A DNA stretch of 38,260 nucleotides, taken from the IMG/VR virus record IMGVR_UViG_3300042368_000238, positions 1 to 38,260 of that record; one strand, written 5' to 3'. The translations under genes and the position numbers were made by a program. Shown piece after piece: positions 1 to 38,260 of this stretch (positions within the stretch are counted from its first letter, which is position 1; every line of letters begins with the position of its first letter). Origin of the DNA: a virus. The notes under the pieces were generated by a model that did no database searches, was not told where the DNA came from, and saw only the letters and a list, made by a program, of their open reading frames with translations.

Positions 1-138
1 TTCCATCTGGCGATGTTGTTGCATCAGCAGTTATGGACGAGCGGGTTTTTGTCCAAACAGCATTATCAAACTGCTCAGAATACGTCAGCAGGTTGGTTCT
101 CTGCTCCTCAATGAGCAAGCCCTGCGCTGCGAGCGTCG
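1..138. repeat. Left copy of 138-bp terminal redundancy
   Basis: Bases 1-126 are identical to 38123-38248. The following 12 bases match 38249-38260 at 9 positions, differing at 127, 128 and 131. The overlap lies inside a tail-protein gene that reads in frame through the joint, so it looks like the overlap of a circular or circularly permuted genome assembled as a linear contig and not a functional terminal repeat. Confidence 0.9.
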
Positions 139-370
139 TGGGGTTGTAGTCGAAACGGGCAACGCCAGATGCCGCCGTAGACAGTACGCCAGACGAGTTG
201 AAATAGGTCGCCGTGGTTGCGCGGGTGAAGGTGATGCGGGGATCAAGCGGATTGTTAATGAAGTCAAGGTTAAGCGCGGGGTACGGGTTGACCAGAGGCG
301 GCAGCCCCAACGACAGAATTGACGGCAACCCGATAGGAACGCCGTTGCGAATGTCGTCCCCGAAACTCAT
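1..370 (-). CDS. Tail protein with LamG-like domain, N-terminal part (continues at 38122)
   Basis: This is the N-terminal 123 codons of a gene cut by the contig ends. The ATG at 370 overlaps the stop of the upstream gene (ATGA). Reading leftwards past base 1 into 38122 and on to 37206 gives 1287 bases, exactly 428 codons plus stop, with no break. The protein has the RITFTRATTATY motif at about residues 46-57 and then LLIEEQRTNLL, a signature I know from many phage tail and fibre proteins that carry a concanavalin/LamG-like carbohydrate-binding fold. It is probably a virion adhesin or tail component. Its exact place in the tail is not visible from sequence. Confidence 0.85.
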   Translation of the reverse strand, partial: MSFGDDIRNGVPIGLPSILSLGLPPLVNPYPALNLDFINNPLDPRITFTRATTATYFNSSGVLSTAASGVARFDYNPTTLAAQGLLIEEQRTNLLTYSEQFDNAVWTKTRSSITADATTSPDG

Positions 371-669
371 CGGATGTTGATAGGTTTGGCAAAAATTGAG
401 CCGCCAGAAACCTGTTGAATGGCGCTTACTCGCCACGGCGCGCCAGTGCCTTCAGGCACTTTAAACGCGATAGGCACGCCCGCGGGGATCGGAGTGCTAG
501 AAGTCGTTGCAGTCACACCCTCGCCTACAACAATGTATGCGTTAGTTGTTGACCACACTACTACGCCCTGCGGGCCAGGCTGCCAAGTCGCCGTGGAGCC
601 AGCGGTGCCCGTGTACGCTACCGTACGACCGGGGTATACGGCATCGGCCATCGGATTAAGAAGTTCCAT
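367..669 (-). CDS. Small conserved phage structural-region protein
   Basis: A 100-residue protein starting MELLNPMADAVYPGRTVAY. Upstream of the ATG is a good ribosome site (GAGGG, 7 bases away). It has no membrane segment or signal peptide and is rich in Gly, Thr, Ala and Val in a beta-type pattern. I recognise the type from other phage genomes but know no function. It sits between the DUF5856-like gene and the LamG-like tail gene and is translationally coupled to the latter. A minor head or tail component is the most likely role, by position only. Confidence 0.75.
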   Translation of the reverse strand: MELLNPMADAVYPGRTVAYTGTAGSTATWQPGPQGVVVWSTTNAYIVVGEGVTATTSSTPIPAGVPIAFKVPEGTGAPWRVSAIQQVSGGSIFAKPINIR

Positions 670-678
670 GTTCTACCC

Positions 679-1041
679 TCACGCTAAGAAGCGCAGTTTA
701 TAAATGGTCGTAAGATACAACGTCAGTATCTCATCAATCAAATTTTGTAGAGGAGTATCCTCTTTACTACAAACCGTGTAACGCATTTCCTCAAGCGTCT
801 TCAGCTCATCTTGCAAAAAGTCGAGCACATTGTTCGTCTTTTTAGCCGACTGTAGCGCGACTGGGCCAATTAGCCCATACCGGCCTTGATACGCTTCAGC
901 AAATGCGTCCGATAGCTCGATAACCCCCTCGTAAAACTTCTGCAAAGCCTTATGTTTTGCGTAGTTACGGGTGTTCAAGTGCGTCGAATGGGCAACATCC
1001 CGAGCTAGAAAGATGTGCCCGATAAAGACTTCACAACTCAT
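679..1041 (-). CDS. DUF5856-like phage protein
   Basis: A 120-residue, mostly alpha-helical protein. The pattern of helices with H-x-x-H-L near residues 18-22, AKHKALQKFYEGVIELSDAF at about 28-47, AYQGRYG, and a C-terminal LIDEILTLYLTTIYKLRFL helix matches what I remember of DUF5856, a phage family with a ferritin/Dps-like look and no established function. Its ATG overlaps the portal stop codon (ATGA), so it is probably co-translated with the portal. No enzymatic residues can be assigned. The family name is from memory and is less certain than the reading frame. Confidence 0.75.
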   Translation of the reverse strand: MSCEVFIGHIFLARDVAHSTHLNTRNYAKHKALQKFYEGVIELSDAFAEAYQGRYGLIGPVALQSAKKTNNVLDFLQDELKTLEEMRYTVCSKEDTPLQNLIDEILTLYLTTIYKLRFLA

Positions 1042-3251
1042 TGTGGCGGCGCTCCCATGCCCATCTCAGGTGGCATCGGCGGCGGGGTTCCCATGCCCAT
1101 CTCAGGCTGCATGGGCATCTCGCGCTCTGCGCTAGGCGACACAAGCTCGCCATTATTCATCATGCCGGCCAAAGTGCCCATTATAATGTCCTGAATCTGT
1201 TCCTCACTCAAACCGCTTTCAACTGCCTTGATGCGGTCAGTTTCGGCGCCATACGCCTTGACCTCGGCTTCAAACTCCTTGATTTGCACCTCGCGGGCTT
1301 CCATCGACTGCTGCACGCGCTGGAGCATCTCCTGCATCATCTGCATTTCTTGCCCCATAGCCTCCATTTGCTGCTGGGCAGCCTGAAGCGCCGGGTCGTC
1401 CTCGTCCGCCATTAGCTTCGGATCAATCGTCTTAGCCAGCCGTTTAGCAATCTCTTGAGCACCTGGCCAGTCCATGTTCTTGACAAACAAGTCGCCTGCA
1501 ACTTGCCACAACGCCGGATTGGCTTGCAGAATTTGCCCCATCGCGTCCATCGCCTCTTGGCGCTTGGTCGCGTAGGACGGGCCGGTCGTGACCGCAACGT
1601 CGTACTTACCAACAGACGGGTTGTAAATCTTCTCGATCACAATACCCGCATCGTCCATTACTCGGCGGACAGGCTCAGTCTGCATCGGGTTGATCTTAGC
1701 CGTCGCGGTTTCTCCATCAATGCCGATGATTCGCGCGATACGCTGGGTATCGTAAATCTTCGGAATCAAATCAACGAGTTGGCGCGTCCCATAGCGAATA
1801 GCCCGAGCTAAGTTATCTACAAAGTGATATGTACCTGTGTCGCCTTGCCGTTCACGCGCCAAGATGGCCCGACCCGTGCGCTCATTGGACCGTATACCGA
1901 GGCTGGCATCGTACTGGCCGGTAGCGGCCTTGATGTCGTCGGCAGCGCCCATCTTTGCTTGGATTAAGCCTGTCTGGGCGAGCGGTGGCGGGGCACGCTG
2001 TGGCAGCGGCAGGACTGCGCCCTGTCCGTCTGTCACGTCGGGGTTAACTTCGAGGTACGGCCAGTTCGTCGTGTTGGCCGTCTTCCATTGCTGTTCGTAG
2101 CCTTCAAACTGGCCGCCGTAGCCGATAAACGGCGCCTTGGGCGCCAAGGCCAGCATCTCTGCTTCCTGCGACACCCAGTAGTTGTACATGCGCTGGGCGT
2201 CCTTGGCGTTACGCACAAGGCCCGACACGTACATGCGGCCTTCAACTTCAAACTCGTTACCGATTACACGAATAACCGGAATCCATTTGCCAAGCCACTC
2301 GCTTTCTTCAAGCAGTTCGTAACCGTTGGTCTTGACCCATTTGACGCGTTTTACGTCAACTTCGCGCTTACGGATCGGCTGAAGGCCGAGCATTTCCAGC
2401 TCTTGCGCTTCAGGCGACCCTTCAAACGCCGTTTGGTTGCCGGCATACAGATTCAACGTCTCTTTACTGTGTTCTTTGTAGAAATACTCAGCAATTCGGA
2501 CGGTATCTTGGTTAATCCACTGCGAAAGCGCCTGATCGCCTACACCACGCTGCAAAACCGACGAAATCGGCTCTGCATCGGGGTACGCACGCTCAAAATC
2601 GGCCTTTGGGATGTCTTCGGTAATGAAGCACCACTCCGCATCCGCCCCGCAAGGGTCTTGGATGGTCGGGTCCATGTACACACTGAAGCTATTTCGGATG
2701 CGGCCTATGCGAAGGTCTTGATCGAACGTATTTTCGTCGCAGTATTCCGTCAAAATGCGGAAATACCCTTCGCCATAAGTTACCTGGTTGTCGCACGCGG
2801 TGTCGTAGGCGACATCCGCATCCGAAATGTACTCGATGTGACGAACAATTCCGTCAAAAACCTCTGCTACTTCAACGTCGGCCTTGTCATCGACCGGAAT
2901 AACCTTACCAGCAGGGCGATTCTGACGCTGATCGTTGGTTACCTGCCGCACGTGCTGCGGCAGCTTGTTGATGGTCAGGCACGGACGCGCGTTGACCGTC
3001 TGTCCTTGCACCGAGCCGCGCGTTGCCAACACGTCTTGGGGCCACTGCCACTGATTGTCCGGCGATCCTGCCATGAAACGCAGGTCATCTAGCTCGTCTT
3101 GGCGGCTGTCAGAGTACGCCGAGAGGGCCATAGTAAGGCGCGAGCGCGCCGTGGCCAGTACATCAGCTGGGTCGCGGGCGGCTTTGCCCCGGTTGGTCGG
3201 CGTGTTGGCAACGCGAGCGGCGCCTCTAAGCCCTGTGGGGTCTTTTGCCAT
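1038..3251 (-). CDS. Portal protein (P22 gp1-like)
   Basis: A 737-residue protein, close to the 725 residues of P22 gp1. It forms the dodecameric ring at one capsid vertex through which DNA is packaged and ejected. The block PCLTINKLPQHVRQVTNDQR (residues 90-109), followed by VDDKADVEVAEVFDGIVRHI and YISDADVAYDTA, is the signature of the P22-type portal family. Residues about 620-690 are Gln/Met/Glu-rich and coiled-coil-like, as expected for the barrel region. The last 26 residues are a Met/Pro/Gly tail made of repeated PEMGMG units. The start overlaps the stop of a small upstream ORF (TAATG). It lies downstream of the terminase genes, as in P22. Confidence 0.96.
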   Translation of the reverse strand: MAKDPTGLRGAARVANTPTNRGKAARDPADVLATARSRLTMALSAYSDSRQDELDDLRFMAGSPDNQWQWPQDVLATRGSVQGQTVNARPCLTINKLPQHVRQVTNDQRQNRPAGKVIPVDDKADVEVAEVFDGIVRHIEYISDADVAYDTACDNQVTYGEGYFRILTEYCDENTFDQDLRIGRIRNSFSVYMDPTIQDPCGADAEWCFITEDIPKADFERAYPDAEPISSVLQRGVGDQALSQWINQDTVRIAEYFYKEHSKETLNLYAGNQTAFEGSPEAQELEMLGLQPIRKREVDVKRVKWVKTNGYELLEESEWLGKWIPVIRVIGNEFEVEGRMYVSGLVRNAKDAQRMYNYWVSQEAEMLALAPKAPFIGYGGQFEGYEQQWKTANTTNWPYLEVNPDVTDGQGAVLPLPQRAPPPLAQTGLIQAKMGAADDIKAATGQYDASLGIRSNERTGRAILARERQGDTGTYHFVDNLARAIRYGTRQLVDLIPKIYDTQRIARIIGIDGETATAKINPMQTEPVRRVMDDAGIVIEKIYNPSVGKYDVAVTTGPSYATKRQEAMDAMGQILQANPALWQVAGDLFVKNMDWPGAQEIAKRLAKTIDPKLMADEDDPALQAAQQQMEAMGQEMQMMQEMLQRVQQSMEAREVQIKEFEAEVKAYGAETDRIKAVESGLSEEQIQDIIMGTLAGMMNNGELVSPSAEREMPMQPEMGMGTPPPMPPEMGMGAPPQ
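1053..1106 (-). repeat. 18-bp direct repeat in the portal C-terminal tail
   Basis: TCCCATGCCCATCTCAGG occurs at 1053-1070 and again at 1089-1106, a spacing of 36 bases or 12 codons. In the minus-strand reading it encodes the repeated PEMGMG units at the end of the portal protein. It looks like a small in-frame duplication in a low-complexity tail. Confidence 0.8.
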
Positions 3252-3391
3252 TACTTGCGCTTCTTACCTTGTGCCTTACGCTGGACCGCATACGCAATCG
3301 CTACAGCCTGTTTTGACGGCTTGCCAGCTTGCATCTCCGCTTTGATGTTCTTGCGGAACGCGCCTTTGCTTGCGGACTTAACGAGCGGCAT
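3251..3391 (-). CDS. Small basic protein, 46 residues
   Basis: This short ORF begins MPLVKSASKGAFRKNIKAEM and ends in a Lys/Arg-rich stretch (KKRK). Tiny proteins of the same type (MPLVKS...KNIKAEM.AGKP.KQAVAIAYAV) are common in tailed phages and usually unannotated. The start overlaps the stop of the preceding ORF and its stop overlaps the portal start, both as TAATG, so all three are coupled. The high positive charge suggests contact with nucleic acid or an acidic partner, but no function is known to me. Confidence 0.7.
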   Translation of the reverse strand: MPLVKSASKGAFRKNIKAEMQAGKPSKQAVAIAYAVQRKAQGKKRK

Positions 3392-3582
3392 TAGCGAGCT
3401 CTCCCCCGGCTGCGCATCGGCATGGGCGAGGGGCGGAAGTTCGTCGTTGTGCGGATAATGTCCTCAGACACGCGCCGGGGCGGCATCGGCATCCGAGGCT
3501 GCTGAGCAGCCGAAGCAGAGGGTTGGGCCAGCATTTCGCCAATTGTGGCGCGTTTGGAAACGCCCATGGGGCCGTATCGCAT
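3391..3582 (-). CDS. Small basic Pro/Met-rich protein, 63 residues
   Basis: A 63-residue ORF beginning MRYGPMGVSKRATIGEMLAQ, with a middle part rich in Pro, Met and Arg and ending MRSRGRAR. I recognise no domain. It is linked to the next ORF by a TAATG overlap and follows a similar tiny basic ORF with only two bases between them. The tight packing and consistent direction support it as a real gene. The function is unknown. Confidence 0.6.
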   Translation of the reverse strand: MRYGPMGVSKRATIGEMLAQPSASAAQQPRMPMPPRRVSEDIIRTTTNFRPSPMPMRSRGRAR

Positions 3583-3584
3583 GA

Positions 3585-3737
3585 TTACTTCCTCTTTTTG
3601 GCTGTCTTAGCCGATTGACGGAACGCTTTAGCGGTCGGTGCGCCTGCGGCGCCCGGTTTGCGCATCTTCTCACCACTGCCGGCTGCAATGCGCGCCCGCT
3701 TAGCGTGAATGTTACTATACAAGCCTGGCTTAGCCAC
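3585..3737 (-). CDS. Small basic conserved phage protein, 50 residues (GTG start)
   Basis: The reading frame starts at GTG 3737, preceded by a clear ribosome site (AAGGTGG then 4 bases). The product begins VAKPGLYSNIHAKRARIAAG and continues SGEKMRKPGAAGAPTAKAFR before a Lys-rich end. The pattern GLYxNIxxKRxRIxAGSGEKMRKPG is one I know from many phages, where it is usually an uncharacterised ORF near head genes. An ATG two bases upstream opens a different frame (3464-3745) that runs across the neighbouring ORF and lacks this conserved pattern, so the GTG frame is preferred. Confidence 0.72.
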   Translation of the reverse strand: MAKPGLYSNIHAKRARIAAGSGEKMRKPGAAGAPTAKAFRQSAKTAKKRK

Positions 3738-3993
3738 ATTTCCACCTTCTTAGTGACGCCCGTGCCCGTTCGGCTGGCCCCTTGGCCTTAGCCACCACAC
3801 CCTTCATGCGCGCGCAGAACGACTTCTTACGCCCTTCGTCCGCCTTAGTCTTGGGACTGGGCGCAGGAGCCTTGAGGCTGCTACCCGTAGCGCGGTTGTA
3901 CTTGGCTCGGCCCTTGGCCGTCAAGCCCGCACCCTTCGACACGGGCTGCTTCTCACCGCGACCTACCGACAGACTGACCGACTTGCGTGCCAT
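3730..3993 (-). CDS. DUF6321-like basic protein
   Basis: An 87-residue basic protein starting MARKSVSLSVGRGEKQPVSK from the ATG at 3993, which overlaps the terminase stop (TGATG). An in-frame ATG at 4008 would lie inside the terminase gene and is less likely. The pattern GLTAKGRAKYNRATGS, then LKAPAP, then KSFCARMKGVV with a C-terminal ASLRRWKCG, matches a family I remember as DUF6321, common next to terminase and portal genes. Two conserved Cys residues (one in SFCARM, one in RWKC) are present. The function is unknown. Confidence 0.75.
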   Translation of the reverse strand: MARKSVSLSVGRGEKQPVSKGAGLTAKGRAKYNRATGSSLKAPAPSPKTKADEGRKKSFCARMKGVVAKAKGPAERARASLRRWKCG

Positions 3994-5522
3994 CAGGCCC
4001 CCATCCAACTGCTCGCCATGCCGTTGCCACCCTGCTGGGCGACCACTCGTCTTGGTATGTCGCGCGCCTCACGGCTTGCAAGCGGGTAGGCGAAAGTGAC
4101 GGCGAGCGCGTCTGCCGCATCCGGCGACGCTTGACCTCTAGCCTTCATCTCTTTCTTACCTTCCAAGAAGATCGTCCCCGACGAGTTAGGCTTGGTGTGC
4201 GGCCCGCACAAGTCCGACTTGAGTAGCCGATCAGGCGGGATGCTCGCCGTGCGTAGCCATTCCCGCATGTCGCCCCACATCTCGGCGCGCTTGTTGCCCC
4301 ACATCACGGGGTTCTTAGCCTTCCAGCCAAAGTTTACCCCACGAACCTTATACCGCTGCTCTTTCAGCCGGTCAAGTATGCCATAGCCAAGCCCACCCTC
4401 GTCAATCACCGTGAGCGCGGGTTTGTACTCCTCGATCGCGTCGATGACGCGCCCGACAGTGACCATAGTGTCCTCGCCCCGGTAGCGCTTGATTGCCACA
4501 ATGTCGCGCCCCTGCCTTACGACGATGACGGTGCTGTCGGCGCCGGATCGGGCGGGGTCTACCCCAACGACTCGCGGAGCCGTCTCATCCTTGTAGCGGG
4601 CGCGCGCCACAGCCTCGTCCACAATTCGCGGAGCAATGAACTGGTCGTCGCCGTCTGAAGGGAACTCTCCGTAGACCTCGACTTTAGCCTGGCTGCTGTC
4701 GGCGCCATACTCGGCGATGATCTGCTCGTAGACCGCTTTGTCGGTGTCTTCAACTTGACGCGCGTCGATGCTTTGCGTTTGCCAGAATTCCCTTTTTGCG
4801 TTGAAACACTCATAAAAATACCCCTCGTTGCGTCGCGGGTTACTGAAGGAGAGCCAGAAGCGATTGGGCGTGTTCTCCGTAAAAAACCCCGACGTTACCG
4901 CCCAGATGGGGTCCGGTATGCCCGACGCCTCATCGAAGATGACCATCACACCGTCGAAGTTGTGGACACCGGCGTACGCGTCGGGGTTCTCCTCGCTCCA
5001 GAGCCGCCCCTCGACCGACCAGTACCGCGTGCCTTTCTTCAGGTCGCGCTCGACGATCTCCGCCAGCCACTTAGCCGGCATGACCCGCGTCGCACTGACC
5101 TCGAACCAATGACTGTTGAGCAGCAGCGAGAGCCACTTAGTCACCTCAGCCCAAGTGACCGAGCGTAGCTGGGCTTCTGAGTTAGCCGACACGATGATAG
5201 TCGAGCCGATGCGTGTCGATAGCATCCACAGGATGAGCCAACTGACCAGAGCCGACTTACCGATGCCGCGCCCCGAGGCGGTGGCCATGCGCAGCACGTC
5301 GTACCCAGTCGCGCTCTTGTTCTTAGCGATGTGAGCGGCCACCTTGCGCAACACGTCGCGCTGCCACTTGCGCGGCCCGCTGAAGTTCTCAAGCGGCGTG
5401 CCTTTCTGCCCCCACGGGAACGCAAACAGCACGAACGCCTCGGGGTCGTCCTTGACGCTCGGCGACCACAGCCGAGTCATCAGTAGCTGCTCGTCCTCGG
5501 CGCTATATATCGGAAGTTGCAT
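3993..5522 (-). CDS. terL: Terminase large subunit (packaging ATPase and nuclease)
   Basis: A 509-residue motor protein that pumps DNA into the prohead and cuts the concatemer. Walker A is ASGRGIGKSA at residues 82-91. Walker B is VMVIFDEAS at 192-200, with D197 and E198. The C-terminal RNase H-like nuclease has D322 (VGVDPA), D374 (TVIDE) and D468/D471 (SPDAADA), so both activities look intact. The length is usual for TerL. The start overlaps the end of terS by 20 bases, and a chain of small ORFs and then the portal follow. This is the best anchor for classifying the phage as P22-like in gene order. Confidence 0.97.
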   Translation of the reverse strand: MQLPIYSAEDEQLLMTRLWSPSVKDDPEAFVLFAFPWGQKGTPLENFSGPRKWQRDVLRKVAAHIAKNKSATGYDVLRMATASGRGIGKSALVSWLILWMLSTRIGSTIIVSANSEAQLRSVTWAEVTKWLSLLLNSHWFEVSATRVMPAKWLAEIVERDLKKGTRYWSVEGRLWSEENPDAYAGVHNFDGVMVIFDEASGIPDPIWAVTSGFFTENTPNRFWLSFSNPRRNEGYFYECFNAKREFWQTQSIDARQVEDTDKAVYEQIIAEYGADSSQAKVEVYGEFPSDGDDQFIAPRIVDEAVARARYKDETAPRVVGVDPARSGADSTVIVVRQGRDIVAIKRYRGEDTMVTVGRVIDAIEEYKPALTVIDEGGLGYGILDRLKEQRYKVRGVNFGWKAKNPVMWGNKRAEMWGDMREWLRTASIPPDRLLKSDLCGPHTKPNSSGTIFLEGKKEMKARGQASPDAADALAVTFAYPLASREARDIPRRVVAQQGGNGMASSWMGA

Positions 5523-5988
5523 ATTCTGCCGTTAGGGCTTGGGTGGCGTGCGTGGTGGGCGTGGTAGACGCGCGGGTCAATGCAGCCGGTTCATCCTGCA
5601 ATACTCGGCCTTCAATGACGCGAGATTCTGCCTCTTGCAACGCCGCAATGACGCTGATCTGCTGCTTGATATCAACCTGCACCTGTTGCTTCGCCACCCA
5701 GCCATGCACATGCTGAAGGAGCGAGAGCGCCGCTTTGCTATCGCCATTTCGCGCCGCTTCGCGCAACTGCCCCGCAGCCTCAGCTTCAGCGTCGGCACGC
5801 CCTTTAGCCTCCGCCATCTCGGCGAGCTGGTCCATCTGACGTAGCCGGCGGTACTCCGTCGGCAACAGCCCTGCCGCCAAGGCAAGGTTATCACCTTTCA
5901 GCCCGAGTGCCGCCGCGTCATAAATGGCCTGTAGCCGCGCCTCAGTGGCGTTCAACTGCCGGGGTGCGTGCGGAAGCGATTTGAACAT
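5503..5988 (-). CDS. terS: Terminase small subunit
   Basis: A 161-residue protein directly upstream of terL and overlapping it by 20 bases. Residues about 22-58 (ATEARLQAIY then GLKGDNLALAAGLLPTEYRR) look like the helix-turn-helix DNA-recognition part, and the middle is a long helical stretch (EMAEAKGRADAEAEAAGQLR), as expected for an oligomerising small terminase. LLQHVHGWVAKQQVQVDIKQ is a block I know from phage small terminases. There is no good ribosome site before the ATG. A candidate promoter ends 6 bases upstream, so the transcript may be leaderless. Confidence 0.85.
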   Translation of the reverse strand: MFKSLPHAPRQLNATEARLQAIYDAAALGLKGDNLALAAGLLPTEYRRLRQMDQLAEMAEAKGRADAEAEAAGQLREAARNGDSKAALSLLQHVHGWVAKQQVQVDIKQQISVIAALQEAESRVIEGRVLQDEPAALTRASTTPTTHATQALTAEYATSDI

Positions 5989-5994
5989 GTTGCA

Positions 5995-6023
5995 ACACTA
6001 CCGTGCGTGTAAGCAAAAGACAA
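5995..6023 (-). promoter_or_regulatory. Candidate promoter for terS and the late unit
   Basis: On the minus strand TTGTCT (6023-6018) is followed after exactly 17 bases by TAGTGT (6000-5995). The -35 is reasonable and the -10 matches TATAAT only at positions 1, 2 and 6. Only 6 bases separate the -10 from the terS ATG, so initiation would fall at or next to the start codon. A perfect 10-bp palindrome TGTTGCAACA (5988-5997) overlaps the start and could be an operator. Confidence 0.4.
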
Positions 6024-6050
6024 GCGATGTGCAGGACTGACTGCGTGCGG

Positions 6051-6068
6051 TTAAAAAATAAAAAATTT
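6051..6068. other. AT-rich tract beside the repeat array
   Basis: An 18-base run containing only A and T (TTAAAAAATAAAAAATTT) in an otherwise GC-rich region, about 90 bases left of the first 9-bp repeats. AT-rich tracts beside iterons are typical of DNA unwinding elements in replication origins. The assignment is by context only. Confidence 0.35.
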
Positions 6069-6248
6069 GTGCAACCCCTCTATAACAGGTACAGCCACCG
6101 CGCGGGCCGGGCCACCCCACAGTTGCAAATGATTCTCGTTCGCATTCAGCCTGGGCGCGGTGGGCAGCGTGGGCAATGTGGGCAACGGCTACGCGCCCCC
6201 CGACTGTTAGCACCGTGCGGCTAGCCGATCGCGTGCGAACACATCGAC

Positions 6249-6298
6249 TTGTGGGCAATGTGGGTCATTTGGTTTTGGATGACCCACATTGCCCACAA
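6249..6298. repeat. Perfect 20-bp inverted repeat with 10-base loop
   Basis: The arm TTGTGGGCAATGTGGGTCAT (6249-6268) is exactly the reverse complement of 6279-6298, with the loop TTGGTTTTGG between. Each arm is made of two of the 9-bp iteron words. There is no U-run after it in either direction, so it is not an intrinsic terminator. A cruciform or paired protein-binding site in an origin or operator is more likely. Confidence 0.9.
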
Positions 6299-6394
6299 AT
6301 CGAAGGCATGGGCGATTTGTGGGTCATGTGGGCAATGTGGTCACGAAAATTAAATCGCAGCGGCTCCAACGGAATGCGCGCCAGCCGCTACGGG

Positions 6395-6437
6395 CTGTAT
6401 GTTTATACAGTAGTATCTTTTTCTTAGCTTAAAGATA
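6395..6437. other. Two short palindromes in an AT-rich segment
   Basis: CTGTAT-GTTT-ATACAG (6395-6410) is a perfect 6-bp inverted repeat. Shortly after it TATCTTT (6414-6420) pairs with AAAGATA (6431-6437). The segment is clearly AT-richer than its surroundings and lies between the left and right groups of 9-bp repeats. It could be a second unwinding element or an operator. No coding sequence is seen here. Confidence 0.4.
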
Positions 6438-6571
6438 AAGAGATGACCCACAATGCCCACAATCCCATTCGCGCCCTATGTTTATAGGCACTTGCGCGTG
6501 GGCAATTCGTCCGCAAAACATGACCCACACCATTACCCACATTGCCCACACACGCCATTGTAAAAAAATGC

Positions 6572-6600
6572 TTGACAGCCTACGCGCGCGCGTCTACTCT
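6572..6600 (+). promoter_or_regulatory. Sigma70-type early promoter
   Basis: A perfect -35 TTGACA (6572-6577) is followed after 17 bases by TACTCT (6595-6600), which matches TATAAT at positions 1, 2 and 6. Transcription would start near 6607, ahead of the first early gene at 6634. The rightmost 9-bp repeats end about 20 bases upstream, so a protein bound to them would sit beside RNA polymerase. The -35 context GCTTGACAGCC resembles the palindrome in the divergent promoters near 15945. Confidence 0.7.
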
Positions 6601-6633
6601 GCACCCATCGACAACGCAACTGAGGTACACGCC

Positions 6634-6885
6634 ATGTTCGACCATGCAGATTTTGAAACTAACCCGAAGAAGTACGAACTGTTCCGCACCGCCCGCGTCA
6701 AGTCGCATGTGTTTACCGAAAACGGTGAAGACGACTTGGCCGCCGGCCAATTTGTCGCCATTCGCCATATTAAAAATGCTTACAACGGAATGCGTTGCCG
6801 TACTGAACCCGTCTATAGCCTCACCACGGGCGGCAAGGTGTGGGGCGTTATGTTCGCCAACAATCTCTCTGACTTTACGCTCTGA
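6634..6885 (+). CDS. Early protein of unknown function, 83 residues
   Basis: This is the first gene after the early promoter. The open frame extends upstream to 6478, but that would cover the promoter and the repeat array. The ATG at 6634 has the ribosome site GAGGT 7 bases upstream and is the sensible start. The product begins MFDHADFETNPKKYELFRTA and ends FANNLSDFTL, a small soluble protein with no recognised domain. Its position suggests a role in early takeover or regulation, which is inference only. Confidence 0.75.
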   Translation: MFDHADFETNPKKYELFRTARVKSHVFTENGEDDLAAGQFVAIRHIKNAYNGMRCRTEPVYSLTTGGKVWGVMFANNLSDFTL

Positions 6886-6895
6886 GGTACACCCC

Positions 6896-7027
6896 ATGAA
6901 ATTCTCCAACCTTTTGTTCTGCTGCTCCGCGATCCTCACGTTCGGCGCCTACATGGGAGCCGCCACACTTGGCCTCGCCCTGTTTGCGCAGGCGAGCGCA
7001 ATAATCTGTCTTGCATTGAACGACTAA
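6896..7027 (+). CDS. Small hydrophobic membrane peptide, 43 residues
   Basis: A short ORF starting MKFSNLLFCCSAILTFGAYM, almost entirely hydrophobic from residue 5 to 41, with room for one long or two short membrane segments. Its ribosome site and spacer (TGAGGTACACCCC-ATG) nearly duplicate those of the gene before it (TGAGGTACACGCC-ATG), which supports it as translated. It lies between the first early gene and the clamp-like gene. The function is unknown; early small membrane peptides in phages often act on host envelope processes. Confidence 0.55.
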   Translation: MKFSNLLFCCSAILTFGAYMGAATLGLALFAQASAIICLALND

Positions 7028-7078
7028 CCTGCTGTAACCTAATCTCGTACAATCCAACACACTAAAGGACAATCCACC

Positions 7079-7768
7079 ATGTACACACTCACCGTTTCTC
7101 TTGCCACCCTGCGCGCCGCTCGTACCCACGCCGCCGAAAATGACGTGCGCGCGTACTTGAATGGCATCTATCTGGATACCGCCGCCGGTAAGGTTGTCGC
7201 CACCGATGGGCATCGCCTGTTCGCCGCCAACGCGCGCGGCGTCAAGTCTGTATACCCTGCAGTCATCATCCCGAACGAGACTATTGACGCCGCGTTGAAG
7301 CAATTTACCGGCGAATACGCGCGCGGCAAGTCGCTGGGCACTATTGACGTTACTGTTACGATTGACGAAACGGCCGTAGCTATTGGCACGCCGACGGGTT
7401 CCGTTACCGGCCGCACATTGGACGGCCGTTTCCCTGAGTGGCGCCGCGTCGTCCCTAAAGCTGATGACGTAGGCGAGCATGTGCCGGCCGTACTCAACAC
7501 TCAGTATCTCGCCGACGCGTGCGAGGCGCTCTCCATCGCGCGGAACGTGCCGAAAAAGAAAGCCGGACAACACGGCATCCGTATCCACATGCGCGGCGAG
7601 TTCCCGACTGTAGTGACGGACAACACCATCGGCGTGCTCGCACTCGTTATGCCCATGCGTAACGACTTGACGGCCGACGTTGCGCGCATGGCGTGCCGCA
7701 TGGCACACGATGACGCGTTGCCGTACAGCGCGGACACGGCCGCCGCCGTCGCCGAAGAAGCCGCCTAA
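7079..7768 (+). CDS. Compact beta sliding clamp-like protein (two domains)
   Basis: A 229-residue protein with clear bacterial DnaN signatures: VVATDGHRLF at residues 39-48 (in DnaN, domain 2), GRFPEWRRVVPK at 116-127 (start of domain 3) and ALVMPMRN at 198-205 (DnaN ends in VMPMRL). The usual domain 1 is missing, as DnaN has about 366 residues in three domains. A ring of six domains would then need three copies, as in PCNA, instead of two. The partner is presumably the phage's family A polymerase, although I see no convincing QLxLF-type clamp-binding motif in it. The ribosome site is AAAGGA, 9 bases before the ATG. Confidence 0.82.
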   Translation: MYTLTVSLATLRAARTHAAENDVRAYLNGIYLDTAAGKVVATDGHRLFAANARGVKSVYPAVIIPNETIDAALKQFTGEYARGKSLGTIDVTVTIDETAVAIGTPTGSVTGRTLDGRFPEWRRVVPKADDVGEHVPAVLNTQYLADACEALSIARNVPKKKAGQHGIRIHMRGEFPTVVTDNTIGVLALVMPMRNDLTADVARMACRMAHDDALPYSADTAAAVAEEAA

Positions 7769-7782
7769 TCATCCGATCCTAA

Positions 7783-7803
7783 GGGCGGCGCCCACGGCCG
7801 CCC
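7783..7803 (+). other. GC-rich stem-loop after the clamp-like gene
   Basis: GGGCGGC (7783-7789) pairs with GCCGCCC (7797-7803) around a 7-base loop, just past the stop of the clamp-like gene. The sequence after it (GCTCTTAAC) has no U-run, so it is not a standard intrinsic terminator. It could slow 3' degradation or reduce read-through into the next genes. Confidence 0.5.
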
Positions 7804-7833
7804 GCTCTTAACTAACCTAAAGGACACTACACC

Positions 7834-8121
7834 ATGACGACCGACACCAAGTACAACGGCTGGACTAATTACGCCACATGGCGCGTTGCGCTAGAGATAT
7901 TCGACTGTTTGGATGTCCGCGACTTGTACCCAACCGAGGTCGCCGACGACGACGCCTACGGCCTCGGCCAACTGTTGGAAGAATACGCCGATAGCGTGGT
8001 CACGCAGGACGGCTCGTTAGAAGGCCTCGCCGTGGACTACGCGCGCGCCTTCCTGAAGGATGTCAACTGGCACGAGATCGCCGAGCATATGCTCGACGAT
8101 ATTAAGGCGGAGGGTGAGTGA
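7834..8121 (+). CDS. Conserved phage protein with NGWTNYATW motif
   Basis: A 95-residue acidic protein beginning MTTDTKYNGWTNYATWRVAL. The N-terminal NGWxNYxTWxV signature is widespread in small phage and plasmid proteins of unknown function (I recall DUF7249-type annotation, not verified). Near the C-terminus there is a helical segment with VNWHEIAEHML. The leader CTAAAGGACAnnnACACC-ATG closely resembles that of the clamp-like gene. It is the first of a run of tightly packed small genes. Confidence 0.7.
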   Translation: MTTDTKYNGWTNYATWRVALEIFDCLDVRDLYPTEVADDDAYGLGQLLEEYADSVVTQDGSLEGLAVDYARAFLKDVNWHEIAEHMLDDIKAEGE

Positions 8122-8122
8122 C

Positions 8123-8386
8123 ATGGCTCACAAGAAGTACGCTCGCACCTGTTCGGAGTGCGGCAAGGGCATGAACGAGGGCTATTGCATCGACAGCGGC
8201 TGTGAGTATTACTGCTCCGATGCTTGCTTGCATAAGCACTTCACCCCCGAGGAATGGGAATCCATGTACGCCGACGGCGACGGCGACTCGTACTACACAG
8301 AGTGGGACGCTGACGACGACGACGACGACGACGACGACGCGATAGATACCTATCACGCGTGGGACTGCGCGGGAGATGCCGCATGA
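8123..8386 (+). CDS. Zinc-finger-like protein with poly-Asp stretch
   Basis: An 87-residue protein from the ATG at 8123, two bases after the preceding stop. Residues 9-31 (RTCSECGKGMNEGYCIDSG then CEYYCSDACL) contain six Cys in a CxxC...C...C...CxxxC arrangement followed by H-x-H, suggesting a small zinc-binding fold. The second half is very acidic and includes a run of nine Asp (GAC repeats from about 8311 to 8338). The acidic tail may mimic DNA or bind a basic partner. The function is unknown. Confidence 0.7.
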   Translation: MAHKKYARTCSECGKGMNEGYCIDSGCEYYCSDACLHKHFTPEEWESMYADGDGDSYYTEWDADDDDDDDDDAIDTYHAWDCAGDAA

Positions 8387-8511
8387 TTACTTGGCTATAT
8401 TGGCTAACGGGTAGCCGGTGGCGGCATGCCATCGCGCGCCAGGACTGGCGCCGCGTCCCGCCGCCTAACTGGGCATGCAGCCGCCGGCGAACTGGCGGCG
8501 ACTACTGGTGA
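8383..8511 (+). CDS. Trp/Arg-rich small ORF, 42 residues
   Basis: A 42-residue ORF whose ATG overlaps the stop of the zinc-finger-like gene (ATGA). It starts MITWLYWLTGSRWRHAIARQ and is rich in Trp and Arg. The coupling junction and its place in a series of overlapping genes argue that it is translated, though the length is small and I recognise no family. The short hydrophobic N-terminus followed by basic residues could associate with membranes. Confidence 0.5.
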   Translation: MITWLYWLTGSRWRHAIARQDWRRVPPPNWACSRRRTGGDYW

Positions 8512-8522
8512 AGGGGGACAGT

Positions 8523-8747
8523 ATGCGGACACGTGACACCATCAACCCCGACCATTACAAGGTCGGGGGGATCGAAGCTATCGACTACATGAGGGCTAAG
8601 AGTACGCCGGAGGAATTCCAGGGCTATCTGCGGCTATCAGCCCTTAAGTACCTATCCCGTGCAGGGCACAAGGGCGACGCCCATGAGGACTACGCCAAGG
8701 CGCTCTGGTTCGTTACACGGCTAGTTGAGGAGGGCGAGCGTGAGTAA
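8523..8747 (+). CDS. DUF3310 protein
   Basis: A 74-residue protein with the DUF3310 signature: NPDHYKVGGIEAIDYMRAK near residues 8-26, then EEFQGYLRLSALKYLSRAGH and KGDAHEDYAKALWFVTRLVE. This family is sometimes called nucleotide kinase-like from T7 gp1.7, but a catalytic role for such short versions is not established. The ATG at 8523 follows GGGGGACAGT. An upstream in-frame ATG at 8475 would overlap the preceding gene and is unlikely. Confidence 0.88.
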   Translation: MRTRDTINPDHYKVGGIEAIDYMRAKSTPEEFQGYLRLSALKYLSRAGHKGDAHEDYAKALWFVTRLVEEGERE

Positions 8748-8919
8748 CCTACACAACGCCGCCGAGCGCGCGCTAGAGGCGCTGGATAACCTGATACTGG
8801 CGTGCGAGCCGCCGGCCGACCCTAGCGCACTAGAGCCGGCAGTCGCGGCGGCTATCCAGGCCGCATCCGCACTAGCCGCCGCTATCTGTACCAGTCACAC
8901 TGAGAGGGAGACAGTATGA
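8740..8919 (+). CDS. Small Ala-rich helical protein (GTG start)
   Basis: A 59-residue Ala-rich helical protein starting at GTG 8740, with GGAGG 7 bases upstream inside the DUF3310 gene, which it overlaps by 8 bases. It begins VSNLHNAAERALEALDNLIL. A TTG at 8725 is the alternative start but has no ribosome site. No known domain. Its stop overlaps the next ATG (ATGA). Confidence 0.6.
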   Translation: MSNLHNAAERALEALDNLILACEPPADPSALEPAVAAAIQAASALAAAICTSHTERETV

Positions 8920-9086
8920 CCGAGCACTACGAGCCCGACCCGTTGGACGCTGAATGGGACAGCCGGGTACACACCACGACGGAGTACCGCGCCGAGATCC
9001 GGCAACTACGTGAGCGGTGTTGGCGGTACGCAAAGGAACTGGAAGAACTGCGCGAGAGAGTCAAGCGACTGGAGGAGCGAGTATGA
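8916..9086 (+). CDS. Short coiled-coil protein, 56 residues
   Basis: A 56-residue ORF beginning MTEHYEPDPLDAEWDSR. Residues 22-56 form a strongly charged heptad pattern (RAEIRQLRERCWRYAKELEE then LRERVKRLEERV) typical of a coiled coil. It is joined to both neighbours by ATGA overlaps. It probably dimerises or binds another helical protein, but no function can be assigned. Confidence 0.6.
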   Translation: MTEHYEPDPLDAEWDSRVHTTTEYRAEIRQLRERCWRYAKELEELRERVKRLEERV

Positions 9087-9328
9087 GCAAGATTAACGAC
9101 GGTGGCCCGGCGTTTCCGCGCCCGGCAAGCCAATTCAAGTTGAACCAATCGACGCATCAGGCTTTTCCCTACAACGGCATGACCCTGCGCGACTGGTTCG
9201 CGGGGCAGGCGTTGGCGGGGTTCATTGACTTTGGGACGAAGTCAGACGATGAGTATTTTGAACTCGGCGCACGGGCTGCATACCTTATGGCCGACGCCAT
9301 GCTTAAGGCGCGGGAGGTGAAGCCGTGA
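9083..9328 (+). CDS. Conserved phage protein with GMTLRDWFAGQAL motif
   Basis: An 81-residue protein starting MSKINDGGPAFPRP with a central GMTLRDWFAGQALAG. This combination (NDGGPAFP near the start, GMxLRDWFA in the middle) is very common in small early genes of phages and prophages of Gram-negative bacteria, with no known function. It starts within the stop of the coiled-coil gene and its own stop overlaps the next start (GTGA). Confidence 0.75.
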   Translation: MSKINDGGPAFPRPASQFKLNQSTHQAFPYNGMTLRDWFAGQALAGFIDFGTKSDDEYFELGARAAYLMADAMLKAREVKP

Positions 9329-9558
9329 CACGCGAGGACATTATCCGATGGGCGCGGGAGGCCGAGGACTACGCCGACACCATCTACGAAAAAGGCGAAT
9401 ATCCCCCCGGATGGTTGGAAGTTCGTGACCAACGCTTCGCCGCCCTTGTCGCAGAGGCCGAGCGGGAGGCAATTTGCCCAATCGTCTACGGGCTGTGCGT
9501 GTCGGACAACAACGCGCAGGAAATCGTCAACGCAATCCGGGCAAGGGGGACGAAGTGA
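9325..9558 (+). CDS. Small conserved phage protein (GTG start), 77 residues
   Basis: A 77-residue acidic protein starting at GTG 9325 in a GTGA overlap. It begins MTREDIIRWAREAEDYAD and includes RFAALVAEAEREA, a helical block I have seen repeatedly in small early phage proteins. No catalytic motif is evident. The function is unknown. Confidence 0.65.
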   Translation: MTREDIIRWAREAEDYADTIYEKGEYPPGWLEVRDQRFAALVAEAEREAICPIVYGLCVSDNNAQEIVNAIRARGTK

Positions 9559-9561
9559 CCC

Positions 9562-9765
9562 ATGCCAAAGCTGACGACCGCTGACTGGTGGACGCGGCGC
9601 ATCTGCCGATGGATTGACGTAGCGCGCAGGGAGGCGCGCAAGGGGCTTGGACGGCGCTATAAGCCGCCCAGTGACCGCCAATTCGTCGCCATTCGATACA
9701 ATCAACTACAGGCCAAACAGCGTGATCTACTTACTCTTGACCATCGCCGCCGCAGTCCTCGTTGA
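9562..9765 (+). CDS. Small basic protein, 67 residues
   Basis: A 67-residue basic ORF starting MPKLTTADWWTRRICRWIDV, the last sizeable gene of the early unit. Its C-terminal third overlaps another frame with a membrane-peptide pattern (9671-9790), so part of this stretch may serve two genes or the end of this frame may be incidental. No family is recognised. Confidence 0.45.
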   Translation: MPKLTTADWWTRRICRWIDVARREARKGLGRRYKPPSDRQFVAIRYNQLQAKQRDLLTLDHRRRSPR

Positions 9766-9790
9766 GTGGCTATTTCCCGACGATAGATAG
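9671..9790 (+). CDS. Candidate small membrane peptide overlapping convergent gene ends
   Basis: A 39-residue frame from GTG 9671 to TAG 9790. The second half (VIYLLLTIAAAVLVEWLF) is a clear membrane segment preceded by a polar NSSPFDTINYRP and followed by acidic PDDR. It overlaps the 67-residue ORF in another frame and runs 21 bases into the end of the convergent primase-helicase gene. The ribosome site is weak. It is supported only by the composition, so it is a candidate. Confidence 0.4.
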   Translation: MTANSSPFDTINYRPNSVIYLLLTIAAAVLVEWLFPDDR

Positions 9791-12064
9791 CGCCGGAGCT
9801 TTATCTTCGGCCATGTGCCGCAATTCCGACTTGGTAAGGTTGGCGAATTGCGGGTGGCAGAAAACGTGCTTGCGCGTCGGCCACTCGCGGGAGTGCAACC
9901 GACCGCAGTCCACCCACCCCGCCTCGCGAAGCGCGTGCATGAGCGCCGGGGATACGACCTTGACGCCTGTAGGCGCCAGACCTTGCAGACGATCACAGAG
10001 GGCGAAGAAGGGCGAGCCGATGACGCCACGGGCAAAGTCGCCCTGACGCTGCCGAATCATCTCGACCAAGAACGACTCGGCCGTAGACATGGCCGATTCA
10101 ATCATAATCAACTTGGCCTCGGTCATGGGCGGCGCGGCGCCAGGGTTGAACGCCGACACGTCGCGGGCGTCGAGCCACGCAGCCACGGCCTCAAACCCGC
10201 CGGACTTATACCATGCCCAGATACGGGCGGCGTCGGCCTCGGGCAGACGCTCGGCCTCCGACCAGACAACGAACCACCGCCGGTCATCGGAGGGCAAACT
10301 GATGGCGGCGCGCTCGTTAGAGAAGGACAGTACGAACACGCGGTTAAGGGCATCATACGGGTGCAAGCCCTTGCGGTTCACGCTCAGAAGTTCAGGCGGC
10401 GCGGCGATGACAGGCTTCAGGCTGTTTTCAAGCGCCCGCCGGTCTTTAGCCTCGGCCTGCCGCAGCTCGTTGATGACGATGACCTCGGACTCTAGGGCAT
10501 AGCCCCACTGCGAGTTAAGTTCCTCGTTCTTGACGATTGCCACGTTGACGTGGGTATGGCCGCCGATAGACCACAGGAACGGCGCCCAGAGCGTGTCCTT
10601 ACCGCTGCCAGGGCGACCGGCGTGCAGGACGGCATGGTTGATTTTCTGGTTGGCGTGCTGGCGCTTGTAGGCCATGACGTTGAAGACGTGCTCGCGCTCA
10701 ACCGGGTCGGGGATCATGCGCTCGGCGTGCTCTAACCACACGGCCACGTCGCCGTCGCTAGCCGCCGGTCGCGCGTCGCGCCAACGGTTGCCGTAGACCA
10801 GGCCGTTGCGCGAGACAAGGATAGACTCGCCGGCGGCGAACGTGACGCCGACGAGCGAGTGAGCGCCCATGGCCTGCCGGTTCTCATCGAAGCAGACAGA
10901 GGCTTCGATGTTGCGGTTGGAGCGGATGCTGCGGCAGGGGATGTGGCGGAACAGGGCGTTGAACGTCTGCCGGCTGATTTCGCGGCGATCCACCATGTCA
11001 AAGTAGCTGTCATCATCTTGGATATAAGCAAAACGCTCATACCATTGCGCCCGTTCGATGCGCCCCAGTTCGCGGCGCTCGACCTCCTCAATGACCTTGG
11101 CGGCCTCGTCGGGGAACTCCTCGGTGGGGGTGATTCTGGCCAAAGCGGACTCCATCTTTTTTGCGAGCAGGTCATCCCGCAGGCCGTAGCCCGTCTTGGG
11201 GCCGCCTTCGGCTTCAACCCACCGCAGGAACGCCTCGCTGTTCCAGTCGCCACAATGGCCGTGGAAGCAGGTGTAGCTACGCGTAAGGGGATTGTAGCGC
11301 CCGCCGGGGTCGCCCGTCGTGTGCTCGGCGTGGTTAGGGCAGACAACGCCGTACCAGCCCTCGCCGTTGGCCTTATCGAGCAGTAGCCCGCGCTCGCGGA
11401 CCCACTCTAGCACCGTGTCGAGGCCATCGTCCTCAAGGTATACGCCGCGTATATACGCCGTGTCTACAGCGCCGGGGGTGACGTTAAACGCTTGACAAAT
11501 CTGCGCAAGCGTGTACTCGCGCTCGGGGTAAAACTCGGCTAGGATGGCGGCAAAGTTGTTGCGGCCTTCCTTGAGGTTAACACTACCCTCAATGCGGAAG
11601 TTACGTACGGGGTTGATTGCACCGGGGTCGGTATAACCCGCATCGGCGATGGCCTTGATGGCGGCCGAGAACTCGCCCTTGGTCGGCTGATCGTCTAGGC
11701 CGAACGTGTAGCCCCACTGGTAGTTGCCGGGGCTCGTCTCTAGCTTCCACGTCGGTTCCAGCGGCGGTACCTTGGACTTGGTGCCGATGTCATCCAGCAC
11801 CATGAACGCCACGCGCTCGCAGTTGGCCGCAGAGGCCGAGAGGCCATCCGCCATGCGGTCAACGATGAAGCAGCCCGTGTTGGCGTACCACGCCCCATCA
11901 GGCCGGCGTTGGTAAGTGTCGAACAGGGCGGGCGGCCAGGTGTATTTCGGCGTCCCGTCGTTATGCGTCAGATGCTCGCCCTTTCGGACGATTGGCTTCT
12001 GACGGACGAACAAAATGGTTTCCCCTTCGGGGGCGATATTGTTAATATAGTCGGCGAATCTCAT
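9770..12064 (-). CDS. Primase-helicase (NrS-1/VirE-like, DUF5906-type helicase)
   Basis: A 764-residue replication protein. The N-terminal part resembles an archaeo-eukaryotic-type primase-polymerase: FMVLDD (about residues 87-92), YQWGYTF, and FRIEGSVNLK (about 156-165). A Cys/His cluster follows (VCPNHAEH ... TCFHGHC, about 241-271), probably zinc-binding. The C-terminal superfamily 3-type helicase has Walker A AGRPGSGKDT (about 482-491), Walker B VIVINE and SNERAAISLPSDDRRW. It would unwind and prime DNA for the family A polymerase upstream. The ATG at 12064 has GGAG 9 bases upstream. An ATG at 12073 sits directly after the same GGAG and is less likely. Confidence 0.88.
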   Translation of the reverse strand: MRFADYINNIAPEGETILFVRQKPIVRKGEHLTHNDGTPKYTWPPALFDTYQRRPDGAWYANTGCFIVDRMADGLSASAANCERVAFMVLDDIGTKSKVPPLEPTWKLETSPGNYQWGYTFGLDDQPTKGEFSAAIKAIADAGYTDPGAINPVRNFRIEGSVNLKEGRNNFAAILAEFYPEREYTLAQICQAFNVTPGAVDTAYIRGVYLEDDGLDTVLEWVRERGLLLDKANGEGWYGVVCPNHAEHTTGDPGGRYNPLTRSYTCFHGHCGDWNSEAFLRWVEAEGGPKTGYGLRDDLLAKKMESALARITPTEEFPDEAAKVIEEVERRELGRIERAQWYERFAYIQDDDSYFDMVDRREISRQTFNALFRHIPCRSIRSNRNIEASVCFDENRQAMGAHSLVGVTFAAGESILVSRNGLVYGNRWRDARPAASDGDVAVWLEHAERMIPDPVEREHVFNVMAYKRQHANQKINHAVLHAGRPGSGKDTLWAPFLWSIGGHTHVNVAIVKNEELNSQWGYALESEVIVINELRQAEAKDRRALENSLKPVIAAPPELLSVNRKGLHPYDALNRVFVLSFSNERAAISLPSDDRRWFVVWSEAERLPEADAARIWAWYKSGGFEAVAAWLDARDVSAFNPGAAPPMTEAKLIMIESAMSTAESFLVEMIRQRQGDFARGVIGSPFFALCDRLQGLAPTGVKVVSPALMHALREAGWVDCGRLHSREWPTRKHVFCHPQFANLTKSELRHMAEDKAPALSIVGK

Positions 12065-12087
12065 CGTAGACATCTCCAGTCTTCGTT

Positions 12088-12116
12088 AGCCCGGCCTAAC
12101 CCACCGGGCTTTTTTT
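12088..12116 (+). terminator. Intrinsic terminator facing right, antisense to the replication unit
   Basis: AGCCCGG (12088-12094) pairs with CCGGGCT (12104-12110) and is followed directly by six more T on the plus strand, a textbook rho-independent terminator for rightward transcription. The surrounding genes are on the minus strand, where the same hairpin is preceded by the A-run and should not terminate. It sits between the polymerase stop and the primase-helicase start. It could stop read-through from the early unit that runs antisense through 9770-12064. Confidence 0.75.
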
Positions 12117-14076
12117 AGCCCTTACCGTACCGCGCCATGACCTTGACTTCGGCCTTGAGCGGAAACCCCGCAGCCCAGTCAGGCGCCGTACACATAACCG
12201 TATTCAACACCTCGGCGACCGCCTCGGCGGCTTCGTCGGCGCACTCAATGACGATTTCGTCATGGATGTGCAGCACCGTACGCAGCCCCTGACGGTCGAG
12301 CTCACGCAGGCTATGCCTTAGCAGATCGTTGGCGGTCGCCTGTGTGATGTTCTCGCAAGCCAAACCCTTCCACAGCCGCGCGCGCGGCCATTCGGTCGCA
12401 TCCTGCGCAGGCTTCCAGGCGGCTTTGAGGTAACTCACCCCGTCCGACTCCAGACGGGCGAACGGATAACATAGCACGCGGCCTGACGGCAGGGCATACC
12501 AAAGATGCTGCCCGTCGTACATGTACGCCACGCGGCCCGCTCGTATTTCATGGTTGACATTTCGCATGGCGCGGGTGTAGGCGTCCTCCAGCTTCTGCCA
12601 GTAACGCACCGCCCAAGGGTTCGCCCGGCGCCATCGGTCGACGATACGCTGCGCCTCGGCCTCGGGCATACTCAGGCCGTAGGCTCGGCCCATGGCGCTG
12701 AACGCTCCGACGCCACCCGCGAAGCCAAGCGAGAGGATGGCGACCTTGCCGATCTGGCGCTGCTCGTCGTTGACCGCCTCCGGCGCCAGGCCATAGATGC
12801 CGCCGGCCTCGCGCTTGTAGATGTCGCCACCTTGGCGGAAGGCGTCCAACACGTCCTCGGCGAGTCGGTCGGCGGACAGCCACGCGGTCGCACGGGCCTC
12901 TATCGCTGCCCAATCGGCCACGACGAAAATGTTACCTCGGGCGGGGACAAGGGCTGGGCGCAACATTCCTTTAAGAACGTCTGTAACGCGGCGACCGAAC
13001 TCGGGCACGATACTGTGACCGCGCACCAGGGCATGTCTAACCGCGTCGGGCTGTTTGACGCACTTACGCGTAAAGTTATGGACTTGCGCGCCGTAGCTTG
13101 AAGCACGCCCGGTGGCACTTCCACCAGCAAATATAAAGGCTCCACGGACACGAGCGTCCTCCACGTCGGCTAGCTGCTTCAGCCGGTTGAACTTGGCTAC
13201 CGACGAGGCCCAAAGGTCATCGGCGCATTGGATTACATCCGCCACGTCGGGCGGCACCTCATCGGCGTTGTCCATGGCAAGCAGGTTGGCTCGCACGGTC
13301 TTGTCAATACTAAACTTCTTTTCGCCGTCCTTGTGGACGGTCATCAGGCGCTTGGCCTCGGGCCCGACGCGCTCCAGCACCCACTCGCGCATCTTAGGCG
13401 AGCGGACGGTCGTTATCGCGCCCTGCGTAACCTCGGCCACGATCCGCTCAATATCCTGCAGCTCGACCTCAGCGTAGCGCACGGCGGCCTCGCAGAGCGG
13501 CACGTCCACCATGACGCCGGCGTCGTTGATGCGCTCGTTGACGTGGTAATCGGCCAGCTCGGTGTCCGACAGGTCGCGCATGGCCTTGCTAATCTCGCGC
13601 ATGGCGCGCACGTCCTGCTCGCAGTAGGCGACCATCTCGGCCATCAGCTCAGGGTCGGTGTTGAACGTCCCGTCAGCGCGGGGGATGGACAACTGCCGGA
13701 TAAGCTGCGCGCCTCGGTAGTCCTTCTTCATCTTGGACGACAGGGCACGGCCGATGTCCTCAAGGCTACCAGGCAGGCAGTTGGCCCGCGCCTGAGCGGC
13801 CGTGCAGTAGAACTGCGACAAGGCGAACGGCATGTCAAGGACATACCAGAAGATAAGCCGCTCAAAGGCAGCGTTGTGCGCGCGTATCTGGCCCTTGAAG
13901 TTAGCCACGCGCTCGGGAAACGGGTGCTTCGGCAACCACGTCTCGACCTCGCCATCGTCGAAGGCGTAGGACATGCACAGCACCTCAGTGCTCGCGTCCA
14001 AGGCGTAGTTGTACGCACCCGCCGCCGGTAGGTCGCACCGGCTACGGGTTTCAAAGTCAAGCCAAAGTATTGCCAT
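12115..14076 (-). CDS. Family A DNA polymerase with 3'-5' exonuclease
   Basis: A 653-residue replicative polymerase from the ATG at 14076 (an in-frame ATG at 14112 would add 12 residues encoded by a GC hairpin). Numbered from 14112, the proofreading domain has LDFET (D19, E21), HNAAFE (80-84) and YCEQD (Y163, D167), a full DEDDy set. The polymerase domain has motif A VVADWAAIEAR (398-407, D400), motif B RQIGKVAILSLGFAGG (452-467) and motif C HIHDE (D618). It is in the Pol I class common in phages that also encode Cas4-like, VRR-NUC and SNF2 proteins. A host thioredoxin-binding insert like that of T7 is not evident. Confidence 0.96.
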   Translation of the reverse strand: MAILWLDFETRSRCDLPAAGAYNYALDASTEVLCMSYAFDDGEVETWLPKHPFPERVANFKGQIRAHNAAFERLIFWYVLDMPFALSQFYCTAAQARANCLPGSLEDIGRALSSKMKKDYRGAQLIRQLSIPRADGTFNTDPELMAEMVAYCEQDVRAMREISKAMRDLSDTELADYHVNERINDAGVMVDVPLCEAAVRYAEVELQDIERIVAEVTQGAITTVRSPKMREWVLERVGPEAKRLMTVHKDGEKKFSIDKTVRANLLAMDNADEVPPDVADVIQCADDLWASSVAKFNRLKQLADVEDARVRGAFIFAGGSATGRASSYGAQVHNFTRKCVKQPDAVRHALVRGHSIVPEFGRRVTDVLKGMLRPALVPARGNIFVVADWAAIEARATAWLSADRLAEDVLDAFRQGGDIYKREAGGIYGLAPEAVNDEQRQIGKVAILSLGFAGGVGAFSAMGRAYGLSMPEAEAQRIVDRWRRANPWAVRYWQKLEDAYTRAMRNVNHEIRAGRVAYMYDGQHLWYALPSGRVLCYPFARLESDGVSYLKAAWKPAQDATEWPRARLWKGLACENITQATANDLLRHSLRELDRQGLRTVLHIHDEIVIECADEAAEAVAEVLNTVMCTAPDWAAGFPLKAEVKVMARYGKG

Positions 14077-14085
14077 CGAAGAATC

Positions 14086-14105
14086 GGGGGCCGTTGCCGG
14101 CCCCC
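14086..14105 (-). promoter_or_regulatory. Perfect 8-bp GC hairpin with GCAA loop upstream of polymerase
   Basis: On the minus strand GGGGGCCG-GCAA-CGGCCCCC forms an uninterrupted 8-bp stem closed by a GNRA tetraloop. It lies 9 bases upstream of the ATG at 14076 and just after the ATG at 14112, so it separates the two possible polymerase starts. There is no U-run after it. It may lower translation or read-through of the polymerase gene, or stabilise the upstream mRNA. Confidence 0.6.
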
Positions 14106-14111
14106 GCTCCA

Positions 14112-14756
14112 TTACGCAACGCGACGCCGACGAGCCGCAGCAGCCGGCGGAGGCGTGTCATCGCCCTCCGGTGCCGAGGGAGCCTCGCCGTCCATGGACA
14201 CCCACTCGACGATCTCAAAGACCGGCGTGTAGATGCGACCGTAGGACTTGTGCTGGTAGTGTTCCTTCTTCAGAACCACCACCGGCACGGGCTTGCTCTG
14301 GTCACGCTCGACCTGGGCTGCGATGGCCGCCGCCAAGGTCTGCACGGCACGCTTGCCGCCCACGGACGTAGTGCTGTAGCGAGCCTCAAGGCCCGCGTCC
14401 TCGCCCGTGATGCACTTCAAGCTCATGCCAACCTGAGTCTCCCACCCCTTCTTGCTCTGCGGGGGCGCGGGCTCAAGTTCCGGCAGCGGCTGCGACACCG
14501 ACACCATCTTCTCGCCGAGCACCTCGCCGTCGCCCCACGCGATAAAGCCGTGGACGAACGAGAAGGGATTGACTGCCCACCGGCTGTTTTCCTCGGCCTC
14601 GGTTTGATCCGCGCCGAAGACCCAGTGGCCCGTCTTATCCATCTTGAGGATAGCCGACCCGACCGGGCCGACCTCCACTTCGATGTTACGCAGAGCCGTG
14701 GACAGGGAAGTGACAGCGGGCAGACCCGCCTTGCTGAACGCAGTGATATTCGACAT
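14112..14756 (-). CDS. Conserved replication-module protein, possible ssDNA-binding protein
   Basis: A 214-residue protein starting MSNITAFSKAGLPAVTSLST. It contains ALRNIEVEVGPVG, then MDKTGHWVFGADQ, INPFSFVHGFIAWGDGEVLG-like sequence and KKGWETQVGMSLKC, all blocks I recognise from an uncharacterised family that sits between Cas4-like and polymerase genes in many phages. The position, size and beta-rich character suit an ssDNA-binding protein, as the DUF2815 family does at the same place elsewhere. The tail is Pro/Ala-rich and basic (RRRRVA) and lacks the acidic tip of bacterial SSB. The function is inferred from context. Confidence 0.75.
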   Translation of the reverse strand: MSNITAFSKAGLPAVTSLSTALRNIEVEVGPVGSAILKMDKTGHWVFGADQTEAEENSRWAVNPFSFVHGFIAWGDGEVLGEKMVSVSQPLPELEPAPPQSKKGWETQVGMSLKCITGEDAGLEARYSTTSVGGKRAVQTLAAAIAAQVERDQSKPVPVVVLKKEHYQHKSYGRIYTPVFEIVEWVSMDGEAPSAPEGDDTPPPAAAARRRRVA

Positions 14757-14767
14757 TACTCTACTCC

Positions 14768-15892
14768 TTACACTATTTTAGAAAGGGCCGCAGTCAACTG
14801 CTGCCCGATTTGCAGCACGGCGGGCCGGGGATCGCTCTCCGGCGCCATCGTGTTGCCCGTCGAGACTGAGACAACGAGGTCATCCGGCAGGGGGAGCTTC
14901 AGCTTCTTAAGCTTCTTCTCCGCCTGAGCCGGGCTAACCACAGTCGTCTCAATCACGTCCTCTGAAGGCAGATGCGCAAGCAGCGCCTGCTTGGCGCGCT
15001 CGTCATCGCGCCACTGCCGCATGGCACGCTTGGCGACGAGCTTATAGCCCGGCACCGGATTACCTGACTCTAGCACCTGCATCGCAAGACCGCGCAAGTC
15101 GCTAATCCAATCTTCGAGCACTGCCGCACGCTCTAGCATCTGCCCAAGCTGCGCGGCGTCCAACTCCTTAATCTGCGTCTGCATGGCCCGATCGACGGCG
15201 CCCGTCATCAAAGGACAAATGGGCTTGGCTGCGCACCAACGGCAATGATCGCCAATCTTGAGCAGCGCGTCGGGCTTAGCCGACTGTTTAACGGCATAGG
15301 CCAACTCGCGCTCAAACTGGCGCACGCGGTCAAACGATGTAACCCATCGCTTTACCTGCGGGGGCTGGACAATGATGCACTCTATTTCGGTGACATCCTT
15401 GAACACCCACTCAAGCTCCGGCGTGCGCATCGCCGCAGCCGCATAAAACAGAAGCTGGAAGTTTTCTTCAACTTCGACGGCCACGCCATCACCGAATTTC
15501 CAATCCAATACGATAGCGCGATTGCCAATCCGACCGATAAGATCACAAGAACCAAACACACCCGGCAGAAAATCACCGAAGCTGACGGTTCGTTCGACTG
15601 CGAATTCAAGCTGTGCATCTGGGTCGATTTCATTGATTGCGTCCATGGCTGGGCGAACTTTCTCATCAACTAGGTCGCCGGTAAGTTTGACGCCGTTGTA
15701 CTCCATGTCGAGCGTGTGGCGCAGCTCCTTATCGGAACCCAGAATCTCGGCCATGACGTTGTGCAGCAGCGTGCCTTCGTCGGCGTACTTGCTGCTCGGC
15801 TTCGGGGGGACTTGCTGGCACAGCGCGACGCTGCCAGGGCAATTAATCACGCGCTTGGCGGTGGACCCGCCGACTATGTTGCTATGACTCAT
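14768..15892 (-). CDS. DUF2800-type PD-(D/E)XK nuclease, Cas4-like
   Basis: A 374-residue RecB-family nuclease. The nuclease motifs are H44 (EGTLLH), D117 (GSCDLI), D130-x-K132 (LDWKFG) and Q146...Y150 (NFQLLFY). Four Cys in the Cas4/AddB pattern, C18 (INCPGS) and C217, C220, C226 (HCRWCAAKPICP), suggest a 4Fe-4S cluster. It probably processes DNA ends in recombination-dependent replication. It is the first gene of the minus-strand replication unit, with the ribosome site AAAGGAGA 7 bases before the ATG and a promoter upstream. Confidence 0.9.
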   Translation of the reverse strand: MSHSNIVGGSTAKRVINCPGSVALCQQVPPKPSSKYADEGTLLHNVMAEILGSDKELRHTLDMEYNGVKLTGDLVDEKVRPAMDAINEIDPDAQLEFAVERTVSFGDFLPGVFGSCDLIGRIGNRAIVLDWKFGDGVAVEVEENFQLLFYAAAAMRTPELEWVFKDVTEIECIIVQPPQVKRWVTSFDRVRQFERELAYAVKQSAKPDALLKIGDHCRWCAAKPICPLMTGAVDRAMQTQIKELDAAQLGQMLERAAVLEDWISDLRGLAMQVLESGNPVPGYKLVAKRAMRQWRDDERAKQALLAHLPSEDVIETTVVSPAQAEKKLKKLKLPLPDDLVVSVSTGNTMAPESDPRPAVLQIGQQLTAALSKIV

Positions 15893-15921
15893 CGAGGACT
15901 CTCCTTTAGTGTGTTTGCGTA

Positions 15922-15950
15922 AGCCTAAATCGGACGATTTGGCTTGTCAA
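15922..15950 (-). promoter_or_regulatory. Promoter for the minus-strand replication unit
   Basis: On the minus strand a perfect -35 TTGACA (15950-15945) is followed after 17 bases by TAGGCT (15927-15922). It lies about 30 bases before the DUF2800 start. Its -35 overlaps, base for base, the -35 of the opposite promoter, and both fall inside the palindrome GGCTTG-T-CAAGCC. Confidence 0.65.
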
Positions 15951-15953
15951 GCC
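15941..15953. promoter_or_regulatory. Palindromic candidate operator shared by divergent promoters
   Basis: GGCTTG-T-CAAGCC is a perfect 6-bp inverted repeat around one base, centred on the overlapping -35 boxes of the two replication units. Another AAGCC half-site lies at 15921-15925, next to the minus-strand -10. A dimeric repressor here would switch both units together. Confidence 0.55.
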
Positions 15954-15972
15954 TTCTGTTACAAGATAGTGT
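15944..15972 (+). promoter_or_regulatory. Candidate promoter for the plus-strand replication unit
   Basis: TTGTCA (15944-15949) and TAGTGT (15967-15972) are 17 bases apart. The -10 ends 6 bases before the ATG at 15979, with no ribosome site between, so the mRNA may start at the codon itself. The arrangement is the same as at terS. Confidence 0.5.
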
Positions 15973-15978
15973 GTGGGC

Positions 15979-16257
15979 ATGAAAGAAAAAGACATCGAGC
16001 AACGGTTGGATTGGGCGGTGCAGCGCGCCGGGGGTCAGACCTGGAAGTTTGTCAGTCCTGCCAATCGCGGCGTATCGGATCGCATCGTCTGCTTGCCAAA
16101 CGGCGACACTTGGTTCGTGGAGCTGAAGCGCCCCGGCGGTAGGCGCACGGCGTTGCAGGAACGGTTTGCGAAACAGATGGTGGGGCTGCGGCAGAAGTAC
16201 GCCCTGCTGTCAAACGCGGAGGAAGTCGATGCTTGGGTTACGTCCATATCAGGCTGA
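15979..16257 (+). CDS. VRR-NUC domain nuclease
   Basis: A 92-residue stand-alone VRR-NUC protein, the usual size in phages. The restriction-endonuclease-like active site is visible: D34 in GVSDRI, E48-L-K50 in FVELKRPGG, after an N-terminal helix with E4 and E7 (KEKDIEQRL). This family is linked to structure-specific DNA cleavage in replication and repair. It overlaps the helicase gene by 29 bases. The ATG at 15979 is preferred over a GTG six bases upstream. No ribosome site precedes it, and a candidate promoter ends 6 bases before it. Confidence 0.9.
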   Translation: MKEKDIEQRLDWAVQRAGGQTWKFVSPANRGVSDRIVCLPNGDTWFVELKRPGGRRTALQERFAKQMVGLRQKYALLSNAEEVDAWVTSISG

Positions 16258-17566
16258 CGCCGCCGACTTCCTCTACGCCAACGACCGCGCGATGGTGCTG
16301 GCGCCCGTAGGCGCCGGCAAGACGGCGCTTACTCTTACGGCCATGCGCGATGCGCTGCGCGATGGCGTGGTCAAGCGCTGGCTGGTCGTGGCGCCCCTGC
16401 GGGTGGCGCAGCACGTGTGGCCGGTTGAGGCACCTATATGGACGCCCGATCTCACCCTATCGGTTGCCGTAGGCTCGCCCGCGTGGCGGACAAAAGCGTT
16501 GCAATCGGATGCCCGTGTGGTGGTCATCAACTACGACAACTTGCAATGGCTGGCTAAGCAGAAGATGGACTTTGACGGCGTGGTGTTTGACGAGCTGACG
16601 CGCCTCAAGAACCCGTCGGGGGTTCGCTTTAAAGCCATTCTGAAGGCATTAGAGCCGATTAAACTTCGGTGGGGGCTGACGGGCAGCTTCACGTCAAACG
16701 GCCTAGAGGACGTGTTTGGGCAATGCAAAATCATCGACCAAAGCCTACTTGGACGCAGCAAGGGCGCCTTTCTGCAACAGTATTTTATCTGCATCAACCG
16801 AGAGTATGGCGAGTGGACGCCCGCTACCGGCGCGTTGCCGCAGGTGATGGCGCGGATCAAGCCCGCGACCTATGTGCTAGAGCCTGGCGAGTACAAAGAC
16901 AAACTGCCGCCGTTGCACACCGTAACGTTACGTTGCGAGCTACTTGACCGCGAGCCTTACGAGAAGATGAAACGGGACTTTATGGTGGAGTTTCCTGACG
17001 CGCAGGCGATTGCAGCGAACGCTGCCGCCGTCACGGCCAAGCTACAGCAGATGTCTTCGGGGTTTGTCTACGACACGACCCGCACGGCGTCGGACCGCCC
17101 CGGCAAGTTTGACGTAACGCAGAAAACGGTGTGGTTTTCAGACCACAAGTTAGAGTTGCTAGAAGACTTGCTCGACGAAAACCAACACGCCAATACGATA
17201 ATTGTTTACAATTACCAAGCCGAGCTGGAAGTGCTCAAGCGTTGGTACCCGCAAGCGCGGACGATTGACGAGCCGGGCGTGATTGACGCCTGGAACCGGG
17301 GCGAGGTTGAGCTGCTATTGATCCACCCAAAGTCGGCGGGTCACGGGCTTAACTTGCAGCACGGCGGCTGTCGGATGGTGTTTGTCTCGCTGCCCTGGTC
17401 GCTTGAGGAATACGAGCAGACGATTGGGCGGCTGCACCGTAGCGGCCAGCGGCACGATGTGTGGGTCTATGTCCTGCAAACGGGCAAGACGATTGACGAG
17501 AAGATTTGGGCGGCGTTGCATGACAAGCGCGCCATGTCGGACGTAGCAATGTGGGAGCTAAAATGA
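16229..17566 (+). CDS. SNF2-type DEAD/DEAH-box helicase
   Basis: A 445-residue superfamily 2 helicase starting MLGLRPYQADAADFLY from the ATG at 16229, with GGAGGAAG just upstream inside the VRR-NUC gene. Walker A is VGAGKT at residues 27-32, motif II is FDELTR (DELT in place of DEAH) at 120-125, motif III-like LTGSF follows, and motif VI is QTIGRLHRSGQ at 397-407. Phage SNF2 proteins of this size usually sit next to VRR-NUC and polymerase genes, as here, and probably remodel replication or recombination structures. Confidence 0.93.
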   Translation: MLGLRPYQADAADFLYANDRAMVLAPVGAGKTALTLTAMRDALRDGVVKRWLVVAPLRVAQHVWPVEAPIWTPDLTLSVAVGSPAWRTKALQSDARVVVINYDNLQWLAKQKMDFDGVVFDELTRLKNPSGVRFKAILKALEPIKLRWGLTGSFTSNGLEDVFGQCKIIDQSLLGRSKGAFLQQYFICINREYGEWTPATGALPQVMARIKPATYVLEPGEYKDKLPPLHTVTLRCELLDREPYEKMKRDFMVEFPDAQAIAANAAAVTAKLQQMSSGFVYDTTRTASDRPGKFDVTQKTVWFSDHKLELLEDLLDENQHANTIIVYNYQAELEVLKRWYPQARTIDEPGVIDAWNRGEVELLLIHPKSAGHGLNLQHGGCRMVFVSLPWSLEEYEQTIGRLHRSGQRHDVWVYVLQTGKTIDEKIWAALHDKRAMSDVAMWELK

Positions 17567-17760
17567 ACTGGCGCGAATTAAACGCACAATTGAACCAAAT
17601 GACCGAAACTGAGGTCAAAGCCCTCCTCGACGTGGAGCTGGTTGACCGCCAGCGCGTCACGTTTGTCGAGCGGCTGCACCAACGGTATTGCGCCCTGCGC
17701 GCGACGCGAGAGCGAGCCGAGATGATGGCGCTACTAGCCCCGCCCGCGCAGGTAGCGTAA
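17563..17760 (+). CDS. Small conserved helical protein after the helicase
   Basis: A 65-residue protein whose ATG overlaps the helicase stop (ATGA). It starts MNWRELNAQLNQMTETEVKA and contains RVTFVERLHQRYCALRATRE, a helical pattern I recognise from small phage ORFs placed next to SNF2 helicases. It is probably a helper or partner in the same process, but no function is established. Its 3' end overlaps the convergent metallophosphoesterase gene by 27 bases, leaving no room for a terminator. Confidence 0.7.
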   Translation: MNWRELNAQLNQMTETEVKALLDVELVDRQRVTFVERLHQRYCALRATRERAEMMALLAPPAQVA

Positions 17761-18792
17761 GTATTCCGCGCCCTCCTCGGGCGCCCACCAGACCTTTACC
17801 ATGTCGGGATGGTCTGGCGACAGGCTCGGGTTAATCGTTACGAGCGCACAGGGGCTGAAGGCGTTATCGCGGAAGCCCCGTTCCTTGGCGTAGCGATCGT
17901 AAACCTTGTAGCTGGCGACCTTCATTGTGTGCATGGCGATGCCCGTAATCGGGTCTTTAAGCACCGAATAAGCCGATTCGTGCTTGTGCCCGGCGACGTA
18001 GATGTGGTCGCGGGTGCCCATGATGGCGGCCTTCATCGGCCCGTGCGCTGGGTTCCAGATTGACGAGCCGGTGTGGTCATGCCGGCTGTTGACGCGTACC
18101 TCGGCCCCGTTCGGGAAGCGTAGCGCGATGCGCGCCTCGCTTGACTTGTAAAGCGCGTCCTGCTGTTTAGCAATCCAACGCATCGGATCGCCCGCGCCTG
18201 ACCACAAGTCGTGGTTGCCGCCAAGTATCCAGAGCCAGTTGCATCGGCCTACGAACCACTCGGCAAGACGCCAAGCCTGCGCCGCTGACGTACCCTGCTC
18301 GCCGTAAAGCTTGGCCAAGCGGCCTACCCAGTTGTTCGTGGTGTCGCCTACGTTGACGGCAAACAACCCGTCGGTATCGGAGACAAGTTGCGTGTGCCGC
18401 TCTAGCGCGTCGATGTCAGTGCCGTCGTCATCAACGTGCGGGTCGCCAAAGAACAGGATGCCTATGGCGCCAGGTATCTTGATTCGTACGGGGATGAGCT
18501 TACTGGCTTCTTCGTGGTCACGCTTATGCGCAAACTGGCGCTTGCGGTGTTCAATAAGCTGCTCAATCGGCACGTCGTCCATCGGCAGCGGGGTAAACTC
18601 AAAGTCTTTCTCAGGCAGCGTAGCCTTGTTGTACGTTGAGTCGGGAACCTCAAACCCCTTGGCTTTAAGCCCGTCGATTCGGGCCATGATGGACCGGGTG
18701 TGGACATTCAACAACCGCGCCGCTTCGGCTCTAACTCCGTTAGCTTCGTGCAGTGCTTTCATTAGCTGATCGTCGGATACTTTACGAGCCAT
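17734..18792 (-). CDS. Metallophosphoesterase with N-terminal helix-turn-helix
   Basis: A 352-residue protein, the last gene of the late unit. Residues 6-45 form a Fis-like helix-turn-helix (QLMKALHEANG ... AARLLNVHTRSIMARI). The calcineurin-like phosphoesterase part has all metal motifs: GDPH 116-119, GD 149-150, GNHD 192-195, RHDH 237-240 and GHKH 268-271. The HTH-plus-phosphoesterase fusion is common in phages. It may cleave nucleotides or DNA ends, but the substrate is not known. The ribosome site is GGAA about 7 bases before the ATG. Confidence 0.9.
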   Translation of the reverse strand: MARKVSDDQLMKALHEANGVRAEAARLLNVHTRSIMARIDGLKAKGFEVPDSTYNKATLPEKDFEFTPLPMDDVPIEQLIEHRKRQFAHKRDHEEASKLIPVRIKIPGAIGILFFGDPHVDDDGTDIDALERHTQLVSDTDGLFAVNVGDTTNNWVGRLAKLYGEQGTSAAQAWRLAEWFVGRCNWLWILGGNHDLWSGAGDPMRWIAKQQDALYKSSEARIALRFPNGAEVRVNSRHDHTGSSIWNPAHGPMKAAIMGTRDHIYVAGHKHESAYSVLKDPITGIAMHTMKVASYKVYDRYAKERGFRDNAFSPCALVTINPSLSPDHPDMVKVWWAPEEGAEYLRYLRGRG

Positions 18793-18795
18793 CGT

Positions 18796-19152
18796 TTATT
18801 CCATCGTAGTAAGCATTTGTTGCAGTAGATGCCCAAGGCGATCTACCAGTTGCTCTTGGCGAGACAAGTCATCGTGCCCCGCAACATCAAGCAACGCATG
18901 GACGGCTTCGTGAGCCCAAACCTGCTGGCGATTCGTGCCTTTACAAGAACTTAGAATATGAATCTCATATTTGTCAGGAAGCCACATTCCAACACAATTT
19001 TTGCCGTGCCGCCACTTTGAGGGCAAAATAACTTTTACTTTGATTATGTGACCGGCAAGTTGGAATTGCCGGGGGATACCGTCGCTACGTGTTACGGCGT
19101 TGGCTGCGCCCACTGTTGCAACGCACGCAGCTTTGCGTTTTGCGCGTCGCAT
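18796..19152 (-). CDS. Small zincin-type metallopeptidase-like protein
   Basis: A 118-residue protein with the zinc-protease motif HEAVH at 81-85 and a likely third ligand E100 in SRQEQLVDRLG. Phage proteins with this pattern (HExxHALLD ... VDRLGxLLxQ) are common and resemble trimmed ImmA/IrrE or SprT-type zincins. Their targets are unknown. The ATG at 19152 places the first 20 codons over the end of the Rz gene. The initial residues are poorly conserved-looking, so a later start such as GTG 19113 is possible. Confidence 0.75.
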   Translation of the reverse strand: MRRAKRKAACVATVGAANAVTRSDGIPRQFQLAGHIIKVKVILPSKWRHGKNCVGMWLPDKYEIHILSSCKGTNRQQVWAHEAVHALLDVAGHDDLSRQEQLVDRLGHLLQQMLTTME

Positions 19153-19553
19153 TGGGCGGCTAGCTCGCGGAGGTCGGGGCCGATGTCTGGCCCTTGTTCA
19201 AAATTTGCTCCAGCCGATCCTGCACCGCTCCCGGCGGTGGGGGCGGCTCCATCAGCTCCTTCGGGGGCGCTACGGGCTGGCACGGCGGCGGGCTGGCGGC
19301 ACAACCGGACAGGAGTATTGCGAACAGGACGACTAGCAAGAGCAGCCAGTTCGGATGCGTATGCGCTCGAAGCCATTTCAGCGCGTATACGAGTAGCGCG
19401 TTCGGTCCGTAGTTCAGTCTCCAGACGGTCAATTTTAGGCGCCAGTTCATCGCGTACACCCTCGCGGATTTTGTGGACAGCAAGCGCCGCGCCGGCAATC
19501 AGTACGGCGACGGCAACCAGATGGGGCGCGTACTTCAGTAACCAGTAAGGCAC
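19092..19553 (-). CDS. Rz-like inner-membrane spanin
   Basis: A 153-residue i-spanin. Residues 8-26 are an N-terminal membrane anchor (APHLVAVAVLIAGAALAV), followed by a charged coiled-coil region (KIDRLETELRTERATRIRAE) and an Ala/Gly/Pro-rich periplasmic part. In the periplasm it joins the outer-membrane lipoprotein spanin to fuse both membranes at lysis. The start is GTG 19553, overlapping the endolysin stop (TAGTG). A lipoprotein frame is embedded in it (19160-19450), the classic Rz/Rz1 arrangement. Confidence 0.88.
   Translation of the reverse strand: MPYWLLKYAPHLVAVAVLIAGAALAVHKIREGVRDELAPKIDRLETELRTERATRIRAEMASSAYASELAALASRPVRNTPVRLCRQPAAVPARSAPEGADGAAPTAGSGAGSAGANFEQGPDIGPDLRELAAQCDAQNAKLRALQQWAQPTP
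19160..19450 (-). CDS. Rz1-like outer-membrane lipoprotein spanin, nested in Rz
   Basis: This frame lies entirely inside the Rz-like gene in another reading frame. From the ATG at 19450 it gives 96 residues. The segment WLLLLVVLFAILLSGC (35-50) is a lipoprotein signal with lipobox LSGC (C50), followed by a Pro-rich mature part of 47 residues (CAASPPPCQPVAPPKELMEP at its start). These are the marks of Rz1 o-spanins. The 33 residues before the signal segment are unusually long, so the true start may be a non-ATG codon further in. Confidence 0.8.
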   Translation of the reverse strand: MNWRLKLTVWRLNYGPNALLVYALKWLRAHTHPNWLLLLVVLFAILLSGCAASPPPCQPVAPPKELMEPPPPPGAVQDRLEQILNKGQTSAPTSAS

Positions 19554-19894
19554 TACTTTACGCCGTTGTGCTCAAAAGAGTAGTGATTACCGTCGTTGAA
19601 CCGTCCGCCCCAGCGCGCCAAGGGGTGCTGCTGCTCCCACCACTCGCCTAACGGGCGGTGATCCTCGGACTGTTCTAGGTATTCGCCGTTTTGGAACAGA
19701 TTTAAGTCAATCGCCAAGCGCACCTTATGGGCGCTATTTGGGTGGCTGTAGGACTTACGTACGCCCAAGGCGCCGTGGACTTTGGGGTCTCTATAGGCGT
19801 CGCCTAGTGAGACCTCATAGCCCAGCTCGTAAGCCTTTTCGATAAGTTTGGCCACCAAGCGAGCATACACGCGCTGCTTTTGGCCTAGCGTCAC
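19553..19894 (-). CDS. Endolysin, M15-family peptidoglycan peptidase
   Basis: A 113-residue VanY/D,D-carboxypeptidase-like enzyme that would cut peptide cross-links of peptidoglycan at lysis. The zinc ligands are H56 and D63 in SAHKVRLAID and H104 in DGNHYSFEH. The usual Gly of SxHxxGxAxD is Arg here. WGGRFNDGNHYS is typical of compact phage endolysins of this type. There is no signal peptide, so export depends on a holin. It lies between the membrane-protein genes and Rz, overlapping both by a few bases. Confidence 0.9.
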   Translation of the reverse strand: MTLGQKQRVYARLVAKLIEKAYELGYEVSLGDAYRDPKVHGALGVRKSYSHPNSAHKVRLAIDLNLFQNGEYLEQSEDHRPLGEWWEQQHPLARWGGRFNDGNHYSFEHNGVK

Positions 19895-20118
19895 GGCTTG
19901 TCTGCCTTGGCGTCTAGCTTGTCGGTTATGCGCATAAGCATCGTTTTGATGTCGTCGATGTCGGAGCGGTAGTCGGCACGGGTCACGTACGTCAACGGCA
20001 GCACTCGCACGTCACGATCCAATCGTTCGATGCTGCGGCTAATGTTGTTAAGAATCCACCCGCCAAACACGCCAGCAATCCCAATGGCGATGTTAAAAAG
20101 AATCTGCCCGTCGTCCAT
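19891..20118 (-). CDS. Conserved phage membrane protein of lysis cassette
   Basis: A 75-residue protein from the ATG at 20118, beginning MDDGQILFNIAIGIAGVFGG. Residues 6-24 form one membrane segment, followed by an amphipathic helix and a C-terminal coiled-coil-like stretch (DIDDIKTMLMRITDKLDAKA). This type is common beside endolysins in podoviruses and is often listed as a holin-related protein. An upstream in-frame ATG at 20178 would overlap the previous gene and is unlikely. The start overlaps the upstream stop (TAATG). Confidence 0.75.
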   Translation of the reverse strand: MDDGQILFNIAIGIAGVFGGWILNNISRSIERLDRDVRVLPLTYVTRADYRSDIDDIKTMLMRITDKLDAKADKP

Positions 20119-20297
20119 TACACGCTCCGTAGCACTAGGGTAACAAGCCAACTTATCAGCGCACCCGCCGACAGCCACAACAGCTTCTCAACCCAATCAA
20201 TCCGTTTTTCTAATCTTGTTACCCGATCGGCGACCGACTTGACCTTGTAGCCGTAGTCCGTCTTGAGCAGGCGCAAGTCCTTGGTTTCAACCGTCAC
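20118..20297 (-). CDS. XhlA-like coiled-coil membrane protein (GTG start)
   Basis: A 59-residue ORF starting at GTG 20297. It has a charged coiled coil (SVADRVTRLEKRIDWVEKLL at about 21-40) and a C-terminal membrane segment (LWLSAGALISWLVTLVL), the layout of the haemolysin XhlA family that helps holins and endolysins in phage lysis. It is tied to the holin-like gene by a GTGA overlap and to the next gene by TAATG. The family assignment rests on architecture. Confidence 0.65.
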   Translation of the reverse strand: MTVETKDLRLLKTDYGYKVKSVADRVTRLEKRIDWVEKLLWLSAGALISWLVTLVLRSV

Positions 20298-20500
20298 GTC
20301 TTATCTGCAAGCGCCTGCGTTGTAATCGTGCGCAGCACCAAGTTCGTGACCGCACCAACCAGCAAGATTGACGCCGCAACGTCTTGCCCAAACAACGTCG
20401 TCAAGTGACCGGCAAACATCTCTAGGCTGGCAAGCAGCGCCAGCGCAACGTTCCACCACACCGTTTTGGATTTAAGCGCACCTTTAATTGCCGGGGGCAT
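20294..20500 (-). CDS. Holin-like two-segment membrane protein
   Basis: A 68-residue protein starting MPPAIKGALKSKTVWWNVAL. It has two hydrophobic segments, at about 15-32 and 41-58, with a short polar loop, and a positively charged N-terminus. Proteins with KSKTVWWNVALALLASLE are widespread in phages next to endolysin genes and probably act as holins or antiholins. It opens the lysis cassette, 10 bases after the third ejection-protein gene. Confidence 0.72.
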   Translation of the reverse strand: MPPAIKGALKSKTVWWNVALALLASLEMFAGHLTTLFGQDVAASILLVGAVTNLVLRTITTQALADKT

Positions 20501-20510
20501 AATCGTCTCC

Positions 20511-22445
20511 TTAGGGGGCTAATGCGTTTTGGCGCGCTTCAGCTCCAGCGAGCGCGTTGGTAATGACGGCTGCGGGCGCTGCCGCACGCTGCGCGGCTGC
20601 GCCACCTGCACGGACTGCGCCGGTTGCGGTCTGGACCGCGCCAGCGCGACGCTGCGCAGCCTCAAGGGCTAACGCCGCCGTCTCCGGCTGCAACATGTCA
20701 GTGGCAATCTCGATGGCAAGTTTGCGGTCAATCTTGCCCGCAAGCCGTTTGAGGATAGCGTTGGCCACGGTTGTCACGCGGTTGAGCAACGTCGGCAACT
20801 GCGCGCCCCCAGCGGCTTCAACCAAGAGCTCCGTACCGGCGCGCTCGGCGCTTGGGCCGGCGGGACGGGCTGCGCGAGCTTGCTCGCGGTAAAGCGCCTG
20901 ACGTGCCAAGTCTTTGCGAATGTCCTCGACAATCTTGACCTGATCGGGCGTCAACACGTCGGAAAGTTTTTGATACCGTGGAGCGCCTACCGCAGCACGC
21001 TGAATTGTCTGCGGCGCGGCTTCAACGGCTCCCGCAAAGGCTGCCGGGCGGAGCTTCTGTTCACCTTGCAGAGCTGAGGTCAACTTGCTTTCAAGATACT
21101 GACCAACTTCCATCTGGTTGATTGGGCCGCTTTGCCGCGCAAATGTCTCGCGGGCGCCTTTGTACGCGCTGGCCTTACCTTCCAACCAGGTTAAGAACTC
21201 GGCGCGAGTACCTGCAACCGCAGCAGCTTCGGTCTTGCCAATGCCAAACATCGCCGGGTCACGGATAAGGTCGTCGTACGCCATTTTTATGTAGTGCAGG
21301 CTTTGCACGGGGTACTGCGCGGATTGCGCAGGGACAATCACCTCTCGCGCCGGCGCACCGCCGGGGCCAAGGATAGACGACGGAATGCGCTGCTCGGGCA
21401 TATCTTTGCCAATCACAAACGGTTGTTTGCGCTCCGCAGCGATGTTGGCTGCGCGGGCCATTACCTTGTCCATGGAAGGACGCGACAACAGATCAGCAAA
21501 CACTTCATCCACGTCTACAAGCTGCTTACCTGCGACGCCGTAGTTGGTCTTAGCCGTGGCGTCACGCACCTTACGCGCCGTCTCAAGCTGAATCGGCGTG
21601 CCACCCACCTCGCGGATAGCCGCCGCGCGCGCGGCGTCCTGCGCCTGACGGCGGGCCATGTACTCAGACGGCAGAACCTTTTCTGCCGACTCTTGTAACG
21701 CCGCGAAGCGCGTCGCGCCTACGTCGGCTGCCGCCTCGCCCGCCGTCGGCGTAGCGCCCGGCACAATCTCTGGCTGCCGCAGCGCGTTGATGATTTCCGG
21801 TGCGCGGCCTTCAGCGGCTTCAAGTAGCACATTAGCCTTACCACCGATTGCTGCGCGTTCCAGCGCGTTGACGCCAGCGCGACCGGCAACCGCCACAGGT
21901 GCCGTAACAACGCGCGTGGGGTCCGTAACACGCGAAACAGTGCCGAGCACTTGTCCGGCGCGACCTGGCGCGGCGGCGGCGCCTGCACCCGTTAGCGTGG
22001 ACACATCAGCGAGAAAGCCAACGGGGTCCGTTGCAATGGTGTTCTTAAACGCTTCGACGCTGCTGTAACGGTCGCGGTATGCGCCACCGACAGCATTAGC
22101 CTTGTCAATAAACCCTTGCGCTATATCGGGCCGGGCTATCCACTCGGGCGGAAGGAATCGTATGTACGCGCCCGTAAACACTTCAGCAAGTTCGTTTACC
22201 GTTTTGACGGGGCTGGTAACAGCAGTGTAAAGACCTTTAAGCAACTTCATCCCGCTCTCAGGAACGTTGCTGATAGCTTCACGGCCAACCTGTGCCCAAG
22301 TGCGGCCAGCCGACTCTTGGCCTACCGCGCCGCGCCCTTCGGTCGCCTCCCAAGCAACTTTGCTTGGGTCAATCGGCGCGCTTCTTCGGGCCGTGGTCGG
22401 TTGAGCGGGAGCGTCCCACTTAACCTTGCTGGGGTCAATCGCCAT
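20511..22445 (-). CDS. Large DNA-ejection (internal virion) protein candidate
   Basis: A 644-residue Ala-rich helical protein in the place of P22 gp16/gp20. The ATG at 22445 gives MAIDPSKVKWDAP. A longer frame to 22487 would overlap the previous gene by 53 bases. The N-terminus has a repeated short motif, IDPSKVKW (3-10) and IDPSKVAW (about 25-32). The middle has amphipathic helices and Gly/Ala-rich patches, as expected for a protein stored in the virion and ejected into the host envelope. No enzyme motif is visible. The name is based on context and composition. Confidence 0.72.
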   Translation of the reverse strand: MAIDPSKVKWDAPAQPTTARRSAPIDPSKVAWEATEGRGAVGQESAGRTWAQVGREAISNVPESGMKLLKGLYTAVTSPVKTVNELAEVFTGAYIRFLPPEWIARPDIAQGFIDKANAVGGAYRDRYSSVEAFKNTIATDPVGFLADVSTLTGAGAAAAPGRAGQVLGTVSRVTDPTRVVTAPVAVAGRAGVNALERAAIGGKANVLLEAAEGRAPEIINALRQPEIVPGATPTAGEAAADVGATRFAALQESAEKVLPSEYMARRQAQDAARAAAIREVGGTPIQLETARKVRDATAKTNYGVAGKQLVDVDEVFADLLSRPSMDKVMARAANIAAERKQPFVIGKDMPEQRIPSSILGPGGAPAREVIVPAQSAQYPVQSLHYIKMAYDDLIRDPAMFGIGKTEAAAVAGTRAEFLTWLEGKASAYKGARETFARQSGPINQMEVGQYLESKLTSALQGEQKLRPAAFAGAVEAAPQTIQRAAVGAPRYQKLSDVLTPDQVKIVEDIRKDLARQALYREQARAARPAGPSAERAGTELLVEAAGGAQLPTLLNRVTTVANAILKRLAGKIDRKLAIEIATDMLQPETAALALEAAQRRAGAVQTATGAVRAGGAAAQRAAAPAAVITNALAGAEARQNALAP

Positions 22446-23625
22446 ACTCAACGCTCCCGTCCGTGTATTCAACCACGGAGCGGCCATTCAATGTACCGCG
22501 ACGTTTGACCTGGCGGGAAACATTGATTTCGGGATAGTAGTTCAACACTTCAGGCTCTTTCTTAGCCAACATACCGCGCTCGGTGTTGTACCGATCAATG
22601 ACATTTTGAGCCGACTGGTTGTTGATGCGGATGATTCGGCGGATACTGTTAACGTCAAGCGTCTCCTCGCCCGCCGCAATCTTTTTGGCAAACTCGCGGT
22701 CAGCGTCCGAAAGGCCCGTACCGGCACCGAACGCTGTAATACGTTCCGCGACCTGCTGACCAACGCCAGCAAAGTAAGCTTCGGTTGCTGACACGTCAAT
22801 ACCAACGGCTTTAGCCACAGCCGTCCGCGCATTGGCAAACGTGCCCGAAATAAACTTCGGATCGTCCAATAGCGGCGAAAGTTGTTCAGAATTTTGCAGC
22901 GAAGATACGGCTGACTCGGCTTTCGTACGGAAATCATCAAGCCGCTTGGCTGCCGTTTCGCCCAGCGTTTTGCTGAACTCTCTGGCCGCCGGCATGGTAA
23001 TCGTGGTGCGAGCAGCCCCCGCACCAGCAATGCGCATTCTCTGCGCCTCAACATCGCGCGACATCGGCACAAACAACTTAGCCCGCTCCGCCGGCGGCAC
23101 TTGTGACAAAAACTGCCCGCGCAGCACCGCTTGAAGTTGCGCCGGGTCTTCAGGCAACGTGTTGACTGCGTAGTCGCGGAACTGCGGCACAAGGGTGCCC
23201 TGTGCAATCATAAAGTCTAGGCTATCAAGCACTTGCGCTTTAGTAGGCGGCGCGTCGCCATACGCCAGATCGCCGAGCATCTTCTGGAACCGGCCATAGT
23301 TTTCGTCGGCTATTTTAACTTCGAGGCCGCGAGCCTCAAGGCCGGTCTTCTCTGCCGTGGCGCGCTTGCCCGCAATGTCAGCAAACGAGGCTGCCACTTC
23401 GGCGCCAGGTTTGCCAAACCGCATAAGCTGGTTCTGCGCTTCAGGCGTAGTTAAATCAGGAGTCGCCGTAAGGAAGTTGCGCAGCTCGGCAGCGCGTTGC
23501 GCGTCCATCATAGCGGCTTCGTCCGCCGCACGTTGTTTGCGCGCGCCACGCCCCGCTTCTAGCCCCTGAACGTATTGCCCGAGGACATTGACCGGCTCCA
23601 ACTGGGTTGCACCGATAACTGCCAT
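22435..23625 (-). CDS. DNA-ejection protein candidate
   Basis: A 396-residue, largely helical protein starting MAVIGATQLEPVNVLGQYVQ. It lies between the two other ejection-type genes and overlaps the larger one by 11 bases. Features include an N-terminal GLEAGRGARKQRAADEAAM helix and a C-terminal beta tail ending in VEYTDGSVEYGD. In P22 order this corresponds to gp20. I see no catalytic domain. The role as an internal virion protein is inferred from order and from the lack of other candidates. Confidence 0.68.
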   Translation of the reverse strand: MAVIGATQLEPVNVLGQYVQGLEAGRGARKQRAADEAAMMDAQRAAELRNFLTATPDLTTPEAQNQLMRFGKPGAEVAASFADIAGKRATAEKTGLEARGLEVKIADENYGRFQKMLGDLAYGDAPPTKAQVLDSLDFMIAQGTLVPQFRDYAVNTLPEDPAQLQAVLRGQFLSQVPPAERAKLFVPMSRDVEAQRMRIAGAGAARTTITMPAAREFSKTLGETAAKRLDDFRTKAESAVSSLQNSEQLSPLLDDPKFISGTFANARTAVAKAVGIDVSATEAYFAGVGQQVAERITAFGAGTGLSDADREFAKKIAAGEETLDVNSIRRIIRINNQSAQNVIDRYNTERGMLAKKEPEVLNYYPEINVSRQVKRRGTLNGRSVVEYTDGSVEYGD

Positions 23626-23627
23626 GA

Positions 23628-24374
23628 TTACGGTCCTCCCAACAAGCCAGCAGCGCCGGCGGCGCCAGCACCGGGCGCGCCGCCAGCGGGCGGGTTAAAA
23701 TAGCCGCCCCGGTAGAGGCCGTACCCCATAGCACCCTGCCCCAGCGCCTGCGACAGCGCGTTTGATTGGCCAAGGTAGCCCGACGCGCGAGCCTGACCGC
23801 TTTGCATAAGCAAATTACCGACGTTGGTGCCGTACTGCCCCGCTTGTTGACCCACCTGCTGCGCGGCGGCCTGTCCCGCACCGTAGAGGCTGCCGAGCGC
23901 GCCGAGGCGCGTGCCCATCAGCGCCTGCGCGCGGTTAAAGGCGTTCATGTACTCCTGCGAACCCATTTCTTGCCCGTATCGAGCACCGGCGCGGATTGCT
24001 CCGCCACCCAAATACTGCCCGCGCGCGGCCTGCATACGCCCCAACGCCTTCTCGCCTTCCGCAAGACGGAACGCGTAGCCGGGGTCGGCTTCCATCTGCT
24101 CCGCCGTAAACGGCGCGCCAATGGACCCGTAGCCCGGTGTGCCCGCTTCGCCACCAAGGCCGAGCATCCGCATCAGCTCATTCTGCGATGTAATGCCCGC
24201 TTGACGAAACGGCTCTTGCAGCTCCGTCTGCCGTTCAAATATCTCTCGCTGCAACTGCGCCGCTTGATCGGCGGCCTGAGTCTGCGCTCGGGAGGCTTTG
24301 CTAGCCCCCCGCGATGCGACAGCCCCACCGATAACGGCGCTGCCAAGAATTGCTGCTGCGGTTCCAATGGCCAT
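23628..24374 (-). CDS. DNA-transfer protein (P22 gp7-like position)
   Basis: A 248-residue Gly/Ala/Gln-rich protein. The N-terminus is a hydrophobic Gly-Ala segment (AAAILGSAVIGGAVASRGAS), and the middle has EADPGYAFRLAEGEKALGR followed by ARYGQEMGSQEYMNAFNRAQ, blocks I know from a common podovirus DNA-transfer or ejection family. The C-terminus is Gly/Ala/Pro-rich. It is the first of three consecutive ejection-type genes, as gp7-gp20-gp16 in P22. Confidence 0.78.
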   Translation of the reverse strand: MAIGTAAAILGSAVIGGAVASRGASKASRAQTQAADQAAQLQREIFERQTELQEPFRQAGITSQNELMRMLGLGGEAGTPGYGSIGAPFTAEQMEADPGYAFRLAEGEKALGRMQAARGQYLGGGAIRAGARYGQEMGSQEYMNAFNRAQALMGTRLGALGSLYGAGQAAAQQVGQQAGQYGTNVGNLLMQSGQARASGYLGQSNALSQALGQGAMGYGLYRGGYFNPPAGGAPGAGAAGAAGLLGGP

Positions 24375-24832
24375 TACGCCACCTCTCTAATGTACGTGCG
24401 TTCCATAGGACGAAAGCCTTTTCGCGCATAAAGACTGGCCATCTTATCTGCGCGTTCATCTTCAAGGGCAATCATAAAGAGCGCGGCGGCGCCTTTTGCG
24501 ATTGCCCACGATTCAATCGTTTTGTACATAGCCTGACCTGCCCCTTTGCCCCGCGCTTCGGGAGTTAGCCACCACCACAGCTCCTGCACTACCATACTGG
24601 TCGGGCTGAAGTACATAGGGTAGAACAATGCGCCGGCGATGCCAATAACGACGCCTTCATCTTCTGCCAACCAGACGCCAACCGTCGGGTCGAGCATGGC
24701 GCGTAAGTAAAAGTCTGAATACCCGTCCACGTCAAACGGGATGACGCCGTGCATCGGGGACGCCGCGTGAAACGCCTGCGCAAGCGGCAGGTAACGCGGC
24801 AAGTCCTCGGCGATGGCGCTGCGGACAATCAC
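24374..24832 (-). CDS. GNAT family acetyltransferase
   Basis: A 152-residue GNAT protein. The acetyl-CoA-binding motif A is present as RGKGAGQA (94-101), with strand-helix order and a C-terminal YARKGFRPMERTYIREV typical of the fold. The substrate is unknown. Similar GNAT genes are frequent between structural genes of such phages and may modify a virion or host protein. It overlaps both neighbours by a few bases and belongs to the late unit. Confidence 0.9.
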   Translation of the reverse strand: MIVRSAIAEDLPRYLPLAQAFHAASPMHGVIPFDVDGYSDFYLRAMLDPTVGVWLAEDEGVVIGIAGALFYPMYFSPTSMVVQELWWWLTPEARGKGAGQAMYKTIESWAIAKGAAALFMIALEDERADKMASLYARKGFRPMERTYIREVA

Positions 24833-25164
24833 GAAATCTCCCGACCCGAAGCGCGGATGTTGATGGCCGTGGCCGCTGACGCGATCGTTGAAATCGACCC
24901 GCCAGGAGCAAGCACATGGCCGACGATTTCGGGGAACGTGTACGTCTCCGAGGGCAGCAGGGTCTTGCTTTTAATGATTAGGTTCTGGTTGCCGGCGTTA
25001 TCAAACTGCGTCACAAGGTTGACCGAAAGGGTCCGAGCCGACGTGTCGAAATTAGTCGCCGTAAACTTGTCGATGATGACCGACACGCCAGAGGCGTTGT
25101 ACTGCGTCGTCTGGCTAGACTCGGCAATCTTGGCCGGAATTAAAACTCGTACGTTAACTGCCAT
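24829..25164 (-). CDS. Conserved phage structural-region protein, 111 residues
   Basis: A 111-residue beta-rich protein beginning MAVNVRVLIPAKIAESSQTT. There is no membrane segment. It sits between the Gly-rich adhesin and the GNAT gene and overlaps the latter by 4 bases. I have seen similar proteins (cytokine- or fibre-like beta domains with VLIPAK near the start) in podovirus tail clusters, but no function is known. It is probably a minor tail component. Confidence 0.65.
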   Translation of the reverse strand: MAVNVRVLIPAKIAESSQTTQYNASGVSVIIDKFTATNFDTSARTLSVNLVTQFDNAGNQNLIIKSKTLLPSETYTFPEIVGHVLAPGGSISTIASAATAINIRASGREIS

Positions 25165-25172
25165 GTGTCACC

Positions 25173-25799
25173 TTAGAACGTAAAGACCATACGAACACGG
25201 CCATTCCCACCGTTTTCGCCTTCGGCAAAACCGCCGTTGCCGCCATATCCGGCTGTCAAACTGTTATCGCCAACTATGCCTGTTGCCCCGGCGTTAGTGA
25301 ACAAAGCTCCGCCGTTGCCAGTCGTCCCCGGCACCGTATTACCGCCAGAGGCCGTACCACCCGCGCCTTGGGTATACGACGGCGTGGAAGTGCCTTGCAG
25401 ACCACCATTTGCCGTCATGGTCGTAATTGTGTAGGTGCCACTGTAAACGTTTGAGAACGTCCCCGCCGTGGCTGGGGCACCGCTGCCTCCAGCGCCTCCG
25501 GTGCCAACGGTAAAATTGATTGTTTTTAAGGGGTCGCCAACGCCAAGGACAAGTACCGTCTTGGCATACCCGCCACCACCGCCACCGCCGCCTTCGTAAA
25601 ATTCCGGCTCTCCAGGCGCGATGAAATACGTGCCGCCGGTGCCGCCGCCGCCGCCCGCGCCCCAAACTTCGATTGTCGCGCCTGTTGCGCCAGCCGGAAT
25701 CGTCACCGATCCAGAGCCGGGTTCGCTCGCATCATAGACGCCCGCGCCAGCGCCACCGGCACTGCCGTTAAAGAACGCTGCGAGGGTTGCGCCGCCCAT
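25173..25799 (-). CDS. Gly-rich tail adhesin-like protein
   Basis: A 208-residue protein with an N-terminal beta part and many Gly-rich runs (GAGGGGGTGG near residue 50, EGGGGGGGG near 70, GYGGNGGFAEGENGGNG near the end). Such Gly-rich loops form receptor-binding tips in some phage adhesins (for example S16 gp38). The ATG at 25799 overlaps the preceding stop (TGATG) and has AGGA 8 bases upstream. An in-frame TTG at 25829 lies inside the previous gene and is less likely. The adhesin role is inferred. Confidence 0.7.
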   Translation of the reverse strand: MGGATLAAFFNGSAGGAGAGVYDASEPGSGSVTIPAGATGATIEVWGAGGGGGTGGTYFIAPGEPEFYEGGGGGGGGYAKTVLVLGVGDPLKTINFTVGTGGAGGSGAPATAGTFSNVYSGTYTITTMTANGGLQGTSTPSYTQGAGGTASGGNTVPGTTGNGGALFTNAGATGIVGDNSLTAGYGGNGGFAEGENGGNGRVRMVFTF

Positions 25800-26599
25800 C
25801 AGGTCAATCCTGCTCCGCTGATAAGCCAAGACGTACCGGCAATCTTAATACAAGTTGCTACGCCATTACGGGCAAGCGTTCGGGTGCCGGTCGTCGTGCT
25901 GTTAGCCAACGTCAACGTGTCTGAGGTAATCGCAATCGAAAGGTTAGTCGCGTTGACATTAATAAAAATTATGACCGTGCCGACCGGGAACGGAACTGAC
26001 GAGTTAGCCGGGATTGTGAGCGTAACGCTGGTGCCGTTCATCAAAATTGACTTACCAGCATCCGATGCAATCAGCGTATAGCCCGTCGTTTTGCTGTTCT
26101 GCGGCGCATCTCGATAGCCTGCCTCATAGTTTGTGTTAGACGGCGCGTTATCGGGAATGAGAACCGTGCCCGTAAACGTCGGGCTGGCAATCGGCGCAAA
26201 CTTGGCGTCCGAGGCCGTTTTGGTGTAGGCGTCCGTGATGCCGTAACCCGACAGCGTGTCGGGCGTACCGGCGATGTCCGCCCACTCAATGCCCTGCACG
26301 CTGAAGTCGTTAACACCCGACACGTCGTCGTACGTGCCAATCGTGACGTTCGCCGAGGTCTGAAGAACGAACTTGTATGACGCACCCTGCGTCAGCCAGA
26401 CCGCATTAGCGGTCCTACCGGCGGCGTTAAGGACGATGGGGTTGGTATTAGGGGCAGCTCCAGAAGACGACGTATAGGTCGCCTGCGGGGTCGTGGTGCC
26501 CGCTGCATACGTGTAGAGCTTGCCGCCCGACAGGATATTGCCGTTGTTGTCGAAAAACTGTGCCCCGACACCGGCAAATGGAGAGAGAAATACGCTCAT
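25799..26599 (-). CDS. Tail fibre/spike protein with P22-type head-binding N-terminus
   Basis: A 266-residue protein. Residues about 3-70 (LSPFAGVGAQFFDNNGNILS, GGKLYTYAAGTTTPQATYT, NPIVLNAAGR) form the widespread N-terminal capsid or tail-binding domain seen in P22-type tailspikes and many podovirus fibres. The C-terminal part is beta-rich with Ser/Thr/Asn repeats. It probably attaches to the tail machine and carries a short receptor-binding end. It overlaps the previous gene by 4 bases. Confidence 0.78.
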   Translation of the reverse strand: MSVFLSPFAGVGAQFFDNNGNILSGGKLYTYAAGTTTPQATYTSSSGAAPNTNPIVLNAAGRTANAVWLTQGASYKFVLQTSANVTIGTYDDVSGVNDFSVQGIEWADIAGTPDTLSGYGITDAYTKTASDAKFAPIASPTFTGTVLIPDNAPSNTNYEAGYRDAPQNSKTTGYTLIASDAGKSILMNGTSVTLTIPANSSVPFPVGTVIIFINVNATNLSIAITSDTLTLANSTTTGTRTLARNGVATCIKIAGTSWLISGAGLT

Positions 26600-27300
26600 A
26601 TGTACACCTGCATAACGGTCAATATAATGGACGGAATTGCCGGCACAGGGGCCGAAGCAGCAAAGTGCTCCAACTGCACGCTAAGGCTGTCCACCGAAAA
26701 ATATAACTGAAAATAGTCGCCGTTGGATAGCGGCAAGAAAAAGTTTGCAGCCGAGAAGATTTCGGCGTTGTTGCCCTGAACTCGAATTACCGACCCAGAA
26801 TTAGCAACCGCCGTGCCGTTAATAGCGGCCCAAATGTAAAAGTGGCCGGTACCGCCTGAAGTCTTGTCCACCTGAATGGAAAACTGGACGTTGTAAATAG
26901 CGGGGCGAGACACCTTAATCTTGCTGTTATCGGCCGGGTCGCGGTAGACGCCGTAGGCCGTGTCGGCGGTGTCGTACGTGATGGCTTTGGCCGTGTTGAT
27001 AGTTGTCGCCGTTTGAGTCTGCGTAGACGAGAACGACCCAAAATTTATCGGGGCGGGTTCGGGATACCGGGGCGCTATTTTAAGCGCCTGTATCTCCGAC
27101 TCCAATACCGGCACGGCATCTTCTACCGTAGCCGCCAATGCTGGGGTAAGCTCAAGGTCAGCCGTCGTGATTTGCGTTGTGCCGCTGCCTGTCAGCGTGA
27201 ACTGGTTGTTTAGAAACCTAAACCATTCACGCGAAATGAGGCCCGTCCGCTCGTCAATGAACGGTACGCGAGGCGCCGGGATGTTAGTGATGTTAGGCAC
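26596..27300 (-). CDS. Tail structural protein with C-terminal jelly-roll-like domain
   Basis: A 234-residue protein starting at GTG 27300, overlapping the gp10-like gene by 8 bases. The N-terminus NIPAPRVPFIDERTGLISRE followed by WFRFLNNQF is a pattern common in podovirus proteins beside tail accessory genes. The C-terminal half looks like a C1q/TNF-type beta sandwich (YNVQFSIQVDK, FYIWAAINGT, LQLYFSVDS-like), fitting a trimeric fibre tip. It takes the place of the P22 tail needle gp26 in order, but I see no long coiled coil, so it should not be equated with gp26. Confidence 0.65.
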   Translation of the reverse strand: MPNITNIPAPRVPFIDERTGLISREWFRFLNNQFTLTGSGTTQITTADLELTPALAATVEDAVPVLESEIQALKIAPRYPEPAPINFGSFSSTQTQTATTINTAKAITYDTADTAYGVYRDPADNSKIKVSRPAIYNVQFSIQVDKTSGGTGHFYIWAAINGTAVANSGSVIRVQGNNAEIFSAANFFLPLSNGDYFQLYFSVDSLSVQLEHFAASAPVPAIPSIILTVMQVYI

Positions 27301-28810
27301 TAGTTCCGGCTATCCTGAGTTCAGCGCCCATGATTGCCGTCACCATCGGGTCGGCAGCGGAGACTTCGTACACGCGATCGCGCGACTTGAGGGTTGCGCC
27401 AAGCCGACGCCAGATCACGCGGGTCTGCGTTGCGCCAATCGGCCCAAGCGATTCCCACCGCTCGTAGCTCCAAGTGTGGCCGCCGTCATCAGACCAGCGC
27501 AGCATGACCTGCGGATTGACAACGCTGTTCTCCGGCTCGCCCTCAACAACGATGTTGCCAAGGTCTTGCTGCAAGATGTACCCAGGCGCTTGTTGCTCAA
27601 GGAAGCCGGGGTCGTCGTATAGCCCGCCCACACCCGTCTGGCAGTCAAGCTGCAACTGGTGGTGGATGGTACGGGTTAGGTTGTTCTGGCCGGTCGGCAG
27701 CGCGCGCCATGTTCGCAGCCATTTCTGCAACTGCGTGTCGTCGCGGAAATACCGCAAATCAAACTCGTAGAGACGGCCATCTTGGAAATCGCCCAAGATC
27801 GGCTTGCCCTTAAAACGGGCATGGCAGTTTGAGCGATGGCGACGGAATTGACCTGTCTGAAACGCTGCGCGTTCATGCCAAGCGCCGGTCGCGGCGTCAT
27901 ACACCCATGTGGTGTTGGCCGTCGGGAAAATCAGCACGTAGAACGCGTGGCCGTCCTGCTGGTACGTGTACGCCACAGCGTCAGACAAATCAGAGTAGTT
28001 TTGGATGGCGAACTCGACCGCATGGGTCGAAACGCGCACGCCTTGATAGCCTTGTGCGCGGTATACGATGCCCTGTCCACGGGCATCAGACCCCAACCAA
28101 AACACACTGTTATCTAACTTAGCCACAGAATACGGCGCGAGGCACCCAATTTCGTTGTACGCGCCTTGGATGCGCGTCAACGGGAAGTCAGGATCGCCCG
28201 AGTTGTACCAGACTTCAACAGAGTTGGTGCCAAACAGCCACGCTTCGCGGTGGTCTATGATGATGGATACCAAGCCGTCCGGCGAACCTTCGGCTGACGC
28301 GAAGTCAAGCGGATCAACCGACAGGCCATCAAGCAGCGCCGTCACCCAGATACGCTGGCTGTTCGGCTCGTTAAACACAAAGTACCCATCGAGGTACCCC
28401 ACGGTGACGGCACCGGGGAAGTCAGGGTCGGTAATCTCTTGGAATACGTCGGTGTTGTTGTTGTAGATGTATCCCTTTGGGTTACAGGCTACAAATATCT
28501 GAATACCGTTGTCCGCCATGGACACCGCGCCGTTACCCTCGATGTCGCCCAGTTTAGTGACGTTAAGGTTTTCATCAATCTTGTAAAACTCTTGCCCAGA
28601 TGCAACAAACAGCGAGCTGCTAAGCGGGTACAGCCCGCGAATAGGCCCGCTGCCGACAGACATAAACCGCCGCATACCAGGGCAACGCTGAAGATACGCG
28701 GGTTCTTTGCCTGCCTCGGGTATGACCTCGGGGTACAGATTCACCAGCCGAGCGTCGGCGGCGTTTACGCTGCGTGCAACGTAAGACGACCCGAGAATCG
28801 GCGTTTTCAT
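27293..28810 (-). CDS. P22 gp10-like DNA stabilisation/tail accessory protein
   Basis: A 505-residue protein, close to P22 gp10 in length (472). The N-terminus PILGSSYVARSVNAADARLV, followed by NLYPEVIPEAGKEPAYLQRC and PGMRRF, is the hallmark of this family. It is a beta-propeller-like protein in the tail hub that closes the portal channel and carries adhesins. Its start overlaps the stop of the gp4-like gene (TAATG), reproducing the P22 order gp4-gp10. Confidence 0.92.
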   Translation of the reverse strand: MKTPILGSSYVARSVNAADARLVNLYPEVIPEAGKEPAYLQRCPGMRRFMSVGSGPIRGLYPLSSSLFVASGQEFYKIDENLNVTKLGDIEGNGAVSMADNGIQIFVACNPKGYIYNNNTDVFQEITDPDFPGAVTVGYLDGYFVFNEPNSQRIWVTALLDGLSVDPLDFASAEGSPDGLVSIIIDHREAWLFGTNSVEVWYNSGDPDFPLTRIQGAYNEIGCLAPYSVAKLDNSVFWLGSDARGQGIVYRAQGYQGVRVSTHAVEFAIQNYSDLSDAVAYTYQQDGHAFYVLIFPTANTTWVYDAATGAWHERAAFQTGQFRRHRSNCHARFKGKPILGDFQDGRLYEFDLRYFRDDTQLQKWLRTWRALPTGQNNLTRTIHHQLQLDCQTGVGGLYDDPGFLEQQAPGYILQQDLGNIVVEGEPENSVVNPQVMLRWSDDGGHTWSYERWESLGPIGATQTRVIWRRLGATLKSRDRVYEVSAADPMVTAIMGAELRIAGTSA

Positions 28811-29601
28811 TAAAAGTTCCCGGCGTAAATGTTGTAGCGATTACGCCGCGCCATAAGGCTGTACGGCATAGCCATCAGGTCACGCGGGTTGTTGATACGC
28901 TTGAGATTGCGCTTGCTGTACATCGCCACGCGACGCACTTCAGGCGCAGGCTCAACGCCAAACTCAGGCGCCAATTCCAGCGCCAAGTTGTAGCGGAACG
29001 CCCGCAGATAGCCTGGCGGCATCAAGATTTGGGTGTCAAGCGCCGCCGGGTCTAACAGCCGCTGCACTGAGATGAAGTGAAACTCCAGCGTCCGGTTAGG
29101 CACTGGGTAAACCGACATAGAGATGTTCGGGAACGTGTTGTTTACAAAAATCACCTGCGGATAGGTGCTCTGCACCGTTTTGACCGCAATGTTGTTGTAC
29201 TGCAACTGGTTAATAAACTTTATGCCGTACGACACGTTGGTCGTCGGATCACGGAAAAAGGTGGAGTCATCAAGCAGAATTGGACGCTGCGCTACGTTAT
29301 TGCCGTCTTCAACTGAAATGTAAACATCGTCTTGTGTAGTGATTGGCACTTCACTCTGCGTGCCAAGCAAATACAAGAAATCGCCCGTCGGGCCAAGCGT
29401 CTGAATACGCTCCCCTGCGGGCCAGAAATAGGTCTGGTCTTGCGTACAGAACACCGCAAGACGCTCGGTGTTCCAGCTATCGACCATTTGGTCAAACGCC
29501 GACAGGGCGTCTTGGGCCATCGCAGCCGAAGGCGTCTCGCCTTCAGCCAAGATACCAAGCAGACGCAAAGCTCCGTTAATCTGATCGCCTGCGGTTGCCA
29601 T
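28810..29601 (-). CDS. P22 gp4-like tail accessory factor
   Basis: A 263-residue protein beginning MATAGDQINGALRLLGILAE, then GETPSAAMAQDALSAFDQMV and DSWNTERLAVF. This is typical of the gp4-like family that docks on the portal ring and starts tail assembly. P22 gp4 is about 166 residues, and the longer form with a C-terminal PPGYLRAFRYNLALELAPEF block is common in other podoviruses. It lies directly before the gp10-like gene. Confidence 0.88.
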   Translation of the reverse strand: MATAGDQINGALRLLGILAEGETPSAAMAQDALSAFDQMVDSWNTERLAVFCTQDQTYFWPAGERIQTLGPTGDFLYLLGTQSEVPITTQDDVYISVEDGNNVAQRPILLDDSTFFRDPTTNVSYGIKFINQLQYNNIAVKTVQSTYPQVIFVNNTFPNISMSVYPVPNRTLEFHFISVQRLLDPAALDTQILMPPGYLRAFRYNLALELAPEFGVEPAPEVRRVAMYSKRNLKRINNPRDLMAMPYSLMARRNRYNIYAGNF

Positions 29602-29604
29602 GAC

Positions 29605-29802
29605 TTACTCTTTCCTCTTGCGCCGTACCCTTAACTCGTTCCCGGTAACAACAGAATCCGGCGACGCAGCAAGCTCAGCCTGCCGCGCCGCCGGCTCCAA
29701 AGGATCATACTCCTCCCAACCGTGTTCGTGGTCCATAGCCGCCTCTACATTCGAGATGGCGATTTTTAGCCCGTGAACTGGGTGGCGAAGATATATGTTC
29801 AT
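29605..29802 (-). CDS. Small conserved phage protein, 65 residues
   Basis: A 65-residue protein starting MNIYLRHPVHGLKIAISNVE with a basic C-terminus (RVRRKRKE). Similar short proteins (YLRHPVHGxKVA...EA..DxxxGWxEYDP) sit between coat and tail-completion genes in several podoviruses. The function is unknown. It is 3 bases from the gp4-like gene. Confidence 0.68.
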   Translation of the reverse strand: MNIYLRHPVHGLKIAISNVEAAMDHEHGWEEYDPLEPAARQAELAASPDSVVTGNELRVRRKRKE

Positions 29803-29804
29803 AG

Positions 29805-30125
29805 TTACGGCAGAAGCCCGTAAGCCTGAAACCGCGACTCCAACTGAGCAACGCGAGTCTGGAGATTTGCAATCACCGACAGCACCGTGTTGCCTTCGTT
29901 TTTAGTAACAAAGCCAAACGGGGTCGTCTGAGTCAAATCCTGAATCGCAAAGTCTGCGGTAGACGGAGCCGTAGACGTAATTGCCGTAAGCTGGGTTGTA
30001 AGAGCCGCACCTTCAGCAACCGGCGTCGTGCCGAAAAATCCGACCGTACCGCCCGCAGCACCGATTACTGCACCGTCAAGCTCGGGGTCCGAAAACGCAA
30101 CACCAACCGCCTTTGTATTAGGCAT
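29805..30125 (-). CDS. Conserved head-region protein, 106 residues
   Basis: A 106-residue protein beginning MPNTKAVGVAFSDPELDGAV and ending in a short coiled coil (NLQTRVAQLESRFQAYGLLP). It resembles small proteins found next to the coat gene in other phages and could be a trimeric head decoration or fibre base, but this is inference. The ribosome site GAAGGAG is 7 bases before the ATG and follows a stable hairpin. Confidence 0.68.
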   Translation of the reverse strand: MPNTKAVGVAFSDPELDGAVIGAAGGTVGFFGTTPVAEGAALTTQLTAITSTAPSTADFAIQDLTQTTPFGFVTKNEGNTVLSVIANLQTRVAQLESRFQAYGLLP

Positions 30126-30146
30126 ATTAATACTCCTTCAAGAAGT

Positions 30147-30174
30147 GCCCCCAGCGGTTTAACCCGCCGGGGGC
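30147..30174 (-). other. Strand-specific stem-loop after the coat-region genes
   Basis: In minus-strand RNA GCCCCCGGCGG pairs with CCGCUGGGGGC through a G-U wobble, giving an 11-bp stem with a 6-base loop. On the plus strand the same position is an A-C mismatch. No U-run follows. It may act as an mRNA 3'-end stabiliser or partial stop that keeps coat transcripts higher than downstream ones. Confidence 0.5.
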
Positions 30175-30181
30175 GTTGCTA

Positions 30182-30589
30182 TTACGAGATGCGGTAGCAA
30201 GTCCAAGCCGCGTCGCCGGTCTTGCGAGCACGGAAATGCGCTGACGTACCGTCAGCAACCACCGCAGCGCCCACAAATGTCCAGCCCGTGCCTGAGAACG
30301 TCACGTCGTTTGCTGCGTTGTCACCGAGGTTAACGCAGAAAAAGTCAAACGTGCTGCTTACACGCGCGCTCGACACAGCGGCGTCCACAAGGGACGCAGC
30401 CGCGACCGAGTACGTGCCGGCATCCGTGCCGCCCGAATCCACCGAAAACACGCCGTTCACAAGATCGGCGACAACGATGGTGCCCGTGCTGCCGGCGTAC
30501 GCCGTCACCGGACCGAGAACGCCCATGATTGGCTCGGCGGCATTGCCGACGCCAACCTGATAGCCACTAGTACCGTTAGGAAGTGCCAT
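30182..30589 (-). CDS. Head-region protein, possible decoration protein, 135 residues
   Basis: A 135-residue Ala/Gly/Val-rich beta protein beginning MALPNGTSGYQVGVGNAAEP and ending WTCYRIS. It directly follows the coat gene, the usual place of head decoration or head-completion proteins. No signal peptide or membrane segment. I recognise it as a type that recurs after P22-like coat genes but no function is established. Confidence 0.7.
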   Translation of the reverse strand: MALPNGTSGYQVGVGNAAEPIMGVLGPVTAYAGSTGTIVVADLVNGVFSVDSGGTDAGTYSVAAASLVDAAVSSARVSSTFDFFCVNLGDNAANDVTFSGTGWTFVGAAVVADGTSAHFRARKTGDAAWTCYRIS

Positions 30590-30619
30590 ATTTAGTTACT
30601 CCGTGAATAAAGTTAAGAA

Positions 30620-31831
30620 TCAGCCCCAGATGCGGCAGGCCATCTGCGGACGAATCACCGAGAAGCCATACAGCACATCAATACGGCAGGGCATACGGTC
30701 GTTGTTGATGTCGTACTGACGGACAACGCGCATGGAGATGCCGTTGTGAACCTGACGCGACGCCAAGTCAACACCCTGCGGGAGCAGGAGGTCGGCGGTG
30801 GCAAACGTGATCGCATCCTTATGGTACACAAGGTTCTGAGCGTACTGGCCAGAAGCGGCGCCCACGTAGGTCACGACATCACCGGCGGTCGGCAGCTTGC
30901 TAACCGTGGCGAGGGCGTGCGTCGGGCCGTACACAGCCGGCAGGAACTCAACATCGACGAACTCAGTCGCAGCCGAGGTCACGGTGTTTTGCACCACAAA
31001 CTGCTGGAGCGCACCAGTGGACTCGCGGGTCTGCGGGTTGACCGCATACACGCCAGCAATGGTGAACACGTCGCCAGGCACCAAGGTCAAGCTATCGGTC
31101 ACGTTGTCGAGCGTCAGCTTGCTGGCGCCGTTGACAAGCGTGGTCTTCACAATCGGGGTGTCCGCGCGCGAAGCCGAGCCGTTGGTGTGCTGCTTGATCG
31201 ACTGAGACATGTTGATCTCGTCGTAGCCGAGGATGCCTTCGCCCATCATGCCGTTCTTGAACTGGCGGCTGATTGAATCAACCGGGTTGAACAAGCCCTT
31301 CATGCCTTCGACGAGGCCAGCGTTGGCCGCCGGGTTGACGGTGGCGTAGCGCGGAGCCATACCAGCGGCAGCTTCGTTCAGCTTCTGCTGCGCCTGCAAC
31401 AGAACGAGCGAGGTGCCGGGGGTGACGCCAGGCGTACCGACCGACTGGAACACGCTCTTGAACGAGCTTGCCACGTCGGCGTCGATGCTGGAAGCCAACT
31501 GGCTGATACGCGGCTTGAGCACGCGGTCAGCAAAATCGTCCAACTGAAGGGCCATTTCGGCGCTGGTGAAGTTGATGCCGATGTGCTTCTGGGAGGCGAC
31601 GGTGAGCGTGGTGAACTGCTCATTGTCGTCCTGAACCTGAAGCGCAGCGCCGTCGGTCACAAGAGCGCGATCCGGCAGACGGATGCGGAGGGTCGAACCG
31701 ATCTTGGCACCTTCGACAGCAAAGCTGTCGTCGTACTGACGGTTCACGTTACGGGTGATTACGAGGTTGTTTTCCAGGATTTCCAGAGCCTTCCGCGTAA
31801 TCATGTCAATAGTAAGAAGGGTATTAGCCAC
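30620..31831 (-). CDS. Major coat protein (P22 gp5-like)
   Basis: A 403-residue capsid protein, near the 430 residues of P22 gp5. The N-terminus TLLTIDMITRKALEILENNL, followed by VITRNVNRQYDDSFAVEGAK and IGSTLRIRLPDRA, is characteristic of the P22-type coat family with the HK97 fold. It starts with GTG (31831), with a strong GGAG ribosome site 7 bases upstream, which is notable for the most abundant virion protein. It follows scaffold and lies behind the internal late promoter. Confidence 0.92.
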   Translation of the reverse strand: MANTLLTIDMITRKALEILENNLVITRNVNRQYDDSFAVEGAKIGSTLRIRLPDRALVTDGAALQVQDDNEQFTTLTVASQKHIGINFTSAEMALQLDDFADRVLKPRISQLASSIDADVASSFKSVFQSVGTPGVTPGTSLVLLQAQQKLNEAAAGMAPRYATVNPAANAGLVEGMKGLFNPVDSISRQFKNGMMGEGILGYDEINMSQSIKQHTNGSASRADTPIVKTTLVNGASKLTLDNVTDSLTLVPGDVFTIAGVYAVNPQTRESTGALQQFVVQNTVTSAATEFVDVEFLPAVYGPTHALATVSKLPTAGDVVTYVGAASGQYAQNLVYHKDAITFATADLLLPQGVDLASRQVHNGISMRVVRQYDINNDRMPCRIDVLYGFSVIRPQMACRIWG

Positions 31832-31852
31832 AATATGTCTCCAAAAAAGAAG

Positions 31853-32629
31853 TTAGCGGGTACGCCGCGCTTCCCACTGCTTAATCTGTCTCAGACGCTC
31901 GGCGTCAATCCACTCCGACGTGCTCATGTCCTTGACTGAGCGTGGGTCCGTCGTGTCTCGGGCCGGCGCGCCTACGGTTTTAGCCGTCACAGGCTTAATC
32001 GGCGGGGGCGCATTGGTTGTTCGTTTAACTGGCGGATTGTCGGTTAATTGGACTTCAATCCTACCAATCTCTTTAGCTTGCAGGTAGGGCAACAAACGGG
32101 AAATACGTTCAGCTTCGCGGGGGTTAGAACCTAAGTAGTATGCTACATCGGGACCAACATCCGAAGCCTGAATCGTCTCGGCCATTACGGTCGTGATTGG
32201 CAGCGATCGGTTGTACACGACCTGTTCAAAGTCGTCGTACTTGTCAAAAGCTACTTCTTCACGTTCCTTATAGGCCATCAACAGCTCGCGCTGCTGCCGC
32301 TCTGCCTCACGTTTAGTTAACATTTCCTCGGCTTTGCGGATAGCTAAAGCATCCGTATAAGCGTCGGGGTCAACGTCCCGGTCAGGCAGCGTGGCGGGCG
32401 TCTGAGTCTGAAACTCAGGCGCTTTTAGCGCTTGCTCTCGCTCCCACTTGCGACGTTCCCGTGCAAGCCTCTTGCCTACCAGCGCGTCGAGCTCCTCTTG
32501 GGAGAACGTCTTGGCAAGCTTTTCCTCCGGCGGGGTTGCCTCTTGGGCAACAACTTCGGGTTCCGGTGCAGCCGTAGCAACCGGTTCCGGCGCGGGTACT
32601 TGTTCCGCTACTACTTCAATTTCAGACAT
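31853..32629 (-). CDS. Capsid scaffolding protein
   Basis: A 258-residue protein rich in Glu, Pro, Ala and Lys/Arg. The N-terminus is Pro/Glu/Val-rich (MSEIEVVAEQVPAPEPVATA) and is followed by charged helices (RLARERRKWEREQ, RKAEEMLTKREAERQQRE). A basic C-terminus (KQWEARRTR) fits the coat-binding helix-turn-helix of P22 gp8. It lies directly before coat. The ATG at 32629 has AGGAA about 5 bases upstream. A longer frame to 32656 has none. Confidence 0.82.
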   Translation of the reverse strand: MSEIEVVAEQVPAPEPVATAAPEPEVVAQEATPPEEKLAKTFSQEELDALVGKRLARERRKWEREQALKAPEFQTQTPATLPDRDVDPDAYTDALAIRKAEEMLTKREAERQQRELLMAYKEREEVAFDKYDDFEQVVYNRSLPITTVMAETIQASDVGPDVAYYLGSNPREAERISRLLPYLQAKEIGRIEVQLTDNPPVKRTTNAPPPIKPVTAKTVGAPARDTTDPRSVKDMSTSEWIDAERLRQIKQWEARRTR

Positions 32630-32674
32630 TTTGATTCCTAATGAATCCCTGGTCAACCGGGCCAGTACGGGTTA

Positions 32675-32702
32675 AATATATCTTGTTGCAAGAAAACGTC
32701 AA
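32675..32702 (-). promoter_or_regulatory. Strong sigma70-type promoter for scaffold and coat
   Basis: On the minus strand TTGACG (32702-32697) is followed after 16 bases by TATATT (32680-32675), each matching the consensus at 5 of 6 positions. Transcription would start near 32668, about 39 bases before the scaffold ATG. It lies in the only sizeable gap of this part of the late unit and would boost capsid gene expression. Confidence 0.7.
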
Positions 32703-32705
32703 GTT

Positions 32706-34262
32706 TTATACGTCAACCCAAAAGTTATTGCCTTGCGTGGTAACGTACATCAACGTCACGGAATTGTACGCCGCGATTACTTTATCTATACCGCTTGTCA
32801 AGAATAAACGATTAGCCGCTGATGAAGCACCATCGTTAATTTTTAGCGTCATGTTTTGGTTAGTGTCGTTAACCAAAGTTAATTGACGCCCAACTTGACC
32901 ATTCGTTAATCCCGTAATGGAAAATGCGCCGGTTGGGCCGGTTACACGCAGTACACCTGTTCTAACCGGCAATGCAACGTTGTTGTTTGTGCCGTTTGCA
33001 AGCGTAACTGCGGTTTGTTGAACCGTAATGCCGCCCAAAAAGTTTTGCGTTTGACCGTAAGTCAAGTCTTGCAGCATGGCGGTGTTGGATTGAATCAAAT
33101 AGTTGCTTGAGCTGACGTTTAGTACGGTATTACCCAAAATTTGAAAATTGACGTTAGCCGATCCGTCAACAATGCCATGAGTCGTTTTAATCGACCCGGA
33201 ATCGTCGTACACAATGTTCCCGGTTGCGACAGCATTGTCGCAATCTTGTACGTCAATGCCGGGTGCATACCCCGCCGTGGTTCGGTTGGAGTTATGGACA
33301 ATGTTTCCGCAAATAGAGACTTGTGCGTTACGAACGCCGGAAAGAACCGTAGTCACAATACCGCCCGTTGCAGAATTAACAACGGTGTTGTTAGAAACAA
33401 CTAAATTGTCCACGTCCAAAAACGAAATACCAAATCCCGTAGTTGTGCTACGGACGTTATTCCCCGAAATAATGCTGTTTTTTCCAGGGCCGTACTGAAT
33501 ACCGACATAACAGTCAGCAACATAGTTGTTTACAATCCGAATATCGCGGCCGAGATCGGTACCTAAGTAAATGCCACCAAGGCCGCAGCTTGTAACTGTG
33601 TTGCCTTCGACTAGCAAATCTATGATTCCGGCATTAGGCGCGTAGTCTGTAATGCCTTTACGGTATGCGCTTTGAATCTTATTGTTAGTGATCTTAATGT
33701 TGTAGTTATCAACAGTTGATCCCAACGTCGAATACACCATGATTCCGTGGTTGTCAGAATAGCCGACTCGACCTGTAGACAATAACCAACAAGAATCCAC
33801 CCATGCCGTATTCTGTTCTTCTAAGCGAATTCCGGCTTGAGTCGTATTGCTTATGAATACGCTACGAATCTGATTGCCAAAACCCGTTTTGCAATGGACG
33901 CCCGTTCCTGCGCCGTTGGTTCCATTTGTATTGCCGAGGATAGAAAAGTTTTCAAACCGAGTTATGTTAGCCGCATTAGCATAAAAAACAGGTTGATCAG
34001 CGGTAAATGCTAGCGTGGCGCTAAAGCGCGTAACACCTATTCCGTCGCCAACAATAGCAACGCCGGAAGGAACCGTAATAGGCGCAGAGACAACGTAGAT
34101 GCCTTCAGGCACGTAGACCGTACCGCCTGACGCCGCCAACGACGTAACGGCAGATTGAATCTCTGCCGTATCGTCATTTACGCCATCACCTTTTGCACCA
34201 AAATCCAACACGTTGACGGCTGCGCCAACGATCATGGAGTTTGTAACTTTGGTAAGTGCCAT
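32706..34262 (-). CDS. Beta-helix tailspike (pectate lyase fold)
   Basis: A 518-residue right-handed beta-helix protein. After a short N-terminus (MALTKVTNSMIVGAA) comes the pectate-lyase-3 signature DFGAKGDGVNDDTAEIQSAV (residues 20-39), then repeated coils rich in V-x-N-N-x-V (ITNNKIQSAY, VEGNTVTSCG, VSNNTVVNSA, GNTVLNV). The C-terminal 120 residues form a beta domain. Such spikes usually bind or cleave surface polysaccharide. The active site cannot be assigned. GC content is clearly lower than in the replication genes. Confidence 0.88.
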   Translation of the reverse strand: MALTKVTNSMIVGAAVNVLDFGAKGDGVNDDTAEIQSAVTSLAASGGTVYVPEGIYVVSAPITVPSGVAIVGDGIGVTRFSATLAFTADQPVFYANAANITRFENFSILGNTNGTNGAGTGVHCKTGFGNQIRSVFISNTTQAGIRLEEQNTAWVDSCWLLSTGRVGYSDNHGIMVYSTLGSTVDNYNIKITNNKIQSAYRKGITDYAPNAGIIDLLVEGNTVTSCGLGGIYLGTDLGRDIRIVNNYVADCYVGIQYGPGKNSIISGNNVRSTTTGFGISFLDVDNLVVSNNTVVNSATGGIVTTVLSGVRNAQVSICGNIVHNSNRTTAGYAPGIDVQDCDNAVATGNIVYDDSGSIKTTHGIVDGSANVNFQILGNTVLNVSSSNYLIQSNTAMLQDLTYGQTQNFLGGITVQQTAVTLANGTNNNVALPVRTGVLRVTGPTGAFSITGLTNGQVGRQLTLVNDTNQNMTLKINDGASSAANRLFLTSGIDKVIAAYNSVTLMYVTTQGNNFWVDV

Positions 34263-34270
34263 AGGCTATC

Positions 34271-35095
34271 TCACGCGCACTCGTAAACAATACTGCCTAC
34301 AAATTCCGCGCCATTAGATATAGATTGCGAATTGTTGTAGTTGAATACGTTGATGGACGTAGTGCTATTACTCACAATTCCCTGCCACATTACTCCCGTG
34401 TTAACTTGCTCTCTCATCACGCCCGCAGCCCAATTACCAGACGATGAGGCAAACGGCAAACCGCCGATAAAACTAATCGCCGTTGCGGTACCAATGTTGG
34501 CAATCGTGACCCTAAACCCCGCGCGCACAATGTTACCCATTCGAGTGTAAGTTCCGCTTGTAGTAACAGTTGTAAATGCGCCGGAAGGAGCAGTAGCAGT
34601 TGGCGTCCAAGTTCCTTCCTCGTACCAGTCAAGCAACTCGCTCGTCATTCCCGCCGCGTGGGTGTTAGCGGAGAAGTCGATGCCTTTGGCGGCGGTGCTA
34701 ATTTGCAGATTGCCGTTAGCAATAGCTACGTTGCCGTCGGATTTGGCACGGAAAACCTCAGTACCGCCGTACTTAAATACGTGGTCAACGCCGACGTAGT
34801 TAATAGTGCCAAACAAATTTCCGTTATCAACAAGCCCAGTTATGGTGTTTTGTTGCCCTGCAACAGTGCTGTCAAGAACAAAACTACCGCCCGTTGACGT
34901 GCGCGAAACAATGCTACTGCTTTGCGACGTAATGGCGCCCGAAGATGTTACCGAAGATGCTGATACAGCGCGCCCAGCCGTTAAGTTAGCTACGGATACT
35001 TTAACGGTGTTTCCGCTCTGCACAATAGGCAGAACCTCAGTGCCCGCCAGCGGCGTAGATGCGTTAGTAAGTTGGGAAATCTTTTTGTCAGCCAT
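34271..35095 (-). CDS. Tail fibre with KISQL adaptor
   Basis: A 274-residue protein. The N-terminus MADKKISQLTNASTPLAGTE, followed by VLPIVQSGNTVKVSVANLT, is a common phage adaptor segment, related to that of the neighbouring 564-residue spike. The C-terminal half (EEGTWTPTATAPSGAFTTVT, GTYTRMGNIVRAGFRVTIAN) is a receptor-binding-type domain often found at phage fibre tips. It is 8 bases upstream of the beta-helix spike gene. Confidence 0.82.
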   Translation of the reverse strand: MADKKISQLTNASTPLAGTEVLPIVQSGNTVKVSVANLTAGRAVSASSVTSSGAITSQSSSIVSRTSTGGSFVLDSTVAGQQNTITGLVDNGNLFGTINYVGVDHVFKYGGTEVFRAKSDGNVAIANGNLQISTAAKGIDFSANTHAAGMTSELLDWYEEGTWTPTATAPSGAFTTVTTSGTYTRMGNIVRAGFRVTIANIGTATAISFIGGLPFASSSGNWAAGVMREQVNTGVMWQGIVSNSTTSINVFNYNNSQSISNGAEFVGSIVYECA

Positions 35096-35107
35096 GATGC
35101 TTTAACC

Positions 35108-36802
35108 TCAGAATAAATCGTTCCAAGAAGTGCCGTTGTAGCACCGAAGTTTGTTAGTTCCGCTGTTGTAATAAACATCACCAGCAACGGCACCCGTTGG
35201 ATCGCTTGCTAATGGCACAAAGTTAATAGCGCCATTCGGCTGCACTTTGGCTCGTACCAAAGCGTTACTGCCCAGACCTAACCAATTTGCATCCGACGTG
35301 CCAATTCCGTAATCACCGCCCGTTGTGAGGCTATAAAACCCGTTTGCGCCAACGCCAAAGTTAGTTCCGCCGCCGTAACCGGATGCGTAAACGCCATCCG
35401 ACTTTACAGCAGTTGAATTGTTAAATGTTTGCGTTTCGCCACCCGTAGCGCCCTTAAAACGAACAACGGCACCGGGGTATCCGTTGTAGTTAATTTCAGT
35501 ACCCCAATTTGGCGAAGCCGCACTGGTATTGATACTAAAACCGTTGGGCCCAAAAACAGTAGTTGACGTTGATGCGTTACTTATGTTGGTCGTAGTGCTA
35601 TCAAAATACGGGTTATATACGCTTGTGTTTAATGCGTTTGCCGTAATTTCAAAGCCTGTTGCAAGACCTTCGATGCGAGGCGCGATGATCGTCGTGTTCT
35701 TGGCTCCTGTCCCGAGCGCATATCCGGTCACGGTATTGCCGGGGAACTCGCAATGACACGCGATGAAGGTATTGTTCCCGATGCGATCCGCAGCTGTACC
35801 GAAGGCCAGGTGATATCCGAACGAATTTGCACCCGGTTGGATGCGCATGTTCATCAGCGTGTTGGTGTTCGCGCCGTCGTAGAACAGCACCCCATAGCCA
35901 ACGAAGCCGATGTAGATGTTCTGGAGGTAATTGTAGGTACACTCGGTCACGCCATAAGTGATTGTTCCGAGGATGATGCCGGCCTGACCGGTGGCACTGT
36001 TTCCGATGAGCCACAGGTCTTTCAACTCGCCGAACTGGATGGAGCGCCAGTCGATAACGCTAGATCCAGAAGGGGCGGTCATGTTTGGCGTGGAAATCTG
36101 CATCCCACGGATGCTGCAATAGTACCGGGTGACGGTGGCTTGGTCGGGGTTGAAGATTGCAGCGCCGGTCGTGACCGTGGAGACCAAGAACGTGCGGAAC
36201 TGTCCGTCGCCAACCAAGGCGCAGTTGTTGTGTCTAATAAGAATCCGCGAAAACTTATAACTTCCTGCGGGAAAATACACAGTTTTTGCTGCGTCAACGG
36301 CCGCCTGAATAGCAGCAGTATCATCAACAACTCCATCGCCCACAGCGCCATAGTCTTTAACGCTGACGGTATCACGCAACTTAGACTGCACGCTACGCGT
36401 TACCGCGCCAACGCCACCCTGAGTGAATAGGATGTCTTCAGAACTAGTGTCTACGGTGCTAAGAGTCTGCACCGTTGAAAACTTGACCAGTGCGCCGACA
36501 TGCAGTCCTTGCGTGAACGTAACGGTGTTGTTGTCCGTCTCAAGGTAAGATGCGCCGACGTATTGGTTTACGCCATCAACAAACACCATAAGGTTGTTCG
36601 CGCCGGCCGCATAGGTCATCGTCGTCAGATTGAAGACGGTCTGCCCTGCGGTCGCAGTCTGAAATTCCTCAAACCCTACATAGGTTTGGATGTCCGACGC
36701 ATACGCCTTCTTCGTCACGTTGTCCTGAACGACAACGAACAGATCGGTGCCTTCGACCGGCGAGTCTACGAGCGGAAGGTCTGAAATCTTAACGATTGCC
36801 AT
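35108..36802 (-). CDS. Beta-helix tailspike with KISDLP adaptor
   Basis: A 564-residue spike. Residues 1-45 (MAIVKISDLPLVDSPVEGTD, LFVVVQDNVTKKAYASDIQT) are an adaptor related to that of the next gene. Residues 45-125 form a T7 fibre-like beta domain. The beta-helix starts at VKDYGAVGDGVVDDTAAIQA (about residues 148-167). The C-terminus (GDVYYNSGTNKLRCYNGTSW) is a common trimeric end. Bases 35660-36230, coding for the central helix, look GC-richer than both flanks, suggesting an exchanged domain. A GGAG site 6 bases before the ATG lies inside a tiny upstream ORF. Confidence 0.88.
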   Translation of the reverse strand: MAIVKISDLPLVDSPVEGTDLFVVVQDNVTKKAYASDIQTYVGFEEFQTATAGQTVFNLTTMTYAAGANNLMVFVDGVNQYVGASYLETDNNTVTFTQGLHVGALVKFSTVQTLSTVDTSSEDILFTQGGVGAVTRSVQSKLRDTVSVKDYGAVGDGVVDDTAAIQAAVDAAKTVYFPAGSYKFSRILIRHNNCALVGDGQFRTFLVSTVTTGAAIFNPDQATVTRYYCSIRGMQISTPNMTAPSGSSVIDWRSIQFGELKDLWLIGNSATGQAGIILGTITYGVTECTYNYLQNIYIGFVGYGVLFYDGANTNTLMNMRIQPGANSFGYHLAFGTAADRIGNNTFIACHCEFPGNTVTGYALGTGAKNTTIIAPRIEGLATGFEITANALNTSVYNPYFDSTTTNISNASTSTTVFGPNGFSINTSAASPNWGTEINYNGYPGAVVRFKGATGGETQTFNNSTAVKSDGVYASGYGGGTNFGVGANGFYSLTTGGDYGIGTSDANWLGLGSNALVRAKVQPNGAINFVPLASDPTGAVAGDVYYNSGTNKLRCYNGTSWNDLF

Positions 36803-36805
36803 TCA

Positions 36806-36874
36806 TCACTCCAACAGCAGCAAGCCGCCGTTCTCTTGCACCAAGTTTTCGCCGGTTTCGGTTTCTAAATGCAT
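36806..36874 (-). CDS. Candidate 22-residue peptide ORF
   Basis: MHLETETGENLVQENGGLLL plus LE, preceded by AAGGGG 9 bases before the ATG. Short peptides with repeated ETGxxL/ENGGxLLLE patterns occur beside phage tail-fibre genes, and this one ends just before the spike gene, carrying its ribosome site. The size makes it uncertain. Confidence 0.4.
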   Translation of the reverse strand: MHLETETGENLVQENGGLLLLE

Positions 36875-36894
36875 AAAAAATTACCCCTTAAAAC

Positions 36895-37209
36895 TTATGC
36901 CCACCCTCTTGCCGGATTAGTAGGCACATTGATTGCTATTTTGTTAAGCATATTAGCATCAAAATTGCTTGCATTTATAACACGCAAATTAGCATGAAAA
37001 CCGTCTAACAGTTTCATCTCCGGCACTTCGCCCTCATTCCCTCGCAGCATCTTGCCGGTCGGCGCGTAGATCGCGCCTATGACATCGAGCGCGTACCTGT
37101 GGCCGTCTGTGACATGCCAGCCGTCCTCGCCTTGGGTGACGACCCCTGCCGCCTCTAGTGCGCTGTAGAGGGCTGCGGCGGTGGTTGCGCGGAGGTAGTA
37201 GTCGCTCAT
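36895..37209 (-). CDS. Conserved tail-associated protein, 104 residues
   Basis: A 104-residue protein starting MSDYYLRATTAAALYSALEA and containing HRYALDVIGAIYAPTGKML and DGFHANLRV. This pattern (DYYLRA...ALxAAL..., DVIGxIYxPTG, GxHANxR, ending in P.NPARGWA) recurs in phage tail clusters, often next to fibre genes, without known function. It overlaps the end of the LamG-like tail gene by 4 bases. Confidence 0.75.
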   Translation of the reverse strand: MSDYYLRATTAAALYSALEAAGVVTQGEDGWHVTDGHRYALDVIGAIYAPTGKMLRGNEGEVPEMKLLDGFHANLRVINASNFDANMLNKIAINVPTNPARGWA

Positions 37210-38260
37210 GCCGTGAGTGCCTGTAAGGTGGTGTCGGCGAGGCGGGTGGGGTAGTAGGCGATGCGGCGGATGGTGCCGTTTACATTGTTTGCGCCCGTTG
37301 ACCGCGACCCAATGTTAAGTTGCGTTAAACCTGCCGGAATTGTGGCGCTTGTGTCTTGTGTCCCCAATAAACCATTCACGCTTTGCTGGATGCTATTCAA
37401 TATATACGCTCCAGCCGCTTTTCTGACAGACCCTAGCGTAACGGCTACACCCGGAGAGGCTACTGCTGTTCCACTATCAGATACAACAAATTGGCTAATG
37501 GTTCCAAGTGATGAAGTTGATTGTCTAATGTAATTAGTAAGCGAATTGCTATTTATGTCTGCAAAAACATACGCAACAGCAAAATCTGGCGTATTTGCTT
37601 CCACATACAAAGTCCCCTCCACCGCGTTGTACCACGACGAGAAGTTAGTCCCAGTCATGCTCGCTGCATCCGCGTTGCGCGTGAGGGCGGTGGTGGTGGT
37701 GGGGATGTAGGAGGTAGCAAAGGCTCCGGCTTCGAGTTGAGCGCCCCAGATGAAAATGCCAGAGGTGCCGTCGCCTGTGTAGCTAGTTGTTGATGCACCT
37801 TCAATTAAACGCAAAGTAAAGGTGCTAGTCGCAGACGCAGTAGCTGTTTGTGTAATAGAACAACGATACCAACCGTTGCCTACATTGGTAATTGAAGCAA
37901 CAGTTCCTGTGAGTGCTATTGTTGCTGTCCCGGCAGACAAATCAAAAACAGCGGAAAAAGCAAAACCAAACGCACCAGTTGGGAAATAAATTCTCAGGTT
38001 TCGCCCTGCTTGTTTGGCATAAATAGAAAGTGTGTACGCCGTTCCACTTGTAAATGAAGCAGAAAATGTCATGTCGTGCGTATTGGTCGCCGTATCTTCA
38101 ACCAGCTTGTCTGCGTCTTGCGTTCCATCTGGCGATGTTGTTGCATCAGCAGTTATGGACGAGCGGGTTTTTGTCCAAACAGCATTATCAAACTGCTCAG
38201 AATACGTCAGCAGGTTGGTTCTCTGCTCCTCAATGAGCAAGCCCTGCGGCGCAAGCGTCG
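37206..38260 (-). CDS. Tail protein with LamG-like domain, C-terminal part
   Basis: This is the main part of the gene that begins at 370. The segment from 38122 down to 37206 completes the 428-residue protein, and 38123-38260 duplicates the overlap. After LLIEEQRTNLLTYSEQFDNA come two beta-sandwich regions (GTAYTLSIYAKQAGRN, GNGWYRCSITQTAT, FIWGAQLEAGAFATSYIPTT) and a final LamG-like part (GSRSTGANNVNGTIRRIAYY). This arrangement is common in phage tail proteins that bind sugars. The AT/GC content shifts several times along the gene, suggesting a mosaic origin. Confidence 0.85.
   Translation of the reverse strand, partial: TLAPQGLLIEEQRTNLLTYSEQFDNAVWTKTRSSITADATTSPDGTQDADKLVEDTATNTHDMTFSASFTSGTAYTLSIYAKQAGRNLRIYFPTGAFGFAFSAVFDLSAGTATIALTGTVASITNVGNGWYRCSITQTATASATSTFTLRLIEGASTTSYTGDGTSGIFIWGAQLEAGAFATSYIPTTTTALTRNADAASMTGTNFSSWYNAVEGTLYVEANTPDFAVAYVFADINSNSLTNYIRQSTSSLGTISQFVVSDSGTAVASPGVAVTLGSVRKAAGAYILNSIQQSVNGLLGTQDTSATIPAGLTQLNIGSRSTGANNVNGTIRRIAYYPTRLADTTLQALTA
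38123..38260. repeat. Right copy of 138-bp terminal redundancy
   Basis: It matches 1-138 with three differences: 38249 G for 127 C, 38250 C for 128 T and 38253 A for 131 G. Read as codons on the minus strand, two changes are silent (Leu, Ala) and one swaps Ala for Pro. This fits true sequence variants in the source population. Confidence 0.9.

Follow-up and report, generated by a model that had tools for sequence, protein, structure and literature searches.

The window analysed here is the whole of the IMG/VR record IMGVR_UViG_3300042368_000238, a stretch of 38,260 bases from a freshwater tailed phage. TerS, TerL and a P22-type portal protein form one block that is transcribed leftwards from position 5988, and a short rightward block, encoding a clamp-like protein and small proteins, starts at about 6634. 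Further on, the minus strand carries a DUF5906 primase-helicase (9770-12073), followed by a PolA-family polymerase (12115-14112). Between the divergent blocks sits an array of short repeats (6159-6550), delimited by repeat and motif searches and predicted to be the replication origin. The primase-helicase, a DUF5906/D5-like protein of 767 residues and the predicted initiator, was recognised by profile and fold matches: it contains an SF3-type helicase core (PF19263 DUF5906 match and fold search), and its fold matches include the C-terminal region of the NrS-1 primase-polymerase (6k9c, the top-ranking match for the helicase part, E 4e-13), poxvirus D5/E5 and SaPI5 PriRep1 (7ola). Residues 640-767 (9773-10156, minus strand) are modelled by AlphaFold2 as a C-terminal winged-helix domain, with a mean pLDDT of 84 and values above 90 across the wing. 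The two ends of the record (1-138 and 38123-38260) have 138 bases in common with 3 mismatches, either as a terminal repeat that is not perfect or because a module recurs within one gene; circularity or permutation of the record is possible. Relatives occur in Rhodoferax and other freshwater MAGs, where they may be contamination.

Fourteen copies of the 9-bp word TGTGGG(CA/TC)A, with at most one mismatch and on both strands, lie within 6168-6550, mostly as tandem pairs 9 bp apart, in agreement with the many copies in tandem runs noted in a preliminary description of this DNA. The density is about 33 words per kb in the array vs. 0.5 per kb elsewhere (19 copies in the other 37.8 kb). All 11 exact copies of TGTGGG[CT][AC]A in the window fall inside the array; 200 dinucleotide shuffles gave a mean total of 1.0 and a maximum of 2 in any 420 bp. 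Phasing of the 9-mers as TGTGGGCAA/TGTGGGTCA fits better than the phasing used earlier. From left to right, the array comprises the pair CGTGGGCAA-TGTGGGCAA on the plus strand (6168-6185); the pair TGTGGGCAA-TGTGGGTCA on the plus strand (6250-6267) and again on the minus strand (6280-6297), forming the left and right arms of a 20-bp inverted repeat; the pair TGTGGGTCA-TGTGGGCAA on the plus strand (6318-6335), left of an AT-rich core; the core itself (6395-6444), a predicted unwinding element; the pair TGTGGGCAT-TGTGGGTCA on the minus strand (6444-6461), at the right border of the core; a single degenerate CGTGGGCAA on the plus strand (6497-6505); TGTGGGTCA on the minus strand (6521-6529); and the pair TGTGGGCAA-TGTGGGTAA, also on the minus strand (6533-6550). 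The core is 76% AT over 6400-6444 and starts with the palindrome CTGTAT-N4-ATACAG (6395-6410), which several relatives have at the same place (a strict pattern recovers it in 16 of 92 arrays).

The order of the words, ++ / ++ -- / ++ / AT core / -- / (+) / - --, is mostly directed towards the AT-rich core, and replaces the initial picture of direct words on the left and inverted ones on the right. The exact 20-bp arms, TTGTGGGCAATGTGGGTCAT at 6249-6268 and ATGACCCACATTGCCCACAA at 6279-6298, are present as described (25 nt at 96% as an imperfect repeat), but other members of the group have 36-bp-spaced direct pairs there instead, so that the perfect inverted repeat, first taken as the centrepiece, is one accessory iteron pair, and the conserved centre is the AT-rich core at about 6395-6444. 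The early promoter thought to lie beside the array is weak: a perfect TTGACA stands at 6572-6577, but the -10 element reads TACTCT and a consensus scan finds no promoter. Cumulative GC skew, suggested as a check, has no clear switch at the array.

Related loci were collected by a scan seeded with the primase (80 loci, 61-100% identical) and by a second scan seeded with the 50%-identical relative MW202483 (80 more loci). Many of these loci are contig fragments, and word registers were assigned by pattern, two of them being corrected by hand. In a 15-mer search of viral contigs, the single-site matches listed were about as numerous as expected by chance for the size of the collection, and therefore only clustered matches were used. 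Relatives that are at least 78% identical have these words, with almost constant spacing, in all contigs that extend to the array; in those that are 61-75% identical the word is often different, with unchanged anatomy. Where 5.5 kb of sequence downstream of the primase was available (128 non-redundant loci), a two-strand array of at least six copies was found downstream of the primase gene in 106 loci (none was called in the other 22), as compared with 0 of 45 upstream controls. The 9-mer is thus neither equally common elsewhere in the genome nor missing from close relatives at the same place, the two outcomes that the preliminary description had named as telling against its reading. When repeats were called blind, the 110 non-redundant full-length primases fell into 11 word classes, and between lineages the word switches in concert within each genome (TTTGGGTCA, TGTGGACAA, TGTAGTCAT, TATTGGCAA and others). 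The most AT-rich 45 bp of each array has a median AT content of 80% (n = 96 arrays), the loci as a whole 45%; roughly 80% of the words are oriented towards this core, 341 of 421 on its left and 491 of 626 on its right. As in iteron origins, the short repeats are confined to one intergenic locus that is conserved in relatives, and an AT-rich region lies next to or between them, both in the window and in relatives.

Other repeats were seen in the same regions. A G-run element (GGGGGTAGGGCC and variants) occupies the interval from the array to TerS: a strict pattern detects it in 43 of 92 arrays, with zero occurrences in the background sequence scanned; in the window it is the degenerate GGGGTGGCCCGGCCC (6104-6118, minus strand), and in relatives such as L043, L051, L058 and L070 it is found about 400-590 bp past the array call. 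In locus L079, the tandem spacing of the TGTAGTCAT class is sometimes 8 bp rather than 9. In one subclade (loci L090, L159, L174, L181 and L275), the TGTGGG array is accompanied by repeated GTTAGTGAGCACTAAC-type palindromes that may form a second binding site; the GTTAGTG palindromes of L090, L159, L174 and L181 were considered as words and rejected, inspection of L090 having revealed a second repeat beside the TGTGGG array. Dense TGTTTATGTAAACA-type repeats are found near a 9-bp TGTTGGTAG array in L201 (MW202483, 28200-28620) and in its relatives L202 and L203. In the Vibrio phage 1.185.O record (L290, 28101-28318), CRISPR-like spacers are annotated within a coding gene, probably an annotation artefact.

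The array adjoins TerS and TerL, the TerS gene starting about 170 bp to its left, a position that would suit a pac/cos site for DNA packaging, with the neighbouring small terminase subunit as its binding protein. However, when the primase is kept, the same words stand beside unrelated TerS/TerL: TGTGGG-type arrays next to a different TerS/TerL set occur in L100, L140, L146, L160 and L182, as well as in L113, L118 and L148, with a primase of this family where the contig reaches and, in L100, L140 and L146, with PolA likewise. The retention of the array with the primase beside a different terminase speaks against a packaging site, TerS divergence does not track the word, and we regard this explanation as very unlikely.

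Primase pairs with different words were compared with same-word pairs at matched overall distance. The different-word pairs show excess divergence in one stretch of the primase alone, residues 713-752, where z is 4.2 and the excess is positive in each of the six distance bins. Its maximum is 0.121 in the primase vs. 0.058 in PolA, 0.062 in DUF2800, 0.039 in the nucleotidyltransferase, 0.031 in TerS and 0.027 in TerL, and none of these other proteins has a peak of primase size. In AlphaFold2 models (L201 left out), residues 713-752 correspond to the wing of the C-terminal winged helix, with strands at 721-728 and 731-739 and R729 at the tip; on the divergence tests and the model, the wing hairpin (residues 721-739; 9857-9913, minus strand) is the predicted word-reading segment. 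The combination of a variable wing with R729 at its tip and a preceding helix, 708-717, that is nearly invariant across word classes suggests wing-based reading, comparable to that of RFX1-type winged helices, in which the wing and not the recognition helix reads the bases (PMC4333399). The likeness to RFX1 is a functional and structural analogy only, a fold search with the isolated winged helix having given no significant match. The preliminary description had left the binding protein open, and on the present evidence the probable binder is the winged helix at the C-terminus of the primase-helicase.

These results also bear on two further explanations. Lying between divergent units and adjoining a possible promoter, the array could be an operator for an early regulator of the early and late units, without origin function. 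Nevertheless, it persists while the early-region genes vary widely or are wholly replaced, the covarying protein is the primase-helicase and not a classical regulator, and inward-facing words around an AT-rich core are a typical origin layout; such an operator is unlikely. The 9-bp length and the TGTGG start of the words, together with the small Bac_DnaA_C protein encoded by L201, would agree with a DnaA-type origin, its words being diverged DnaA boxes (TGTGNATAA) for the host DnaA or a phage DnaA-domain protein. Yet no DnaA-domain match was found among the window proteins scanned, many word classes do not resemble the DnaA box, and the words track the primase wing, and we consider this origin type extremely unlikely.

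The link between wing and word can be followed to single residues. R729, whose codon in the window (9887-9889, minus strand) is flanked by those of H727 and P732, pairs with G at word position 2, and Gly, Ala, Ser, His or Lys at this column with T or A. Concordance is found in 106 of 108 rows; the exceptions, L201 and L202, were scored as G2 without Arg; in both, the wing is diverged and the true word uncertain. L249, in which the array was called at a wrong place, and L236 were removed from the set; for L227 and L242, a disagreement with the rule led to inspection of the sequence and to a manual shift of register to TGTTAGTCA, made before the tree test. On a tree built from primase residues 1-690 only, i.e. 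without the winged-helix domain, each trait changes 11 times, and in all 11 phylogenetically independent pairs differing in G2, column 729 differs and separates them cleanly, the sole one of 766 columns to do so. With well-supported branches only, eight to nine of nine pairs agree and none is opposite (sign test p 0.004-0.008). The rule was recorded before two further scans, from which test primases less than 97% identical to any earlier one were taken. It held in 40 of 40 fresh loci with clear arrays: word position 2 was G in all 19 loci with Arg and another base in all 21 without it (Fisher p 8e-12; one of the 21, L340, rests on a probably spurious word call). A looser first pass on fresh loci had given 22/22 and 34/35; as the first blind caller sometimes took the reverse strand, the word pattern was tightened for the 40-locus result. 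Two other regularities, H/K727 with G4 (32/32; M727 with non-G4, 9/9) and the occurrence of A6 only with D/E732 (17/17), are less rigorous because they were tabulated post hoc. That one primase residue predicts one letter of the word in more than 100 related phages indicates that origin and enzyme appear to change together.

A possible route for such changes is provided by L081 and L079, which share about 94% DNA identity up to about primase codon 722 and again beyond the array, through TerS. The intervening 2.9 kb, comprising the primase C-terminus, the early genes and the array, is unrelated, L079 having the wing MSRDYTA and the word TGTAGTCAT and L081 the wing ASAEYMN and the word TATTGGCAA. 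Compared with L083, too, L081 has this block replaced inside 94%-identical flanks. A single replacement of wing, early genes and array would explain the difference between L081 and L079. We give about even odds to the more general proposal that these phages have many mutually distinct origin specificities and that a lineage can switch between them by one recombination event, acquiring a cassette of wing codons, early genes and matching array.

Phage P4 alpha combines primase and SF3 helicase in one protein, with a C-terminal origin-binding winged helix and short iterons, and P4 has separate ori and crr. We propose that the primase-helicase and array of the window may work like P4 alpha with its ori and SaPI Rep with its ori. 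They do not place themselves in the P4 alpha family sensu stricto: the isolated C-terminal domain gave no significant sequence or fold match to solved structures, solved origin-binding domains included. The nearest experimental precedent is the binding of iterons by the C-terminal domains of SaPI Rep and SCCmec Cch2 (PMC7581432). The likeness extends to a self-loading initiator helicase with an origin downstream of its gene (PMC6092414, PMC7581432) and to the layout of PICI origins, in which an AT-rich region lies between two sets of iterons (PMC6092414). Differently from these systems, we are dealing here with tailed phages that have their own PolA, with 9-bp words, with a specificity mapped to the wing and with an array 1-5 kb downstream, beyond other genes. 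The satellite gene set of PICI/SaPI (stl/xis/int, helper dependence) was not found, the window having its own portal, TerL and PolA, and no integrase is present among the window proteins scanned. NrS-1 is reported to use a single 8-nt recognition sequence in two copies per genome and no iteron array (PMC7102993). Geminivirus Rep/iteron pairs also diversify among close relatives (PMC12548392), although these Reps are unrelated rolling-circle initiators of plant ssDNA viruses.

Taken together, we estimate a probability of roughly 85% that the array is the replication origin of the phage, its iterons being bound by the phage's own D5/SF3 primase-helicase via the wing. The iteron-like origin proposed in the preliminary description thus gains strong support, at the level of sequence, from the conserved position, the AT-rich core, the primase-helicase linkage and the residue-base covariation. 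The array, its conservation, the core, the linkage and the covariation are directly visible; from them we infer word binding, core melting, double-hexamer loading, PolA priming and initiation itself. Subunits of the primase-helicase would bind the 9-bp words through the C-terminal winged helix, the wing selecting bases by the pairings R729-G2, H/K727-G4 and D/E732-A6. As the words flank the AT-rich core and mostly face inward, a set of subunits, plausibly a hexamer, would assemble on either side of it, and the two opposed sets would melt the core (about 6395-6444) and load on the single strands, after which the primase-helicase would prime synthesis for the phage PolA-family polymerase. Compatible with this origin is a dual element, in which the primase-helicase would also repress early or late promoters through an autoregulatory operator. 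Words lie close to the promoters on both sides, and comparable double use is plausible in iteron systems; we view this addition as possible, if rather doubtful.

The origins of most uncultured phages are unknown, and here origin, likely initiator and specificity residue can be read in the sequence, the natural variation of word and wing amounting to a large ready-made mutagenesis set. Two questions can now be put to the test, namely how an origin is located by D5-type primase-helicases and why the origin words of viruses diversify among close relatives. If the cassette proposal is true, these phages would form natural 'incompatibility groups' with a wing-to-base recognition code readable from sequence, and their diversity would perhaps be maintained by competition among co-infecting phages or by origin-copying satellites.
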